Below, one piece after another: positions 1-64,000 of a stretch of DNA of 64,000 nucleotides; the stretch's first letter is position 1; the number at the start of each line of letters is the position of its first letter. Origin of the DNA: Verrucomicrobiales bacterium (lineage in GTDB: Bacteria; Verrucomicrobiota; Verrucomicrobiia; Verrucomicrobiales; V1-33); NCBI GenBank assembly GCA_028293125.1, contig JAQGPJ010000012.1, positions 62,001 through 126,000 on the forward strand, written 5' to 3'. The notes beneath the pieces were generated by a model, which was not told the origin of the DNA, ran no database searches, and was given only the letters and a program-made list of their open reading frames with translations. The translations under genes and the position numbers were made by a program.

Positions 1-884
1 TGCCCAATCCCTGGACTGGAAAAGGAAATCCCTACACCCGTGAGGAAGTGCGCGAGCGGCTGCGTGCCACTCTGAGCAAAGGCGAGGCCATCATCGCCGC
101 CGGTGCCGGCACCGGCATCAGCGCCAAGTTCATCGAAAAGGGCGGCGCGGACCTCATCATCATCTACAACAGCGGACGCTTCCGCATGATGGGCCATGGG
201 TCCACCGCCGGCATGATGGCCTACGGGGACGCCAACGCCATCGCCATGGAGATCGGCGAGTATGAGGTGCTGCCTGTCGTGGAGGAATGCCCGGTCATCT
301 GCGGGGTCCATGCCACTGACCCCCGCCGCCGCATGTGGCACTGGCTCGGCCGTGTGAAGGAGATGGGCTTTTCCGGTGTCAACAATTTCCCGACCCATAC
401 CATCGTGGACGGACACTTCCGTGGCGTGCTGGAGGAGACCGGCATGAGCGTGAAAAAGGAATATGAGATGGTGGCCCTGGCCCGCCGCATGGACCTTTTC
501 AGCGTCGTTTACGTGGGCTCCCCGGAGGAGGCCATCGAGATGGCCAAAGCCGGCGCGGACGCCATCATCGCCCATCTCGGCACCACCGTCGGCGGCTCGA
601 TCGGCGTCACCGGCGCGGTGGTCAGTTGGGAACACACCATGAAGCGCACGCAGGAGATCATCGACGCCGCGCGCACGGTCCGGAAGGATATTTTCTTCCT
701 CTGCCACGGCGGTCCGATCAACACTCCGGACGACGCCAAACGGGTCATGGCCGGCACCGACGCCGTGGGTTTTGTCGGAGCCAGTTCCTTGGAGCGCATG
801 GGTGTCGAAGCCTCTCTGACCGGTCTCACGAGGGAGTTTAAAGCTCTCTCCGCTCCCGCCGCGAAATCCTTCCTCGAAGGCTGA
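1..884 (+). CDS. Phosphoenolpyruvate hydrolase family TIM-barrel protein (5' end at window edge)
   Basis: This protein resembles the phosphoenolpyruvate hydrolase-like family (PF09370 type), predicted TIM-barrel enzymes. The glycine-rich stretch AGAGTGISAKF, the segment IIIYNSGRFRMMGHGS and the late AHLGTTVGGSIG block are typical. An internal GTG at 48 is not the start, because the frame stays open to the window edge and reads PNPWTGKGNPYTREEV. The first two bases, TG, followed by CCC suggest that the ATG begins one base before the window, so only one base is missing. In other genomes this family often sits beside a Tm-1-like ATP-binding (UPF0261) gene, which would lie upstream here. The in vivo reaction is not firmly established from sequence alone. 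Confidence 0.85.
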   Translation, partial: PNPWTGKGNPYTREEVRERLRATLSKGEAIIAAGAGTGISAKFIEKGGADLIIIYNSGRFRMMGHGSTAGMMAYGDANAIAMEIGEYEVLPVVEECPVICGVHATDPRRRMWHWLGRVKEMGFSGVNNFPTHTIVDGHFRGVLEETGMSVKKEYEMVALARRMDLFSVVYVGSPEEAIEMAKAGADAIIAHLGTTVGGSIGVTGAVVSWEHTMKRTQEIIDAARTVRKDIFFLCHGGPINTPDDAKRVMAGTDAVGFVGASSLERMGVEASLTGLTREFKALSAPAAKSFLEG

Positions 885-953
885 CCTGCATCAGCCCCCA
901 AAGGCTGGCCAAGGCAACACTTCGGTATCTGTATTTGCGATCAGTTTAAAACT

Positions 954-989
954 CTGAAAGGGCGGCCCAAACTTGGGCCGCCCTTTCAG
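954..989. terminator. Perfect 17-bp hairpin downstream of the PEP-hydrolase-family gene
   Basis: CTGAAAGGGCGGCCCAA (954-970) is followed two bases later by its exact reverse complement (973-989). It lies 70 nt after the stop codon of the first gene. There is no T-run on the plus strand. Read on the minus strand, the stem is followed by AGAGTTTT, so it could act in either direction. Confidence 0.6.
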
Positions 990-1658
990 CTGTCACAACC
1001 GGCGGACCGGAAGCATAGGGTGGGATACGGGCCATGCTTCCCGTGACGAAAATTCCTCTTCCAAGAATCATGGGGAAGCGGTGTGGCAGCGATTGCTCCC
1101 GGCACGCCCGTCGTGGGTGGGCATCCAAGTATGATGCCTGGAAGCGGGGCAGGCAGTGTCCAAACCGCCCGCTTCCCAGTATCACACACGGAAGAATCCA
1201 GACCGGACAATTTTGAGAATTACTGAAGGCGGCCAGGATCGGACCGTTCCATGGTTGCGATAGTAAAAAGCAGCCAGGTTTGACCTGCGGGCCGTCATTC
1301 CGCCAAAGGAAAATGGCCGCCCTGTTTTCATCCGCTGAAAAGTTGGATGTTTTAGAGCCGAGGGGAATGCCCCATTGAGTGACTCAAATTAATCCGTTTT
1401 GGAAGGCTGTGAGCGTCTATCAGTGACTTCGGGACAGAGCAGGGGAAAGAGGTGGAGAGTGGCTGAATGCTGTAACAGCGCCCCTTCCCAAGCTTTCCCG
1501 GCAAAGTCCCAGCACCGCCCTGCTGACGGAGGATTGTCAAAAGCAGCGCCGGACAACACCGACAGAGCTTCGGAGCGCTTTTGGGAAGCCTGCCGGCTGA
1601 AACGGCAGGCAGGTATGGGCATTTGCAGGGGATCCATGCGTGCTTCCGCCAGCGAGGC
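990..1658. other. Gene-free stretch between convergent transcription units
   Basis: I find no convincing gene here. The open frames on either strand show no recognisable domain. A small hairpin is visible at 1588-1610 (GCCTGCCG, 7-nt loop, CGGCAGGC). It may be an extra 3'-end structure for leftward transcripts that pass the terminator at 1659-1695. Confidence 0.5.
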
Positions 1659-1695
1659 AAAAAACAGGCGCTCACCCCAAAGGGATGAGCGCCTG
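1659..1695 (-). terminator. Rho-independent terminator of the leftward LamG gene
   Basis: On the minus strand the stem CAGGCGCTCA/TGAGCGCCTG (1665-1674 and 1686-1695) with an 11-nt loop is followed directly by a run of six T (complement of 1659-1664). It begins about 50 nt after the stop codon at 1743, a textbook intrinsic terminator position. Confidence 0.85.
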
Positions 1696-1742
1696 CCGGA
1701 ATTGAGTTGGATGGGATCGAACTGTCAGTCAATCAGCCGGAA

Positions 1743-4700
1743 TCAGGGCGTGGTTTTTTCAGCCACACGGAAGAAGAGCCGGGGCTCGGTCGCGGTGTTG
1801 AAGGTGGCATTGCCGGGCTGGAAGGTGAAGGTGCCGGTGGTGGATTCCCCGATCACCTGAAAGCCGGCAGTGGATTTGGAGGCGTAGACTTGGTAGGTTT
1901 TGCCCTGCTCGCCATTCCAGCTCAGCGTGATGGCGCGGTTGGCCGCCAAGGAAACCGAAGTGATCACCAAGCTGCCAGTGCCGCCGCCCGGAGGAGTGGC
2001 AAGGGCTGCGACGGCTGCTTCGGAGAGTGCTCCCTCAAACAGCTGGACATTCGACAGAGCCCCACGCCAGTTCTCCACGCCATTGGCACCACCGCCGAAG
2101 TAAAGAGGCATCGCCTGGTCGGGGAAGATGGTGATGGTGTTTTGTCCACCGGGAGCTCCGTTGCGGTAGTAGAAGAGCGTGTTGCCCTGCTTTACAATAG
2201 TGTGGTGAGCCCATACACCGGGCTCAAGGTCCGGGTAGTTGATGCCCTGCTGAACACCGTTGAGATACCATTCAAAGGCGCTGGAGGTGAATTTGATGAA
2301 CTGCACAGGGGCAAAATCGACTCCAGCCTCGTTGTAGCGGTTGCCCAGAATGATGTCGTTGTTCGCGGCCTGATCCGGCTTCGCCCAGAAAGCCCAAGTG
2401 AAGTTGTTGGTGAGATCCATCAGCGGCAGGGTGCCACTGTCTGGAGGAGTGCCCACGGTAGCGTAGGCTCCGGTGCTGTCAGTGCCCTCGAACGAGAGCA
2501 CGGTGCCGCGCTCCGGATCGTTGAACCAGACGGAACCGGCGTCACCAAGGCCACCGCTGTCCGCATTGGAGATGACGGCATCAAGACTGTTGCCGCTCGT
2601 GTCCCGCGCCGTGGTGCCACTGCCGTCGTTCAGAGGCCAGGCACCGAAGGCAGTGGGGGCGGTGGCGGTGGGATCCTCCACACGGAAGATGAAGGTGGAG
2701 GTGGCGGTGTGGCCGCCGGGATCCCGCGCCTGAACCACCGTCTGAGCGCTGGCGGTGGAGGTGTCCGGAGTGCCGGTCACAGTGCCATTGGCGCTGACGC
2801 TGAGCCAATCCGGACCGGAGACCTTGGAGAAGGTCAGGGGATCATTCTGGGGATCGGAGGCCAGGGAGGCCACGCTGATGTTCAGAGCGGAGCCGGCTTT
2901 CACGCTCGGACGGTAATAGATGCTGGCGGTGAAGGTCGGATTCACCGCCTCCGTGTAAACACCCCGTTTGCTGAACACGGTGGCCACATTGCTTTCGCTG
3001 AGCGCGCCATTGAAGAGACGCACGTCCTGCAGATAGCCGCTCCAAGCCTCCACCCCGTTGGCACCGCCACCGAAATAAATCGGCATGGATTCGTTCAGGA
3101 TGTTGGTGACAAGCCGGCCGCCGATCAGCTGGTTGTCGCGGTAATAGAAGAGAGCATCCCCGTCCTTGACCACCACATGGTGGGCCCAGACGTCCTGGGC
3201 GAGGTCGTCATAATCAATGTGCTGCGCGATTCCATCACGGTACCACTCAAAGGCGCTGCCGGTGAACTTGGTGAACTGCACGGGAGCATAATCCGCGCCG
3301 TTGCTGTTGTAACGGTTGCCCAGAATGATGTCGTTGTTCGCCCCCTGAGCGGGTTTGGCCCAGAAGGACCAGCTGAAGCTGCGGTTCAGATCCATCACCG
3401 GGAGGTTGCCACTGATGGGCGGACCGCCCACCACTGCCCAGCCGGCCTCCGCGCCGTCAGTGCCATTGAAGCTGATGACGCGACCGGCTTCGGGGTCGGT
3501 CGCCCACACGGACCCGTTTTCCCCCAGACCGCCACTGGCGGCGTTGGTGATATTGGCCATATTGCCACCGCCGCTGAGGTCCACGCCGAAATTGCCGGAG
3601 GTTTCATTCAGGGGCCACCAGCCAAAGAGCGGGGGAGCCGCCGCTGCGGGATTGTTCACACGGAAAAACACCGTGGCTGTGGACTCGCCGCCCCGCGCAT
3701 CCGTGGCCCGCACCAGCACGCGGGCGGTGGAGACACTGGCATCCGGGCTGCCGCCGATAACACCATTGGGGGACACTGTCACCCAGGCAGGGCCGGAAAC
3801 CTTGCTGAAGGTGAAGGCGTCGCCATCCTCATCCGTGACTTCGGCCGATATGTTGGCCGTGTAGGCAGTGTTCACTGTGGCGGTGGGCAGCCGCAGGGAC
3901 GTGGCGCTGAACACAGGGGGCTTGTTGCTGACTGCCGGCTGGGCAACGGTCACATCGTCAAAAACCGCGCTGACGGTGTCACCAATGGCCCGTCCCTGAC
4001 CGGTCAGGATGACCTTGAAGGAGGTGGGGAAATTGGTGAAGCCGTGCACTGTCTGGACCACGCCATCGACCTGTATCTCGATGTTGACGCCGTTGCTGAG
4101 GCCGGTGGGCAGCACGCGGAACTTGATGACATGGGAGTCCGTGTCCCCGTCAAGGGGGTCCAAGCCCTTCAGATTGTTTCCACTGCCGGTGGGGCCCAGG
4201 GTGCCGCCGCCGCCGTCGTCGCGCGCATTGTAGCTCCAGCCCCCCTCACCCACGTTTTGGGAAAAGTGCAGATAATGGCCGGCGTCTCCGAAAATCCAGA
4301 CACTGGAGCGGTAGGCGGTGCCGGAACCGCTCAGCGAGACGCGATTGACGCTGACCTCACTGTAAATGCGGGAGTCAAACGCTGTGACACTTTCAAGGCT
4401 GGAGCCGAACCAGTACTGGGAATTGGTGGTGCCCCCGAGCACGACGGCTCCGTCCGTAATGGCGGGCTGCTCGTAGCCCGCCTCAGCATTGTTCTCCAAA
4501 CCGCGGCTGGTCACTTCCCATTTTTCCGGATCCACCCCACCGGAGGTGAAGCTATCCGTCAGAAGATTGGCCAGCGCGGGAATGGTCTCTATCGCGGGCG
4601 CAGTGGCGGGGGTGTACTTGTTTCCGTAAATGCCGGCAATGGCGGTGGAGGAAAGGGCATTGCTCCAAGTGGCGACATCATCCAGCCGGCCGGCCCAGTT

Positions 4701-5267
4701 TTCATCGTTTATATTACCGCCGAAGTAGAGCGGGGTATTCACCGGGACGGTGCCGTCGGTCCAGTTGTTGCCCACAGCCACGCCGTTCCGGTAATAGGTA
4801 AGGAGGTGGCCGTTTTTCACCACTGCATGGTGGAACCAAGTGTCCACCGGGAAATCCGCATAATCGATCCCGTCATTGAAAGTGGCCTCGAGATTGCGAT
4901 ACTCAAAAGCGGCAGTCGTGAATTTGATCCAGCCCTCGTCGGGAAACCGGTTTCCCAAGATGATATTGTTGTTCGGGGTCTGGCTCGAATTGGCCCAGAA
5001 TGACCAAGTGAAGGAGGTTTCAGGAGCCAATTCCGGCAGCGTGCCGGCGATAGCGTGGCCATCCACACCGTCAAAGCCCAGAACCTGACCACGGATAGGG
5101 TCAGCCACCCAGTCCGCGCCGGTGAAAAGCTCGGCTGAAGTGCCTCCCGCGACTGTGCTGACCGCGGAGGTGCCGGAGGTTTCGTTAAGCGGCCAATAAT
5201 TGGTCAGCGCAGCTTTGGCGAAGGGAGCCATGGCCAGCAAAAGCAAGGGGGAATAGGCGGTTTTCAT
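1743..5267 (-). CDS. Giant secreted protein with three LamG domains and Ig-like repeats
   Basis: A predicted exported protein of 1174 residues. The start at 5267 (MKTAYSPLLLLAMAPFAKA) is chosen because it begins a clean signal peptide; an in-frame ATG 24 codons upstream adds a non-signal extension. Three concanavalin A-like LamG domains share the pattern WPLNETSG, FTWSFWAK, NNDIILGNRY, FEW, W.HH.VVK, FYYR and YFGGG. They are separated by putative Ig domains (FSKVSGPxWxxVSxNGxxxGxPD). One further beta-sandwich lies near residues 240-450. The end (RLFFRVAEKTTP) resembles the short C-terminal beta module frequent in Verrucomicrobiota surface proteins. No catalytic site is recognised, so carbohydrate binding or adhesion is inferred. 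It is divergent from a second giant LamG gene at 5730. Confidence 0.85.
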   Translation of the reverse strand: MKTAYSPLLLLAMAPFAKAALTNYWPLNETSGTSAVSTVAGGTSAELFTGADWVADPIRGQVLGFDGVDGHAIAGTLPELAPETSFTWSFWANSSQTPNNNIILGNRFPDEGWIKFTTAAFEYRNLEATFNDGIDYADFPVDTWFHHAVVKNGHLLTYYRNGVAVGNNWTDGTVPVNTPLYFGGNINDENWAGRLDDVATWSNALSSTAIAGIYGNKYTPATAPAIETIPALANLLTDSFTSGGVDPEKWEVTSRGLENNAEAGYEQPAITDGAVVLGGTTNSQYWFGSSLESVTAFDSRIYSEVSVNRVSLSGSGTAYRSSVWIFGDAGHYLHFSQNVGEGGWSYNARDDGGGGTLGPTGSGNNLKGLDPLDGDTDSHVIKFRVLPTGLSNGVNIEIQVDGVVQTVHGFTNFPTSFKVILTGQGRAIGDTVSAVFDDVTVAQPAVSNKPPVFSATSLRLPTATVNTAYTANISAEVTDEDGDAFTFSKVSGPAWVTVSPNGVIGGSPDASVSTARVLVRATDARGGESTATVFFRVNNPAAAAPPLFGWWPLNETSGNFGVDLSGGGNMANITNAASGGLGENGSVWATDPEAGRVISFNGTDGAEAGWAVVGGPPISGNLPVMDLNRSFSWSFWAKPAQGANNDIILGNRYNSNGADYAPVQFTKFTGSAFEWYRDGIAQHIDYDDLAQDVWAHHVVVKDGDALFYYRDNQLIGGRLVTNILNESMPIYFGGGANGVEAWSGYLQDVRLFNGALSESNVATVFSKRGVYTEAVNPTFTASIYYRPSVKAGSALNISVASLASDPQNDPLTFSKVSGPDWLSVSANGTVTGTPDTSTASAQTVVQARDPGGHTATSTFIFRVEDPTATAPTAFGAWPLNDGSGTTARDTSGNSLDAVISNADSGGLGDAGSVWFNDPERGTVLSFEGTDSTGAYATVGTPPDSGTLPLMDLTNNFTWAFWAKPDQAANNDIILGNRYNEAGVDFAPVQFIKFTSSAFEWYLNGVQQGINYPDLEPGVWAHHTIVKQGNTLFYYRNGAPGGQNTITIFPDQAMPLYFGGGANGVENWRGALSNVQLFEGALSEAAVAALATPPGGGTGSLVITSVSLAANRAITLSWNGEQGKTYQVYASKSTAGFQVIGESTTGTFTFQPGNATFNTATEPRLFFRVAEKTTP

Positions 5268-5363
5268 GAATCGTTGAGGGTTTCTGTGCAGAAGCACAGG
5301 CGGGTTGTGGATACTGCGAAATTTTACCAAGTCCTGCAAACAAAAAATATCACCAAGTTTAAT

Positions 5364-5400
5364 ATTAAGTGAAAATCATTAAGTTTGATTAAAATTAAGT
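5364..5400. promoter_or_regulatory. AT-rich divergent control region with three ATTAAGT repeats
   Basis: The 462-nt gap between the two divergent LamG genes (5268-5729) is much more AT-rich than its surroundings, especially 5340-5600. The heptamer ATTAAGT occurs three times in the same orientation (5364-5370, 5378-5384, 5394-5400), spaced 14 and 16 nt apart. This could be an operator array serving one or both genes. I see no gene in the gap and cannot assign promoter boxes confidently. Confidence 0.35.
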
Positions 5401-5729
5401 GAATTATGGAGTGGATTTAGGTTTTCAGTCCTGAAATTTTCAGCGTAATGATCTTATTAAAGACAAATTGATGGGAAAAAAAGGCATTGGCTTTGCGTGA
5501 AAAATACACGGCTTTTCAATCTTGCGATCTTGATTGCGATGTAGGTGGCAAGGCTGCCTTGAAATAAACGAAGAGTAAATTTTTACAGTAAATAATGGCA
5601 GCTTCCCCTTGAAGAAGGATAGCCGTCCTGCTTTTCCGTGCCGTGCCGGACTAATTTCTCACCACCGCAAATACGTGCTCGACAGCTGGAGAGAATTTTC
5701 ATTCAAGATTAACCAACTCTCCGGCCCTT

Positions 5730-8714
5730 ATGAAAAAACACTCTCCCTCCCTTGGGTGCTGCCTGCTCGCGTTGCTGGGCGGTGCCGTTCCTGTGAAAGC
5801 CCAGACCCTTACAGTGCAGGACGGGCTCCAGCTCTGGCTGAAGGCTGACGCCGGAGTGACCGCGGACGGGGATGGCGTGGTGGCGGACTGGAATGATCAG
5901 ACCGCCAACGCCAACCATGCGGCCCAGTTCGATCCCACCTTCGGTCCGAAGCTGGTGGCCAATGCGGTGAACAACAAACCGGTGATCCGCTTTGACGGGG
6001 CGGACGATTATTTGGAGATTCCGGATTCGGACAGCCTGTCCATCACGGAGGATCTGACCACGTTTTTTGTGGTCAGATTCGCGGACTTTGCCACCTACCG
6101 CGCGGTGTGGGCCAAGACGCAAAACAATTTCCCCGCGCCGGTGGACTACTACACCCTGCCGGATTCGGGCATTCCTCGGGTGTTCCGGGGCAATGGAGTT
6201 GACGGTCCGGGCAACAACGGGTTTGTGGACGCTCTGCAGGCCATGCGGGCCAATACCTTCATCACCACGGGATTTGAAATTTCAGGCACAGAACTGACGC
6301 ACTATCTGGCGGCCCAGCCCATCGGCGGGGGAAATATCACGGCCAATATTGCGGATGCGGACACGTCTGTCATCATCGGATCCCGTGCGGACCTCTTCAC
6401 CAAAATGAAAGGGGATATCGCGGAGATTCTCATCTACAACCGGGCGCTGAATGAAACGGAGCGCGGATCCGTGACCGGCTACCTTGGGGAAAAATACAAC
6501 ATTCAGAACATCCCGCCCACCGTGACCCTGGCCGCGGACCCCGCGGGCCCGGCGCTGCCGGCGGGCACCACCGTGACGCTGACCGCCACACCGGCTGATC
6601 CGGACGGCACGGTGGCCCGGGTCCAGTTCCTTGCCAACGGAGCGCCGGTGGCCACCGCCACGGCCGCTCCCTATTCGGTGAAGGTGACGCTCGACTCTAC
6701 AGGCAGCTACAGCTTCACCGCCAGAGTGACCGATGACAAGGACGGCACCGCCACCTCCGCCGCCACCGTGCGCACGGTTGCCGGGGGCGGGGACGCTGTC
6801 CTGGATGTGCTGGACAATCTGAGCCTGTGGGTGAAGGCGGATGCCGGGGTGACCGTCAGCACTGGTGATCTGGTCGCCACTTGGGCGGACCAGTCGCCCA
6901 ATCAAAATGACGCCGCTCCCTTTGATGAGACCACGGCCCCCGCCTTGGTGACAGCGGATGGACCCAATGGTAAGCCGGTGCTCCGGTTCGACGGCGTGGA
7001 TGACCAACTGACCGTGCAGGATACCGACAGTGTGTCCTTCGACGGGGATGTGACTTCCTTTTTTGTGGCGAGGATGGATGACTTTTCCACCTACCGTGCG
7101 GTGTGGGCGAAAACCACCTCAAACCTGCCGGCCTCCGTCGATTACTATTTGCTGCCAGGCAGCGGTGTTCCCCGCTTTTTCCGCGGTGCGGGAACAGGGA
7201 CCGATCTGCGCAGCATTGATGGGGGCCCGCTTCGGGCCGGAGTGTTTGAACTGGCGGGATTCTCCTCGGTCGGCGACACCATGTCGCAGTATCTCAACGG
7301 CCAGCTGAATGGTTCCTCGACCGCCGCGGTGGGCAAGGTGGACATGGACAATCCGCTGATCATCGGCAGCCGCGAGGATGGGGTCACCCGGATGAAGGGC
7401 GACATCGCGGAAATCCTCATCTACAAAGCCGGTCTCTCCCCGGAGAACATGGGCAAGGTGCAGCTGTATCTGGCCCGCAAGTACGCCGTGCCGCTGACCA
7501 GCACGCTGAACAATGCGCCGACCGCGGCTTTGACCGCTCCGGCAAACGGTGCCATCCTCACGGTGCCCGCGGATGTAGCCCTGACCGCCACGGCGGAGGA
7601 TGCGGATGGCAGTGTCGCCAAAGTGGAGTTTCTGGTGAATGGCACGGTGGCGGCCACCGACATCACCGCGCCGTATCAGGGCAGTGTGAATTTCCCTCTC
7701 CCCGGATCCCCGCAGATCACGGTGCGGGTGACGGACAATCTGGGAGCGGTCACTGTCACCGCGCCCGCCACCCTCACTCTGAATTCGCAGGCCGCCTCCG
7801 ACCTGCCCGATCTCGCCAATCTCAAGCTCTGGTTGAAAGCGGACACGGCAGTGACCCAAGCCGCCGGAGTGGTGAGCGCCTGGGACGACCAGTCCGGCAA
7901 CCTCAATCATGCCGTGCAGGGAGTGGACACCCAGCGCCCGCTGCTGGTGGCCAATGAGCTGAACGGCAAACCGGTGCTGCGCTTTGACGGGGTGGATGAC
8001 TTCCTGTCCGCCGGCAGTTCGCCAACCTTGGCCAACACCGGGGACATCACCAGCTTCTTTGTGGTGCGGTTTGATGATTTTGCCACCTACCGGACGGTCT
8101 GGGCGAAGACAGAGGCCAATCAGCCACGCTCCACCGACTACTACACCCAGCCGGACACGGGAATCCCTCTGATTTACCGCGGCGGGGTATCAGGCATCCA
8201 GTCGGTGCTGGCCTCCGGCCCGCTTCCCGCTGGGGAGTTTGCCGTGGCGGGGTTTCAAATGGGCGGCACCGCCGTGCACCATTTCCTGAATGGCGCACTG
8301 AACGGCGAGGGTGAAATCACCTCGGCGCTGCAGGACACCGGACGGCCTCTGCTGATCGGTCAGCGCGGTGACGGTGTCACCCGGTTGAAAGGGGATGTGG
8401 CGGAGATCGTGATCTACAACTCCGCGCTGTCGGATGCGGACCGGGAGCAGGTGGTCAACTACCTGGGTAAAAAGTACAATATCCCTGTGGAGAACATCTC
8501 CCTGGCCTTCCCGCCGCTGACCATTTCGTCGTCCGGCAACAATATCACCGTCAGCTGGCCGGTGGATGCCACGGGCTTCGCGCTGGAGTCCAGCGACACC
8601 ATGGAGGAGGGCACTTGGGTGGAGGTTCCCGGAGTCGCGGGCAACACTGTGACCCAGCCCCGCAGCATCCGCAATTTCTACCGCCTGCGCCGGGCTCCGG
8701 TTGGGGGACAGTGA
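5730..8714 (+). CDS. Giant secreted protein with three LamG-like domains and two Ig-like spacers
   Basis: A 994-residue predicted exported protein. MKKHSPSLGCCLLALLGG begins a signal peptide cleaved near VKA-QT. Three near-identical blocks follow. Each contains LxLWLKADAGV, WxDQSxNxNxA, KPVLRFDGxDD, TSFFVxRxDDFxTYRxVWAKT, P..DYYxxPxSGxPxxxRG, GDIAEILIYxxxLs and YLGxKYNI. Two Ig-like spacers (residues about 265-350 and 595-680) separate them. The last 70 residues form the C-terminal beta module ending NFYRLRRA. LamG folds usually bind sugars or proteins, and no hydrolase motif is visible. It is paired head to head with the LamG gene at 1743-5267, although its LamG subtype is different. Confidence 0.85.
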   Translation: MKKHSPSLGCCLLALLGGAVPVKAQTLTVQDGLQLWLKADAGVTADGDGVVADWNDQTANANHAAQFDPTFGPKLVANAVNNKPVIRFDGADDYLEIPDSDSLSITEDLTTFFVVRFADFATYRAVWAKTQNNFPAPVDYYTLPDSGIPRVFRGNGVDGPGNNGFVDALQAMRANTFITTGFEISGTELTHYLAAQPIGGGNITANIADADTSVIIGSRADLFTKMKGDIAEILIYNRALNETERGSVTGYLGEKYNIQNIPPTVTLAADPAGPALPAGTTVTLTATPADPDGTVARVQFLANGAPVATATAAPYSVKVTLDSTGSYSFTARVTDDKDGTATSAATVRTVAGGGDAVLDVLDNLSLWVKADAGVTVSTGDLVATWADQSPNQNDAAPFDETTAPALVTADGPNGKPVLRFDGVDDQLTVQDTDSVSFDGDVTSFFVARMDDFSTYRAVWAKTTSNLPASVDYYLLPGSGVPRFFRGAGTGTDLRSIDGGPLRAGVFELAGFSSVGDTMSQYLNGQLNGSSTAAVGKVDMDNPLIIGSREDGVTRMKGDIAEILIYKAGLSPENMGKVQLYLARKYAVPLTSTLNNAPTAALTAPANGAILTVPADVALTATAEDADGSVAKVEFLVNGTVAATDITAPYQGSVNFPLPGSPQITVRVTDNLGAVTVTAPATLTLNSQAASDLPDLANLKLWLKADTAVTQAAGVVSAWDDQSGNLNHAVQGVDTQRPLLVANELNGKPVLRFDGVDDFLSAGSSPTLANTGDITSFFVVRFDDFATYRTVWAKTEANQPRSTDYYTQPDTGIPLIYRGGVSGIQSVLASGPLPAGEFAVAGFQMGGTAVHHFLNGALNGEGEITSALQDTGRPLLIGQRGDGVTRLKGDVAEIVIYNSALSDADREQVVNYLGKKYNIPVENISLAFPPLTISSSGNNITVSWPVDATGFALESSDTMEEGTWVEVPGVAGNTVTQPRSIRNFYRLRRAPVGGQ

Positions 8715-8904
8715 AAGGACCGGGAGGCAGGGCTGAGGAATTTTAAAACGCATCCTTCCCGGATTCAGGCCTGGCGCGCAGGCGGTTTTTCCGCACGGGT
8801 GCCTGGCCTGATCACGTCCGGGGCTCATGGGGCAGGGAGGAGCGATGGAGCTGTCTCTCCAAAGCCGGCCTTTTCGTAAAAACACGAAACCCTCTCCTGC
8901 TCCC

Positions 8905-9463
8905 ATGCCCGTCACCCAGCTTGATACCCGGACTGCCCTGGTGGCGGTCGATCTTCAGAAAGGCATCATCTCCAACCCCATGGCGCATCCCGTGGAGGGC
9001 GTGCTGAAAAACGTCGGGGAACTGGCCGCCGCCTTCCGCCGCCATGGACTGCCGGTGGTGCTGGTCACCGTGGCAGGTGCGCCGCCCGGACGGGTGGAGG
9101 AAAAGCGCCCGCTGAAGCAGGAGGCGGGATGGGATGAACTGGTGCCGGAACTGAACCCTCAACCAAGCGATCACCGGGTGGTCAAGCGGAGCTGGGGGGA
9201 ATTCAGCGGCACGGAGTTAAAGGAGTGGCTGGACAGCCAGGGCGTCACCCAGATCGTGCTCGCGGGAGTCTCCACCAGTATCGGTTGAGTCCACGGCGAG
9301 CCAGGCTTATGAGCAGGGATTCCATGTCACCGCAGCCACTGACGCCATGACCTACACCAAAGGGGCGGCCCACATCAACAGCCTGACGCGGATCCTCCCC
9401 CGTCCGGGAGAGACCGGCACCACGGCGGAAATCATCCGGTTGCTGTCCGGAGACCAGGCATGA
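8905..9463 (+). pseudogene. Isochorismatase-family hydrolase broken by a frameshift
   Basis: The start MPVTQLDTRTALVAVDLQKG carries the family's catalytic Asp, and KRSWGEFSGTEL follows the expected order. The first frame stops at 9288 right after GVSTSIG. The next frame continues without a gap as ESTASQAYEQGFHVTAATDAM and ends at 9463 (LLSGDQA), the normal family C-terminus. Family members usually read GVxTxxxVEST here, so about two bases (one Val codon boundary) appear lost near 9285-9287. The position that holds the nucleophilic Cys in many members is Gly here, so even the intact protein may differ in chemistry. It lies 73 nt before the MFS gene. The lesion could be a real inactivation or an assembly error. 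Confidence 0.75.
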
Positions 9464-9536
9464 GGGGTTCATCCGCCAAGGCGCAACGGTCAGGCCGGGG
9501 ACAGATTGCCAGTGCCGGCGGCGTTGAGGTGCTTTC

Positions 9537-10805
9537 ATGAAAGGCACCTTCCGTTCGCTCCACCACTATAACTACCGGCTGTGGACCGTCGGAGCCGTCG
9601 TTTCCAATGTGGGCACCTGGATGCAACGCACGGCGCAGGACTGGCTGGTGCTCACCCAGTTGACCCACCGGAACGCCACGGCGGTCGGGGTGGTCATGGC
9701 CCTCCAGTTCGGCCCCCAGCTGCTGCTGCTGCCCTTCACCGGATACGCCGCCGATCATTTCGACCGCCGCCGGCTGCTGCTGGCCACCCAGACCGCCATG
9801 GGGCTGCTGGCGCTGGGGCTGGGGCTGCTGACCATCACGGGGCTGGTGCGGCTGTGGCATGTGAATGTTTTTGCCTTTCTGCTGGGCTGTGTGGCGGCCT
9901 TCGACGCTCCGGCGCGGCAGACCTTTGTCTCGGATCTGGTCACCGAGGAGGATTTGTCGAATGCGGTGGCGCTCAATTCCACCTCCTTCAATGCCGCGCG
10001 CATGATCGGTCCGGCCACTTCGGGAATTCTGCTGGGGATGATGGGATCGGGCTGGGTTTTCCTGCTCAATGCGGCCTCGTTCGCCTCTGTGATCGTGGCG
10101 CTGATGATGATCCGGGTGAAGGATCTGCATCTGCGCAACCGCCCCGCCCGTGCTCGGGGCAGCTTGGTCGAGGGATTTCGCTATGTGAGCTCCCGGCCGG
10201 ATATCCGCACGGTGCTGGTGATGTTTTTTCTCATCGGCACCTTCGGGTTCAATTTCCCTATCTACATCTCCACCATGTCGGTGACGGTTTTCCATGCCGG
10301 GGCCGGGCAGTACGGCATTCTCACTTCGGTCATGGCGGTGGGATCCATCGTCGGTGCCCTGCTGGCGGCGCACCGGGCCGGCCCGCGCCAGAGGCTGCTG
10401 CTGGCGGGCGCGGCGGTGTTCGGGCTGGGACTGGGGTTGGCGTCCGTGATGCCGAACTCGTGGTTCTTCGGCCTCGTGCTGGTGCTGGTGGGCATCGCCG
10501 CCCAGACGTTCAGCACCACCGCCAATAGCATCGTGCAGCTTTCCACGGAGCCGGCCATGCGCGGGCGGGTAATGGCCATCCTGCTGGCCATCGCCATGGG
10601 CGGCACCCCGCTGGGCGCGCCCATTGTGGGATGGGTGGCGGATCATTTTGGACCCCGGTGGGCGATGGGCATCGGGGCCGCCTCCGGGCTGGCCGCCGCG
10701 CTGGTGGGTCTGCGCTATCTGGTCCGGCACCGCCGCCTGAAGGTGCGCGTGGATTCCGGAAGGCTGCGGTTCACGCTGGATGCCGCCCGCTCCGGCGGGC
10801 TGTGA
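9537..10805 (+). CDS. MFS exporter (EntS-like, MFS_3 type)
   Basis: A 422-residue integral membrane protein with about twelve hydrophobic segments. The N-terminus (RSLHHYNYRLWTVGAVVSNVGTWMQRTAQDWLVL), the loop GYAADHFDRRRLLLATQ and the stretch SDLVTEEDLSNAVALNSTSFNAARMIGPATSG are characteristic of the MFS_3 subgroup that includes enterobactin exporter EntS. The substrate cannot be predicted because no siderophore genes are nearby. It ends 91 nt before the Ada-AlkA fusion and may share its transcript. Confidence 0.85.
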   Translation: MKGTFRSLHHYNYRLWTVGAVVSNVGTWMQRTAQDWLVLTQLTHRNATAVGVVMALQFGPQLLLLPFTGYAADHFDRRRLLLATQTAMGLLALGLGLLTITGLVRLWHVNVFAFLLGCVAAFDAPARQTFVSDLVTEEDLSNAVALNSTSFNAARMIGPATSGILLGMMGSGWVFLLNAASFASVIVALMMIRVKDLHLRNRPARARGSLVEGFRYVSSRPDIRTVLVMFFLIGTFGFNFPIYISTMSVTVFHAGAGQYGILTSVMAVGSIVGALLAAHRAGPRQRLLLAGAAVFGLGLGLASVMPNSWFFGLVLVLVGIAAQTFSTTANSIVQLSTEPAMRGRVMAILLAIAMGGTPLGAPIVGWVADHFGPRWAMGIGAASGLAAALVGLRYLVRHRRLKVRVDSGRLRFTLDAARSGGL

Positions 10806-10896
10806 AGGACCCCCGGCACTGGCTTGGCTTTCCCAACCAGCCATCAGCATGTCCGAAAACGGCCAGCACCCCGCGTGGGACGTATTATTATGGCTC

Positions 10897-12453
10897 ATGA
10901 TTTTTCTGGATGAGGAAACCTGCCACCGGGCCACCGCCGTGCGGGATCCGCGCTTTGACGGAGTGTTCTATCTGGGCGTGACCTCCACGGGCATCTACTG
11001 CCGCACCGTGTGCCGGGCGCGCCGCCCCAAACGGGAGAACTGCCGGTTTTTCCCCCACCCCGCCTCGGCTGAACTGGCGGGCTTCCGGCCCTGCCGGCTG
11101 TGCCGTCCGGAGCAGGCTCCGGGATTCACCGCCGCCGGGGAGGGCGCGGAGCTGGCGGCGGCGGCGGTGCGCCGGATTGAGGATGGTGCCCTGGATGACG
11201 GGGACACCCTTCCCACCCTGGCGGAGGAGCTGGGCATCACCTCCCGGCATCTGCGCCGCGTGGTGCGTGAGCATCTGGGTGTAAGCCCCGTGGAGCTGGC
11301 CCAGACCCAGCGGCTGCTGATGGCCCAGCGGCTGCTGCACACCACGCGTCTGCCGGTCAGTGAGATTGCTCTGGCCTGCGGGTTCCGCAGTCTGCGCCGC
11401 TGCAATGCCCTGTTTCTGGAGCGCTACGGCATGCCGCCCACCGCCTTCCGCCGTCAGTCCGGCTCCGCTGCCGGTGTTGAAACGGCGGAGCGAAGTCTGA
11501 CGGTGACCCTGGCCTATCGTCCGCCGTTCGACTGGAAGGCTCTGCTGGAATATTTTGCGGACCATGCCATTCCCGGCGCGGAACACATCACCCCGGAAAG
11601 TTATGCCCGCACTTTGCGGATCGGCGGACACACCGGCTGGATCAAAATCATGCCGGAGCCCGGACGTGATGCCCTGCGGGTGGAATTGGCCGCCAGTCTG
11701 GCTCCGGTGCTGCCGGCAGTGCTTCAGGCCGTGCGGCGGACTTTTGATCTGGATGCCGTGCCCTCGGCCATCAACGCCGTGCTGGAGCAGGACCCATTGC
11801 TGGCTCCCTCAGTGGCCAGCGCGCCGGGCCTGCGCCTGCCGGGGGCGGCGGATCCGTTTGAAGGGGCGGTGCGCACCATCATCGGCCAGCAGGTTTCCGT
11901 GGCCGCAGCCACCACCGTCATGGGCCGGGTGGTGCGGGCTTTTGGAGAACCGCTGTCCACGCCGTGGCCGGAATTGAACAGCCTGACCCTCATCGCCGGG
12001 CGCCTGGCCGCGCAATCGGTGGATATCCTGGCTCCTCTGGGACTCAACAGTGGCCGGGCCAATGCGCTGCTGGCGCTGTCCCGCGCGGTGGCTGAAGGAA
12101 AAATCCACCTGCGGCGCAGTGCCGATCCGCCGCGGACCATGGCGCAGCTGGAGGAACTGCCGGGCATCGGACCATGGACGGCGCACTATATCGGGATGCG
12201 CATGCTGGGCTGGCCGGACGCTTTTCTGCCCGGTGACCTCGTCGTGCGCAAAGCCTTGGCTCCTCTCTCCCCGCGGCGGATTGCCGAATACTCGCGGATT
12301 TGGCGTCCTTGGCGGGCCTACGCCGTGATGCATCTCTGGCGCACTGAAATGGAGAAAGTGAAGCAAAGCCGGAGCAGACAGAAAATGAAGTCTGATTTTG
12401 GAAATCCAGCTTCGGGGCCCGGTTCCCAAGCCTTCAACCTGCAATCCTTATGA
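10897..12453 (+). CDS. Ada-AlkA fusion: methylphosphotriester sensor, AraC-type HTH and 3-methyladenine DNA glycosylase
   Basis: A 518-residue three-part repair protein. Residues 1-75 form the Ada zinc domain, with Cys35, Cys39, Cys66 and Cys69 in GIYCRTVC and FRPCRLC; Cys35 matches the methyl-accepting Cys38 of E. coli Ada. Residues about 85-180 are an AraC-type DNA-binding domain. Residues about 195-300 resemble the AlkA N-terminal domain. The HhH-GPD glycosylase follows (FEGAVRTIIGQQVS, LPGIGPWTAHYI), with the likely catalytic Asp447 in FLPGDLVV. The architecture matches known AdaA-AlkA fusions. The start at 10897 matches the family; earlier in-frame starts (10780, 10849) give an unlikely extension, and the first overlaps the MFS gene. 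The stop overlaps ogt by 4 nt. Confidence 0.88.
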   Translation: MIFLDEETCHRATAVRDPRFDGVFYLGVTSTGIYCRTVCRARRPKRENCRFFPHPASAELAGFRPCRLCRPEQAPGFTAAGEGAELAAAAVRRIEDGALDDGDTLPTLAEELGITSRHLRRVVREHLGVSPVELAQTQRLLMAQRLLHTTRLPVSEIALACGFRSLRRCNALFLERYGMPPTAFRRQSGSAAGVETAERSLTVTLAYRPPFDWKALLEYFADHAIPGAEHITPESYARTLRIGGHTGWIKIMPEPGRDALRVELAASLAPVLPAVLQAVRRTFDLDAVPSAINAVLEQDPLLAPSVASAPGLRLPGAADPFEGAVRTIIGQQVSVAAATTVMGRVVRAFGEPLSTPWPELNSLTLIAGRLAAQSVDILAPLGLNSGRANALLALSRAVAEGKIHLRRSADPPRTMAQLEELPGIGPWTAHYIGMRMLGWPDAFLPGDLVVRKALAPLSPRRIAEYSRIWRPWRAYAVMHLWRTEMEKVKQSRSRQKMKSDFGNPASGPGSQAFNLQSL

Positions 12454-12986
12454 CAACCCATTACACCCATCACGACACCCCTGTCGGCCGCCTTTTGATC
12501 CAGGGAACGGACAACGGCCTGAGCGGCCTGTGGATCCTCGGTGAAAAACACGCTCCGACCGTGGCTCCGGAATGGAGGCGGAATGACAGAGCTTTCCCGG
12601 AAATCAGAAGCCAACTGGATGAATACTTTGCCGGCACCCGCACCGAGTTCGATGTTCCTTTAGCGGTTGAGGAGGGCACAGAGTTTCAACGGTCGGTCTG
12701 GGCGGCGCTGCTCCGCATTCCCTGCGGCATCACCAAAACCTACGGCCAGATGGCGGAGGAGATCGGCAATCCCAAAGCGGTCCGCGCCGTGGGCCTGGCC
12801 AATGGCCGCAATCCCGTCTCCATCATCGTTCCCTGCCACCGGGTGATTGGAGCCAATGGAACCCTTACCGGCTACGGCGGCGGTCTGAAGGCCAAAAGCT
12901 GGCTGCTTCACCATGAGCAGCGCCTAAAACCGCTGGCCGGACTAATGGGTTGGCATCAGCCGGCCAGCGGTGGATCTAGGCAATAA
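12450..12986 (+). CDS. ogt: Methylated-DNA--protein-cysteine S-methyltransferase
   Basis: A suicide repair protein that transfers methyl groups from O6-methylguanine in DNA to its own cysteine. The active site PCHRV is present with Cys129, preceded by the DNA-binding TYGQMAEEIGNPKAVRAVG and followed by LTGYGGGLKAKSWLLHHE. The 178-residue length is normal. Its ATG overlaps the stop of the Ada-AlkA fusion by 4 nt, so the two are probably translationally coupled. Together they supply the sensor, glycosylase and O6-alkyl repair activities of an adaptive response to alkylation. Confidence 0.92.
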   Translation: MTTHYTHHDTPVGRLLIQGTDNGLSGLWILGEKHAPTVAPEWRRNDRAFPEIRSQLDEYFAGTRTEFDVPLAVEEGTEFQRSVWAALLRIPCGITKTYGQMAEEIGNPKAVRAVGLANGRNPVSIIVPCHRVIGANGTLTGYGGGLKAKSWLLHHEQRLKPLAGLMGWHQPASGGSRQ

Positions 12987-13006
12987 TGGATGGAGGATGC
13001 TTTTGC

Positions 13007-13720
13007 TTACGGAGGGGAATCCCCGGGTGTCACCACCACCTCCTCACCGGCGGTGGTATGAATAACTCTGCGGTGCAGCAGTCGTCCTATCATAAAGCCG
13101 CCAGTGGCCAACACTACGGCCGTGATGAGCCAGACAGCCCAGGCAGTGGTTTGAGTTGCCGGATCGCGGAGAACAGAACTGATGGACGCCAGATAGCCCC
13201 CCATCGTGTTGGAGGCCTTGTACTCCGCCGCCTGGAGGTAGTAACTCAGAGGATAACCCGCGAGGCCGCCCGCCAGCAGTCCCAAGCCGGCAAGGGCGTA
13301 GGGGCCGCCCGCCTCATCGGCGGAGAAGCGTCCTCCGCCCGTCAGCAGCAGGGCACCAAAGCCGAACAGATACACAAGGGTCAGTTCGGCACCCGGTGCG
13401 GAGACATCACCTCCTTGGACCTGAAAAAAGATCACTCCCATCAGCACTGTCAGGGCGACGGCGGAAAGCCGTGTAAGAACCCCCGCGGCCAGCATGGCTC
13501 CGCCCAGCAGTTCGATGAAAGCCGCCAAGCCGAGCGTGAAGTGCCGCCCCATGCCAAGGGGATCGGGAAAGGTCTCCACGGTGGACTGGAAGTGGATAAA
13601 CTTCGGCCATCCGTGGAGAATAGCCATGGACCCTCCCAGGGTGACCCGCAGAAACAGCAGAGCCACATTCATCCAATGGGGGATGAATCCCAGATTTACC
13701 AGCCAAAGGGAGGGTCTCAT
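13007..13720 (-). CDS. DoxX-family membrane protein
   Basis: A 237-residue protein with several hydrophobic helices. The N-terminal half (LLFLRVTLGGSMAILHGWPKF, FIELLGGAMLAAGVLTRLSAVAL, LLTGGGRFSADE) matches the DoxX family. DoxX-like proteins occur in membrane redox complexes, but the function of this member is unknown. The C-terminal region adds a TM helix and a short hydrophilic tail beyond the usual DoxX core. ATGs at codons 1 and 17 are both possible starts. It ends 20 nt from the stop of the convergent ogt gene. Confidence 0.75.
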   Translation of the reverse strand: MRPSLWLVNLGFIPHWMNVALLFLRVTLGGSMAILHGWPKFIHFQSTVETFPDPLGMGRHFTLGLAAFIELLGGAMLAAGVLTRLSAVALTVLMGVIFFQVQGGDVSAPGAELTLVYLFGFGALLLTGGGRFSADEAGGPYALAGLGLLAGGLAGYPLSYYLQAAEYKASNTMGGYLASISSVLRDPATQTTAWAVWLITAVVLATGGFMIGRLLHRRVIHTTAGEEVVVTPGDSPP

Positions 13721-13731
13721 GGCTCGTGGAA

Positions 13732-13983
13732 TTAGACTTTCCTTTTGGTTAAGGCCCGGTAGGCGAACAGCAGGATCACAGCCCCGACAACGGAGAAGAT
13801 AAATCCGGCAGGCTCACCCGGGGCATACCAGCCCATAGCGCTTCCCAACCACCCGGCCAGTGCTGAGCCGGCAAGACCAAGAAGAATGGAGATAATCCAA
13901 CCGCCGGGGTCCTTGCCGGGCATGAGAAGCTTGGCGATGGCGCCGATGATAAAACCGATGATGATAGTGCCGATGATGTTCAT
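13732..13983 (-). CDS. GlsB/YeaQ/YmgE-family small membrane protein
   Basis: An 83-residue, glycine-rich protein of three hydrophobic segments: MNIIGTIIIGFIIGAIAKLL, then PGKDPGGWIISILLGLAGS, then FIFSVVGAVILLFAYRALTKRK. The spacing and the K-LLMPGKDPGG loop are typical of the transglycosylase-associated or GlsB/YeaQ group, which is linked to stress responses. The molecular role is unknown. The start at 13983 is used because the 79 upstream codons of open frame look non-coding. It is 11 nt upstream of the DoxX gene on the same strand. Confidence 0.85.
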   Translation of the reverse strand: MNIIGTIIIGFIIGAIAKLLMPGKDPGGWIISILLGLAGSALAGWLGSAMGWYAPGEPAGFIFSVVGAVILLFAYRALTKRKV

Positions 13984-14167
13984 AGCTGCGGCCTCTTCTG
14001 CAAACACTGTGCCACAGCCTTCCAACGGGGAAAAGAGGGTGCTTTCCGCAAAATCATGAGGCGAAATGACAGAGCCGGCAGGCATGGACGGGCATTCCGC
14101 GGCATGAAGGCCGCATTCAGTTAGGAAATTGCGCCCGCGGCCGCGGTCGTGGCCAGTCTTTCCAAAA

Positions 14168-15148
14168 TCAGCCGAAGGCGTGCAGAAAGCCAACCTCCAA
14201 AGCCAGCACCTCGCGCACATTGGTGGATAGGTTTTTCCTCATCTCATCCACCGCGCGCAGGCGGCGGTGAAGGTCATGATCTGTCATAACAGCGGCCGCT
14301 TGGGCAGTGGCATCGGCGCATCCGGGCAGGTCCAAAGCGTCCAGGCCGTGGCGTCGGCGCAGGATTTCCCCCAGCCAGATGAAGAGCAGGGAGACGAGGT
14401 GGTTCCGCTGCTCGGCGCAGGCGCTTTCCGTCAGGTCATCATAATACTCCCGCCGGTTGCGCAGCCAGACCCCGTCGGTGCTGCGCTGGTAATGCTCTGT
14501 CTCCTCTTTCAAAGCATCGTGATGGTCCGCTTCGATCTCCTCCCGCAGGCTGGACAGGATGCGCTGGAAATCCCCCAGAAGCCCCAGAGCCCGCGACGTG
14601 CCGACCGGCCGGCCGGCGGAGAAGCATTCGGTCAGGGACTCCAGCAGCCGGGCCTGCGGCGGGCTGAGCTCCATGCCGCCGCTGTCGGGCCGGTGGAGTG
14701 GCAGCAGCAGGCAGCGGGACCGGACGGTGTCGAGAAGCTGTTCCGGAGCCCGGGTGAGCAGAAGAATGAGGGTGTCCGGCGGCGGCTCCTCCAAGGTCTT
14801 GAGAAACGCATTGGTGGCCTCCACCGTGAGGCGGTCGGCCCCGTTCAGGATCACAATTTTCATGCCGCCATCGGCGGACGAGAACTGCAGCGTGCGGATC
14901 ACCTCCCGCACGGCATCGATTTTGATCCGCCGCAGCTTGGATTCCGGCTCCAGCACCAGCGCCCCCTTCAGACGCAGGCCGTCCAAGGAATCCACGGGGG
15001 CCCAGCTGTTCACCAGACAGGCGGTCCGGATGGCCACCGTGTGCAGATCGGCGGTGTGCGGTCCGCTGAGGAGCAGGGCATGGGCCAGCCGCTGGTTCCC
15101 CCACGCCGTGCGGATCAGGGAGATGGCTTTGTCAGGGGAGAAGGCCAT
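14168..15148 (-). CDS. holB: DNA polymerase III delta' subunit
   Basis: A 326-residue clamp-loader subunit. Typical features are the N-terminal NQRLAHALLLSGP, the region IDAVREVIRTLQFSSADGGMKIVILNGADRLTVEATNAFLKTLEEPPPDTLILLLT, and the RSRC (SRC) motif contacting the neighbouring ATPase. The P-loop is degenerate (SGPHTADLHT), as is normal for the delta' subunit, which does not hydrolyse ATP. It overlaps the end of tmk by 17 nt, a common bacterial pairing of thymidylate kinase and holB. Confidence 0.88.
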   Translation of the reverse strand: MAFSPDKAISLIRTAWGNQRLAHALLLSGPHTADLHTVAIRTACLVNSWAPVDSLDGLRLKGALVLEPESKLRRIKIDAVREVIRTLQFSSADGGMKIVILNGADRLTVEATNAFLKTLEEPPPDTLILLLTRAPEQLLDTVRSRCLLLPLHRPDSGGMELSPPQARLLESLTECFSAGRPVGTSRALGLLGDFQRILSSLREEIEADHHDALKEETEHYQRSTDGVWLRNRREYYDDLTESACAEQRNHLVSLLFIWLGEILRRRHGLDALDLPGCADATAQAAAVMTDHDLHRRLRAVDEMRKNLSTNVREVLALEVGFLHAFG

Positions 15149-15773
15149 AACCTCGGGCTGTCAGGGTTTCGATGATCAGGACGTGAAGCCGCTCCGGAGG
15201 CAGCGCGGCGTCCAGCACACAGAAGCGCTCCGGACTGCCCGCCGCAAGGTCGAGATAGGCCTGGCGCACAGTGTGGTAAAAGGATTCGTCCGCCTCCTCC
15301 ATGCGGTCGCGCAGACCGGGCTGGCGGGCCCGCGCCCTGATCAGACCCGCGGAGGCGTCCAAGTCCAGGAGAAAGGTGATGTGGGGATGACAGCCGCCCA
15401 CCGCGAAGGCGTTCACCGCCGCCACCAGGTCCGACGGCAGATCCCGCCCGTTGCCTTGGTAAACCGTGGTGGAGTCCATGAACCGGTCCGCCAGCACGAT
15501 GCCGCTCCCCGCCAGAAAAGGCAGGATTCTTTCCCGCACCAGCTGGGCGCGGCTGGCCGCGAAAAGCAGCAACTCGGCCTCCCGGGTCATGCCGCCATTG
15601 TCCGGATGGTGCTTCAGCAGGTGGCGGATGACCTCGCCGATGGCAGTGCCTCCGGGCTCGCGGACGTGCAGCACAGGCCGTCCAAAGGCTTGCAGTTTTT
15701 CCTCCAGCAGACGGATTTGTGTGGATTTCCCGGAACCTTCCCCGCCCTCAAAACTCACAAACAGTCCTGCCAT
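15132..15773 (-). CDS. tmk: Thymidylate kinase
   Basis: This enzyme phosphorylates dTMP to dTDP. MAGLFVSFEGGEGSGKSTQ carries the P-loop, HVREPGGTAIGE is the DRY-like dTMP-binding loop region, and LADRFMDSTTVYQGNGR is the second diagnostic motif. The start at 15773 puts the P-loop about eight residues in, as in most homologues. An upstream ATG at 15830 adds 19 residues and directly abuts the aldolase stop, and cannot be excluded. It lies between holB (overlapping) and the aldolase gene on the same strand. Confidence 0.92.
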   Translation of the reverse strand: MAGLFVSFEGGEGSGKSTQIRLLEEKLQAFGRPVLHVREPGGTAIGEVIRHLLKHHPDNGGMTREAELLLFAASRAQLVRERILPFLAGSGIVLADRFMDSTTVYQGNGRDLPSDLVAAVNAFAVGGCHPHITFLLDLDASAGLIRARARQPGLRDRMEEADESFYHTVRQAYLDLAAGSPERFCVLDAALPPERLHVLIIETLTARGYGLLP

Positions 15774-15830
15774 AAATGATTGACCGGGAGACAGGGGGTG
15801 ACGGGACAGAAGGGGTTCCGGCGGATTCAT

Positions 15831-16610
15831 TCAGCCGATGGCGAGAGCCTCTTTGGCGGTGGCCCCGCCGTGGACGATGGCGTGCAGTTTTTTGAGCATC
15901 AGCAGGGGATTCGGCTGCTGCCAGACATTGCGCCCAATGGCGATGCCCGCGCCGCCCGCCTGAATGGATTCATGGACTATTTGAAGAATGCCCGCCTCAT
16001 CGGAGGCCGCGCCGCCCAGCACAATGACCGGCACGAAGCAGGCGTCCACAATTTTGGCGAAGGCCGCCGCATTGCCTGGCCAGGCGGTTTTGACGACATC
16101 CGCCCCCAGCTCCGCCGCCGCCCGCACCGCAAAGCTGATGTTCTCCGGCGTGTAGTGCTCCGTCCGGCCCAGTCCATAGGGCAGTGTCTCCACAATCACC
16201 GGAAAGCCGGACATCTGGCACTCGCTGATCAGGGTGGCGTTTTCACGGAAAAAGCGCTCCTCCTCCGGATGGTGGAGATAAAGCATGCTCATCACTGCAT
16301 GCGCGCCCACCGTGTCCGCCTCCGTCGCCCCGTAGGTCATGTAGGCTCCGTGGTCCACGTGGCCGGCCAGCGCGGGTTTGTAAACATCCGTGCGCAGACA
16401 GATTCCCTTGCCCGCCAGCTCCGCCTGAAAGGCGCGGGCCACCCCATAGTTCACAACAAAGCCGTCGGCGTACTCGCTCAGGGCGGTGATCAGCGCGCCG
16501 GGCTTCTCAAGACCCGGCACCGGAATGGCCGTCCCGTGGTCAATGGGCACAATGATGGTGCGGCCATTGGCTTGGAAAAACGGTTCAGGAAGGGGAGTTT
16601 GGGCGCTCAT
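15831..16610 (-). CDS. Class I (DhnA/FbaB-type) aldolase
   Basis: A 259-residue TIM-barrel aldolase related to class I fructose-bisphosphate aldolase, DhnA and LacD proteins. It shows IIVPIDHGTAIPVPGL near the N-terminus, the Schiff-base Lys174 in DVVKTAWPG, and the phosphate-binding end VIVLGGAASDE with AGGAGIAIGRNVWQ. The start at 16610 has AGGA 6 nt upstream; an ATG at 16631 is the alternative. The substrate could be fructose-1,6-bisphosphate or a related ketose phosphate. It precedes tmk on the same strand with a gap of 57 nt. Confidence 0.8.
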   Translation of the reverse strand: MSAQTPLPEPFFQANGRTIIVPIDHGTAIPVPGLEKPGALITALSEYADGFVVNYGVARAFQAELAGKGICLRTDVYKPALAGHVDHGAYMTYGATEADTVGAHAVMSMLYLHHPEEERFFRENATLISECQMSGFPVIVETLPYGLGRTEHYTPENISFAVRAAAELGADVVKTAWPGNAAAFAKIVDACFVPVIVLGGAASDEAGILQIVHESIQAGGAGIAIGRNVWQQPNPLLMLKKLHAIVHGGATAKEALAIG

Positions 16611-16739
16611 ATGAATTCCTACGATCTTCATGGGGCGGGGTCCACGGAAAAAATTCCACACTCCGGCACAGCCAATGCTCGGGACTTTAATGTCCCGCGG
16701 CCAAACGCCGCTCCATCCAAATCCAACCCTGTCCGCGCT

Positions 16740-16880
16740 ATGAAAACCACCTCTGCCCGCAACGCCCGCCGCCATGAGCTTCTCCGTGAATTCTTCGCCT
16801 GTGCTGTAGTTCTGGCCGCCATCAAGACCCCGGAGTCTGCCTCCAGCGCCTCCCTGAAAGCACCCTACTCCCGCTCGTAA
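16740..16880 (+). CDS. Possible small basic protein (46 residues)
   Basis: An ATG-initiated frame of 46 codons, MKTTSARNARRHELLREFF followed by a hydrophobic ACAVVLAAIK and a Ser/Ala tail, lies divergent to the aldolase in an otherwise gene-free 415-nt gap (16611-17025). The basic N-terminus and the clean TAA stop make a real gene possible. I do not recognise a family and see no clear Shine-Dalgarno sequence. Nothing else is visible in the gap. Confidence 0.2.
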   Translation: MKTTSARNARRHELLREFFACAVVLAAIKTPESASSASLKAPYSRS

Positions 16881-17025
16881 TCCGCAAGAGGGGTTTTTGC
16901 ATTCCGCCATGCCGCCCCGGGCTGGTTTCTGCCCGTACGGGTCAAAGCCGGAAGCCTGAAGAGCCGGTCGCGGTTTAAAAATGATTCCTTTGCCAGTCAA
17001 AGCCGGCTCTCCGGCGGAAAATCAG

Positions 17026-17586
17026 TCAGGATCGGGCAAAAGCCGCAAAGCCGGCCAGAAAATCCTTCAATTTCACTTTGGTGTCCTCATCGGTGAGCAG
17101 GCCTGTGTCATCGGTCAGACCCGATACTCTGGCCACCATCAGCCGTCCGCCAAACCACGGACGCGTCTCCAGCGTCCGCAGCACCGGCAACCAGGCGCTC
17201 TGGCCCAACACTGTCCCGAATCCCCCGGGAGTGGCCCCGATCACCGCCACCGGCTTCCCGGCGAAAAGCGGTCGCCCGTGGATCTCATCCAACCGCGACA
17301 GCCAGTCGACCGCGTTCTTCAGCGGGCCGGGAACGGAATTGTTATATTCCGGGCTGGCCAGCAGCAGCCCGTCCGCGGCGGCAATCTCCTTTCCCAGTTC
17401 GGTGACCGCGGCGGGAATGCCCTCCTTCACCTCCACGTCGCCGTCATAGAGCGGAATGCCGTCGATAGTCCGCACCGTCAGCTCCGCCCCGTCCGGCATC
17501 AGGCGGGCGGCGGCGCGGAGCAGGCCGGTGTTGAACGATGCCGCCCGCAGGCTTCCGGAAAGGCCAAGGATTCTGGTGGTCGTCAT
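17026..17586 (-). CDS. NADPH-dependent FMN reductase
   Basis: A 186-residue flavodoxin-like reductase. ILGLSGSLRAASFN is the FMN phosphate-binding loop, LASPEYNNSVPGPLKNAVDWLSR is the flavin-contacting motif of the NADPH-dependent FMN reductase (ChrR/YieF-like) family, and GKPVAVIGATPGGFGT follows as expected. It probably reduces quinones, flavin or metal oxyanions in the cytosol. The start at 17586 begins directly at the family N-terminus; an upstream extension of 33 codons is discarded. Confidence 0.85.
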   Translation of the reverse strand: MTTTRILGLSGSLRAASFNTGLLRAAARLMPDGAELTVRTIDGIPLYDGDVEVKEGIPAAVTELGKEIAAADGLLLASPEYNNSVPGPLKNAVDWLSRLDEIHGRPLFAGKPVAVIGATPGGFGTVLGQSAWLPVLRTLETRPWFGGRLMVARVSGLTDDTGLLTDEDTKVKLKDFLAGFAAFARS

Positions 17587-17703
17587 ATGCCCGCAATGAA
17601 TCGGTGCCGCGTCTGTTTTACAATCAGAGATAACAGGGACTCCGCATGCCACCTGAAGCCGGAATCCGTTCCGGCCACCAGACAAGCCGCGGTGCCCGAA
17701 CAG

Positions 17704-18204
17704 TCATTCGGGCGTTTTGAGAAAGTGCCGCATCAGGGCCATGGTCCAGACGGCGGTGAAAGCCAACAGCGCCACCGTCAGCAGGATGACGTGGTTTGTA
17801 TTCAGATGCGGCGGGACACTCCGGTTCGCGGTCACAATCAGATAAAAGAGAGCCGCCTGCCATAAAAGGAACGCGGAGGCGGCCCAAAGGGAAAAGCTGA
17901 ACAGAATACCGCACGCCCGGCGGTGGTTTCCCGGTTCCCGCCAATAGGCCGCGTGGGGCACATTGAGAAACTTGGCCGGCAGAAACCGGACCAGATACAA
18001 AAGTCCCATCATCAGCAGGGGCATTCCGAGTCCGCCGGTCATGGAAACGGGCACAAAGCTGGATTTGTCCATCCAGCCGTCAGGCGCGCCGTTCCCGCCA
18101 AAATGCGTGGCCACCCGGTCCGGCAGCTGCCCGCTGCCATGGAGAACCGCCCCGGCGAAAACCGCAGCACAGACCGGAAGCAGGAAAGCGGCGCGTGATT
18201 TCAT
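17704..18204 (-). CDS. DUF1648-domain membrane protein
   Basis: A 166-residue protein with four hydrophobic segments. The loop LPDRVATHFGGNGAPDGWMDKSSF is the DUF1648 signature, also found at the N-terminus of SdpI-type immunity proteins. Only the DUF1648 core is present, so a specific immunity role is not supported. It lies between rlmN and the FMN reductase on the minus strand. Confidence 0.75.
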   Translation of the reverse strand: MKSRAAFLLPVCAAVFAGAVLHGSGQLPDRVATHFGGNGAPDGWMDKSSFVPVSMTGGLGMPLLMMGLLYLVRFLPAKFLNVPHAAYWREPGNHRRACGILFSFSLWAASAFLLWQAALFYLIVTANRSVPPHLNTNHVILLTVALLAFTAVWTMALMRHFLKTPE

Positions 18205-18240
18205 AAGGAGCCTGCGCGGAATGGGAAGCCGGCCCAGGGT

Positions 18241-19422
18241 TCACGACAGACCCTCAGCGGTCTCCTGCTTCAGGCGGAGCTGGCCGCAGGCGGCGTCGAT
18301 GTCGTGGCCCTTCTCACGGCGGATGGTGGCGGGGACCCCATTGGCCACGAGCGTGGCGCAGAAGGCATCCTGCTCCGGCTCGCCGGGGCGGACCCAGGGC
18401 AAACCCTCGACCGTGTTGTAGGGGATGAGATTCACCTTGGCCTCCAGGGCGCGGGTGCGGCGGGCGAGGGCACGGGCCTCGTCCAAGCCGTCGTTCACTC
18501 CCTGGATCAGAATATACTCGAGGGTGATCTTCTGTTTCCGGCGCTGTTTGAAATAACGCAGAGCCTCAAAAAGGGTCTCCAGAGGGTATTTTTCATTCAC
18601 GGGCATGATGCGGTTCCGCACCTCGTCCGTGGCCCCGTGCAGGGATATGGCCAGGCGCACGGGGATATCGAAGTCCGCCAGTTTTTTGATCTGGGGGGCC
18701 AGACCGCTGGTGGAGACCGTAATGTGCCGCGCGCCGATGTTCAGACCCCAGTGGGCCTGAAGGATGGTCAGGGCTCGGGTCAGGTTGGTGAAGTTGGCCA
18801 AGGGCTCGCCCATGCCCATGAAGACCAGATTGTCCACCCGCTCGCCGGCCTCCCGTTCCGCCAGCATGACCTGGCCAACGATCTCATCGGCCTGCAGATT
18901 GCGCGTGAAGCCCGCCAAGCCGCTGGCGCAGAATTTACAGTCATAGGCGCAGCCGACCTGGCTGGAGACGCACAGCGTCAGGCGGTCGCTCTGGCCGCCC
19001 ATCCAGCCCTTGTTGGCGGGGATGAGGACGCTCTCCACATAGCGCCCGTCCGCCAGCCGGAACAGAAACTTCCGCGTCGCGTCCCGCGCACCTTGGATTT
19101 TGGCCACGCTCATGGGGTTGAAGGGAAAGCGCTCCGCGAGCTGGTCCCGCAGCGCCTGGGGCAGATTGGTCATCTCCCCGAAGCTGCGGGCCCTCTTTTG
19201 AAAAATCCATTCCTGCACCTGCTTGGCGCGGTAGGGCTTGCCGCCGGCCTCAACAATGGCGGCGGTGAGCTCCTCCGGCAGCAGGCCTGCCAGGGACAGG
19301 GCGGGAGCGGGGGCTTTTCTGACTGGGGCAGGGGCAGGGGCTGGGACTGGTTCCGTTTCCGTGATCACGTCGGGAATATAATGCAGCCCGGGGCCGCGTC
19401 CATGGCTAAGGCGGCGCGTCAA
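18241..19422 (-). CDS. rlmN: Dual-specificity 23S rRNA A2503 / tRNA A37 C2-methyltransferase
   Basis: A radical SAM methyltransferase. The CxxxCxxC cluster is in VGCAYDCKFCASGLAGF, FMGMGEPLAN is the family glycine motif, and RRKQKITLEYILIQGVND plus CGQLRL near the end are typical. Start choice is open. I favour TTG at 19422 because GGAGG lies 6 nt upstream with a TATAAA box just before it. A GTG at 19476 gives 18 more residues; a GTG nearer the conserved core is also possible. A Pro/Ala-rich linker (about residues 20-45) precedes the conserved domain. The protease gene at 19514 is divergent. Confidence 0.9.
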   Translation of the reverse strand: MTRRLSHGRGPGLHYIPDVITETEPVPAPAPAPVRKAPAPALSLAGLLPEELTAAIVEAGGKPYRAKQVQEWIFQKRARSFGEMTNLPQALRDQLAERFPFNPMSVAKIQGARDATRKFLFRLADGRYVESVLIPANKGWMGGQSDRLTLCVSSQVGCAYDCKFCASGLAGFTRNLQADEIVGQVMLAEREAGERVDNLVFMGMGEPLANFTNLTRALTILQAHWGLNIGARHITVSTSGLAPQIKKLADFDIPVRLAISLHGATDEVRNRIMPVNEKYPLETLFEALRYFKQRRKQKITLEYILIQGVNDGLDEARALARRTRALEAKVNLIPYNTVEGLPWVRPGEPEQDAFCATLVANGVPATIRREKGHDIDAACGQLRLKQETAEGLS

Positions 19423-19513
19423 GTGCCTCCTCCGTGTTTTATAAAAAAAAGGCGCGTCGCCCCGCGCTTTTGTCACGCATAAAGTGAATCAACCCCTTAT
19501 TTAAGTTTAACCT

Positions 19514-20629
19514 ATGATTCCACGTCCTTTTTTCCTCAGCCGCGTGCTGCTTCCGGCGGTGCTTCTGCAGGCTGCCTTTCTTCCGCTGCAGCTTCAGGCG
19601 GAGACCCTGAAGGAGCGGCAGACCCGCGTGCTGGAGGCCGTGCAGAAAGTTGGCCCCACCGTGGTCGCCATCACCGGCGCCAGCGCCAAGGGCTCTATGG
19701 GGTCCGGCAGCGGCGTCATCATTAGCAAGGACGGGCTGGTGCTCACCGCCGGTCACGTGCTCGCGGCCACGGGTGAGGACCTGATCATCACGCTGCCGGG
19801 CGGCAGGGAGGTCAAAGGCAAGTCTCTGGGACGGGACATGAACCGCGACGCTGCGCTCGCCAAAATCACGGATCCCGGCGACTATACCTTTGCGGATATG
19901 GCCGATCCCTCCAGCATTGAAAAGGGCGAGTGGGTGGTGGCCCTGGGTCATCCCGGCGGTTACGATCCTCAGCGCGGCGCGCCCTTGCGTGTGGGCCGCC
20001 TATGGGATGTGGACAACAAAACTTTCTACCGCAGTGACTGCACGGTCTCCGGCGGGGACAGCGGCGGCCCGCTGTTCGATCTGAGCGGCAAGGTCATCGG
20101 CATCCACTCCAGCATCAGCCAGAATCTCTCCGAAAACCGGCATGTGCCCATTGGTGTCTTTGAAAAGGACATGGAGCGGCTGAAGAACAAGGAAGTCTGG
20201 GGCAAGCTGTCCAATATCATGCCCGGCATGAGGGATGAGGAGGAGGACAACAGCGACCAGGACAAGGATCTGAACCGTCCCCGGGCCCGTCCCAAAAAAG
20301 AGCCGGGATCCCGCCAGAAACCTGCGCCCCGCACGGAGCCGGAGGAACCTGCCGCCCCCGCCGCCGGCCGCGCCTATATGGGAGCCACCCTCCAAATGAC
20401 GGATGAAGGGCAAGTGCGCGTGGAGGAGATCGCCGACGGCTCCCCCGCTGCTCAGGCCGGCCTGCAGCTGGAGGACATCATCACCAAGGCCGGCGGGAAG
20501 GAAATCGCCAGCAACTCGGATATCGTCGCTCAGGTCCGCGCCGCCAAACCCGGCGATATGCTGAAGCTCACCATCCGCCGCAAGGGGGCTGACAAGGAGC
20601 TGGAGGTGAAACTGGCCCCCGCTCCCTGA
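19514..20629 (+). CDS. HtrA/Deg-like periplasmic serine protease with PDZ domain
   Basis: A 371-residue exported protein with a signal peptide ending near LQAE. The trypsin-like domain has the full triad: His81 (LTAGHV), Asp112 (NRDAAL) and Ser183 (SGGDSGGP). A Pro/Lys/Glu-rich linker around residues 235-290 leads to one PDZ domain (AYMGATLQM to the C-terminus, with GSPAAQAGLQLEDII). The family performs envelope protein quality control. It is followed 107 nt downstream by a related but catalytically degenerate protein, suggesting a duplicated and diverged pair. Confidence 0.88.
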   Translation: MIPRPFFLSRVLLPAVLLQAAFLPLQLQAETLKERQTRVLEAVQKVGPTVVAITGASAKGSMGSGSGVIISKDGLVLTAGHVLAATGEDLIITLPGGREVKGKSLGRDMNRDAALAKITDPGDYTFADMADPSSIEKGEWVVALGHPGGYDPQRGAPLRVGRLWDVDNKTFYRSDCTVSGGDSGGPLFDLSGKVIGIHSSISQNLSENRHVPIGVFEKDMERLKNKEVWGKLSNIMPGMRDEEEDNSDQDKDLNRPRARPKKEPGSRQKPAPRTEPEEPAAPAAGRAYMGATLQMTDEGQVRVEEIADGSPAAQAGLQLEDIITKAGGKEIASNSDIVAQVRAAKPGDMLKLTIRRKGADKELEVKLAPAP

Positions 20630-20736
20630 ACCCCGCTGGCCGTGGGGGCGGACACCTCGGGCCTTCCAAGCCCCAAAGTCCCACTCTTCCGGCCATTCCC
20701 AGCTAAACCCTTTTTTCCCAGCAATTCACTGATTCC

Positions 20737-22317
20737 ATGAAACCCAATCTTTTATTCCCGGTCGCCTTGGCCGCCCTCACCACCGGGGCCGGGCTTTTCA
20801 CTGTCACCCGCCACGCCACCGCCGCGGAGCAGGCACGCTCCCGCGAGACGCGGCCCGTCGAATTCCACAGCTACCGCTTGGAGCTGCGCGGTGACGGCTC
20901 CAGTCCGCGACTGATTGAAAACGGACGTCTAGTGCAGCAGAACCAGGACGACGCCGACCCCATGCGCGAATTTTTCCGCGAACTGCGGGAACGCCAGCGC
21001 CGTAACGGGCAGGGGGATCAGAGCGGCCCGCGCGGCCAAGTCAATCCGTTTGAGGAACTGCTTCGTCAGTTCGGCGAATTGAACCCTGATGATCAGGACC
21101 GGAATGAGACTCCTGATGCCGATGACGACCGTCCGTCTCCGCCGCCCCGCGCCGGCAATCAGACTCCGCAGGAAATGCTGGAGGAGATGATGCGCCGCAT
21201 GGGCGGGCAGCGCGGCGCGGGCCGTCTTGGATTCGGCCCGAACACCGAAAAGGATCCTCCCCGCACCAGCAAGCACCACCTCAGCGCCCTTGCGGAATGG
21301 CGTCCGCTTGTCGCGCAGGCGCGCCAGTCCACCGTCCGGGTAATGCGTCGTGACCGGCAGATCGCGCTGGCCACCATCGTCAGTTCCGACGGCTACGCCC
21401 TCACGAAGGCCAGCGAGGTTGCCAAGGGCAACTTTGAGTGTGCGTTCAACGATGGCCGCATCGTGCCCGCCAAGGTGGTGGACGAGCTTAAGTCCTATGA
21501 CCTTGCCCTCATCAAGCTGGAGGCCACCGGTCTGACGCCCGTCAAATTCGCGGACACCGCCACTCCGGTGGGAACGCTCATCGCGGCGGTCAGCACGGAT
21601 GAGGACCCCACCGGACTGGGCGTGATCAGCGTGGCCTCCCGCAGTCTTGACGAGCGCACCAAGGGTTTTCTGGGGGTGAGAATGTCCGAGGACACCCCGC
21701 TCAAAGGCGTCCGTATCGCGGAGGCCTTGGAAGGGGGTGCCGCCAAGCGCGCCGGCATGGAGGCCGGGGATGTCATCCTGGCTATCGACGGCCAGGAGAT
21801 TGCCAGCCCCCGCCAGCTTCAGAAGCTCGTCTCGGGCCTCAAACCCGAGCAGAAGGTGACCATCAACATCGAGCGCGACAGCAAGCCCAAGTCCCTTGAG
21901 CTTTCCTTGGGTCACCGCTCGGAGGAACTGATCCAGCGCCAGCTGGACCAGACCGCCCTCATGGGTTCCAACCTCAGCCAGAACGCCAGCGGCTATCCCA
22001 ATGCTGTGCAGAGCGATCTCGCCCTGCAGGCCGAGGACGCCGGCGGCCCGGTGGTGGATGTGGACGGCAATGTCGTCGGGCTCAATATCGCCCGCGCCGA
22101 GCGCGTCAGCACCTACCTGATTCCCGGCAGGGTGATCAATGAACTCCTGACCGATGTGCAGGCCGGCAAGTTTGCCCTCGCCAAGGATGCCGACACGCTT
22201 CAGGCGGAACTCAGTGAGCTGAATGCCAGCCTGCGGAAATCCCAGGACAACCTCAAGGACACCGAGTCCAAACGCGAGGAGGTGCTCAAATCCTTGGATC
22301 GTCTGAAGAAAAAATAA
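20737..22317 (+). CDS. Catalytically degenerate HtrA-like protein with internal PDZ domain and C-terminal coiled coil
   Basis: A 526-residue exported protein. Residues 1-30 form a signal peptide and 31-185 a charged Asp/Arg/Pro-rich region. Residues about 195-300 match the first half of a trypsin-like protease. The usual LTxxHV is LTKASEV, with no His; Asp255 (SYDLALIKL) is kept. A PDZ domain (308-392, GGAAKRAGMEAGDVILAIDGQ) interrupts the fold. The second barrel piece then appears (QSDLALQAEDAGGPVVDVDGNVVGLN), with Ala435 at the catalytic Ser position. Residues 485-526 are a predicted coiled coil. It is probably a pseudoprotease that binds or regulates, perhaps as a partner of the active protease upstream. 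Confidence 0.8.
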   Translation: MKPNLLFPVALAALTTGAGLFTVTRHATAAEQARSRETRPVEFHSYRLELRGDGSSPRLIENGRLVQQNQDDADPMREFFRELRERQRRNGQGDQSGPRGQVNPFEELLRQFGELNPDDQDRNETPDADDDRPSPPPRAGNQTPQEMLEEMMRRMGGQRGAGRLGFGPNTEKDPPRTSKHHLSALAEWRPLVAQARQSTVRVMRRDRQIALATIVSSDGYALTKASEVAKGNFECAFNDGRIVPAKVVDELKSYDLALIKLEATGLTPVKFADTATPVGTLIAAVSTDEDPTGLGVISVASRSLDERTKGFLGVRMSEDTPLKGVRIAEALEGGAAKRAGMEAGDVILAIDGQEIASPRQLQKLVSGLKPEQKVTINIERDSKPKSLELSLGHRSEELIQRQLDQTALMGSNLSQNASGYPNAVQSDLALQAEDAGGPVVDVDGNVVGLNIARAERVSTYLIPGRVINELLTDVQAGKFALAKDADTLQAELSELNASLRKSQDNLKDTESKREEVLKSLDRLKKK

Positions 22318-22401
22318 CCTTTGGGCTGATGCTTTCAGCCTCCCGGACATTCCTCTGACAGGACTGTCCCCGTCATCTTCCCGCAACCCCACCCTCCAAA
22401 G

Positions 22402-22445
22402 AAACACCCGTTACCGCTCCAAGCGGCTGACGGGTGTTTTGTTTT
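22402..22445 (+). terminator. Intrinsic terminator after the protease pair
   Basis: AAACACCCGT (22402-22411) pairs with ACGGGTGTTT (22430-22439), with an inner CCGC/GCGG extension, and is followed by TTTTGTTTT. It lies 85 nt after the stop of the pseudoprotease gene and separates it from the NAD/ADP-ribose cluster. Confidence 0.85.
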
Positions 22446-22518
22446 CCGCCTGTTCAGGCGGGAATCAGCCGGCTCCGGAGCGGACCGGGGCTCTCACAAA
22501 AAGGGGAAGGAATATTTC

Positions 22519-22564
22519 TTGACTTCGTGTCCAGATTACACCATAAATCGTGTATGCATTACAC
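22519..22564 (+). promoter_or_regulatory. Predicted sigma-70 promoter with overlapping dyad half-sites for the NADAR cluster
   Basis: TTGACT (22519-22524) and CATAAA (22542-22547) are separated by 17 nt. Around the -10 box the half-site TTACAC occurs at 22536-22541 and 22559-22564 in one orientation, with GTGTA at 22550-22554 in the other. This is an operator-like arrangement. The leader to the first ATG is about 120 nt. The regulator is unknown. Confidence 0.55.
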
Positions 22565-22674
22565 TTACCATTTGCGGCGCTGCTTTTCCTTCTTCAGTGG
22601 GGCGCAGGCAGGCTTGGGCCGCACCGCTCCAGTCTGAGTCGGGAATCGGAAGAAAAACTAACAAATTCAAGGCG

Positions 22675-23247
22675 ATGAACACCACACCACCGCTTTCCAC
22701 GGAGGAACTGATCTCCACCATGCGGCAGGGATGGGAGCCGAAGTGGGCTTTCTTCTGGGGCCACACCCTGTCGAAGGACGGGTCGGTCACCAAATCCTGT
22801 TTTAGTCAGTGGTGGGCCGGCAATGCCTTCACTTTGGAAGGAATCACCTACCCCACTGCCGAGCACTGGATGATGGCGGAGAAGGCGAGGCTGTTCCACG
22901 ACAGGAAAGGTTTGGCGAATATCCTCACTGCCAAAAGTCCGGCGGTTGCCAAAAAGCTGGGCCGTCAGGTGGCCGGTTTCGAGGAGGAAATCTGGCTGCG
23001 GCACCGCTGGGAAATCGTGCTGCGGGGCAATGCCGCCAAGTTCGGCCAGCACCCGGAGCTGAAACAGTTTCTCCTCGGCACCGGTGACCGCATTCTGGTC
23101 GAGGCCAGTCCCTATGACCGGGTCTGGGGCATCGGTCTTGCCGCCACCCACGCCGACGCCGCCCGGCCTGAAAACTGGAAAGGCCTGAACCTTCTGGGTT
23201 TTGCCCTGATGGAGATCCGCCGGCAATTTCAAAGCCCGCTGTCATGA
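22675..23247 (+). CDS. NADAR-domain protein (ADP-ribose-linked hydrolase)
   Basis: A 190-residue NADAR/YbiA-like protein. The conserved blocks are present: AFFWGH, FSQWWAGNAFTLEGITYPTAEHW with the E-H pair, MMAEKARLFHD, KFGQHPELKQFLLGTGDRILVEAS and PYDRVWGIGL. Characterised NADAR enzymes cleave N-glycosidic bonds to ADP-ribose or ribose phosphate, including removal of ADP-ribose from guanine in DNA. It is the first gene of a tightly packed cluster and overlaps the next by 4 nt. The start at 22675 is used because the upstream open frame runs through the promoter. The target here is unknown. Confidence 0.88.
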   Translation: MNTTPPLSTEELISTMRQGWEPKWAFFWGHTLSKDGSVTKSCFSQWWAGNAFTLEGITYPTAEHWMMAEKARLFHDRKGLANILTAKSPAVAKKLGRQVAGFEEEIWLRHRWEIVLRGNAAKFGQHPELKQFLLGTGDRILVEASPYDRVWGIGLAATHADAARPENWKGLNLLGFALMEIRRQFQSPLS

Positions 23248-23585
23248 GCACTCTTACTTTATACCGCCCCGTCGGCCTGCAGGAACTCGCTCTGATTGAG
23301 CAAAGCGGCTGGACGGCCTTTCCGCCGCGCCTGCCGGAGCAGCCCATTTTTTATCCCGTGATGAACGAGGAATACGCCATCCAAATCGCGCGGGACTGGA
23401 ATGTCCCAGCATCCGGATCAGGCTATGTCACCCGCTTTCAGATGGATGCCGGATTCGCCAGCCGGTATCCGGTGCAGGTGGCCGGCAGCGGAGTTCACCG
23501 CGAACTCTGGATACCTGCCGAGGATCTGGCGGAGTTCAACCGGCACATCACCGGCCTCATTGAGGTCACCCACCGTTTTCCATGA
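23244..23585 (+). CDS. Small protein with ADP-ribosyltransferase-like features
   Basis: A 113-residue soluble protein. It starts LTLYRPVGLQELALIEQSGW, continues IFYPVMNEEYAIQIARDW, and ends with HRELWIPAEDLAEFNRHI. The order Arg8 in LYRPV, Tyr37 or Tyr44, then Glu87 in RELWIPAE resembles the R-Y-E layout of ADP-ribosyltransferase folds. The ELWIPAE segment also recalls VERVPAE in the KptA protein encoded at the end of this cluster. Databases often attach a crystallin J1/ADP-ribosylation label to such proteins because of neighbouring genes. That it transfers ADP-ribose is an inference. It overlaps genes on both sides by 4 nt. Confidence 0.6.
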   Translation: MSTLTLYRPVGLQELALIEQSGWTAFPPRLPEQPIFYPVMNEEYAIQIARDWNVPASGSGYVTRFQMDAGFASRYPVQVAGSGVHRELWIPAEDLAEFNRHITGLIEVTHRFP

Positions 23586-24221
23586 CTCTCACCGTTCATC
23601 CTTATTCAGAGCAGCTTGAGCGCTGGCCGCGTTCGGGACGTCACATCCTGGCGCAGTTCGATGACGACTCCATCGTGGTCTATCAGGCCTACCGACCTGC
23701 GATCGCTCGGTTCGCCCGGCAACATCAGCGGTTTGGCGGTGAGTTCAGCTTCAGCCGCATGAGCTGGATCAAACCCAACTTTCTGTGGATGATGCACCGC
23801 TCCGGGTGGGCCACGAAGGAGGGGCAGGAGCACATCCTGGCGGTGCGGCTCAGGCGCGCCTTTTTCGACGAGGTGCTTCAATCCTCCGTGGCCTCCTCCT
23901 TTGGAGCCAGCGGCTATGCGGAGCATGAGGAATGGAAGGCAGCGCTCGCCGGTTCCGACGTCCGGCTGCAATGGGATCCCGATCACGACCCCCACGGACA
24001 CCCCGTGCAGCGCCGCGCTGTGCAGCTTGGACTGCGCGGGGAAATGCTCCGGCCGCTATGCCGAAACCGAGTTGCTCGGCATTGAGGACGTCACCGCCTT
24101 TACCTCGGAACAGCGCGGGTGCCTTCACTCCTCCGGCACGGGGAATCTCCTGACTCCTACTGAATACGTCTATCAACCCTCCACTCCCGCCGCAGCCTTG
24201 GCCGCCGGCATTGAATCATGA
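23582..24221 (+). pseudogene. DUF4291-family protein interrupted by a +1 frameshift
   Basis: The first 157 residues (RHILAQFDDDSIVVYQAYRP, FSRMSWIKPNFLWMMHRSGW, LQWDPDHDPHG, QLGLRGEMLR) match DUF4291 proteins. In the native frame the sequence then reads PLCRNRVARH and stops at 24085. Skipping one C at 24053 restores RYAETELLGIEDVTAFTSEQ and the expected C-terminus, ending at 24221. That end overlaps the next ATG by 4 nt, exactly like the other junctions in this cluster. The reading frame was therefore intact recently, or the extra C is an assembly error. The biochemical role of DUF4291 is not known to me; repeated company of ADP-ribose enzymes suggests a NAD-linked activity. Confidence 0.8.
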
Positions 24222-25162
24222 CTCCTGAATCCAGAATCCTTGGCGGCCTTTACGGCTTCCTCATCGGTGATGCGCTCGGCGTGCCCGTGGAGTTCAAGCC
24301 CCGCGCGGACCGCGTCCTCGATCCGGTGACGGACATGCGCGACTACGGCACCCATGGCCAGCCCAAGGGCACATGGTCGGATGACGGGGCTCTGCTGCTC
24401 TGCTCCGTGGAGAGTCTGGTGGAGAAGGGTGGATTTGATTCCCAGGACATGGGGGAGCGGTATCTGCGCTGGTCCACCTACGGCCTGTGGACGGCGCACG
24501 GAGTGCTTTTCGATATTGGATTCGCCACCCGTGCGGCGCTGCGGCGGATTGAGAAGGGCTGCCCTGCGGAGATCGCCGGAGGGACGGATGAACACAGCAA
24601 TGGCAACGGCTCGCTGATGCGGATCCTGCCCATGCCTCTGGCCTCGCTGAATGAAGGTGATGATGTGCTTGAGGACCGGATCTTCCGGGCGTCGGCGATC
24701 ACTCATGCTCACGACCGTTCAAAACTGGCCTGTTTGATGCACGGGCTGGTGACACGGTTTCTGATGCAGGGCCAGGATGCCGGTGCCGCCGTCCGTCAGG
24801 CGCAGGGGATTTTCACTCAACGGTATAAGGCGCATCCGGAGTTCCCAGCATTCCGGCAGGTCCTAGACCCGTTGCTGAGCCAGACTCCGGAGCATGAAAT
24901 CGGATCGGACGGTTATGTGATGGCCACTCTCGCCGCCTCCCTTTGGTGCCTGCTGACAACATCGGATTTCTCCGGATGCGTGCTCAAAGCGGTGAATCTC
25001 GGCGATGACACGGACACCACCGGCTGTGTGGCCGGAGGCTTGGCGGGAGTGCTTTACGGGCTGGAGGCCATTCCGCCGGAATGGATCAGCGTTCTGCCGC
25101 GTCAGGATGATCTGCGAAGGCTGTTTGACAAATTTTTGAAATTCACAGGCACTTCGTCATGA
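24218..25162 (+). CDS. ADP-ribosylglycohydrolase family protein (first of two)
   Basis: A 314-residue ARH/DraG-like hydrolase. The binuclear metal site is complete: Ser54-Asp55-Asp56 in GTWSDDG, and Asp263, Asp264 and Asp266 in NLGDDTDTTG. The N-terminal GGLYGFLIGDALGVPVEF and the middle EHSNGNGSLMRILPM are family hallmarks. It would release ADP-ribose from a modified protein, nucleic acid or small molecule. It overlaps the previous gene (in corrected frame) and the next gene by 4 nt each. The subgroup differs from the following ADP-ribosylglycohydrolase, so the two probably act on different substrates. Confidence 0.92.
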   Translation: MTPESRILGGLYGFLIGDALGVPVEFKPRADRVLDPVTDMRDYGTHGQPKGTWSDDGALLLCSVESLVEKGGFDSQDMGERYLRWSTYGLWTAHGVLFDIGFATRAALRRIEKGCPAEIAGGTDEHSNGNGSLMRILPMPLASLNEGDDVLEDRIFRASAITHAHDRSKLACLMHGLVTRFLMQGQDAGAAVRQAQGIFTQRYKAHPEFPAFRQVLDPLLSQTPEHEIGSDGYVMATLAASLWCLLTTSDFSGCVLKAVNLGDDTDTTGCVAGGLAGVLYGLEAIPPEWISVLPRQDDLRRLFDKFLKFTGTSS

Positions 25163-26085
25163 ACGCCTCCACGGTCATACCGGAGCAGGACCGGCTGAAC
25201 TTGGCCATGCTGTCCTTGGACGGCCTTTCGGTCGGAGACGCGTTTGGGCAGAGCTTTTTCTTTGTGCCTCCCGCTGTTGCCGACAGCCGTCAGGCTGAGC
25301 GCCATATACCTCCCCCACCTTGGTTTTACACGGATGACACTGTCATGGCTGCAGCGGTCGTGAAGTGCCTTGGACGGCACGGAAAGATTGATCAGGATTG
25401 GCTGGCGGATGAATTTGCGCGTGAATACCGCCGTGAGCCCGACCGGGGTTATGGAGGAACTGCGCGGGGAATCCTTCACCGCATCGGTGAGGGAATGCCG
25501 TGGAAGGACGCCGCTGCCGAGGTTTTCGATGGGGAGGGCTCATGCGGCAACGGCGGGGCAATGAGAGCCGCTCCGGTGGGGGCTTGGTTCCATGATGATT
25601 TGAAAGAGCTGGTCGAGCAGGCCAAACGGTCAGCGGTCGTCACGCACTTCCATCCTGACGGTCAGGCCGGTGCCATTGCTGTGGCGCTCGCCGCCGCCTG
25701 GATGGTCACCCAATTGGATAACCAGCGGCCCCGCAGCCACTGCATGATCGAGTTTGTGCTCGCCCATCTGCCGCAGACGGAAACATGGTGGAGGCTGAAA
25801 AAGGCGCTGACGCTGCCGCTGGAAATGTCGCCGCGGACGGCGGCGTCGATTCTCGGCAATGGTTCGCAGGTGATCTCCTCCGACACCGTGCCTTTCTGCC
25901 TCTGGTGTGCGTGCCGTCATGCGGACGACTACACCGAAGCGCTCTGGAGCGCGGTGGGTGTGCAGGGCGATATGGATACCAACTGCGCGATTGTGGGCAG
26001 TCTGGTGACTTTGGGAACCGGTTATGAAGGCATTCCGGCGGACTGGCTCGCGGCGCGTGAACCTTTGCAGAGCCGGTTGTCATGA
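25159..26085 (+). CDS. ADP-ribosylglycohydrolase family protein (second of two)
   Basis: A 308-residue ARH-fold hydrolase. Thr58-Asp59-Asp60 (FYTDDTVM) and Asp271-x-Asp273-Thr274 (QGDMDTN) supply the metal ligands, and CGNGGAMRAAPVGAWF is the central family block. Compared with the preceding paralogue it has GDMDTN in place of GDDTDT and little other identity, so it is not a recent duplication. The stop overlaps the DUF1152 start by 4 nt. Confidence 0.9.
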   Translation: MNASTVIPEQDRLNLAMLSLDGLSVGDAFGQSFFFVPPAVADSRQAERHIPPPPWFYTDDTVMAAAVVKCLGRHGKIDQDWLADEFAREYRREPDRGYGGTARGILHRIGEGMPWKDAAAEVFDGEGSCGNGGAMRAAPVGAWFHDDLKELVEQAKRSAVVTHFHPDGQAGAIAVALAAAWMVTQLDNQRPRSHCMIEFVLAHLPQTETWWRLKKALTLPLEMSPRTAASILGNGSQVISSDTVPFCLWCACRHADDYTEALWSAVGVQGDMDTNCAIVGSLVTLGTGYEGIPADWLAAREPLQSRLS

Positions 26086-27023
26086 ACCTTCCCGTTTTCC
26101 AGCATCTGGCGACCTCGCAAAACATCCTCATCGCCGGGGCTGGCGGTGGATTCGATGTGTTTGCGGGTTTGCCACTTTATTTCTGGCTGCGTGATCAAGG
26201 GAAAACGGTGCATCTGGCCAACTGGTCCTTCGCCAGCTTGGCGCATTGTGAGGAAAAGCCGCTGTCACAGCTGGCGGTGGTGCGGGGAAACACCTACGGA
26301 TCATCGGAATACTTCCCGGAGAAATATCTCGCTCAATGGCTGGAATCGCAGGGTGACCGGACACCCGTTCACGCTATCGAACCGGGCGGGGTGAAGCCAG
26401 TGCTGCGAGCTTATGAATGGATGGCTGAGCGTCTGGGTTTCGACACTCTGATTCTTATCGATGGGGGCACGGACATTCTGATGCGCGGCGACGAGTGCGG
26501 GCTTGGAACGCCGCAGGAGGATATCGCCTCCCTGGCGGCGGCCCATGAGTCGAAAGGCGGTCTGCGGAAATTGGTGATCTGCCTCGGCTTGGGAGTGGAC
26601 ACGCATCACGGGGTCTGCCACGCGCACTTTCTGGAGAATGCGGCGGCCATTGCGGCTGACGGCGGGCACTTGGGCACTTGGAGTCTACTGTGGGAAATGC
26701 CGGAGGCGCGCCTTTATGTGGAGGTGGTGAAATTTGTCCATCAGCGCATGCCGGCGCGGCCCAGTATCGTGAACACCAGCATTGTGAATGCCGTGAAGGG
26801 ACGTTTCGGCGACGTGCACGCCACGGAGAGAACCCGTGGCTCGCGTCTTTTCATCAATCCGCTCATGAGCCAGTACTGGGCCTTTGACCTCGAAGCTGTG
26901 GCCTCCCGGAACCGCTATCTGGCACGTCTGCTCACCACCGACACATACCACGAGGTCACCAGCCGCATCGCCAACTATCACCGGCAGCAGAAGCACCGTC
27001 CCTGGACGGAAATCCCCATTTGA
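26082..27023 (+). CDS. DUF1152-domain protein
   Basis: A 313-residue soluble protein matching DUF1152. It begins with a Rossmann-like loop (NILIAGAGGGFDVFAGLPLYFWL). A strand then ends LILIDGGTDILMRGDE, and the motifs VICLGLGVDTHHGVCHAHFLEN and RMPARPSIVNTSIVNAVKGRFGD follow. The glycine loop suggests nucleotide or dinucleotide binding. No catalytic activity is established to my knowledge. It overlaps the second ADP-ribosylglycohydrolase gene by 4 nt and is 33 nt from the radical SAM gene, marking the border between the ADP-ribose half and the biosynthetic half of the cluster. Confidence 0.8.
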   Translation: MNLPVFQHLATSQNILIAGAGGGFDVFAGLPLYFWLRDQGKTVHLANWSFASLAHCEEKPLSQLAVVRGNTYGSSEYFPEKYLAQWLESQGDRTPVHAIEPGGVKPVLRAYEWMAERLGFDTLILIDGGTDILMRGDECGLGTPQEDIASLAAAHESKGGLRKLVICLGLGVDTHHGVCHAHFLENAAAIAADGGHLGTWSLLWEMPEARLYVEVVKFVHQRMPARPSIVNTSIVNAVKGRFGDVHATERTRGSRLFINPLMSQYWAFDLEAVASRNRYLARLLTTDTYHEVTSRIANYHRQQKHRPWTEIPI

Positions 27024-27056
27024 GCGGAACCCTGTCCATCCAACTCCCTATCCGCC

Positions 27057-28415
27057 ATGACCGCCGCAATCCACCCTGCAACAGCCGCCGCCGAAGCCTT
27101 TTGGCATGTCACAGTGCTGTCGAATTTTGCCCGTGGGTATGACAAATATTCCCGGCGTTACTCCAAGGCGTCGATCCCGGAGAGCACCTTTCCAGAGCGC
27201 TTTTTCCTGCTGAGAGAGGATGAACTGGCGGCGGGTGTCCACAAGGCCGGCGGGCTGCTGCGGAGGCTGGGCATTCCGGGGAATAGGCTGGTTGCGCTGA
27301 GGACGGAGGTGGATGCCGGTGAGCTTCGGGAAAACATCCGCACGGGCATCGGCCGGTACGTGGAGCGGGGCTGGATCACGCTGTCCGGTGTGGCGTGGGT
27401 GGGGGAGGAAGGGGAGGGCGGTCCTTTGGAGCCGGCGGTGATCGAGGAGGTGATGGCGGAATCGCTGCGGCTGCTGCACGGCTCCCTGCACGCGTTTGAG
27501 TCGCTGCGGCCAAGGTCATTTTCGGTGCTGCCGGTGGCCCGGGGATGCCAGGCGTCGTGCCCGTTCTGTTTCTCCGACGCCTCGGCCTCGGCGGAGCAGG
27601 ATCAGGCGCGGCTGAATCTGGCCCGTGTGGCGGAGCACGCGCTTCAGGCGGCGGAGCGGGGCGCGGGGCGTTTTGTGATCACCGGAGGCGGGGAGCCCGG
27701 TCTGCTGCGGCATGAGGTGATGCGGGAGCTGATCGCCCTGGGCCGTCCGCTGGGCAAAACGGTGCTCATCACCAACGGACATCATCTGGCGCGGAAAGAG
27801 AGCGCGGCGCGGTCGGCCATGCTGGACGACTATGCCCGATCCGGGCTGGGCGTGCTGGCGGTCTCGCGCCATCACCATGACGACGGCGTGAGCACCCGGC
27901 TGATGAGCCTCGAGACGGATGTCAGGGCGGTGGCGCAAACCTGGCGGGAAGGGCGGGACCATTGGCCGGCTTTGAGCATGCGGCTGATCTGCGTGCTCCA
28001 GCGCGGGGGTGTGGACAACAGGCAGACGCTGGAGGATTACGTCTCCTGGGCCGCCGCATGCGGCATTGGCGAGATCTGCTTCAAGGAGCTGTATGTCAGT
28101 ACGAGCGCGGAGTCTGTCTATCACCGCCACGCGGCCAATGCCTGGAGCCATGCCCATCAGGTGCCACTGTCGTTGGTGTTGGAATTTGCCGACCGGCACG
28201 GCTTCACCGAGGTGTCGCGGCTGCCGTGGGGATCACCCGTGTTTCAGGGGGAATGGCGCGGGGCTCTTCTGCGAATCGCGGCTTACACGGAGCCGAGCCT
28301 GTTATGGGAGCGCACCCACGGCATCGCCCGCAGCTGGAATCTGATGGCGGATGGGCGCTGCCTGGTTTCGCTGGAGGACCGCGGCAGTGAAATCCAACTT
28401 GCCCCCGCCGCATGA
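27057..28415 (+). CDS. Radical SAM enzyme
   Basis: A 452-residue protein with the [4Fe-4S] motif Cys164-x3-Cys168-x2-Cys171 in VARGCQASCPFCFSD, a GGGEPGLL glycine motif at the usual distance, and LITNGHHLA and VSRHHHDDG further on. An N-terminal region of about 150 residues has no recognised domain. There is no SPASM-type Cys cluster near the end. The substrate is unknown. It is followed, with a 4-nt overlap, by a PLP-fold protein and then a methyltransferase, as in pathways that build a modified small molecule or nucleoside. Confidence 0.85.
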   Translation: MTAAIHPATAAAEAFWHVTVLSNFARGYDKYSRRYSKASIPESTFPERFFLLREDELAAGVHKAGGLLRRLGIPGNRLVALRTEVDAGELRENIRTGIGRYVERGWITLSGVAWVGEEGEGGPLEPAVIEEVMAESLRLLHGSLHAFESLRPRSFSVLPVARGCQASCPFCFSDASASAEQDQARLNLARVAEHALQAAERGAGRFVITGGGEPGLLRHEVMRELIALGRPLGKTVLITNGHHLARKESAARSAMLDDYARSGLGVLAVSRHHHDDGVSTRLMSLETDVRAVAQTWREGRDHWPALSMRLICVLQRGGVDNRQTLEDYVSWAAACGIGEICFKELYVSTSAESVYHRHAANAWSHAHQVPLSLVLEFADRHGFTEVSRLPWGSPVFQGEWRGALLRIAAYTEPSLLWERTHGIARSWNLMADGRCLVSLEDRGSEIQLAPAA

Positions 28416-29401
28416 CCTTTCAGGAATTCCAAACCGCCCGCCTCTGCTTGCTGACTGACCGCCCTGAACTGCTGGACTGCGGGGAGACCAACCTGTACCG
28501 GGCTCTGGCGCGGCTGATGCCGGAGCCGGCAACGCCCGTGGAAGGCCCTGTCCACCGCTGCCATCTGGCCAGCCAGTGGACGGAGTTTTACGGCCTGCCC
28601 GAAGCCGTCTCGCGCCGCGCCTTTATTACAGAGGGAGTCCGGAATGGACTGGATACCCTCTTCGCCCACTTGGCCGGAAAGCCGTGTCTGCTGTGGCTGC
28701 CGGAGGACAACTATCCGGTTTACCGGGAACTGGCCGCCGCCCATGGACACCAAGTGCGGACCTTTCCCACCCTGCCGGAGGTGCGGTGGCCTGACGCCCC
28801 CCCTCCATCGGGTGTGGATGATGAATGGCTGCTGGTCACCCATCCCCTCAAACCGCGTGGCGGACCCCTGAGTCCGGAAAGCGCCGGCGCTCTCCGGGAA
28901 TGGCTGGCCGCCAGCGACCGGCGGCGGGCCCTGCTGGACACGGTGTATCAGCTGGAGTCCCGGTTTGACGATGTCACTCTACAGCTTCTGGAAACCGGGC
29001 AGGCGGTCCTGCTGCACTCCCTGACCAAGGGCTGGCTGCATCCGCGCTGCTTTGGGGTGGTGCTCATGCCGGAGCGGGACGCGGACGAGTGGATGCCGGT
29101 ATTCCGGGCCAAAGTCCCAACGCAGGCCAACCTGGTAACCGCCCGGTATCTGATGGCTCTCCATGCGGAGATGCCAGGAAAAGTGAAACGTGAACTGCAA
29201 ACGGCCCAGATCCGCCTGCTGGAAAGACTGGCGGGGCTGCCTTTCAAACTCCTGCCCGTGGATCCCGCCAGCTACTTCGTGCCGGTGGAGGGCTCCTGGG
29301 ATGCTTTGCTGAAGCGCGGCATCCTCGGCGTGCCGGCCAGCGCGTTTGGCTCCAAGGAAATTGGCCTCACCCTTCTCACCAGCCTTCATTTTCTGTCATG
29401 A
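28412..29401 (+). CDS. PLP-dependent aminotransferase-like protein (fold type I)
   Basis: A 329-residue protein related to class I/II aminotransferases. Asp176-x-x-Tyr179 (LLDTVYQ) and Lys206 (HSLTKGWLHPRCFG) match the PLP-binding Asp, Tyr and Schiff-base Lys, with Arg212 near the usual Arg. The site usually reading NPxNPTG is THPLKPRGG, so a cofactor-contacting Asn appears to be missing. The chemistry may therefore be altered. It overlaps both neighbours by 4 nt and is probably co-translated with the radical SAM enzyme and methyltransferase. Confidence 0.7.
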   Translation: MTFQEFQTARLCLLTDRPELLDCGETNLYRALARLMPEPATPVEGPVHRCHLASQWTEFYGLPEAVSRRAFITEGVRNGLDTLFAHLAGKPCLLWLPEDNYPVYRELAAAHGHQVRTFPTLPEVRWPDAPPPSGVDDEWLLVTHPLKPRGGPLSPESAGALREWLAASDRRRALLDTVYQLESRFDDVTLQLLETGQAVLLHSLTKGWLHPRCFGVVLMPERDADEWMPVFRAKVPTQANLVTARYLMALHAEMPGKVKRELQTAQIRLLERLAGLPFKLLPVDPASYFVPVEGSWDALLKRGILGVPASAFGSKEIGLTLLTSLHFLS

Positions 29402-30156
29402 TCTCCCTAGACTGCCTGCCGATTTACGCGGACGCCGGATTCTATGATATGGAGTTCGAGGAGCGCCGTCATGAACTGCCGTTTTTCCATCGGCTTTCCA
29501 CGGAGATCGGCGGCCCCGTGCTGGAAGTAGCCTGCGGCACAGGACGCCTCACCATTCCCATTGCGCAGGACGGTGTGGACATCACGGGGCTTGATGTGTC
29601 CCGCCCCATGCTGGAGCGGGCGCGGGTGAAGGCGCAAAAAGCCGGCGTCAGGATTCCCTGGCTGGAGCAGGACTGCCGCTCTATGCGGCTGGACCAATCC
29701 TTCGCCCTGATCTTCTCCGCCACCAATGCCATGCAGCACCTGCTGGACATAGAATCCGTCCACGCTTTTCTGTGCGGTGCCCGGCAAGCGCTGCGGCCCG
29801 GCGGGCGCCTGGTGATTGATGTTTTCAATCCCGTGCTGACCAAGCTGCTCCGGAAGGCGGATGACCGGTATGGGTTCAAAACCCTGCCTCATGCCGACGG
29901 CGGACCGATCACGGTCGAGGCTGGCAGCGAATACCGGGCGGACACGCAAATCCTTCACTTCGATCTCTTTTACATCCGCTCCGGAGAACTGCTGCGGACC
30001 AAAAATGTGAACATGCGCGTCTTTTTTCCGCAGGAGCTGCTGGCGCTCTGCCAGTGGAGCGGCCTGCGGGTTCTGGAGCGGCTGGGGGATTATGATGGCA
30101 GTCTCTTCACCGTCGGATCACCGAAGCAGATTCTGATCTGTGAGGCCGTCTCCTGA
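29398..30156 (+). CDS. Class I SAM-dependent methyltransferase
   Basis: A 252-residue Rossmann-fold methyltransferase. Motif I is VLEVACGTGRLTIPIA (residues 41-56). The acidic loop ITGLDVSRPML follows, and the later motif RQALRPGGRLVIDVFNP is conserved. The substrate cannot be read from the sequence. It overlaps the PLP-fold gene by 4 nt and ends 34 nt before kptA. Confidence 0.85.
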   Translation: MISLDCLPIYADAGFYDMEFEERRHELPFFHRLSTEIGGPVLEVACGTGRLTIPIAQDGVDITGLDVSRPMLERARVKAQKAGVRIPWLEQDCRSMRLDQSFALIFSATNAMQHLLDIESVHAFLCGARQALRPGGRLVIDVFNPVLTKLLRKADDRYGFKTLPHADGGPITVEAGSEYRADTQILHFDLFYIRSGELLRTKNVNMRVFFPQELLALCQWSGLRVLERLGDYDGSLFTVGSPKQILICEAVS

Positions 30157-30190
30157 CCCCTCAACTATTCAACATCATCCCCTCATTCCC

Positions 30191-30751
30191 ATGAATTCCG
30201 AGCGGAGCACCCGCATCAGCAAATTTTTAAGTCTCGTGCTGCGGCATCAGCCGGAGACTGCCCATGTGCAGCTGGACAAGGCGGGATGGGTGGAGGTGCA
30301 GGCCCTGCTGGCGGGCTGCGCCAAAGCGCGCCGGCCAATCTCCAAATCGGATTTGGAGCACGTGGTGGAGACGAATGCCAAGAAGCGCTTTGAATTCAGC
30401 GCCGACGGTCGGAACATCCGGGCCAGTCAGGGGCACTCCGTGGCCGTGGAGCTGGACTACACCCCGCAGGAGCCGCCGGAGATGCTTTACCATGGCACGG
30501 CCACGCGCTTTCTGGACTCCATCCACGCACACGGACTGCGGCGGATGCAGCGTCATCACGTGCACCTCTCCGCCGAAACCCAAGTCACCCTGCAGGTCGG
30601 TGCCCGGCATGGAAAGCCCGTGCTGCTGACCATTCAGGCCGGGGCCATGCACCGTGCGGGTCATGTGTTTTACCGCAGCACCAACGGCGTGTGGCTCGTG
30701 GAGCGGGTGCCGGCGGAGTTCATCCTCTTTCCCGCATCCCCTGCCGGCTGA
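30191..30751 (+). CDS. kptA: RNA 2'-phosphotransferase (Tpt1/KptA family)
   Basis: A 186-residue enzyme of the family that uses NAD to remove an internal 2'-phosphate from RNA, giving ADP-ribose 1''-2''-cyclic phosphate. Diagnostic motifs are SKFLSLVLRHQPE, GWVEVQALL, RFEFS, MLYHGTATRF, HHVHLSAE and NGVWLVERVPAEF. The start at 30191 fits the family; an earlier in-frame start overlaps the methyltransferase gene. Bacteria generally lack the tRNA-splicing pathway that gives eukaryotic Tpt1 its substrate. Its place at the end of an ADP-ribose cluster suggests a dedicated role here. Confidence 0.92.
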   Translation: MNSERSTRISKFLSLVLRHQPETAHVQLDKAGWVEVQALLAGCAKARRPISKSDLEHVVETNAKKRFEFSADGRNIRASQGHSVAVELDYTPQEPPEMLYHGTATRFLDSIHAHGLRRMQRHHVHLSAETQVTLQVGARHGKPVLLTIQAGAMHRAGHVFYRSTNGVWLVERVPAEFILFPASPAG

Positions 30752-30765
30752 ATCCAGCCGGCAGG
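30740..30765. terminator. Hairpin spanning the kptA stop codon
   Basis: CCTGCCGGCTG (30740-30750), loop AATC, CAGCCGGCAGG (30755-30765) form a perfect 11-bp stem between convergent genes. There is no T-run, so intrinsic termination is uncertain. It may protect 3' ends or act with Rho. Confidence 0.5.
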
Positions 30766-30790
30766 AGGTCCAAACAGGGCAGGAGCAGCC

Positions 30791-31909
30791 TCACTTCTTT
30801 TGGCCGATCACGGAGAGGATCACATCGGCGTACACCCGATGGCCGAAGTCATTGGGGTGGTTGAGGCCGTTGCCGCTGAGGGACAGATAGGATTTTTTCT
30901 CCAGCACCGCGCTCCAGACGGCGGTCACATCCGCCAAGGTCACATCGCGCCCCGTCAGTTTGGCCAACGCATCCCGGTAAACGGGATAGAGTTCCGGACG
31001 GGCGTGGGCCCATTCGGGATTGGCGGTCATGGTGGCTACCAAGATCACCGCGCACCCGGGGCGGGCGGCGCGCACGCGGTCCGCGATCTCCTTTGTCCGG
31101 GAGGCGTAGTCCGCCACCGGAGTCTGTCCGGAGGCGTCGTTCATGCCGAAGGCGATGATCAGCAGATCAGGCCCCTCGGCCACCACGGAGGGGATTTGCT
31201 CCACGCCCCAAACCGTGTGCATGCCGCCGACGGAAAGGTTCTTGGAAACCACCTTCACGCCGAACCGGTCCTCCAGTCCCTGCGCCACCAAGCCAGGGTA
31301 ACCGGGCTGGCCCGGAGGGGCATTCACGGCTCCGGAGGCATTGGCCCCGGTGGAGATGCTGTCGCCCAGGGTCACCACCTTGACGGTGCCGCCGGCGATC
31401 AGTTTGCCGCGGAATCCGCCCAGCTGCGCCTCCGTGGCCGGCTGAGGCACGGAACCCGACCAAGTTTCCGCAGTGGGATAATAAGCGGCGGACTCAAGAT
31501 CATGAAAAAACCGGCCTTCACCGAAAAGCATCCAGTTCTTCCCGTCCTTCGCCTGGTGGTAACTGTTCGGAGTATTGGGGGCGGGATAGAGCTCAGCTTT
31601 CTTTTTAAACGGGATGCGCGTGCCGGGTGTCAGCTGGATTTCGCGGGTGCCGGGCTCCCAAGTGAAGTCCTTTCCCAGTTCGTAAGTCACTTCCCCTGTG
31701 GCGCTGCGCAGGGCCGGAGCACTCTGAGGGGTGAACAGAAGGGGGGCTTTGGCGAGGATGGCCTGGCCATTCTGATCGGGCTCCGACTGCACAAAAAACA
31801 ATGGGTCGCCCTCCACTGGCCGGCTTTCCCAGAACGGCAGGCGGTCCGCGGCCGTTGCCGCAGTTATGAAAATGGTGCTGAACCCGATCAATAACAATTT
31901 TCCAGTCAT
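30791..31909 (-). CDS. Exported SGNH/GDSL-family hydrolase
   Basis: A 372-residue protein with a signal peptide (MTGKLLLIGFSTIFITAATA). The SGNH blocks are in order: GDSIS with nucleophile Ser184, SVGG, AFGMND, and HPNDFGH with the catalytic Asp/His pair near the C-terminus. The first 175 residues form a separate beta-rich domain. It probably deacylates a carbohydrate or lipid in the periplasm or outside. The start at 31909 is the only one giving a signal peptide. It is divergent from the GH3 gene with a 204-nt shared spacer in which I see no other gene. Confidence 0.82.
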   Translation of the reverse strand: MTGKLLLIGFSTIFITAATAADRLPFWESRPVEGDPLFFVQSEPDQNGQAILAKAPLLFTPQSAPALRSATGEVTYELGKDFTWEPGTREIQLTPGTRIPFKKKAELYPAPNTPNSYHQAKDGKNWMLFGEGRFFHDLESAAYYPTAETWSGSVPQPATEAQLGGFRGKLIAGGTVKVVTLGDSISTGANASGAVNAPPGQPGYPGLVAQGLEDRFGVKVVSKNLSVGGMHTVWGVEQIPSVVAEGPDLLIIAFGMNDASGQTPVADYASRTKEIADRVRAARPGCAVILVATMTANPEWAHARPELYPVYRDALAKLTGRDVTLADVTAVWSAVLEKKSYLSLSGNGLNHPNDFGHRVYADVILSVIGQKK

Positions 31910-32113
31910 GCCGCCTATACGCGGGCCCGCCGCCGGGAGTTTCGGCAAATTGAATCCCTCCCCTTTCCCCCGGTTCCGCCGCACCCGGGCTTTCTTTTTG
32001 CGGAATCCGCGCTGTCTGCGCTCGCGGGAAGGGCGGATGGATGTTTGATACCCGGCTTTCCCGCCGCCGCTTTCCGTTTCCTCTCTCTTCCTTCCTTTTA
32101 TACCCGCTCTCCC

Positions 32114-33223
32114 ATGGATTCCCGCCTCATTGGACAACTGCTGCTCACCGGCGTGCCCGGTGCCGAACTCGATGCCGATACCGCCCGCCGCTTCAAAGCG
32201 CTTCAGCCGGGCGGGTTCATCCTCTTCGGGCGGAATATCAAGTCCCCGGAGCAGCTGCGGAAGCTGATCGACGATCTGCGCGATCTGTCGGATATCGAGC
32301 CCATCATCACCATCGATCAGGAAGGCGGGCGCGTTTCCCGTCTGCGGCTGATCGGCAACGAGCCGCCGAACGCCCAGGCGCTGAGGCAAAAGGGCGATCC
32401 AAAGCTCATCGCGGAGCACGGCCGTCTGACCGGGGAGCTGCTGCGCCTGTTCGGGTTCAATCTCGACCTCTGTCCGGTGCTGGACATCTCCTATGATGAC
32501 CAGGCGGACAATTCCCTGAAAGGCCGCTGCTACGGCACCAGCGCCCAGGAGGTCATCACCAACGCCGGCATCTTCAACCGGTCGCTGCGCCGCGAGGGCA
32601 TTCTCAGCTGCGGCAAGCATTTCCCAACCTACGGCTCGGCGGATGTGGATCCGCACGAGATGCTGCCGGTCATCCGGCGCACCCGGGAGGAACTGCTGGC
32701 GGAGGAGGTCATGCCCTTCAGCGCCCTGCTGCCGGAGCTGGACTCCATGATGATCGGCCATGCCTGGTTCCCGGATTTCGATCCCACCCCGGAGCGCTGG
32801 CCGTCCAGCCTGAGCCATAACATCATCACGAAGTTCCTCCGCGACCAGCTGGGCTTCGACGACGGCCTGGTCATGACTGATGACCTCGATATGGGGGCCA
32901 TTCTGAACGAGGTCACTTTTGAGCAGGCCATCCAGGACGCCGTGCGCGCCGGCAATGACATCACCATGATCTGCCACCGCATCGAGATGGTGGAGCAGGC
33001 GCATGTTCATCTTCAGGCTCTGCCCCATGAGGTGCTGGATACGGCATTGGCGCGGATTGAGCGCGCCAAGAAAAGGCTGGTGCGTCCCGACAGCTGGAGC
33101 CTGAACCGGTTTCTGGCCATCAATGACAACATTCAGGCTCTGCGCGTGGCCACCCTGGGGGAGGAGGGGGCGGTGAACCTCTCCGTGGAGGACGGCAAAC
33201 GCAGCCCGGTGGAGCTGTATTAA
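32114..33223 (+). CDS. Glycoside hydrolase family 3, NagZ-like beta-N-acetylhexosaminidase
   Basis: A 369-residue single-domain GH3 protein. FILFGRNI, ITIDQEGGRVSRL, CGKHFPTYG, the DxH dyad in DVDPHEMLPVI, and MTDDLDMGAI with the nucleophilic Asp are in NagZ order. The loop normally reading KHFPGHG is KHFPTYG, while the catalytic Asp-x-His pair is kept. NagZ removes GlcNAc from recycled cell-wall fragments in the cytosol, and no signal peptide is seen here, which fits. The loop change leaves substrate specificity open. Confidence 0.82.
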   Translation: MDSRLIGQLLLTGVPGAELDADTARRFKALQPGGFILFGRNIKSPEQLRKLIDDLRDLSDIEPIITIDQEGGRVSRLRLIGNEPPNAQALRQKGDPKLIAEHGRLTGELLRLFGFNLDLCPVLDISYDDQADNSLKGRCYGTSAQEVITNAGIFNRSLRREGILSCGKHFPTYGSADVDPHEMLPVIRRTREELLAEEVMPFSALLPELDSMMIGHAWFPDFDPTPERWPSSLSHNIITKFLRDQLGFDDGLVMTDDLDMGAILNEVTFEQAIQDAVRAGNDITMICHRIEMVEQAHVHLQALPHEVLDTALARIERAKKRLVRPDSWSLNRFLAINDNIQALRVATLGEEGAVNLSVEDGKRSPVELY

Positions 33224-33344
33224 GGCGGACAGCGGCGGCGGCCGTTCGGATGAACGCAACAAGCCAGCCGCCAGCCGTTGCATCGGAATTTTTAAGTCGA
33301 TTTTTCCTGACCAGCGGCCTTATAGCAATTACTTTTCCCTTCCC

Positions 33345-34055
33345 ATGCTTCCCGAAATCGAACAGCTTCTTATTCTTCAGGACAAGGACCAGCATCTGCG
33401 CCGGCTGCGGGCGGAGATCCAGAAAATGCCCGCGGACGCTGAAAACGCCAAAGGCCGGCTGGCCTCCATCACGGCGGCGGTGGCTTCCGCCAAGGAGGAG
33501 GTGACCCAGAACGAGATCGCCATCCGCAGCTTGGAGCTTCAGATTCAGACCCGGCGCGACACCATCGTGAGGCTCAAGACCCAGCAGTTTGAAACCCGGA
33601 AAAACGATGAGTTCGCCGCCCTCGCCCACGAGGTGAAGCGGTATGAGGGGGACGTGTCCAAACTGGAGGACAGCGAGATGGAGCTGATGGAGAAAGGAGA
33701 AATTCTAAAAGCCGGCCTGAAGGAGGCCCAGGCCCGACTGGCCACCACTGAGGCCGATGTGAAGGAGGAGCTGGGGAAAATCAAGGAGCGTTACCTCAAT
33801 GTGAAGGCGCGGATCAAGGAGTTTGAAACCATCCGCGCCGGTCTGGCGGCCAAAGTGGATGAGGACCTTCTGGCCGGCTACGACCGCATCCTGGCAGGCA
33901 AAGGAGAGGTGATCGCGGAGCTGAACGGCCACGTCTGCGCCGGCTGCCACATGAGGGTCACCGCCGCCACCTTCAACGATGCCCGGGCGGAACGGGTGAT
34001 CACCCACTGCCCGAACTGCGGGCGCATCGTTTATATCGCCCATTGGGACGATTGA
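33345..34055 (+). CDS. Coiled-coil protein with C4 zinc ribbon
   Basis: A 236-residue protein. Residues about 10-185 are a long heptad-rich coiled coil (DKDQHLRRLRAEIQKMP, FETRKNDEFAALAHEVKRYE). The C-terminus has CAGCHMRV and CPNCGRIVY, the four zinc-binding cysteines of the C4-type zinc-ribbon family (PF02591). Members are widespread and poorly characterised; nucleic-acid or protein scaffolding roles have been proposed. It stands alone between nagZ-like and rsmE genes and is preceded by a 121-nt gap. Confidence 0.88.
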   Translation: MLPEIEQLLILQDKDQHLRRLRAEIQKMPADAENAKGRLASITAAVASAKEEVTQNEIAIRSLELQIQTRRDTIVRLKTQQFETRKNDEFAALAHEVKRYEGDVSKLEDSEMELMEKGEILKAGLKEAQARLATTEADVKEELGKIKERYLNVKARIKEFETIRAGLAAKVDEDLLAGYDRILAGKGEVIAELNGHVCAGCHMRVTAATFNDARAERVITHCPNCGRIVYIAHWDD

Positions 34056-34110
34056 GAGGCGGCCGGCGGCTGGGATCTCCGTTGCCGGGAAAAGCGGGTG
34101 CTTTGCGTGA

Positions 34111-34881
34111 TCAGAACAATTCGTGGGCCAGCACGCTGAGGATGTAGATGGCGGCAGTCTCTGTGCGGAGAATGATGGGACCGAGAGTGAGAGGCTGGCA
34201 ACCCGCCGCTTTGGCTTTGGCCAGTTCGGCGGGAGTAAAATCGCCCTCCGGTCCGATCAGCACCAGCGCGCTGGAGGGTTGCCCATCCGGACCGGCTGCG
34301 GTCAGGGCATGGACCCTGCTCCAGTCTGACAAAATGGTTTTCAGGGACTTGGCTCCGGGTTCAATAGCCGCCACCAGCCGCAGATCGGCGGAGGGGATAC
34401 TTCCGAGGAAGGTTTCCAAGCCCACCGGACGGTGGACCTGGGGCAGGAAGTTCTGGCCGCACTGCTTGCAGGCCTCAATAACGATGCGCTGCCATTTGTC
34501 CTGCTTGTCCGCGGCCTCCTCCGGACTCAGACGGACCACAGTGCGCTCGGTGAGCAGAGGAATGAGGCCGCTGGCTCCAAGCTCCGTGGCCTTCTGCAGC
34601 ACCAGATCCATGTTTTTCCCTTTGGGAACCGCCTGAGCCAGCAGCAGGCGGGCGGCGGGCGGGGTGGTGCTCCGGGTCTCCGTGATCTCCAGAGCCACCT
34701 CCCGTTTGCCCAACCGGGAGATGCGGGCCTCAGCCTGGATGCCCTCCCCGTTGAAGACGGATACGGCGTCGCCGGGCTTCAGCCGCAGGACCTCGGCGGC
34801 ATGGCGGGATTCGGCCTCATCCAGCACCGGCGCGGACGGATTCCATTGGGCGGGGGGAATGTAGAACCGGTGCAGGGTCAT
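34111..34881 (-). CDS. rsmE: 16S rRNA (uracil-1498-N3)-methyltransferase
   Basis: A 256-residue SPOUT-class methyltransferase. HRFYIP at the start, the PUA-like N-terminal domain (LRLKPGDAVSVFNGEG), QAVPKGKNMDLVLQKATELG, and the SAM-binding knot VLIGPEGDFTPAELAKA with LGPIILRTETA identify it. It modifies U1498 of 16S rRNA in assembled small subunits. It lies 33 nt upstream of mscL on the same strand. Confidence 0.93.
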   Translation of the reverse strand: MTLHRFYIPPAQWNPSAPVLDEAESRHAAEVLRLKPGDAVSVFNGEGIQAEARISRLGKREVALEITETRSTTPPAARLLLAQAVPKGKNMDLVLQKATELGASGLIPLLTERTVVRLSPEEAADKQDKWQRIVIEACKQCGQNFLPQVHRPVGLETFLGSIPSADLRLVAAIEPGAKSLKTILSDWSRVHALTAAGPDGQPSSALVLIGPEGDFTPAELAKAKAAGCQPLTLGPIILRTETAAIYILSVLAHELF

Positions 34882-34914
34882 GGAGAACGGCGGAGCGACG
34901 GAGGGGATCGGGGG

Positions 34915-35352
34915 CTAACGTTTCAGCGCGTCCCGGATCTCCGTCAACAGCTTGACCTCCTCAGAGGGACCGGCGGGAGCGGCGGGCTCCGGTTTTTTCA
35001 GCCGGGACATCAGCAGATTGTAGGGCTTCACGATGACAAAGAAAATCACGAGGGCGGTGATGAGGAACTGGATGAAGGCCCCAATGACACTGCCGATGTC
35101 CAGCTCAATGGGCTTAAGCGTTTTCACCATCTGTTCCTGGCCGTTCACGATGGTTTTCACATCCACCGGCTTATCCGTGATATGGATCGTCAGCCGCGGG
35201 GAGGGTCCGCCGCCCGCCAAGGCCAACAGGGGCTCCACAATGCCTTTGGTGAAGGCGTTCACAATACTGGTGAAGGCGGCTCCGATGATGATCCCGGTGG
35301 AGAGGGAGACGACATCGCCTTTGAGGATGAAGGACTTGAACTCCTTGAGCAT
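34915..35352 (-). CDS. mscL: Large-conductance mechanosensitive channel
   Basis: A 145-residue channel. MLKEFKSFILKGDVVSLSTGIIIGAAFTSIVNAFTKGI is the gating N-terminus and first helix. LDIGSVIGAFIQFLITALVIFFVIV is the second helix. A cytoplasmic helix (EEVKLLTEIRDALKR) ends the protein. The start at 35352 has TAAGGA upstream. The channel releases solutes on hypo-osmotic shock. The periplasmic loop is of moderate length. Confidence 0.95.
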   Translation of the reverse strand: MLKEFKSFILKGDVVSLSTGIIIGAAFTSIVNAFTKGIVEPLLALAGGGPSPRLTIHITDKPVDVKTIVNGQEQMVKTLKPIELDIGSVIGAFIQFLITALVIFFVIVKPYNLLMSRLKKPEPAAPAGPSEEVKLLTEIRDALKR

Positions 35353-35473
35353 TTTTTCGGTCCTTAGGAGGGCGTTCGATCTTTTCAGGAGGACGTACGT
35401 GCCATGGCAACGCCGCCTCCCTGCCGGTGGAATGGGCCTGAGGCCCACTCACCGGGAACGCGGAAGACGGAGC

Positions 35474-36697
35474 CTAGAACTTCACTTCCTCGCCAAAAAT
35501 ATGACGGGTGGCCTCGGCCACATCCTTGTCGCCGCGACCGCTGAGATTCACGATGATGATCTGGTCCTTGCCCATTTTGGGAGCGACTTTTTTGGCGTAG
35601 GCCAAGGCGTGGGAGGTCTCCAAGGCAGGGATAATGCCTTCCGTCCGCGCCAGTTCCTGAAAGGCGTCCAGCGCCTCGGCGTCGGTGGCGTAGGTGTAGT
35701 CCACCCGGCCCACGGACTGGTAATAGGCGTGCTCCGGTCCGACCGCAGCATAGTCCAGCCCGGCGCTGACACTGTGGGTCAGCTGGATCTGGCCGTCCGC
35801 GTCCGCCAGCAGCCAGGTTTTGGTGCCTTGGAGGACACCCAGCTTGCCGCCTTGGAAGCGGGCCGCGTGCTTTCCGTCCGTAATCCCCTCGCCGCCGGCC
35901 TCCACGCCGGTCATTTTCACGGACTTATCGCCCAGGAACGGATGGAACAGTCCGATGGCGTTGCTGCCGCCGCCCACGCAGGCGAGGAGCAGATCCGGCA
36001 GGCGCTCCTCGCTTTCCAGAATCTGCTTCCGCGCCTCCACACCAATGACGCGGTGGAAATCGCGGACAATCATAGGGAACGGATGGGAGCCCAGCGCGGA
36101 GCCCAGGATGTAGTGGGTGCTGCGCACATTGGTCACCCAGTCGCGCATGGCCTCGTTGACCGCCTCCTTCAGCGTGGCCTGACCGGCGGTGACGGCGCGG
36201 ACCTCAGCTCCGAGGAACCGCATGCGGGCCACATTCAGAGCCTGCCGGCGCATGTCCTCGGCCCCCATGTAGATCACACATTCGAATCCGAAGCGCGCGC
36301 AGACCGTGGCTGTGGCCACACCGTGCTGGCCGGCCCCGGTTTCCGCGATGATCCGCGTTTTGCCCAGCCGCTTGGCGAGGAGAATCTGGCCGAGGGCGTT
36401 GTTGATCTTGTGCGCGCCGGTGTGCAGCAGGTCCTCACGCTTGAGGTAAATCTTCGCGCCGCCCAGCTTCTCCGTCCAGCGCTCCGCGAAGTACAGCGGG
36501 GTGGGGCGGCCGACATACTGCTTCAGCAGATGGTCCAGTTCGGCCTGAAAAGCGGGGTCGGCCTTGGCGCGGTCGTATTCGTCCGACAGCTCGCGCAGGG
36601 CGAACATCAGCGTTTCCGGCACAAACATGCCGCCGAAGTCACCAAAGTGGCCATGGGCATCCGGCAGGGTTTTGGGAGCGGGGTGAGTGGAATTCAT
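35474..36697 (-). CDS. trpB: Tryptophan synthase beta chain
   Basis: A 407-residue PLP enzyme that joins indole and serine. The PLP lysine is Lys97 in [39 protein letters not shown] and the late [10 protein letters not shown] motif are canonical for TrpB1. No trpA or other trp gene is visible within this window; a partner would have to be elsewhere. It is transcribed towards mscL with a 121-nt gap. Confidence 0.95.
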
Positions 36698-36847
36698 TGA
36701 TAAAAAGGAGGGGGTGTATGGTTAACGTTCCACAGCCGGATGGGAAGCGGGAATTCCTGCACTGAAAACATGCGGTTCCCGGAAGCGGGCCGAAGGCTTT
36801 TTCAAAAGCCTCCTTGCCTCCGCCGGGCGTGCCTCCATTTTTAAACC

Positions 36848-38128
36848 ATGGAGCGCACGGAGGTTATTGTGATCGGGGCCGGTCTGGCAGGGCTGTGCTG
36901 CGCGCGGCGGTTGGTCCAAAGCGGGGTGAGGGTGGCGGTGCTGGAGGCTTCGGACGGAGTAGGGGGCAGGGTGCGGACGGATGTGGTGGACGGGTTCCGG
37001 CTGGACCGGGGATTTCAGGTGCTGCTGACCTCCTATCCGGAGGTGCGGCGGGGACTGGATTTGGAGACCTTGGATTTAAAGCCATTTTACCCGGGCAGCC
37101 TCGTGCGCCTGGGGCATGAGTGGCACCGCATGGGGGATCCCTGGCGGGAGCCGGTGGCGGCGCTGAAAAGCCTGCGCAATCCGGTGGGCTCGGTTTGGGA
37201 CAAAATGAAGGCCGGTCTGATGAGTCTGAGGCTGAACGCCGGCACGGAGACCGATCTGCTCCGCCGTCCGGCGCCGGATCCTCCCCTGACCAGTGAGGAA
37301 TACCTCCGCCGCCGGTTTTCACCGCTGATAGTGGAGCGGTTCTTCCGCCCGTTTTTTGGCGGGGTGTTTCTGGACCGGCAGTTGGAGGCTGACAGCCGTT
37401 GGCTGGAGTGGCTCCACCGGATGTTCGCCACCGGTCGGACCGTGGTGCCGGCGGAGGGCATGGGAGAAATTCCCCTCCAGATTGCCGAAAGCCTGCCCCG
37501 CGGCTCGGTGCGGCTGAATGCGCGGGTCGAAAGCCTTCAGTCCGGGGGGCACCGCGTGCGGCTGACCGGCGGGGAGGAAATGGAGAGCCGGGCGGTGGTG
37601 GTGGCCGTGGACGGGGCCTCGCTGGATCCGCTGCTGCGGGTGCAGGGGCCGCCGATGGCGTTCCGCGAGGCGCGCACATGGTGGTTCGCCGCGCGCGCGG
37701 CCCCGCACCCGGATCCCGTGCTCTATTTGAATGGCGACAGCGTCGGTCCCGTCAATCACGCGGTCTGGATGAGCAACGTCAGCCGGGATTACGCGCCGCC
37801 GGGAAGGGCGCTGCTGAGTGTGACCACCCTGCCGGGCCGCGAGGGCTGGGAGGATGCCGCCGCCGTGTGCGGGCAACTGCGGGACTGGTTCGGGCCGATT
37901 GCGGACGACTGGGAACTGCTGCGGCGGGATCATATCCGCCACGCCCTGCCGGTGCCGGCACTGGCTCATCCCTGTTTTGAAGGCCATCCCCCGCGGGTGG
38001 CTCTGGGCCTTTTCATCTGCGGGGACCACCACGCCACGCCTTCGATCAACGGAGCCATGCTTTCGGGCCGGCAGGCGGCGGAGGCGGTGCTGACGGAGTT
38101 CGCGGCGACTCCGGTGCTGGGGGATTGA
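36848..38128 (+). CDS. FAD-dependent oxidoreductase (amine oxidase / phytoene desaturase-like)
   Basis: A 426-residue flavoprotein. [21 protein letters not shown] with [16 protein letters not shown] is the dinucleotide-binding N-terminus, and the C-terminal [26 protein letters not shown] is the second FAD-binding motif. The middle resembles protoporphyrinogen oxidase and carotenoid desaturase-like proteins, but no carotenoid gene is nearby. The substrate is unknown. It is divergent from trpB, with 150 nt between. Confidence 0.8.
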
Positions 38129-38187
38129 GCCCTCCAGGGTGCAAGAGGGGCAGGGAAGAGAGAATGGAAATTCTCTCCAATTCCTAC

Positions 38188-38209
38188 TTGCGCACTATAC
38201 ATTGCGCAA
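38188..38209 (+). promoter_or_regulatory. Putative Rrf2 operator overlapping a -10 box
   Basis: TTGCGCA (38188-38194) and TTGCGCAA (38202-38209) flank TATACAT (38196-38202), a plausible -10 box 20-some nt before the Rrf2 start codon. The repeats are 14 nt apart. Rrf2 regulators often bind at their own promoters, so autoregulation is likely but unproven. Confidence 0.45.
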
Positions 38210-38224
38210 TAGGCTGATTCCACG

Positions 38225-38788
38225 ATGAAACTGACGAAGCGGGGCGAATACGCATTGCGAACCATGATCCGGCTGGGCGTTGCCCACAAGCTGGGGCGTG
38301 AGTTGGTGAGCGTGTCCCAGCTGGCCGAGGCCGAACGCGTGCCCTTCAAGTTTCTGGAGCAGATCCTCGGCGACCTGCGGGAGGCCGGTTATGTGGAGAG
38401 CAAGCGAGGCAAGCACGGCGGGTGCTTTCTCGCCAAGCCGATGGATCAGATAAAAATGGGCGAGCTCGTCCGGCTGATCGACGGCCGTCTGGCCCCCATC
38501 GGCTGCGCCAGCGAGACGGACTACGAGAAGTGCACCTGTCCCGACGAGGCCCACTGCGGCCTGCGCATGATCATGATCGATGTGCGCAACGCCATTGCCA
38601 ACATTCTCGACCGCTACACCCTCGGCAACGTGGTCGAGGTCACCCTGCGCAAAATCCTGCGCGACGGCAGCCCGCTGCCCTTCGGCGTGCCTGAAACCCC
38701 TGACCCGCCCCGCCCGGACATCCGCCGCGCGGACCCTGCGGACGGGTTCCTGAAACTTCTGACTGACACTCTGACTCTCCCTATATGA
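38225..38788 (+). CDS. Rrf2-family transcriptional regulator
   Basis: A 187-residue winged-helix regulator. MKLTKRGEYALRTMIRLG, VSVSQLAEAERVPFKFLEQILGDLREAGYVES and RGKHGGCFLAKP are the Rrf2 DNA-binding core. Four cysteines in GCASETDYEKCTCPDEAHC could ligate an Fe-S cluster as in IscR-like proteins. The C-terminal 35 residues are Pro-rich and unusual. Its gene overlaps yezD by 4 nt and precedes cysteine synthase and a sulfonate transporter, so it probably controls sulfur assimilation. Confidence 0.88.
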   Translation: MKLTKRGEYALRTMIRLGVAHKLGRELVSVSQLAEAERVPFKFLEQILGDLREAGYVESKRGKHGGCFLAKPMDQIKMGELVRLIDGRLAPIGCASETDYEKCTCPDEAHCGLRMIMIDVRNAIANILDRYTLGNVVEVTLRKILRDGSPLPFGVPETPDPPRPDIRRADPADGFLKLLTDTLTLPI

Positions 38789-38985
38789 CAAGCAACGTCA
38801 AACCCCTGCCCGCCGTCAGCGAGGCCCCGGGATGGATCGATCTGGTGAAGCGGAAAGTCGACGCCCTGCGCTTCGGCTCCGTGCAGATCGTCATCCATGA
38901 GGGCCGCGTGACCACGGTGGAGGCCACCGAAAAAACCCGCCTGCCCGTCCTTGGGGCGGTGGCGGGTGCCACGGACAGCCACTGA
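38785..38985 (+). CDS. YezD-family small protein (DUF2292)
   Basis: A 66-residue protein. FGSVQIVIHEGRVTTVEATEKTRL is the DUF2292/YezD signature. Members commonly sit in sulfur-assimilation loci; the function is unknown. It overlaps the Rrf2 regulator by 4 nt and lies 194 nt before cysK. Confidence 0.85.
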   Translation: MTSNVKPLPAVSEAPGWIDLVKRKVDALRFGSVQIVIHEGRVTTVEATEKTRLPVLGAVAGATDSH

Positions 38986-39179
38986 ACTGTCCGGTTTCGG
39001 AATCCCAACACACCCAAACCTATGGAGACGCGCGCAAAACCCAGCAGCCGGATTGCCCCCGCCTTTAATCGTTCCCGGATGACACCGGGAGCCTGCCCCG
39101 GAGCCGGGACGACCATTCACAGAGGAGTCCCCCTCTTTACGCTTTGTTCCATTTCCTCAAAATTCCGATTTTTATCCAA

Positions 39180-40163
39180 ATGAGCCTGCATACCTCCATA
39201 TTGGGCACCATCGGCCGGACTCCGCTCGTGAAGCTCAACCGCCTCACCCAGGGGCTGTCCGCCGCCGTCGCGGTGAAGGGTGAATTCAAAAACCCGCTTG
39301 GCAGCGTCAAGGACCGCATCGGGGCCGCCATGATCGCCGACGCCGAGGAGCGTGGCCTGCTCCAGCCCGGCGGCCACATCGTCGAGCCCACCTCCGGCAA
39401 CACCGGCATTGCCCTGGCCTTTGTCGCCGCGGCCAAGGGATACCGCATCACCCTCACCATGCCGGAGACCATGAGCCTGGAGCGCCGCACCCTGCTGGCC
39501 CTGCTGGGCGCGAAGCTGGTGCTGACTCCCGGACCCGAGGGCATGCGGGGAGCCATCGCACGGGCTAAACAGATCGCCGCCGAGACACCCCATTCCTGGG
39601 TGCCGCAGCAGTTTGAGAATCCCGCCAACCCCGCCGTCCACCGCCGCACCACGGCGGAAGAGATCTGGGAGGACACCGGCGGCAATCTTGCCGCCTTCGT
39701 GGCCGCGGTCGGCACCGGCGGAACCATCAGCGGTGTGGGCAGCCTCCTGAAGGAACGCAAACCCGGCGTTCGCATTGTGGCCGTTGAACCCGAGGCCTCA
39801 CCGGTGATTTCCCAAACCCTGGCCGGCGAAACGCTCACGCCCGCGCCCCACAAAATCCAAGGAGCCGGAGCCGGTTTTGTGCCGGCGAATCTCGACATGA
39901 AGGTGCTGGATCAGGTCATCCGCGTGAGCAATGAGGATGCCATCATCACCGCCCGCCGGCTGGCCTCCGAGGAGGGTATCCTGGCCGGCATCTCCACCGG
40001 AGCCAATGTTTATGCCGCCCTGCAGCTGGCCGCCCGTCCGGAGTTCGCGGGCCGTCTGATCGTGACCGTCGGCTGCAGCACCGGCGAGCGCTACCTGAGC
40101 ACTGCCCTGGCCGACGAGGCCCGTCAGGTGCAGGTGCAGACCCAGGCCGCCTATGCGGCGTAG
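39180..40163 (+). CDS. cysK: Cysteine synthase
   Basis: A 327-residue O-acetylserine sulfhydrylase. PLP Lys44 lies in [25 protein letters not shown] is the substrate loop, and [10 protein letters not shown] binds the cofactor phosphate. The family's C-terminal [12 protein letters not shown] segment is present. The start at 39180 begins at the conserved N-terminus; an upstream in-frame start is AT-rich leader. Together with Rrf2/YezD before it and the sulfonate transporter after it, it forms a sulfur block. Confidence 0.93.
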
Positions 40164-40285
40164 GGCCCGAGGTGAGGGGATGCGAACAAAGCAGCTATCA
40201 TTGGAACCTGTATGATTGGCATGTTCTGGATCATTCCCCTTTTTCTACTGCAATTAGCGGCATTTGTGTTCCTCATTTAGCTCAT

Positions 40286-40312
40286 TTGTTTTATCTGGTC
40301 AAAATTTATAAA
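40286..40312 (+). promoter_or_regulatory. Possible promoter of the sulfonate transporter operon
   Basis: The 214-nt gap before ssuA is AT-rich. TTGTTT (40286-40291) and TATAAA (40307-40312) with a 15-nt spacer are the best promoter-like pair I see. The spacing is short, so the call is weak. Confidence 0.3.
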
Positions 40313-40377
40313 GTGATAGTTGATGGCTCAATGGCTTTTCAGTCTTCACGCACCGCAGCCCACCAATCGAAACCACC

Positions 40378-41358
40378 ATGAACCGCCGATCCTTCCTCAA
40401 AATCGCCCCTGTCGGCCTGAGCGCCGGGCTTGTCTCCTGCAGCAAGGAATCCGGCACCGGCGCGGCCAACGCCCCGATCCGTTTCGGGCACTTCCCGAAC
40501 ATCACCCACGTACAGGCCTTGGTGGCGCACAATCTTTCCCGTCAGGGCAAAGGCTGGTTCGAGGAGCGCCTGGGCGTCACCATCGATTGGTACACTTACA
40601 ATGCGGGCCCCTCGGCCATCGAGGCCATTTTCGCCAAATCCCTGGATGTGACCTACATCGGCCCCAGTCCGGTGCTCAATGGATTCGCCAAATCGAAGGG
40701 CACCGAGATCCGCATTCTTGCCGGCGCGGCCAACGGCGGCACAGCGCTCATCGTGCGCCCCGGAGCCGGCATTGAAAAGCCGGAGGACTTCCGGGGCAAA
40801 AAAGTGGCGACCCCCCAGTTGGGCAACACCCAGGATGTCCAGCTCCGCGCCTGGCTGGTGGAGCATGGTTTCCAAGTCTCTCAGACCGGTGGCGACGTCA
40901 TCGTTCTGCCGACGCAGAACGCGGATCAGCTCGGTCTTTTCACCTCCGGCGGCATTGATGCGGTATGGACGGCCGAGCCTTGGGCTTCAAGACTGGAGCT
41001 GGAGGCCGGCGGCAAGGTCTTTCTGGAGGACAAGGACACCAATGTCACCCTGCTCGCCGCCCGTGCCGGCTTCCTTAAGGAGCGCACGGAGCTGGCCAAA
41101 AAACTGGCCGCCGCCCACCGGGAGCTTACGGATTGGGTCATCGCCCATCCCAATGATACCCGGACTCTGATCAAGGAAGAACTCAAGGCGCTGACCGGCG
41201 CAGCCCCCGGTGATGAACTGCTGAACAAAGCCCTGGCGCGGACGATCCTCACCAATGAAATCTCCCGCCCCTCCCTCGACAGAATGGTTGTCAGCGCCCA
41301 GAAAGCCGGATTCCTGAAGGATATTCCCGCGCTTGATTCGTTGCTGCCCAGTCTGTGA
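40378..41358 (+). CDS. ssuA: Sulfonate/taurine-type ABC transporter substrate-binding lipoprotein
   Basis: A 326-residue periplasmic binding protein. The N-terminus MNRRSFLKIAPVGLSAG with GLVSC gives a Tat-like twin Arg and a lipobox with Cys21. The NMT1/SsuA fold is seen in IRFGHFPNITHVQALVA, WYTYNAGPSAIEAIFAKSLDVTYIGPSP and DAVWTAEPWASRLE. It would deliver an alkanesulfonate or taurine to the SsuBC pump. Specificity is inferred from family and from the neighbouring cysK. A nitrate or thiamine-precursor role is less likely. Confidence 0.82.
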   Translation: MNRRSFLKIAPVGLSAGLVSCSKESGTGAANAPIRFGHFPNITHVQALVAHNLSRQGKGWFEERLGVTIDWYTYNAGPSAIEAIFAKSLDVTYIGPSPVLNGFAKSKGTEIRILAGAANGGTALIVRPGAGIEKPEDFRGKKVATPQLGNTQDVQLRAWLVEHGFQVSQTGGDVIVLPTQNADQLGLFTSGGIDAVWTAEPWASRLELEAGGKVFLEDKDTNVTLLAARAGFLKERTELAKKLAAAHRELTDWVIAHPNDTRTLIKEELKALTGAAPGDELLNKALARTILTNEISRPSLDRMVVSAQKAGFLKDIPALDSLLPSL

Positions 41359-41373
41359 GAGTGAGCTATTTTA

Positions 41374-42168
41374 ATGAGTGCCACTGAAGCTTTAATCAAC
41401 CCCGAACCGGCCAAGCTGGTGGTGGACGGCGTTTCCAAGTCGTTCACCACCCGCCGCGGAAAACTGCAGGCGCTGGACAATGTCAGCCTAACGGTCAGCG
41501 AGGGTGAGTTTGTCTGTCTCGTCGGTCCCAGCGGTTGCGGCAAAAGCACCCTGCTCAACCTCATCGCGGGGCTTGATGTGCCTGACAGCGGCACTCTCAG
41601 CAGTGACGGCCAGCTTATCAGCGGCACCGGCCGCGAGCGCATGGTCATGTTCCAGGAGCACGCTCTTTTCCCGTGGCTGGATGTCCTCGGGAATGTGCTC
41701 TTTGGTCTGAAGCTGAAGCCGAATCTGACTGACAAGGACCGTGTGGAGGTGGCGAAATACTACCTGCACCTGGTCGGCCTCAGCAACTTCGCGAAGGCCA
41801 ATATCCACGAGCTTTCCGGCGGCATGAAGCAGCGTGTGGCCCTTGCCCGCGCCCTAGCTCCGAATCCCCGTGTGCTGCTGATGGACGAGCCCTTCGCCTC
41901 GCTCGACGCCATGACCCGCGAGCAGCTGTATGAGGACATTCAGAAAATCTGGGCCGCGCGCAAAAAGACCATCGTCTTCGTCACCCACAACGTCCGCGAG
42001 GCCGTCTGTCTCGGTGACCGGGTGGTGCTTTTTTCCCCCAATCCCGGTCGTATCCGTGAGGAGTTTCCCGTAACCCTCCCCCGTCCCCGCGACATCAACA
42101 GCATTCAGCTGGCCAGTCTGGCCAGCGAAATCACCCGCGCCCTGAAGTCCCATCTCCCCACCGCATGA
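41374..42168 (+). CDS. ssuB: ABC transporter ATPase (SsuB/TauB type)
   Basis: A 264-residue ATPase. Walker A is GPSGCGKST, the signature is LSGGMKQRVALARAL, Walker B is VLLMDEPFASLD, and the switch His is in FVTHNVREAV. The subgroup matches nitrate/sulfonate/taurine importers. It is 15 nt after ssuA and overlaps ssuC by 4 nt. Confidence 0.9.
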   Translation: MSATEALINPEPAKLVVDGVSKSFTTRRGKLQALDNVSLTVSEGEFVCLVGPSGCGKSTLLNLIAGLDVPDSGTLSSDGQLISGTGRERMVMFQEHALFPWLDVLGNVLFGLKLKPNLTDKDRVEVAKYYLHLVGLSNFAKANIHELSGGMKQRVALARALAPNPRVLLMDEPFASLDAMTREQLYEDIQKIWAARKKTIVFVTHNVREAVCLGDRVVLFSPNPGRIREEFPVTLPRPRDINSIQLASLASEITRALKSHLPTA

Positions 42169-42932
42169 AACGCGCTGTTGTCGCCATCCTTTTTTTCGTT
42201 GGCCTTGTGGGCATCTGGCAAGCCATGGTTTCATCCGGGCACTACTCCCCGGTGCTGCTGCCCCCTCCAGGCGATGTGTGGCATTACCTTGTCGAAGCCG
42301 CCAAAAGCGGCGAGCTGGCCAAGGCCACGGCGGTCACCACGAAGCGGCTGCTCATTGGCTACTTCGCCGGCTGTCTTCTGGGCCTGCCTCTCGGTCTGCT
42401 CACCGCGCGGTCGAAATATCTCAACGACACGGTGGGTGTGCTCGCCCTCGGCCTTCAGACACTGCCCAGCGTGTGCTGGGTCCCCCTGGCGCTTCTGTGG
42501 TTCGGCCAGACGGAGGCCGCCATGCAGTTCGTGGTGATCATGGGCACCCTGTGGAGTGTGCTCATCGCCGTTGAGAACGGGGTTAAAAATCTGCCCCCGC
42601 TCTATGTCCGCGCCGCGCGCACCATGGGATCGAAGGGCACGCACACCCTGACCCACGTGATCCTGCCGGCTTCCCTGCCGTATGTGATCAGCGGCATGAA
42701 ACAGGGCTGGGCCTTTGCCTGGCGCTCCCTCATGGCGGCGGAGATTTTTGTCACCATCCTCACCGGCGTCGGACTTGGCCACATCCTGCATTATGGCCGT
42801 GAGCTCAACGCCATGGACCAAGTGCTCGGCATTATGCTGGTGCTGGTGGTCATTGGCCTTCTCGCGGACAAGCTCCTCTTCTCGCCGTGGGAAAGCTTTA
42901 TCCACCGCCGTTGGGGCACGGCGCGAAACTGA
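42165..42932 (+). CDS. ssuC: ABC transporter permease (SsuC/TauC type)
   Basis: A 255-residue membrane permease with about six helices. The EAA loop is visible in VRAARTMGSKGTHTLTHVILPASLPYVISGMKQGWAFAWRSLMAAE. It pairs with the ATPase encoded just before. Its 3' end overlaps the end of the convergent acyltransferase gene by 35 nt. Confidence 0.88.
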   Translation: MKRAVVAILFFVGLVGIWQAMVSSGHYSPVLLPPPGDVWHYLVEAAKSGELAKATAVTTKRLLIGYFAGCLLGLPLGLLTARSKYLNDTVGVLALGLQTLPSVCWVPLALLWFGQTEAAMQFVVIMGTLWSVLIAVENGVKNLPPLYVRAARTMGSKGTHTLTHVILPASLPYVISGMKQGWAFAWRSLMAAEIFVTILTGVGLGHILHYGRELNAMDQVLGIMLVLVVIGLLADKLLFSPWESFIHRRWGTARN

Positions 42933-44090
42933 GGGGGCTTCCAAGGATCGAAATGCCGCCGATCCTGGAGGGCAGGACCTTTTCACGCAGGCTCAGCACC
43001 GGCTCCTCCAGAAACCGTGTGAAAAACCACCCGGCGGCGATGGAGAGCATCGTGAAAAAGGCCACCTGAAGCGCGAGGGTGATATAGGGATTGGGGACCA
43101 GGGTGCTCAGCCAAAGCTGGGCCGGCCGGTAGGCGGGAGCCAGCAGCAGCGGCATGAAAAAGTGCCAGAGGTAAATATTGTAGGACCACAGGCCCACCTG
43201 GCGGATGGCCCTGCCGGTGCGGGTGTATTCAAAGCCCCCAACCCCGTGGGCCACCAAGGGGATCAGGATCATGGCGTGCCCGACCGTCAGCATGGGTAGC
43301 CCGACAGCGAACATGAGGGCATTCCCGCGAGCCAGGAAGAAGGAGGGAATAATCAGAATCAGGGCCACTGAAAAAATCAGCCTTCGATGGCGGGTCAGCT
43401 CCACAATACGGTCCCGGTGATGTTTCCAAGCCCATGCCAGAAACACCCCCGGCATGAGGGCTCCCAGGCGGTTGTGGGTCAGCATGAAGTCGTTGATGTG
43501 ATAATTGAACCGCAGGTGCAGCAGACGGAACACCAGGCAGAGCAGCATCACCGCCACGGTCGCATGTCCGATTTTGCCGATGGCATTGAACCTTTTCAGC
43601 ACCAGTAGGAGCAGGGGCAGGAAAATATAAAAATGCTCCTCCACCGCCAGCGTCCAGGTCGGGGTGTTGTGCGTCTGGTCGAGATAGTTCTGAAGAAAGA
43701 GCGAATGGATGCCCAGGCTGCGGACCGTGGCCCACGCGGAGGATAGATCCGGCCAGTCAGCCATGTGGGTCAGGGCCAGCACTGTCAGCAGAGCGAAGTA
43801 GGATGGCCAGATTTTAAGCCACGCCGCAGCAAAAACCGGGACAGGTGGATGGTGCCGTATTTGTCAATCTCATTGATCAGCAGTCCACCCACCAGAAAGC
43901 CGCTGAGAACAAAAAACAGATCCACACCGGTGGCCCCGAAAAAGCGGAAACGCCAGAAGACAAAACCGAACGCCCCGCTGAATGAGGGGACGCCAGGAAT
44001 GGTGTACTCCTCGCAGTGATGCAGAATGACCACCAGAATGGCGATGCCCCGGAGGAGGTCGAGGACAGGATTCCGCTTGGCGGGGGGCAT
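42898..44090 (-). pseudogene. Acyltransferase family 3 membrane protein broken in an A-run
   Basis: The N-terminal part (MPPAKRNPVLDLLRGIAILVVILHHCEEY, then GVDLFFVLSGFLVGGLL) is in one frame and stops near 43785. The remainder, from KIWPSYFALLTVLALTHMAD to the C-terminus, is in another. On the minus strand the junction reads GGCTTAAAATCTGG; one more A would restore RRGLKIWPSYF without a gap. The break is thus a one-base loss in an A/T run at 43812-43815. Intact members O-acylate sugars of surface polysaccharides or peptidoglycan using about ten TM helices. It may be a true phase-variable or dead gene, or a homopolymer error. Confidence 0.8.
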
Positions 44091-44360
44091 CAGGATAAAT
44101 ACGGGATGGCGGTGAGGCAATGCTTTGTCTCCCGGAGAAAATTCAATCAAGCATTTTCAGCGCCATCGACACGGACCGGGAGCACACAATACGGTGCCGG
44201 AACACCCGTGCATACATGCGTCGGCGCCCAAGCCGGAATGAATTGGCCCTGTCTTCGGCGTTGGGCTGGCGGGAACAGCGCAAGCATGGAGATGCTTCCG
44301 CACAGCGTGGCGGAAAGGCCGGAGCTTCAAGGTGGCAAATCCGCCAGGCAGAGACCGCCC

Positions 44361-45536
44361 TCACCGCCGCCGGGGTGCGCCGGGCGGGCGGGGACGCTGC
44401 TCGTTGCGGTAGGCTCCAGGAGGCATGCCGACCTTGCTTTTGAACACAGCGCTGAGGTACTCAACGTAGTTGAAGCCGGCGCGCTCGGCGATTTCGGCAA
44501 GCGGCAGGTCGGTTTCCGCCAGCAGCTCCTTCACCCGGAGAATCTGGACCCGCACAATCTCCTCGTGCGGACTGCGGCCCAGGGCGCGCTTGAACCGGGT
44601 CTCCAGCAGGCGGCGGGAAAGGCCGGAGTCCCGCACCACATCGTCCACGCAGATGCCTCCGCAGGCGTGGCCCCGGATATAACGCACGGCGCGGGCGACG
44701 GGCTTGTCCTCCACGGCGAGCACATCGGTGGACTGCCGGGTGGCGATGCCAATGGGCGGCATGAGATGCTCCTCGGGCCCCACAGGTTTGCCGGACATCA
44801 TGCGGTCCAGCAGGGCCGCAGCCTCATAGCCAGTGCGCATGGTGTTGGGGATGACACTGGAAAGCGGCGGGTGCGCCAGATTGCATAGCACTTCGTCATT
44901 GTCCACGCCCAGCACGGCCACCTCGTCCGGCACCGCAATATCCAAGCGGCGGCAGGCGTCCAACACCTGGCGTCCGCGCAGGTCGTAACAGGCAAATATG
45001 GCCGTGGGCCGGGGCAGGGGAGTCAGCCATTTGCCGATGGTGTCCGTCAGGGCGTCATCGTCGGCATCCAGACGGCCGGGGCTTTCGAAATTGGACACCG
45101 GATGCCCGGCGGCGGCGATGGCTTTGAAAAAAGTGCCCCGCCGCAGTTCGGACCAAGCGAAGCGGGAGTCGCCGCAATAGCCGAAGGAGCGGAATCCGCG
45201 CTCCAGCAGATGGCTGGCCGCCAGCTGGGCGATGCCGGCGTCGTCCGTCTCGCACTGAGGCAGGTGGGGCAGCAGGCGGGCCGCGCTCATATCCACAATG
45301 GGCAGCTTCAGCCTGGACAAAGCCTGGGCGGCGGAGGGATTCTCAATCCGGGCGATGATGCCGTCCCCATCCCAGTTCTCCAGCCAGGGCGGCGGCACAT
45401 CCCCGCGGCCGTGCTCCGCAAGGTAAATGCTCCAAGGCCGGTTTTCCCGGATCCACCGCTGCACGCCCTGCAGCAGTCCGCGGGCATAGGCGTTCGAGGT
45501 CTCGATCAGCAGGGCGACTTTGGGAGGCGGAGGCAC
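44361..45536 (-). CDS. XylR-like regulator (LacI-type sensor with AraC HTH)
   Basis: A 391-residue regulator. Residues about 6-270 form a periplasmic-binding-protein-like sensor (VALLIETSNAYARGLLQGVQRW, FACYDLRGRQVLDACRRL, VLGVDNDEVLCNLAHPPLSSV). Residues 285-380 form an AraC-type DNA-binding domain (IAERAGFNYVEYLSAVFKSKVGMPPGAYR). This order matches XylR, the xylose activator, but many Planctomycetes and Verrucomicrobia homologues sense other sugars. It lies downstream of an oxidoreductase gene on the same strand, separated by a hairpin. Confidence 0.87.
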   Translation of the reverse strand: MPPPPKVALLIETSNAYARGLLQGVQRWIRENRPWSIYLAEHGRGDVPPPWLENWDGDGIIARIENPSAAQALSRLKLPIVDMSAARLLPHLPQCETDDAGIAQLAASHLLERGFRSFGYCGDSRFAWSELRRGTFFKAIAAAGHPVSNFESPGRLDADDDALTDTIGKWLTPLPRPTAIFACYDLRGRQVLDACRRLDIAVPDEVAVLGVDNDEVLCNLAHPPLSSVIPNTMRTGYEAAALLDRMMSGKPVGPEEHLMPPIGIATRQSTDVLAVEDKPVARAVRYIRGHACGGICVDDVVRDSGLSRRLLETRFKRALGRSPHEEIVRVQILRVKELLAETDLPLAEIAERAGFNYVEYLSAVFKSKVGMPPGAYRNEQRPRPPGAPRRR

Positions 45537-45576
45537 GGCGGTTTTTCAGCGGAGGCTGATAGGGGGACAGAAGAGA

Positions 45577-45612
45577 AATCAGCCGGACTGCGGTGATCCG
45601 GTCCGGCTGATT
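45577..45612 (-). terminator. Hairpin between the oxidoreductase and XylR-like genes
   Basis: AATCAGCCGGAC (45577-45588) and GTCCGGCTGATT (45601-45612) form a perfect 12-bp stem with a 12-nt loop. On the minus strand it is followed by TTTCTCTT, a weak T-tract. It lies 55 nt after the oxidoreductase stop and would end or attenuate that transcript before the regulator gene. Confidence 0.7.
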
Positions 45613-45666
45613 CCGTGGGAGCGGGCGGGGCTGTCTCCATTCCGCCCGCGCCCCCGCTCTGACAGG

Positions 45667-46800
45667 TCAGGCGAGGGTGAAGGACGGCAGCTTCACGATT
45701 TTTCCGCCGGCGAGGGCGGATTCGTGCGCACAGAGGCCGACACAGGTCCAGTTGGCGGACTGGCGGGCGTTCGGAAAGGGATCGCGGTCATCCACGAGGG
45801 CGCTGACAAACTCATGCACCAGATGCGGGTGGCTGCCACCGTGACCCGCGCCTTGGGTGAAGCTGAGGTGCGCCTTCTTGCCCTTGCCGCCATAGACGCC
45901 GCCGGAGGTGAAGTGGCGGATCTGTTTGGGCAGATACTTCGCGTAGTCCGGGGAGGTCACCTTTTTGGGAATCTTCGGCTCCGGCAGCTTCGCGGTATGC
46001 ATCACCAGCGGCTCGTGCTCGATCAGCGGCCATTCCACGGAGGCCTTGTCGCCGTAAACGTCGATGCTTTCGCGGTACTGGCGGGCGGTGTCGAAAAGAC
46101 TGCGGATCACGCGGGCGCTGAGGTCGCTGTCCTTGAACTTGATGTGCGCGGTCTCCACGGCAAAGGGCGATCCATAGTGCTTCTGGAGTTCGGGACGGAC
46201 CGTGCCGGAGCCGAAGCAGCTGACGTATTCCGCGTCCGCACCCGCCAGCGCGGCTACGGGGCCGACGCAGTGGGTGGCGTACCACATGGGCGGCAGGCCC
46301 GGCCAGTAGTTCGGCCATCCGTCCATGTCCTGCTGGTGGCTGGCTTGGAGATACTGGATTTTGCCCAGCGTTCCCTTGTCGCGCAGTTCCTTCATATAAA
46401 GGAATTCGCGGGCGTAGACCACGGTCTCGGCCATCATGTATTTCAGTCCCGTCTTTTTGACGAGGGCCACAATCTCTTTGCACTCGTTGATGCTGGTGGC
46501 CATGGGCACGGTGCAGGACACGTGCTTGCCAGCCTTCAGGGCGGCGATGGACTGCCAGCCGTGGTCCGGGATAGGGGAGTTGATGTGCACCGCATCCACA
46601 TTCGGGTCCTTCAGCAGGTCGTTGAAGTCCGTGTAGCGCTTCTCCACGCCGAAGGCGTCCCCCACGGCATCCAGCTTTTCCTTCCTCCGTTGGCAGATGG
46701 CATACATGTTGGCGCGCGGGTGCTGCTGGTAGATGGGGATGAACTCCGCCCCGAACCCGAGGCCGACAATGGCAATGTTAATTTTGGATTTGGCACTCAT
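45667..46800 (-). CDS. Gfo/Idh/MocA-family oxidoreductase
   Basis: A 377-residue NAD(P)-dependent dehydrogenase. INIAIVGLGFGAEFIPIYQQHP is the dinucleotide-binding start, VDAVHINSPIPDHGWQSIAALKAGKHVSCTVPMA contains the altered EKP-like motif (CTVP instead of EKP), and a C-terminal substrate domain follows. The loss of the usual EKP lysine is notable because it often acts in catalysis. Substrates are sugars or cyclitols in this family. The neighbouring XylR-like regulator supports a sugar role. Confidence 0.85.
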   Translation of the reverse strand: MSAKSKINIAIVGLGFGAEFIPIYQQHPRANMYAICQRRKEKLDAVGDAFGVEKRYTDFNDLLKDPNVDAVHINSPIPDHGWQSIAALKAGKHVSCTVPMATSINECKEIVALVKKTGLKYMMAETVVYAREFLYMKELRDKGTLGKIQYLQASHQQDMDGWPNYWPGLPPMWYATHCVGPVAALAGADAEYVSCFGSGTVRPELQKHYGSPFAVETAHIKFKDSDLSARVIRSLFDTARQYRESIDVYGDKASVEWPLIEHEPLVMHTAKLPEPKIPKKVTSPDYAKYLPKQIRHFTSGGVYGGKGKKAHLSFTQGAGHGGSHPHLVHEFVSALVDDRDPFPNARQSANWTCVGLCAHESALAGGKIVKLPSFTLA

Positions 46801-46986
46801 GAAAAATGGAGAATGAGGATTTGCGCAGACTCTGCTTCTCTCAAAACGGCCTGACTATGTAAAGTCGCGTCTTTTGGATAAAGTTTCACGCGGCCAAAGC
46901 CGGAAGGTTCCAATGAGCGGCGGCGGGGGGGGAGACCATTCAAAAGAGGGGAGGGATGAATTTTTTTCAAGCAAAGCCCGTAGCCG

Positions 46987-47002
46987 TGGCACGGCCATTG
47001 CT
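46987..47002 (+). promoter_or_regulatory. Sigma-54 promoter of glnK-amtB
   Basis: TGGCACGGCCATTGCT fits the -24/-12 consensus TGGCACG-N4-TTGCW at every defined position. It lies 78 nt before the glnK ATG, so the transcript would begin near 47013. This predicts RpoN and an NtrC-type activator in this organism. I see no clear enhancer dyad in the 190 nt upstream. Confidence 0.85.
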
Positions 47003-47058
47003 TAATCCGGCCCCAGCGCAAGCAACACTGCGGCAACCCGGGACGGGGCCGGCCGTGA

Positions 47059-47418
<360 letters not shown>

Positions 47419-47554
47419 ACGGATCAAGCACTCATCCAGTCACCCACCTCTCACTCCATCAGTTGAATCTCCTCACCGGCAACCCTCACCACACCACCAG
47501 TCAAACGGCTGCCACCACACTGTCTCCCACCTTTTCTTTCCTCACCATCCCAAG

Positions 47555-49036
47555 ATGTCTATGAAAAAATTTGTATTGCTGCTCTCGGCTCTCGCGCTGA
47601 GCTTTGCCCCGCCGATGGCGCTGGCGCAGGAAACCACCCCTGCCGAAACCCCGGCCACTGAAACCGCCGCTCCGGCGGAGGAAACCCCGGCTGCCGATGC
47701 CGCCGCCCCGGCGGAGGCTGAGAAGCCGACAGCGGAAGCTCCAGCCCCGGCTGAGGCGGCAGCCCCGGCTGCGGAGGCCGCCCCCGCCGCGCTGGACTCC
47801 GGTCACAACGCATGGCAGATGACCAGCACGGCGCTGGTGCTCTTCATGACCCTGCCCGGTCTGGCTCTCTTCTACGGCGGTCTGGTGCGCCGTAAGAACG
47901 TTCTTTCGGTGATGGCGCAGTGTCTGGGCTGCGCGTGCATGATCACCCCTCTCTGGTGGCTGTGCGGTTACTCCCTCTCCTTCAGCGGGGGCAACGCTTT
48001 TATCGGCGATATGGGCAACGCCCTGCTGAAAGGCATTGATGTTAACAAAACCGGTGCGGGATCGGCTCTGATTTCCGACGGTATTTGGGTCATCTTTCAG
48101 CTCACTTTCGCCATCATCACCCCGGCCCTGATCGTCGGTGCCATTGCCGAGCGCATGAAGTTCTCCTCCGTCATGCTCTTCATCCTCGTTTGGATGTTCG
48201 CGGTCTATTTCCCCTTTGCCCACATGGTTTGGGGCGGCACCGGTTTTATGTGCGGTCCTCTGAACAAACTTGCCTCCATCAAAGCCATCGATTTTGCGGG
48301 CGGCACTGTGGTGCATATGACCTCCGGCTGGAGCGCTCTGGTGCTATGTCTGATCCTCGGCAAGCGCATCGGTTTCGGCAGAGAGCAGATGACCCCGCAC
48401 AGCATGGTGCTTTGTATGGTGGGCACCGGCATGCTTTGGGTGGGCTGGTACGGCTTCAACGCCGGCTCCGCCCTGGCTGCTGACGGCATCGCGGTCACCG
48501 CTTTCGTCACCACCACTCTCGCCGCTGCCACCGCCGGTCTGGTCTGGGCGCTTGCTGAATGGGTGCTCCGGGGCAAACCCAGCGTGCTCGGTTTCTGCTC
48601 CGGTATCGTGGCCGGCCTTGTGGTGATCACTCCCGCCGCCGGTTTTGTGGGCTTCACCTCCTCCATCATCATGGGTGTTTTCGCCGGCGCGGTCTGCTTT
48701 GCGGCCTGTGCCTACCTGAAAAAGGCTCTTGGCTACGACGACGCTCTCGACACCTTTGGTGTCCACGGTGTCGGCGGCACCATGGGTGCCATCCTCACCG
48801 GTGTCTTTGCGGATCCCAAGGTCAATCCCCTCCTCGGCGAAGGCGGCATGAACCTCATGCCCGGCCTGGTGATGGAGCAGATCAAGGCGGTGGGTCTGAC
48901 CATTGTATGGAGCGTGGTGGCCACCGCCATCATTGCCTACGCGATCAAGTTCACTCTCGGCCTACGCCCCACCCAAGAAGTGGAGCAGAGCGGCCTCGAC
49001 CTGGCCGAGCACGGCGAAGGCGGTTACGAGCACTGA
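47555..49036 (+). CDS. amtB: Ammonium transporter
   Basis: A 493-residue Amt protein. A signal-like helix (MSMKKFVLLLSALALSFAPPMALA) is followed by an Ala/Pro/Glu-rich linker of about 50 residues, then eleven TM helices. The pore His pair is seen in TVVHMTSGWSALVL and TFGVHGVGGTMGA, and the entrance Trp/Phe stretch LPGLALFYGGLVRRKNVL is typical. ATG at 47561 is an alternative start two codons later. The long low-complexity N-terminal linker is longer than in E. coli AmtB. Confidence 0.93.
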   Translation: MSMKKFVLLLSALALSFAPPMALAQETTPAETPATETAAPAEETPAADAAAPAEAEKPTAEAPAPAEAAAPAAEAAPAALDSGHNAWQMTSTALVLFMTLPGLALFYGGLVRRKNVLSVMAQCLGCACMITPLWWLCGYSLSFSGGNAFIGDMGNALLKGIDVNKTGAGSALISDGIWVIFQLTFAIITPALIVGAIAERMKFSSVMLFILVWMFAVYFPFAHMVWGGTGFMCGPLNKLASIKAIDFAGGTVVHMTSGWSALVLCLILGKRIGFGREQMTPHSMVLCMVGTGMLWVGWYGFNAGSALAADGIAVTAFVTTTLAAATAGLVWALAEWVLRGKPSVLGFCSGIVAGLVVITPAAGFVGFTSSIIMGVFAGAVCFAACAYLKKALGYDDALDTFGVHGVGGTMGAILTGVFADPKVNPLLGEGGMNLMPGLVMEQIKAVGLTIVWSVVATAIIAYAIKFTLGLRPTQEVEQSGLDLAEHGEGGYEH

Positions 49037-49105
49037 TCTCTGTCGTTCTGGCCGGCCTGGCTGCGCTTCTGGCCTGATATCAATTCATATCTTCGGATCA
49101 CAAGG

Positions 49106-49143
49106 GCCGGAGCGGATGCAAATCCGCTCCGGCTTTTTATTTT
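49106..49143 (+). terminator. Intrinsic terminator of glnK-amtB
   Basis: GCCGGAGCGGAT, loop GCAA, ATCCGCTCCGGC form a perfect 12-bp stem (49106-49133) followed by TTTTTATTTT. It lies 70 nt after the amtB stop. Confidence 0.93.
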
Positions 49144-49174
49144 AGTTAACAGAAGTGCAGTTTCAGAGGACATG

Positions 49175-49208
49175 ATTTAAAATTTGAGATTTGAAATTTA
49201 AAATTTGA
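49175..49208. repeat. Two 13-bp direct repeats 21 bp apart in the amtB-porin gap
   Basis: ATTTAAAATTTGA occurs exactly at 49175-49187 and 49196-49208, two helical turns apart, in the AT-rich 548-nt gap after the amtB terminator (49144-49691). It could be an operator or a UP-like element for the outer-membrane barrel and urea transporter genes. I see no gene in the gap. Confidence 0.4.
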
Positions 49209-49691
49209 TATCCTCACACCGGTGCTCTGACGCCTTATGGGCTTGGCAATGCGGCATAGGTGTTTCCCAAGGATGGGCAATGTGGGAAAAGCAGGTGAAA
49301 AACCAAGCGCGGCCACAGTGAATGGCCGCCTGCGGAGGCACTGCCCTGGTCGCCAAAATGCTGGTTCCCGGACTTTGTTATTTTAGAGGCTGGAAGCTGA
49401 AGGCCCGAACTTTTGAAGAAAATTCATTAAGATTTCAAGTTTTTGGGGTGTGAGCGCAATTTTAAAACCGGTGGCATGACCCGCTGAGAATGAGCCGCAT
49501 TCAGTAAAACAGGCCATCACAATGATTTTTTATTATATTAAAACCGTTATTTTTTGAATTCATGAATAAAACTCATGGTTAAAGATTTCCATACTTCTGG
49601 AACATCGGCTGCTACTTCCCGGTTCATGCCAGTCAGTCCTGTGACCGGCAAATGGACCAACCAAACCATCACTAACATCAACATCATCCGT

Positions 49692-50522
49692 ATGAAGCAT
49701 ACCAGAGCCTCTGTTGCCGCCTGTCTCTCCGCTGTGGCGCTGACGACCGCCGCCGCCTTCGCCGGCACACCTGAGCCTGTCACCACCGGCAAGACGGTGG
49801 TCCTTCCCCCCACCGCTCCCGCTCCCTCCGATGCAGTCACCGGCACTCTGGGTCTGAACTACAACACGCACTTTATCTCCTATGGTCAGGATATCTGGCA
49901 GGCGGGCACCGATTTCGGTGACAACGCCACCTTCAATCCCAGCTTTGAGCTGAACTTCGACCTCAGCCACGGCTTCAAGGCCATTCTCGGCACTTGGTGG
50001 GACGTGAACAAGAACGCCCCTTCCAACATCGGTGACGACGTCATCCAGGAAATCGATGTCTGGGGTGGATTCAGCTACACCGTGAACAAGTGGAGCTTCA
50101 GCCTTCTCTACCAGGAATGGATGTATGCCTCCCAGTCCGAGCGCATCGTGGACTTCAAGATCGCCTATGCGGACGGCCTGCTCAATCCCAGCCTCCTGCT
50201 TCACGGCCGCGTGGACGGCGCCGAGCCCTTCGACACCGGTCTTGTGACCGTCCTCGGCATTGCTCCCGGCACCAAAGCGGGCCCCTTGACCCTCACCTTC
50301 CCGATCCAGGTGGCCGCCGACACGGACGGTTTTCACGGCGGTGATGGCGGCTTCTCCTTCGCCTCCGCCGGCGTCACGGCCTCAGTGCCTCTGAAATTCA
50401 TGCCCGGCGACTGGGCTCTGAACGCCGGTCTGATCTACTACCACACTGAAAAGAGCGTGTTTCCGACCAACCCTGACAGCGACTTCCTGACCGGTACCAT
50501 CGGCCTTGGCCTGACCTTCTGA
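49692..50522 (+). CDS. Outer-membrane beta-barrel protein
   Basis: A 276-residue exported protein. [24 protein letters not shown] is a signal peptide (an upstream start adds 39 residues and hides it). A short Pro-rich stretch is followed by alternating beta strands such as [37 protein letters not shown] and [20 protein letters not shown]. The protein ends [11 protein letters not shown], the terminal aromatic residue used for barrel insertion. No family name is certain. Its position 56 nt before urtA suggests that it lets urea or another nitrogen source cross the outer membrane. Confidence 0.7.
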
Positions 50523-50578
50523 TCCCGGTCACCCGGTTCCTCACCCTTAATCAAGCATCACCCGATATCATCGCATTC

Positions 50579-51886
50579 ATGATCAAATCCTACCTCGTCA
50601 AAGCGGCGCTCACCCTCTGCGTGGCCGCCGCCACCCTTGCTCCCCAGGTCCGCGCGGCGGACACGGTGAAAGTGGGCGTCCTGCACTCGCTGAGCGGCAC
50701 CATGGCCATCAGCGAGACGTCCCTGCGTGACGTGCTTCTGTTCGCTTTCGACGAAATCAACAAGTCGGGCGGGGTTCTGGGCAAACAGATCGAGCCTGTG
50801 GTCGTCGATGGAGCCTCCAACTGGCCGCTCTTCGCCGAAAAAGCCAAGCAACTGCTGGAGGTGGACAAAACCGCCGTCACCTTTGGGTGCTGGACGTCGG
50901 TGAGTCGCAAATCAGTTCTGCCGGTCTATGAAAAAAACAACGGCCTGCTTTTCTACGCGGTGCAGTATGAGGGTGAGGAACTCTCCAAAAACATCTTCTA
51001 CACCGCCGAAGCGGTCAACCAGCAGGCCACGCCCGCCGTGGATTACCTGCTCGCGGAAGGAAAGAAAAAATTCTATCTCCTCGGCTCCGACTACGTCTAT
51101 CCCCAGACCACCAACCTTGTGCTGCTGGAGTATCTCCTCAGCAAGGGGGTGCCCCTCGCCAACATCGGCGGCGGCCTGAGCAAGGACAGTGATGGCAAGG
51201 TCATCAGCGCCGGCAAGTACACTCCCTTCGGCCACACGGACTACCAGCAGATTGTGGCTGAGATCAAGAAATTCGCCGCCAGCGGTGACGCCTGCGTGGT
51301 CTCCACGCTCAACGGCGACACCAACGTGCCGTTCTTCAAGGAATACGCCGCCGCCGGCCTCACCGCCGAGGACTGCCCGGTTGTCTCCTTCTCCATCTCC
51401 GAGGACGAGTTCCGCGGTCTGCCCGCCGATCAGCTGGTGGGCCAGCTCGGCTGCTGGACCTACTTCCAGTCCATCCAGTCCCCCGCCAACAAGAAGTTCA
51501 TCACCAACTTCACGGACTGGCTGAAGACCACAGAAGTTCCCGGCATCCAGAAGGAAGGCCGTGTGACCTGCTCCCCGATGGTGCTGTCCTACGACGGTGT
51601 CTATCTCTGGAAGGCCGCCGTGGAGAAGGCCAAGTCCTTTGACGTGGACAAGGTCCGCACCGTCCTCGAGTCCGGCACCATCAGCTTCAGCGGTCCCGGC
51701 GGCAAAGTGACGATGCAGAAAAACCACCACCTGACCAAGAATGTCTATATCGGTGAGACCACCAAGGACGGCCAGTTCAAGATTCTGAAGTCCTTCAACA
51801 ATGTTGTCGGCGAGCCCTTTCTGAAGGGCACCTTTAAGGCCTCCGACGGCAAACCCGCCGCCGCCAAAAAGAAAAAGAAGGGCTGA
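50579..51886 (+). CDS. urtA: Urea ABC transporter substrate-binding protein
   Basis: A 435-residue periplasmic protein with a signal peptide ending VRAAD. The UrtA subgroup of branched-chain-type binding proteins is clear from [71 protein letters not shown] and [13 protein letters not shown]. The C-terminus is Lys/Ala-rich. A strong terminator follows at 51920, so urtA is probably expressed above the membrane components. Confidence 0.95.
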
Positions 51887-51919
51887 TTCATCCATTCGCG
51901 ATGTTGTGTTATTAGGATA

Positions 51920-51954
51920 GAAAGGGGCGGGAGGGATCCCGCCCCTTTCATTTT
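51920..51954 (+). terminator. Hairpin terminator/attenuator between urtA and urtB
   Basis: GAAAGGGGCGGGA, loop GGGA, TCCCGCCCCTTTC (51920-51949) then ATTTTGC. It lies 34 nt after the urtA stop and probably makes urtB-E expression lower than urtA. Confidence 0.85.
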
Positions 51955-52109
51955 GCCCGCCTTCAGGCGGCGGGCGCAAAGCCTCACGGATGGATGGCTC
52001 TAAAATCCTGCAGCCATGCCGCCTTTCCTTAATGAGGCGGCATGAAGCCTGCTTGAGACCTGATTTGCGTATTTTTGCCACTTGCTCCGAGCCTCTTCCC
52101 CACTTCACC

Positions 52110-53759
52110 ATGCTTCGTTTTCTACTTCTGGCGGTGCTCTGCTGGGCCGCTCCCGTGCTGGCGCAGACCATGCCGGATTCCGAGGTCCGCACCAAACTGA
52201 GCGCGGCCATACTCGCGGAGGATGAGGCGCAGGAGGAGCTGATTCAGACGGTTGGGGCTACCGGATCGCCACTGGCCGCCGAAATTCTCGGCCTTTGGCG
52301 GCAGGGATCAGTGTATCTGGACACCACCGCTGATGGGGACAAAATCCCTTTTATCAAAAAGGATGGAGCCTCCCTCCGCATCGACACCGGAGCCGCCTTC
52401 ACACCGGAGTCCCCAACGGAGGCCGAAACCTCCAGCAAGCTCCGCAAGTCCATCCGCACCGCCCTGGACCTCATGGAGGTGGCGGATCCCGACCCGAAAA
52501 CCCGTGCCAGCGCCATTCAGAAACTGGGCGGCACCCAGAATGATGAATACCTTCCCGTGCTCAAAGTGCGGTTGGAAATGGAGACTGACAAAAAAGTTCG
52601 AAAAGCATTGGAGGCGGCCATCGCCACCATTGACCTGACAAACGAGGACGATGCCGTCTGCATCGCCGCCATTCAGAAACTGGGCACCCTGAAAAACTTG
52701 GCCAGTATGGACACTCTGAAGGCCATGATCACGAGCGAGGAGGAGTCCGATGCCGCCAAGGCCGAAGCCCAAAAAGCGGTCAGCATTCTCGAAAGCTACA
52801 GCAGGTGGGTCAATGCCGGGGGCACGCTTTTCTCCGGCATCAGTGCCGGCTCCGTGCTGCTGGTAGTGGCGCTGGGGCTGGCCATCACCTTTGGCCTCAT
52901 GGGGGTGATCAACATGGCCCACGGTGAAATCATGGCGGTGGGGGCCTACACCACCTACTTCGTGCAGAATATCTTCGGGGGCGGCCTCAGTCTGTCCATG
53001 TTCGGCCAAGGGCTGAAAATTCCGGGAATGAATCTTACAGGCTCCGCCTATCAGTCCTATTTCATCTGGGCCATCCCCGCCTCCTTCCTCACCGCCGCCC
53101 TGGTGGGTATCGCTCTGGAGCGCGGAGTGATCCGCTTTCTCTACAAACGCCCCTTGGAAAGCCTGCTCGCCACCTGGGGCATCTCTCTCATCCTGCAGCA
53201 GCTGTTCAAGCTGGTGGTGGGCCCCAACAACGTCTCGGTCTCCTCCCCCACCTATCTCAGCGGCAGCTTCATCGTGAGCGATGTGTCCCTGGGCTATAAC
53301 CGGGTTTTTGTGATCTGCTTCGCCGCCGCCATTGTGTTCTGCACCTGGATGCTTCTAACCAAAACGCGGCTGGGCCTTTTCATCCGCGCCGTCATGCAGA
53401 ACCGCCAGATGGCCGCCTGCATGGGCGTGCGCACTGAGCGGGTGAATATGCTGACCTTCGGTTTTGGCAGCGGGTTGGCGGGGCTCGGCGGGGCTTTCCT
53501 TTCCCAGTTGGGCAATGTGGGGCCCAATCTGGGTCAGGACTACATCGTGGATTCCTTCATGACCGTCGTCGTCGGAGGCGTGGGCAATCTGATTGGCACC
53601 GTCTGCTCAGCTATCGGGATCGGGACGGCGGCCCAGAGCCTCCAGGCCGTTACTGATCCCTCCATGGGCAAGGTCCTGGCCCTCGGCTCCATCATTCTCT
53701 TCCTTCTCTGGCGGCCCGGCGGACTCTTTCCCACCCGCACCCGCAGCCTCGAAGGCTGA
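52110..53759 (+). CDS. urtB: Urea ABC transporter permease UrtB
   Basis: A 549-residue protein. The signal peptide (MLRFLLLAVLCWAAPVLA) precedes about 215 residues of HEAT-like helical repeats (DPDPKTRASAIQKLGG, DAVCIAAIQKLGTLKNLASM). The membrane domain then starts at SRWVNAGGTLFSGISAGSVLLVVALGLAITFGLMGVINMAHGE and ends WRPGGLFPTRTRSLEG. The large N-terminal extension is common in UrtB and is thought to lie in the periplasm. The start at 52110 excludes a 40-codon leader in the same frame. Confidence 0.93.
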   Translation: MLRFLLLAVLCWAAPVLAQTMPDSEVRTKLSAAILAEDEAQEELIQTVGATGSPLAAEILGLWRQGSVYLDTTADGDKIPFIKKDGASLRIDTGAAFTPESPTEAETSSKLRKSIRTALDLMEVADPDPKTRASAIQKLGGTQNDEYLPVLKVRLEMETDKKVRKALEAAIATIDLTNEDDAVCIAAIQKLGTLKNLASMDTLKAMITSEEESDAAKAEAQKAVSILESYSRWVNAGGTLFSGISAGSVLLVVALGLAITFGLMGVINMAHGEIMAVGAYTTYFVQNIFGGGLSLSMFGQGLKIPGMNLTGSAYQSYFIWAIPASFLTAALVGIALERGVIRFLYKRPLESLLATWGISLILQQLFKLVVGPNNVSVSSPTYLSGSFIVSDVSLGYNRVFVICFAAAIVFCTWMLLTKTRLGLFIRAVMQNRQMAACMGVRTERVNMLTFGFGSGLAGLGGAFLSQLGNVGPNLGQDYIVDSFMTVVVGGVGNLIGTVCSAIGIGTAAQSLQAVTDPSMGKVLALGSIILFLLWRPGGLFPTRTRSLEG

Positions 53760-53801
53760 TCCCATTTTCCGACGCGCCTTTCCCCAGCCCTTTCCCATCC
53801 C

Positions 53802-54944
53802 ATGCGCAAGCCCGAGAACCTTATCCTGATCATTGGCGCATTGCTGCTGCTGGTCATCATGCCGCTGATGAATGCTTATGGCACTGCGGGCAGTCCGCTG
53901 CATGTCAGCGACTACACCATCAACCTGTGGGGCAAGTATCTGAGCTATGCCCTTCTGGCCATCAGCGTGAATCTGCTCTGGGGCTACACCGGCCTTCTCA
54001 GCCTGGGCCAATGCCTGTTCTTCTCCCTCGGGGGGTATGCCCTCGGCATGCATCTCATGCTGAAGATTGGAAAACTCGGGCAGTTCTACAAAGCCGGAAA
54101 CAACCCTCTGGAGCTGCCTGACTTCATGGTCTTTATGGGAAAAACGGAGCTGCCGGGCCACTGGATTCCCTTTCACAATTTTTGGTTCGCCGCGCTGATG
54201 GTGTTTGTGGTGCCGGGCATGGTGGCCTTCCTCTTCGGCTGGCTGGCCTTCCGCTCCCGCATCAAGGGCGTCTATTTCTCCATCCTGACCCAGGCGCTGA
54301 CCTATGCGGCCTCGCTGCTTTTCTTCCAGAACAAGTTCACCTTCGGAGGAAACAACGGACTTACGGACTTCAAGACCCTGCTGGGCGCGGACCTCAACGC
54401 TGCCGACGTGCGGCGGAATCTCTATATCGCCACCGTGATTCTGTTGTTCACCGTGCTGCTGCTGGTGAAATGGCTGCTGGGCACCAAATTCGGCAAGGTG
54501 CAGAAGGCTATCCGTGACAGTGAGAACCGGGTGCTCTTCTCCGGTTACGCCACCACCACTTTCAAGCTTTTCATCTTCGTGCTCTGCGCGGTCATCGCCG
54601 GAGCGGCGGGCGCGCTTTATGTGCCGCAGGTCGGCATCATCAATCCGAGCGAAATGACCCCGGACAAATCGCTGGAGGCGGTCGTCTGGGTGGCGGTCGG
54701 CGGACGGGGCACCCTGCTGGGGCCGGTGTATGGCGCCATCTTTGTGAATGCCCTGAAATCCTGGGCCACCACCGCCTATCCGGATTATTGGCTTATCATT
54801 CTCGGCGGCCTTTTTGTGCTGGCGGTGCTCTTCACCCCCAACGGCATGGCCGGACTCCCGCAGCAGATCAAGGACATCATCGCCTGGTTCAAACGCCGGG
54901 CCGCCAACCGCCATGCGGAGGCTGCTGCCGCCACTCCGGCCTGA
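53802..54944 (+). CDS. urtC: Urea ABC transporter permease UrtC
   Basis: A 380-residue LivM-type permease. [32 protein letters not shown] near the N-terminus, the loop [16 protein letters not shown], and [36 protein letters not shown] are diagnostic of UrtC. It forms the translocation path with UrtB and follows urtB by 42 nt. Confidence 0.93.
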
Positions 54945-55018
54945 CCGCCGTCCGCCCGGACAGGCGTGATCCGATCCAGGAATCCATTGAAGCCCATACC
55001 CGACTTTCCACCCGTTTC

Positions 55019-55777
55019 ATGAGCAGCACTCTCATCCTCGCCGCCGAAGGCGTCAATAAAGCCTTCGACGGCTTCAAGGCGATCAACGATCTCAATTTCT
55101 ACCTCGACGAAGGGGAACTCCGCACGGTCATCGGTCCCAACGGCGCGGGGAAATCCACCTTCTTCGATCTGATCACCGGGCGCACCCGGCTGGACAGTGG
55201 AAAGATCGTTTTCGGCACCGGAGTCGGGGAGGAGATCACCTCCAAAAAGGAGTATGAGATTTACCAGATGGGCATCGGCCGGAAATTCCAGACACCAAGC
55301 GTCTTCACGGAGCACACAGTTTTTGACAACATCCTGCTGGGCCTCAAAGGGCACCGCGGGGTCTTCCGCACGCTCTTCACCAAACTGAGCAGTGAGGACA
55401 GGGACCGCATCGAGGAAGTGCTGAAAACGGTGGGGCTTTTTGAAAAGCGGAACGATCAGGCCGGTTCCCTGGCGCACGGCCAAAAGCAATGGCTGGAGAT
55501 CGGGATGCTGCTGGCCCAAGACGCCAAACTGCTGCTGGTGGACGAGCCCGCCGCCGGCATGACGGACGAGGAGACGCACAAAACCGGCGAGCTCCTGCTC
55601 AGCCTCGCGGGCCGGCACAGCATCATCGTTATCGAGCACGACATGGTCTTTGTCCGTCAGATCGCCACCAAGGTCACCGTTCTGCATCAGGGCCACGTCA
55701 TCCGCGAGGGCACGGTGGACGATGTCCAGAACGATCCCGAAGTCCGCGCCGTTTACCTTGGCCGCGGCAAGCACTAG
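55019..55777 (+). CDS. urtD: Urea ABC transporter ATPase UrtD
   Basis: A 252-residue LivG-type ATPase. Walker A is GPNGAGKST, the signature region reads AGSLAHGQKQWLEIGMLL (LSHGQ-like, as in UrtD), Walker B is LLLVDEPAAGMTDEET, and the switch is VIEHDMVFVRQIA. The start at 55019 is used because the upstream 77 codons in frame overlap urtC. Confidence 0.94.
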   Translation: MSSTLILAAEGVNKAFDGFKAINDLNFYLDEGELRTVIGPNGAGKSTFFDLITGRTRLDSGKIVFGTGVGEEITSKKEYEIYQMGIGRKFQTPSVFTEHTVFDNILLGLKGHRGVFRTLFTKLSSEDRDRIEEVLKTVGLFEKRNDQAGSLAHGQKQWLEIGMLLAQDAKLLLVDEPAAGMTDEETHKTGELLLSLAGRHSIIVIEHDMVFVRQIATKVTVLHQGHVIREGTVDDVQNDPEVRAVYLGRGKH

Positions 55778-55910
55778 CCGGACCCGCCGCCGGAGACAGG
55801 CCAAATCGGATCACTCCTGCTTTCAATCCAATCCAGTCCGCTCCCGGCCTCATCCGGCTCCTCCATCAAAACCCTTCTGACAACAAACCGCCAGCCCTCT
55901 CACCGCTCCC

Positions 55911-56615
55911 ATGCTCAACGTTGACTCCCTCCATGCCGACATCGGCGGTTCCCGCATTCTGCGGGGCGTCTCTCTGGAAGTCGGGCCGGGTGAGGTGGCC
56001 TGCCTCATGGGGCGCAATGGGGTGGGCAAGACCACCACGCTGAAGTCCATCACCGGTCTGCGGGATATCCGCAGCGGCACCATCTCCCTGGAGGGCCGGA
56101 AGCTCAACGGACTGGGCACCGATGCCCGCGCGCGGCTGGGAATCGGCTATGTGCCGCAGGGCCGCGATATTTTTCCCCACATGACGGTGGAGGAGAACCT
56201 GCGCATTGGCTACACTGCCAACGGCAGCCGCATCACCGATGTCAAAGCCGCGCTGGAGCGCATCTATACGCTGTTCCCTGTGCTGAAATCCATGCTGGCC
56301 CGGAAGGGCGGGGTGCTCAGCGGCGGCCAGCAGCAGCAGCTGGCCATCGGCCGCGCTCTGCTCACCGGTCCCAAACTTCTCATCCTGGACGAGCCCACGG
56401 AAGGAATCCAGCCCAGCATCATCGAGGAGATCGGCGATACGATCAAGCTGCTGCGCACCGCTGAAAAGTTGTCCATCCTTCTCGTCGAGCAGTACGTCGA
56501 TTTCTGCCGTGAGGTGGGTGACCGCTACTTCGCCATGGACCGCGGCGCCGTGGTCTCCAGCGGGCTCATCAGTGACCTGACGGATGAGGTCGTCAAAACC
56601 CACCTTCAAGTGTAG
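55911..56615 (+). CDS. urtE: Urea ABC transporter ATPase UrtE
   Basis: A 234-residue LivF-type ATPase. Walker A is GRNGVGKTT, followed by IGYVPQGRDIFPHMTVEENL. The signature is LSGGQQQQLAIGRALL and Walker B is LLILDEPTEGIQPSI, with VEQYVDFCREV at the switch. It is the last gene of the urt operon; no urease gene follows within the window. Confidence 0.94.
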   Translation: MLNVDSLHADIGGSRILRGVSLEVGPGEVACLMGRNGVGKTTTLKSITGLRDIRSGTISLEGRKLNGLGTDARARLGIGYVPQGRDIFPHMTVEENLRIGYTANGSRITDVKAALERIYTLFPVLKSMLARKGGVLSGGQQQQLAIGRALLTGPKLLILDEPTEGIQPSIIEEIGDTIKLLRTAEKLSILLVEQYVDFCREVGDRYFAMDRGAVVSSGLISDLTDEVVKTHLQV

Positions 56616-56976
56616 GCGCGGGGAAGATTGCCGGACCCCGCCGGAGCGGTTTGCCGGCGGAGAATAGCCTCAGATGCGGGCCGGGCGTGACGAAACCGTT
56701 AGCTTGTGGACGGGCGGAACGCCATGAAGAGCGCCTGCATCCACTTCGACGACCGTCTGAGATTGATTTACAGCAGCTTGAAGCCGGGCTTTGAGAAATA
56801 CCGGTCCTGAGTGCGTCCGCGCCGGGTCTGGCAGGAAAACACAGGTCAGAGCAGGGCAGGAGAGCCTGCGGAGTCTGTAAAGGCGGGCAGGGCCGCCGTG
56901 AACCCGTAGCGGGAAGCTCTGTGAAGGTGTGCGTTGGTTGGCCTCCGCCCCACCGTTCACTGTCCCTCCACGTTCC
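56616..56976. other. 361-nt gap without a recognisable gene
   Basis: This GC-rich spacer between urtE and the PVC cytochrome gene holds no convincing reading frame, tRNA or strong terminator that I can see. It presumably contains the promoter of the downstream gene. Confidence 0.4.
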
Positions 56977-59616
56977 ATGCCCGCCCTTCGCCGCTTCCCT
57001 GCCGCCCTGACTGTTCCGGTTCTGGCCATTCTGACCGCCGGTGCCTGGGCGCAGGAGAAAAAGCCTCCCGCCGACCGCACCGCAAACCGTGGCCCGGACA
57101 AAGTGGAACTGAAATTCAAACTACCGCCCCCGCCGGTGCTGAGCCCCGCGGAATCACTGAAAGCCATCAGGCTGCAGCCGGGTTTTCGGATGGAGTGCGT
57201 CGCGAGCGAGCCACTGATCGACTCCCCCATCGCCATGAGCTGGGATACAATGGGCCGGCTGTTTGTGGTGGAGATGCGGGACTATATGAACGACGTGAAT
57301 GGCGGCGGCGAGGACCAGCCCACCGGACGGGTGAAGCGGTTGGAGGACGCGGATGGCGACGGCATGATGGATAAAGCCACCGTGTTCGCCGACCGGCTGC
57401 TGATGCCCCGGTCCGTGACGGCCTTCCGGGATGGAGCCATCATCGCGGAGCCGCCGAATCTGATTTTTTTTCATGACGCCGATGACGACGGCGTGGCGGA
57501 GTCCAGAGAGGTGATCGCCGGGGATTTCGGCACCAAAGGCGGCCAGCCGGAGCACATGGCGAATTCCCTCACCTACTGCCAGGACAACTGGCTGTGGGCC
57601 GCCGGGCATGGCCGGCGGCTGCGCTGGCGCGATGGGGCCTTCATCAGCGAATCCACCCGCGGCGGCGGCCAGTGGGGACTGGCCCAGGACGACTGGGGCC
57701 GGCGGTATTTCAACTACAACAGCGACTTCCTGCGCATGGACCTGCTGCCTCCCTCCGCCTTTGCGCGGAATCCGAACCTGGCCGGGGGCACCGCGCTGAA
57801 CTGGCAGGTTATGAAGGACCAGCACTGCTGGAATCCTCTGTCCACACCGGGAGTGAACCGCGGCTACGAGGAGGGGACTGTCCGGTCCGACGGCACCAAA
57901 TCCGAAGGGCAACTGCGGGAGGACGGGACGCTGACGACCTGCACGGCTACCTGCGGCCCGGTGATTTACCGTGGGGGACTCTTCGGGCCGGACTTTCAAG
58001 GCAACGCGTTTATCCCGGAGCCTTCCGGCAATCTGGTGAAGCGTGTGATCCTCAGGGAGTCCGGCGGAGTGGTCACCGCCCAAAACGCTTATGAAAAAGC
58101 CGAGTTTCTCACCTCCTCCGATGAGCGGTTCCGTCCTGTGAATGCCTGTAATGGGCCGGATGGCGGGCTGTATCTGGTGGACATGGCGCGGGGGGTCATC
58201 CAGCACAAGTTCTTCCTGACCCACTATCTGGTGGCCAATATCGAGGCCCGGAAACTGGAACAGCCCGTGAATCTGGGCCGCATCTGGCGCATCGTTCCGG
58301 AAAACTCCCAGCCCCGGGCGGTGAAACTGCCGCCGGGCACAGCGGAACTGGCGGCGTTTCTCGATCACCCCAACGGCCTGATCCGGGACCTTGCCCAGCA
58401 GGCGCTGGTGGAGCGGGCCGATTCCGCCGGGGTGGGCGCGGTGCAAAAAATGGTCTTCGGTGCGGGAACGCCCCAGGGGCGCGCGCAGGCGCTGTGGACG
58501 CTGGAGGGGCTGGGGCCGGCGGCGATGACTCCGGAAGTGCTGACTGCGGCATTGAAGGATCCGGACGAAAAAGTCCGCGCCGCCGCAGTGCGGCTCTCGG
58601 GCCTGGCGCAAGCCGGGAATCTGCTGGACATGATGGAGGAGCCCAGCGCGGAGGTCCGGGTGCAGCTGGTGCTGCAACTGGGCGGATTCAACTTTCCCGG
58701 TGCCCAGGAGGCCGCGCTGAAACTGCTCTCCGCCGGAGGAAGCCCGTTGCTGAATGATGCCATCGCCTGCGGCAGCCGGGGGAGAGAATTGGAATTGATC
58801 CGGCTGATTGTGGCCGGGGATTCCGCCTGGGCGGAGTCCTCCGCCGGCAGGGCTCTGCTGCGGACGCTGGCCGGCTGTGTGATGACGGAGCGCCGCGGGG
58901 CGCGGGTGGCCGGACTTTTCAAACTTGCGGCGGCCCAGCCGGCGGATCGGCCGGTGCAGATCGCTTTGGTGAACGGCATTGCCGGTGTTTCGGAAGGCAA
59001 TGCCAAACCCCAGCCCCGCAAGCTGCTTTATCTGGAATCCCGCCCCGAAGCCGTTGCCCGGTTGGAATCCGCCGCCGGGCCGAAGCTGAAGGAGGTCCTG
59101 ACCACCTCCGCAGGCGCGAAAGTCAGCCTGCTGGATCTGGCCACGGGCTCCATTGCATGGCCCGGCAAGGCCGGCGTGCCGGCTCCTCCTCCCGTGGTGC
59201 CCCTGACCGCGCCGCAGAAGGAGCTTTTTGACAAAGGGCAAGTCATTTACAGCACTCTGTGCGCCGCCTGCCATCAGCCGGGCGGCACAGGCATGGAGGG
59301 GCTGGCACCTCCTCTTCTCGACAGCGAGTGGGTGCTGGGTCCGCTGGAGCACCCTGTAAAAATGGTGCTGCATGGCGTGGGCGGTCCCATCTCCGTCGCG
59401 GGCCGCACTTGGACATTGGAGATGCCGCCGCTGCCCAGCCTGTCTGACATGGATATTGCCGGCGTTCTGACCTATGTGCGGCGGGAGTGGGAGCACAATG
59501 CCTCCCCTGTGGATCCGGCGGAGGTTGCCACCATCCGGCAGGCCAATGCCGGTCGCACCAAATCCTGGACCGCCGATGAGTTAAAAGCCGCGGCGCAGGA
59601 GAAAAGGAGGGGGTGA
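56977..59616 (+). CDS. PVC-type heme-binding protein: beta-propeller, HEAT repeats and cytochrome c domain
   Basis: An 879-residue exported protein with a signal peptide ending GAWAQE. Residues about 60-430 are the seven-bladed propeller typical of membrane-bound dehydrogenase proteins in Planctomycetes and Verrucomicrobia (FRMECVASEPLIDSPIAMSWDTMGRLFVVEMRDY, EPSGNLVKRV, VNACNGPDGGLYLVDMARGVIQH). HEAT-like repeats follow (about 455-600). The C-terminus is a cytochrome c domain with LCAACHQPGG and a probable axial Met in LEMPPLPSLSD. It is likely a periplasmic sugar dehydrogenase component. It is the clearest phylum marker in the window. Confidence 0.88.
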   Translation: MPALRRFPAALTVPVLAILTAGAWAQEKKPPADRTANRGPDKVELKFKLPPPPVLSPAESLKAIRLQPGFRMECVASEPLIDSPIAMSWDTMGRLFVVEMRDYMNDVNGGGEDQPTGRVKRLEDADGDGMMDKATVFADRLLMPRSVTAFRDGAIIAEPPNLIFFHDADDDGVAESREVIAGDFGTKGGQPEHMANSLTYCQDNWLWAAGHGRRLRWRDGAFISESTRGGGQWGLAQDDWGRRYFNYNSDFLRMDLLPPSAFARNPNLAGGTALNWQVMKDQHCWNPLSTPGVNRGYEEGTVRSDGTKSEGQLREDGTLTTCTATCGPVIYRGGLFGPDFQGNAFIPEPSGNLVKRVILRESGGVVTAQNAYEKAEFLTSSDERFRPVNACNGPDGGLYLVDMARGVIQHKFFLTHYLVANIEARKLEQPVNLGRIWRIVPENSQPRAVKLPPGTAELAAFLDHPNGLIRDLAQQALVERADSAGVGAVQKMVFGAGTPQGRAQALWTLEGLGPAAMTPEVLTAALKDPDEKVRAAAVRLSGLAQAGNLLDMMEEPSAEVRVQLVLQLGGFNFPGAQEAALKLLSAGGSPLLNDAIACGSRGRELELIRLIVAGDSAWAESSAGRALLRTLAGCVMTERRGARVAGLFKLAAAQPADRPVQIALVNGIAGVSEGNAKPQPRKLLYLESRPEAVARLESAAGPKLKEVLTTSAGAKVSLLDLATGSIAWPGKAGVPAPPPVVPLTAPQKELFDKGQVIYSTLCAACHQPGGTGMEGLAPPLLDSEWVLGPLEHPVKMVLHGVGGPISVAGRTWTLEMPPLPSLSDMDIAGVLTYVRREWEHNASPVDPAEVATIRQANAGRTKSWTADELKAAAQEKRRG

Positions 59617-59770
59617 GCTGTCTGTTTTTGGACGGTTGGAATCGGTGCCAAGCTTGGGTGCATTTTCGGCAGGACAGTCTTCCTGGTGGCTTTGGAAATG
59701 TCTTAAAACGTCAGACTGGCCGGCATTTTTACGGCTGTCAGGCGTTCGATTCATCCATAATGGATTTTTT

Positions 59771-59810
59771 GTTCATTTTTTCTTGAACAGATTGCTTCAC
59801 TCAATAAGAT
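59771..59810 (+). promoter_or_regulatory. Promoter of the polysaccharide locus with a dyad across the -35 box
   Basis: TTGAAC (59783-59788) and TAAGAT (59805-59810) are separated by 16 nt. GTTCA (59771-59775) and TGAAC (59784-59788) form an inverted repeat with an 8-nt spacer covering the -35 box, a possible operator for the regulator encoded just downstream at 59834. Confidence 0.55.
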
Positions 59811-59833
59811 GTCGTCACACATTGCCTCATTCG

Positions 59834-60346
59834 ATGTTTGCCGATCCCGCCTCCACCATTCCCGATAATACGGGTCTGTCGGCTTTGGAAACTGCCGTGA
59901 TCGACTTTTTCGTCAGTATTGTCCGGGTCGTCGGAATCCCCAAATCCGTGGCGGAGCTTTACGGGCTTCTGTATGTGGCTCCCCGGCCTCTGCCGCTGGA
60001 CACGCTGATGCAGCGGCTGAGGATGAGCAAGGGCTCGGCCAGTCAGGGAATCAGGCTGCTGCGGTCCTTCGGGGCCGTGCGGTCGGTGTATGTGCCGGGC
60101 GAGCGCCGTGACCATTTCACCGCCGAGGTGGAGCTGAAGCGTCTGGCTGCCGGTTTTATCCGGGAGGAAATCCAGCCACGGCTCGTTCAGGGACAGGAAA
60201 AACTGGACCACCTCAATCATCTTTATGAGACGAGCCGGCCCAGTGGGCCGGATACCGCATTTTATGATGACCGCATCCAGCGCTTGGGCACTTGGAGCCG
60301 GCGGAGTCGGGAGGTGCTGCCTCTCTTGGGTGAGATTATTGCTTAA
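59834..60346 (+). CDS. GbsR/MarR-type transcriptional regulator
   Basis: A 170-residue winged-helix protein. AVIDFFVSIVRVVGIPKSVAELYGLLYVAPRPLPLDTLMQRLRMSKGSASQGIRLLRSFGAV is the GbsR-like MarR DNA-binding domain, and RRDHFTAEVELKRLAAGFIREEIQPRL is the wing and linker. The start at 59834 excludes a 66-codon leader that runs through the promoter. It lies 10 nt before the NusG paralogue and heads a polysaccharide locus, so it probably controls that locus. Confidence 0.82.
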   Translation: MFADPASTIPDNTGLSALETAVIDFFVSIVRVVGIPKSVAELYGLLYVAPRPLPLDTLMQRLRMSKGSASQGIRLLRSFGAVRSVYVPGERRDHFTAEVELKRLAAGFIREEIQPRLVQGQEKLDHLNHLYETSRPSGPDTAFYDDRIQRLGTWSRRSREVLPLLGEIIA

Positions 60347-60356
60347 TTCCTAAAAT

Positions 60357-60932
60357 ATGAGTGCTTTTGAGCAGAAGCCGGAATCCCTACCCCCGCCCGA
60401 TGACTGCAGGTGGCGCGTGCTTCGCGCCAAGCCCAAGGGAGAGCATCTGGCGGCCCATCATTTGAGGCGCGAGGGATTTGAGGCTTTCTGCCCGCGCCTC
60501 CGCCATCAGAAAAAAACCACGCGGGGCCCTGTCTGGTTCGTGGAGGCCATGTTTCCCGGTTATATTTTCTGCCGCTTCTCCATACGCGACTCCCTGAGGC
60601 ATGTGGTCTCCACCGCCTTTGTCTCCCAGGCACTCACCTTCATGCACGATGCCGGGAGTGTGCCTGACGCCGTGGTGGAGGATCTGAAACGGGAATTTGA
60701 CGATAAGGAGACCATCACGATCGAGTGCACCGTGCAGCTTGGCGACTCCGTGAATATTGTGGCCGGCCCCATGTCCGGAAGCGAGGCGGTGGTCACTCAG
60801 GTGCTTCCAGGCAAGGAGCGGGTGAGAGTACTGCTTGAATTTATCGGTGGACTTCAGCAAGTGGAAGTTCCCCTGCTTTCCCTGATCACCTCCCGGGACC
60901 CGCGCGGTCAGGCTCTCCGTCGGAACAACTGA
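60357..60932 (+). CDS. Specialised NusG paralogue (RfaH/UpxY/LoaP-like antiterminator)
   Basis: A 191-residue protein. WRVLRAKPKGEHLAAHHLRREGFEAFCPRLRHQKK is the NusG N-terminal domain with the RNA-polymerase-binding face. FVEAMFPGYIFCRFSI follows, and the C-terminal KOW-like part is VQLGDSVNIVAGPMSGSEAVVTQVLPGKERVRVLLEFIGG. Its position at the head of a polysaccharide operon and its divergence from housekeeping NusG point to an operon-specific elongation factor. An ops-like element lies 111 nt downstream of its stop. Confidence 0.85.
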   Translation: MSAFEQKPESLPPPDDCRWRVLRAKPKGEHLAAHHLRREGFEAFCPRLRHQKKTTRGPVWFVEAMFPGYIFCRFSIRDSLRHVVSTAFVSQALTFMHDAGSVPDAVVEDLKREFDDKETITIECTVQLGDSVNIVAGPMSGSEAVVTQVLPGKERVRVLLEFIGGLQQVEVPLLSLITSRDPRGQALRRNN

Positions 60933-61042
60933 CCTCCGGGTTCATTCTCCATAGCCTGCGCCGCTTCCCCGGGTGCATGCGTCCTGAGCTTTTCGTCACC
61001 AGAATTCCATGGTTTTGCCCAATTTTCCGGCCAATCGACCAA

Positions 61043-61058
61043 GGGCGGCAGCATGCCC
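61043..61058 (+). promoter_or_regulatory. ops-like element in the leader before the mutase gene
   Basis: GGGCGGCAGCATGCCC contains GGCGGCAGCATG (61044-61055), which differs from the enterobacterial ops sequence GGCGGTAGCGTG at two positions. It lies between the NusG paralogue gene and glf, where RfaH-type factors are recruited to paused polymerase. A small GC hairpin (CCCCTTCGGGG, about 61080-61090) follows. Functional identity is a hypothesis. Confidence 0.45.
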
Positions 61059-61122
61059 GGACGGCGGCAACTGAGCTTTCCCCCTTCGGGGCGCTTCCTT
61101 GGATCCAATTCATGCCGCCCTT

Positions 61123-62310
61123 ATGCAGTCTATTGATGTCCTGATCGCCGGAGCCGGATTTTCCGGGCTTGTGGTCGCGCAGAGGCTCAGTGAGGCTGGT
61201 CTCAAATGCGTGATTGTGGAGCGCCGCAGCCATCTGGGCGGCAATGCCTACGACAAGCCGGATAAAAACGGCGTGCTTTACCACTGTTACGGGCCGCATT
61301 ATTTCCGTACCAACTCCAAGGCGGTCCGCGATTATCTCAGTCGTTTCACGGAATGGCAACCGGCGGACTACCGGGTCAAAAGCCGGACCCATGGGAAGTA
61401 CTGGTCATTTCCCGTCAATCTCGCCACTTTCGAGCAGTTGACCGGCCGGCCGGCCACCGAGGAGGAATTCATCGCCTGGCTGGAGACTGAACGCGTTCCC
61501 TGCGCCCATCCCGCCAACAGCGAGGAGGTTATTCTCGCCAGTGCCGGACGCACCTTCTACGAACTCTTTTTCCAAGGCTACACCCTCAAGCAGTGGGCCC
61601 GCCATCCCCGTGAACTCGATGCCTCGGTCTGCTCCCGAATTCCCATCCGCACCGCCCGGGACGACCATTATCTCCGCGAGGAATTTCAGGCGCTGCCCGC
61701 CGAAGGCTTCACCCGGCTGTTTGAGAGGATGTCGGAGGCCTCGCCGAATCTGGAGATCCATTTGAATACAGACTTCCTGACCGGGCGGCACCGCTGGCAG
61801 CCCCGCCATACCGTTTTCACCGGCCCGGTCGACGCCTATTTCAACTACGCCCACGGCCATCTGCCCTACCGCAGCCTGCGGTTCGAGGTGGAGTCCCTGA
61901 CCGCTGATGATCTAAGAGCTCAAAAGCGGGGGGCGGTTTCCGGAAGCCCCGGCCATTGGCAGCCCGCCCTTCAGGTGAATTACCCCAACGACGAGGAGTT
62001 CACCCGCATTGTGGAGATCAAGCACGCCACTGGCCAGCAGACACCGCACACCAACATCGTGCGGGAATACCCCCTGCCGGCGGATGCGGCGCACGAGCCT
62101 TATTACCCGATCCCGGCTCCCGACACACGGGCCCAGTACGAGAAATACAGGACGGCGGCGGCTCAGGAAAAGAACACGAGCTTTATCGGCCGTCTGGCCA
62201 CCTATCATTATTTCAACATGGATCAGGTGGTGGCCCTCGCGATGAAGGAGGCCGACCGCCTGCTGCCGATGCTGCTGGCGGATCCGGTGGCGGTGCCCTG
62301 TCCTGAATGA
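61123..62310 (+). CDS. glf: UDP-galactopyranose mutase
   Basis: A 395-residue flavoprotein. DVLIAGAGFSGLVVAQRLSE and CVIVERRSHLGGNAYD bind FAD. YGPHYFRTNSKAVRDYLSRFTEW, GKYWSFPVNLATFEQL, FFQGYTLKQWARHP and SRIPIRTARDDHYL are family blocks lining the UDP-galactose site. It converts UDP-galactopyranose to the furanose form for surface glycans. The start at 61123 is chosen over a TTG eight codons upstream because the fold begins directly after it. Confidence 0.88.
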   Translation: MQSIDVLIAGAGFSGLVVAQRLSEAGLKCVIVERRSHLGGNAYDKPDKNGVLYHCYGPHYFRTNSKAVRDYLSRFTEWQPADYRVKSRTHGKYWSFPVNLATFEQLTGRPATEEEFIAWLETERVPCAHPANSEEVILASAGRTFYELFFQGYTLKQWARHPRELDASVCSRIPIRTARDDHYLREEFQALPAEGFTRLFERMSEASPNLEIHLNTDFLTGRHRWQPRHTVFTGPVDAYFNYAHGHLPYRSLRFEVESLTADDLRAQKRGAVSGSPGHWQPALQVNYPNDEEFTRIVEIKHATGQQTPHTNIVREYPLPADAAHEPYYPIPAPDTRAQYEKYRTAAAQEKNTSFIGRLATYHYFNMDQVVALAMKEADRLLPMLLADPVAVPCPE

Positions 62311-62372
62311 CATCCGAACCGGCTTGGGCCTGAAACGCCCTTGGTCCTTGGTTTTGCGTGGTTTATTGCCCC

Positions 62373-63521
62373 ATGGCTGTTCCTCTTTTAGACGTGAATG
62401 CCCAGAACCATCCTCTTGCGGAGGAGATGGAGGAGGCTTTCCGGCGTGTGCTGCACGGCGGGCAGTTCATTATGGGCCCGGATGTGGGGGAATTTGAGAG
62501 GGAGTGCGCCGCATTCACCGGGGTGCCGGGCAATCTGGGGGTCTCCTCCGGAACGGATGCCATTCTGCTGGCCCTCATGGCGCTGGGAATTGGTCCGGGG
62601 GACGAGGTCATTGTCCCGGCCTTCACTTTCTTCGCCACCGCCGGCTGCGTTACCCGGACAGGCGCCACCCCGGTCTTCTGTGACGTTGAGGAGAGCAGCT
62701 TCAACATCGATCCGGTGCAGGCCGCCGCGCTGGTCACAGAGAGAACCCGGGCCATCATACCCGTCCACCTCTTCGGCCAAATGGCGGATATGAACGCCAT
62801 CATGGCCATCGCCGACCGGCACGGGCTGTATGTGATTGAGGATGCGGCTCAGGCTTTTGGAGCCAGCTTCAAAGGCCGGCCCGCCGGCAGCATCGGACAT
62901 TTCGGCTGCTTCAGCTTCTTCCCCTCCAAGAATCTTGGCGCGCTGGGGGACGCGGGCCTGCTCTGCTCCAGGGATGCCGCTCTGACGGAACGCGCCCGCA
63001 TTCTCCGGGTTCACGGAATGGAGCCGAAATATTTTCATCAGGAGGTCGGGGCCAATTTCCGCCTCGACAGTCTTCAGGCCGCATTCCTCCGCGTGAAGCT
63101 CCGTCACTGCCGGACATGGACCGCCGCCAGGCAGGCCAATGCCGCCCGGTATACCGATTTGCTTTCCCAGCCCACCGCCGGAGCAGAGGCGCGAAGGGAA
63201 CTGATTCTCCCCACCGCCGGCCCGGACACCGTTCATATCTGGAATCAGTACACACTCCGCCTGCCGGGCAGAGGCCGGCGTGACGCCCTCAGAACATGGC
63301 TCCAGTCCAGAGGCATCGGCTGTGAAATCTACTATCCCCTGCCGCTGGACCGGCAGCCATGCTACCGTTCCATTCCCGTCTCCGCTCCTCTGCCCGCCGC
63401 CCACCGTTTGGCGGATGAGGTTCTCAGTATTCCCGTATATCCGGAACTGATGGCCAGTCAGCAGGAGGAGGTGGCCACCGCTGTCACCGAGTGGCTCAGC
63501 CAGCAGGCCTGCAGTCCGTGA
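62373..63521 (+). CDS. DegT/DnrJ/EryC1/StrS-family sugar aminotransferase
   Basis: A 382-residue PLP enzyme. MAVPLLDVNAQN, VSSGTDAILLALMALGIGPGDEVIVPAFTFFATAG, VIEDAAQAFGASFKG and FSFFPSKNLGALGDAGL with the Schiff-base Lys are diagnostic. It probably transfers an amino group to a nucleotide-activated ketosugar for polysaccharide synthesis. An earlier GTG five codons upstream is less likely as the start. It is 62 nt after glf. Confidence 0.9.
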   Translation: MAVPLLDVNAQNHPLAEEMEEAFRRVLHGGQFIMGPDVGEFERECAAFTGVPGNLGVSSGTDAILLALMALGIGPGDEVIVPAFTFFATAGCVTRTGATPVFCDVEESSFNIDPVQAAALVTERTRAIIPVHLFGQMADMNAIMAIADRHGLYVIEDAAQAFGASFKGRPAGSIGHFGCFSFFPSKNLGALGDAGLLCSRDAALTERARILRVHGMEPKYFHQEVGANFRLDSLQAAFLRVKLRHCRTWTAARQANAARYTDLLSQPTAGAEARRELILPTAGPDTVHIWNQYTLRLPGRGRRDALRTWLQSRGIGCEIYYPLPLDRQPCYRSIPVSAPLPAAHRLADEVLSIPVYPELMASQQEEVATAVTEWLSQQACSP

Positions 63522-63549
63522 AGCCGCGAATCCCCGGCGCTGTCATTTT

Positions 63550-64000
63550 ATGAAAGTTGTTATTCTGTGTGGAGGAAAAGGAACCCGTCTCCGTGAGGAG
63601 ACGGAATACCGCCCCAAACCCATGGTGCCCATCGGGGGACGTCCGATTCTGTGGCACATCATGAAAACTTATGCCCACCACGGGCATAATGAATTCATCC
63701 TGTGCCTGGGATACAAGGGCGAGATGATCAAGGACTACTTCCGGAACTACCTTTGGAACACCTGCGACATCACCCTCAAGCTGGGCCGTCAGGGGGAGAT
63801 CGAGTGCCATCATGGCCATGATGAGGAGGACTGGTCCGTGACCCTTGCGGACACCGGGGAGAACTCCATGACCGCCTGGCGGGTGAAAGCCATTCAGCGC
63901 TACATTCCCAAGGGGGAACCCTTTCTGCTGACTTACGGCGACGGCCTCGGCACCATCGATATCAACGCCAGTATCGCCTCCCATAAAGCCTCCGGCAAAG
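63550..64000 (+). CDS. rfbF: Glucose-1-phosphate cytidylyltransferase (3' end beyond window)
   Basis: The first 150 residues of a nucleotidyltransferase. MKVVILCGGKGTRLREET is the nucleotide-binding signature, YRPKPMVPIGGRPILWHIMK follows, and FRNYLWNTCDITLKLG with FLLTYGDGLGTIDI are typical of RfbF, which makes CDP-glucose for dideoxyhexose pathways. The frame is open to the window end. It begins 28 nt after the aminotransferase gene in the same operon. Confidence 0.9.
   Translation, partial: MKVVILCGGKGTRLREETEYRPKPMVPIGGRPILWHIMKTYAHHGHNEFILCLGYKGEMIKDYFRNYLWNTCDITLKLGRQGEIECHHGHDEEDWSVTLADTGENSMTAWRVKAIQRYIPKGEPFLLTYGDGLGTIDINASIASHKASGK

Follow-up and report, generated by a model that had tools for sequence, protein, structure and literature searches.

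A radical-SAM and PLP enzyme pair with a predicted NrtR-type operator in an ADP-ribose operon of a Verrucomicrobiales bacterium

Layout of the operon and its promoter

The window, a 64-kb stretch of DNA from a Verrucomicrobiales bacterium, contains an operon on the plus strand that opens with a NADAR-domain protein of the ADP-ribose/riboflavin-intermediate N-glycosidase family (22675..23247, ATG at 22675; Pfam PF08719, E 6.7e-53). It is followed by g2 (23244..23585), a protein of 113 aa without family match which also lies beside NADAR in other phyla, by a DUF4291 protein (23582..24085; PF14124, E 1.3e-56), two ADP-ribosylglycohydrolases (ARG; 24218..25162 and 25159..26085; PF03747, E 5e-75 and 2.5e-56) and a DUF1152-like protein (26082..27023; PF06626, 64 bits against a cutoff of 27). 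Next comes a trio of genes at 27057-30156, encoding a radical-SAM enzyme (rSAM, 27057..28415), a PLP enzyme of fold type I (28412..29401) and a SAM methyltransferase (MT, 29398..30156). The last gene encodes a KptA/Tpt1 RNA 2'-phosphotransferase (30191..30751; NCBIfam equivalog, 261 bits against 239), whose translation could alternatively begin at an in-frame GTG at 30140. The three reading frames of the trio and the 4-nt overlaps at both of its junctions, as given in the preliminary description, were confirmed, and the Pfam and NCBIfam matches to NADAR, DUF4291, both ARG and KptA/Tpt1 confirm the ADP-ribose setting that it had assigned to the operon. No ADP-ribosyltransferase family was matched by Pfam in the window operon, where KptA itself adopts the ART fold and no family is assigned to g2. 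Neither a riboswitch nor a tRNA was detected in the window at the gathering threshold.

Two NrtR-type operators lie in tandem on the plus strand upstream of the NADAR gene. The first (TTGACTTCGTGTCCAGATTACAC, 22519..22541) overlaps the -35 hexamer of the operon promoter, and the second (GTGTATGCATTACAC, 22550..22564) contains the ATG (22554) of a putative nrtR remnant, which starts with MHYTYHLR compared to MLHTYKYP in the sibling locus L012. It looks as if a local nrtR gene was lost from the window while its predicted operators were retained.

Operons for ADP-ribose removal are already known. The window operon shares with the ARG-centred operons the ADP-ribosylglycohydrolase core, the NADAR accessory and the modular make-up, and its relatives also share the Nudix-HTH regulator and, in L012, a phosphatase of the rhodanese/DSP type (Iyer et al. 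2022, PMC9503650). It differs from them by the addition of KptA, DUF4291 and the rSAM-PLP-MT cassette, and by having operators and a putative remnant in place of a local nrtR gene. No coupled phosphatase was found by Pfam in the window operon; such a phosphatase occurs in little over half of the ARG-centred systems and is therefore not strictly defining (PMC9503650). The words 'radical' and 'aminotransferase' are absent from the main text of that study, and in the literature searched we found no description of a radical-SAM and PLP unit as a member of the regulon of NrtR, an NAD sensor.

The enzymes encoded by the trio

The rSAM protein (452 aa) consists of an N-terminal part of about 150 residues without family match and a MoaA/viperin-like core, which carries the cluster motif CxxxCxxC (C164/C168/C171) and matches Pfam Radical_SAM with 41.9 bits (cutoff 29.5). 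The best profile matches of the core include AbmM, viperins and MoaA, and the fold matches include MoaA, viperin, BlsE and DesII, so that enzymes acting on nucleotides are among its closest relatives of solved structure; residues 1-106 are not covered by the structural matches listed. Characterised members of the viperin/MoaA/AbmM/BlsE group act on nucleotides or nucleosides, and a nucleotide substrate would fit these matches of the core, which are suggestive only, since radical-SAM cores all look alike; the top VIA-align match is a lipid enzyme, GDGT-MAS. In contrast to this group, the rSAM has its additional N-terminus, an obligate PLP partner and conserved motifs of its own (SRHH, CFKELYVS and SWNLMAD), and it scores far below the family cutoffs. 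Searches of Pfam, NCBIfam, PHROGs and PADLOC gave only superfamily-level matches for both the rSAM and the PLP enzyme.

The PLP enzyme is class I aminotransferase-like, and not DegT-like, by both profile and fold (AlphaFold2 model with a mean pLDDT of 93.6; class I aminotransferase fold, Z ~27). Asp176, Tyr179 and Lys206, which had been described as retained, are indeed invariant in an alignment of 16 homologs. The motif THPLKPRGG is present at residues 143-151, as reported. Its deviation from NPxNPTG had been taken as a hint of altered chemistry, but we rejected the motif as a special chemical signature, because position 144, the equivalent of the Asn, differs between family members, which have H, N, A, D or other residues there. 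Class I aminotransferases have an Arg in the C-terminal strand that binds the alpha-carboxylate and is normally needed for the amino donor. In the alignment of the 16 homologs no conserved Arg was found after P308, in the C-terminal strand of the PLP enzyme. The apparent lack of this residue is more telling than THPLKPRGG, and the PLP enzyme could, without a carboxylate Arg, be something other than a transaminase.

The MT matches Pfam Methyltransf_25 with 74.6 bits (cutoff 27) and is kin to amine N-methyltransferases, its nearest relatives being CcbJ, CypM/YunM, DesVI and a daptide methyltransferase. It is missing from most rSAM-PLP loci and is accessory to the rSAM-PLP core. In desosamine formation DesII, DesV and DesVI, a radical-SAM enzyme, a PLP enzyme and an N-methyltransferase, act in sequence on a nucleotide-linked sugar. 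The trio comprises the same three enzyme types, and DesII and DesVI are among the structural and sequence matches; however, the PLP enzyme of the window belongs to another class than DegT, the identity is low and no sugar-nucleotide genes lie nearby.

A separable pair within a predicted NrtR regulon

The rSAM gene lies beside a PLP gene in every one of the 24 bacterial loci that have a full-length homolog, and in the Gemmatales loci L017, L018, L021 and L065-L067 both are joined in a single PLP-rSAM ORF. An adjacent rSAM-PLP pair is also carried by one jumbo phage, which in addition encodes ARG and NADAR. Computation supports the pair of rSAM and PLP enzyme as the unit, with an obligate and sometimes fused pairing. 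Locus L072 is an outlier, with a partial rSAM match of 37% and no PLP gene found. The rSAMs of the phage loci L040 and L041 align with the family by hhalign with a score of 111, compared to 31 for a BioB control, which is a distant one.

The trio is located in the operon as first described, but it is separable from it: in a related genus, operons with NrtR, DUF4291, ARG and KptA, some of them also with NADAR, g2 or DUF1152, do without the trio (L097-L102), and pairs without ADP-ribose neighbours stand alone in Nannocystis, Embleya and Phycisphaerales. Since each occurs without the other, the trio behaves as a cassette, and our computations support its insertion into a pre-existing ARG/NADAR/KptA operon; the view that it is integral to the ADP-ribose operon was rejected. 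The distribution of the pair is patchy, and close relatives can usually do without the cassette. ARG, NADAR, KptA and NrtR are recurrent neighbours of the pair in Verrucomicrobiota, Acidobacteriota, Gammaproteobacteria and Gemmatales. A single clade of ADP-ribose-linked loci was also rejected, as the tree mixes linked and standalone loci and at least two changes are needed.

The pattern TTGAC-N3-GTGT-N7-ACAC has a single match in the window, at the operon promoter, and none in 100 shuffles; the shorter GTGTN7ACAC occurs twice in the 64 kb (expected 0.26), both times at this promoter, and none of the 100 shuffles reached two. In the whole 6.48-Mb genome the exact palindrome has two sites, one at the window operon and one upstream of nrtR-NAPRT-Macro-PncA, and NrtR itself is represented by a single PF21906 match (contig C52, E 3e-29). 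In relatives the same pattern precedes nrtR or NAD genes, and NrtR heads the sibling operons L012, L014, L015 and L097-L102. From this we infer that the palindrome probably serves as operator of the NAD/ADP-ribose sensor NrtR. NrtR-family regulators can also govern pentose use. Known NrtR regulons likewise have a palindromic operator with N7 spacing, both at NAD genes and at nrtR, which regulates itself, with ADP-ribose as the likely effector (PMC6800001, PMC4666351); the N7 spacing is found in mycobacterial sites as well, from which the half-site GTGT/ACAC differs (PMC6800001), and ADP-ribose releases NrtR from DNA (PMC4666351). The NrtR proteins considered here keep an intact Nudix signature, whereas classical NrtR regulators have lost it.

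The operator also accompanies pairs outside of ADP-ribose operons. A gammaproteobacterium has three sites, at nrtR-NadA, at NMNAT/Nudix-NAMPT and at a standalone rSAM-PLP pair, and the three sites of a myxobacterium lie at an ARG gene, a PP2C gene and again a standalone pair. Of 11 NrtR-positive genomes, nine, which span four phyla, have GTGTN7ACAC within 450 nt upstream of the rSAM-PLP unit, and none of 12 NrtR-negative genomes has it there (Fisher p 7e-5); in six of the 11 the only NrtR of the genome sits at the rSAM locus. A match to the operator pattern in genome G397, which has no NrtR, was taken as chance. Control by NAD is not universal, because NrtR is absent from 12 of the 23 rSAM genomes tested and the NrtR-positive genomes of L070 and L071 have no operator. 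Nevertheless, membership of the rSAM-PLP unit in the NrtR regulon is well supported by the shared predicted operator. Since even two standalone pairs share it, the operator ties the pair to NAD/ADP-ribose metabolism, and among the evidence for this predicted link it is the strongest. The preliminary description had seen the trio as a biosynthetic module tied to ADP-ribose, with a hypothetical product that might be conjugated to it or released from it. The trio does look biosynthetic, and operator, neighbours and the relatives of the rSAM uphold the tie, while the unit shrinks to the pair. The counter-evidence that had been named, a trio often met in unrelated settings and yielding a known product, was not found: standalone copies exist, but none with a known product, and two of them keep the operator.

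A possible route in ADP-ribose metabolism and its alternatives

We slightly favor the reading that the rSAM-PLP core, assisted by an accessory N-methyltransferase of the amine type, is part of the NAD/ADP-ribose (NrtR) regulon and works on an NAD-derived nucleotide. The pathway would perhaps consist of oxidation, then amination and an optional N-methylation. Consumption of NAD and a rise in ADP-ribose would make NrtR let go of the DNA, and the pair would be made alongside NAD salvage proteins and ADP-ribose hydrolases. The 5'-deoxyadenosyl radical of the rSAM may then attack a sugar carbon of the nucleotide, with ADP-ribose as prime candidate, to give a keto or otherwise activated intermediate. 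At the attacked position the PLP enzyme might catalyze an amination or elimination without the classic amino-acid carboxylate clamp, and the new amine could be N-methylated where an MT is present. The likeliest purpose would be to salvage, detoxify or repurpose fragments of ADP-ribose or NAD after ADP-ribosylation or NAD depletion.

Other explanations are less likely. Infection could deplete NAD and induce the pair to make a viperin-like chain-terminating or inhibitory nucleotide. Such an anti-phage function would agree with the patchy distribution, with the high rank of viperin-family models among the matches to the rSAM core (31 bits, and 41 bits with the phage homolog) and with the proposal of ARG-centred operons as anti-phage systems (PMC9503650). 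We consider it unlikely, as 31 bits is well under the viperin cutoff of 180, viperins work without a PLP partner, the operator is common to housekeeping NAD genes and a pair in a jumbo phage would be odd for an antiviral. Modification or repair of RNA ends or tRNA, the trio acting with KptA and RlaP on RNA ends or ADP-ribosylated RNA, appears rather improbable. KptA lies directly 3' of the trio or pair in the window, L012 and L014, L024 encodes two RlaP proteins, and distant rSAM relatives adjoin KptA in phage L040; yet Pfam recognised no RNA-binding domain, RNA-repair genes are absent from most pair loci, and KptA is kept in trio-free operons and hence does not depend on the trio.

An extra route of NAD synthesis, with the pair producing or rescuing a precursor of the pyridine or nicotinamide kind, is just as improbable. 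Genomes in which the pair occurs with NAD genes are already equipped with NadA and NAMPT/NAPRT, a radical-SAM and PLP pair features in no known pyridine route, and close relatives mostly dispense with the cassette, although the operator is common to NadA, NAMPT, NMNAT and NAPRT and phage NAD-salvage genes lie near distant rSAM relatives. It is very improbable that the genes make an unrelated secondary metabolite and were placed in the operon by chance; the standalone pairs of Nannocystis, Embleya and Phycisphaerales would fit, but the NrtR-type operator at pairs in four phyla, standalone copies included, and the repeated association with ARG, NADAR and NrtR speak against it.

Returning to an NAD-derived nucleotide as the substrate, we propose only tentatively, as an idea that may well prove wrong, that the pair represents an unrecognised branch of NAD/ADP-ribose metabolism, in which an NrtR-controlled rSAM and PLP enzyme, fused or separate and with or without MT, would act on ADP-ribose or a different nucleotide derived from NAD and yield an aminated nucleotide, which may in addition be N-methylated. 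This branch would exist in four or more bacterial phyla as well as in a jumbo phage. Being made up of only two genes, or in some cases a single protein, under a predicted switch, the pair is directly testable. If the proposal is true, cells and at least one large phage would have in radical chemistry a new means of processing fragments of ADP-ribose or NAD, and the pair would stand at the crossing of NAD homeostasis, ADP-ribosylation by toxins and phages, and RNA repair.

A radical-SAM and PLP gene pair within an ADP-ribose operon

The trio of radical-SAM, PLP-fold and methyltransferase genes with 4-nt overlaps, as given in the preliminary description, was confirmed by ORF coordinates and family matches. 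The genes for a radical-SAM protein (rSAM, 27057-28415, + strand), a PLP fold-type-I protein (PLP, 28412-29401, +) and a class I methyltransferase (MT, 29398-30156, +) overlap by 4 nt at both internal junctions. They belong to an operon with the order NADAR (starting at 22675, +), g2, DUF4291, ARG1, ARG2, DUF1152, rSAM, PLP, MT and KptA (30191-30751, +), whose junctions are mostly 4-nt overlaps, with gaps of 132, 33 and 34 nt. Another radical-SAM gene of the window (18241-19476, - strand; Pfam match G000:C19:80487-80966) is unrelated to the trio. The g2 gene (23244-23585, 113 aa) has no match in Pfam or NCBIfam; judged by eye, it might encode a small ART-like domain. It recurs near NADAR or ADP-ribosylglycohydrolase (ARG) genes in Verrucomicrobiota, one gammaproteobacterium (55% identity) and Deinococcus. 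Plasmids of Streptomyces and three records of huge phages also carry g2; its conserved motifs are LYRP, FPPRL..QPIFYPV.N..YA and ELW[IV]PA.

The core of the trio is the pair of rSAM and PLP. PLP adjoins rSAM in all 24 bacterial loci having a full-length rSAM homolog, both genes are adjacent with a 4-nt overlap in a jumbo phage, and in Gemmatales they are fused into a single ORF of ∼745-840 aa with the PLP portion first. The sole exception seen, locus L072, has a partial rSAM match (37%) and no PLP gene. An intact MT occurs in the window and three sibling loci (L012, L014, L015). On an Embleya plasmid a truncated MT (L011:14330-14815; 55% identity over 74 residues) follows PLP with a 4-nt overlap, indicating that the three-gene form was once present outside Verrucomicrobiota; its downstream portion is replaced by unrelated sequence.

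A cassette with NAD/ADP-ribose neighbours

rSAM was found in 1 of 387 sampled genomes of the window's phylum and 3 of 337 of its order, in 6/102 genomes of the order Gemmatales, and in 9/192, 1/250 and 2/321 genomes of one myxobacterial, one Acidobacteriota and one gammaproteobacterial class, respectively. One contig scan of ∼85,000 species yielded 14 rSAM loci, a plasmid collection two records (both Embleya), and viral contigs a single phage of 465 kb. This wide but patchy distribution is expected for a transferred cassette. In a related genus, six genomes carry the operon without the trio (ARG2 70-73% identical) in the order NrtR, sometimes NADAR, DUF4291, ARG1, ARG2 and KptA, with g2 and DUF1152 in some; ARG1 was not detected in one of them (L099). 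Where the trio is present in such operons (window, L012 and L014), it is flanked by an ARG gene on one side and KptA on the other, with DUF1152 additionally in between in the window. Conversely, standalone pairs occur in Nannocystis, Embleya, Phycisphaerales and others. The phylogenetic profile suggested in the preliminary description thus has an answer: each half occurs without the other, as trio-free operons and standalone pairs, and the trio is a cassette.

Despite this cassette nature, the link of the pair to NAD/ADP-ribose is strong. Its neighbours in Verrucomicrobiota and one gammaproteobacterium include ARG, NADAR, KptA, PARG, RlaP, NadA, an NAD-kinase-like protein and DUF4291; NrtR, an NAD/ADP-ribose sensor, neighbours it in Acidobacteriota, and ARG in three Gemmatales. 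Eleven rSAM genomes encode an NrtR-type regulator, and in six of them the only NrtR of the genome sits at the rSAM locus. The earlier reading of a biosynthetic trio tied to ADP-ribose is partly supported, by these neighbours and by NrtR-type operators. At the gammaproteobacterial locus the NAD-kinase-like protein (L024:5145-6131, - strand) is divergent and adjoins DUF4291, a Band-7 protein, NadA and NrtR. The jumbo-phage contig with the pair encodes ARG and NADAR elsewhere, and on two more large phage contigs a distant rSAM relative with the SRHH motif lies near a gene that we read from its sequence as NAMPT-like (L040:9917-12121 and 12907-14493; L041:9914-12666), in L040 also beside KptA and a HAD-like protein. 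For the phage-borne pair, NAD/ADP-ribose handling fits better than an antiviral product.

A putative NrtR-type operator upstream of the pair

Alignment of regions upstream of nrtR gave the pattern TTGAC-N3-GTGT-N7-ACAC, a palindrome over the -35 hexamer. The window contains it once (22519-22541; none in 100 shuffles), and bare GTGTN7ACAC twice (0.26 expected), both at the operon promoter. The second copy includes the ATG of an apparent nrtR remnant, suggesting that an nrtR gene once present here has disappeared and left its operators behind. Across the 6.48-Mb genome there are two exact matches to the pattern, one at the trio operon promoter and one upstream of the sole nrtR of the genome; behind this nrtR come NAPRT, a Macro-domain gene and a PncA-like isochorismatase-family gene.

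The operator accompanies the pair even where the pair is standalone. A gammaproteobacterium (G1530) has three exact sites, ahead of nrtR-NadA, NMNAT/Nudix-NAMPT and the standalone pair. A myxobacterium (G656) also has three, one each at an ARG gene, at a PP2C gene and at the standalone pair, the last 13 nt ahead of the start codon; in Acidobacteriota (L016) a palindrome TAGTGTACGCAGTACACTA lies immediately upstream of rSAM. GTGTN7ACAC was present in the 450 nt ahead of the unit containing rSAM in 9/11 NrtR-positive versus 0/12 NrtR-negative genomes (Fisher p = 7e-5, only indicative because the genomes are not fully independent). The two NrtR-positive genomes lacking it (L070, L071) belong to the deepest rSAM clade of the tree. 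Published mycobacterial NrtR sites are likewise N7-spaced palindromes (8-N7-8; PMC6800001), and characterised NrtR proteins come off DNA with ADP-ribose (PMC4666351); we infer from sequence that NrtR binds the candidate operator. In contrast to classical NrtR, the Nudix signature is intact in the regulators of L012, L014, L015, L016, L024 and L104, which may thus be sensors that also hydrolyse their ligand. In two Myxococcota a PP2C-type phosphatase gene is preceded by an NrtR-type operator or nrtR (L123:1509-2336; L108:2263-3021, the latter by sequence reading alone), which may represent a signalling arm of this regulon.

Putative chemistry and regulon membership

The predicted rSAM model (pLDDT 89.8) falls in the part of radical-SAM space occupied by MoaA and viperin, and the best solved relative by profile is AbmM (E 3e-7), followed by viperins, anaerobic sulfatase maturase and MoaA. 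VIA-align of the model also lists GDGT-MAS, BlsE and DesII, so that the ranking by itself is no proof of a nucleotide substrate. Further residues that never vary are, among others, C312, C341, K343-E344 and the SRHH motif; C312 and SRHH are shared by distant phage rSAMs. The PLP protein (pLDDT 93.6; class I aminotransferase fold, Z ∼27) retains the PLP Lys, Asp and Tyr. Since its aligned homologs conserve neither the Asn of NPxNPTG nor the C-terminal Arg, the usual clamping of the alpha-carboxylate is probably absent. MT is nearest to amine N-methyltransferases, namely the daptide methyltransferase model (84 bits, under the cutoff of the model), CcbJ, CypM/YunM and DesVI. Desosamine assembly on a nucleotide sugar proceeds through oxidation, amination and N-methylation in sequence. 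By analogy, the trio would most likely oxidise, then aminate and then N-methylate its substrate.

Our search, covering part of the literature, found no paper mentioning both NrtR and radical SAM, and the main text of a study on ARG-centred operons (PMC9503650) is silent on radical SAM. What the analysis adds is that the rSAM-PLP pair is a recurrent predicted member of the regulon of an NAD sensor in four phyla, with NrtR binding deduced from the operators.
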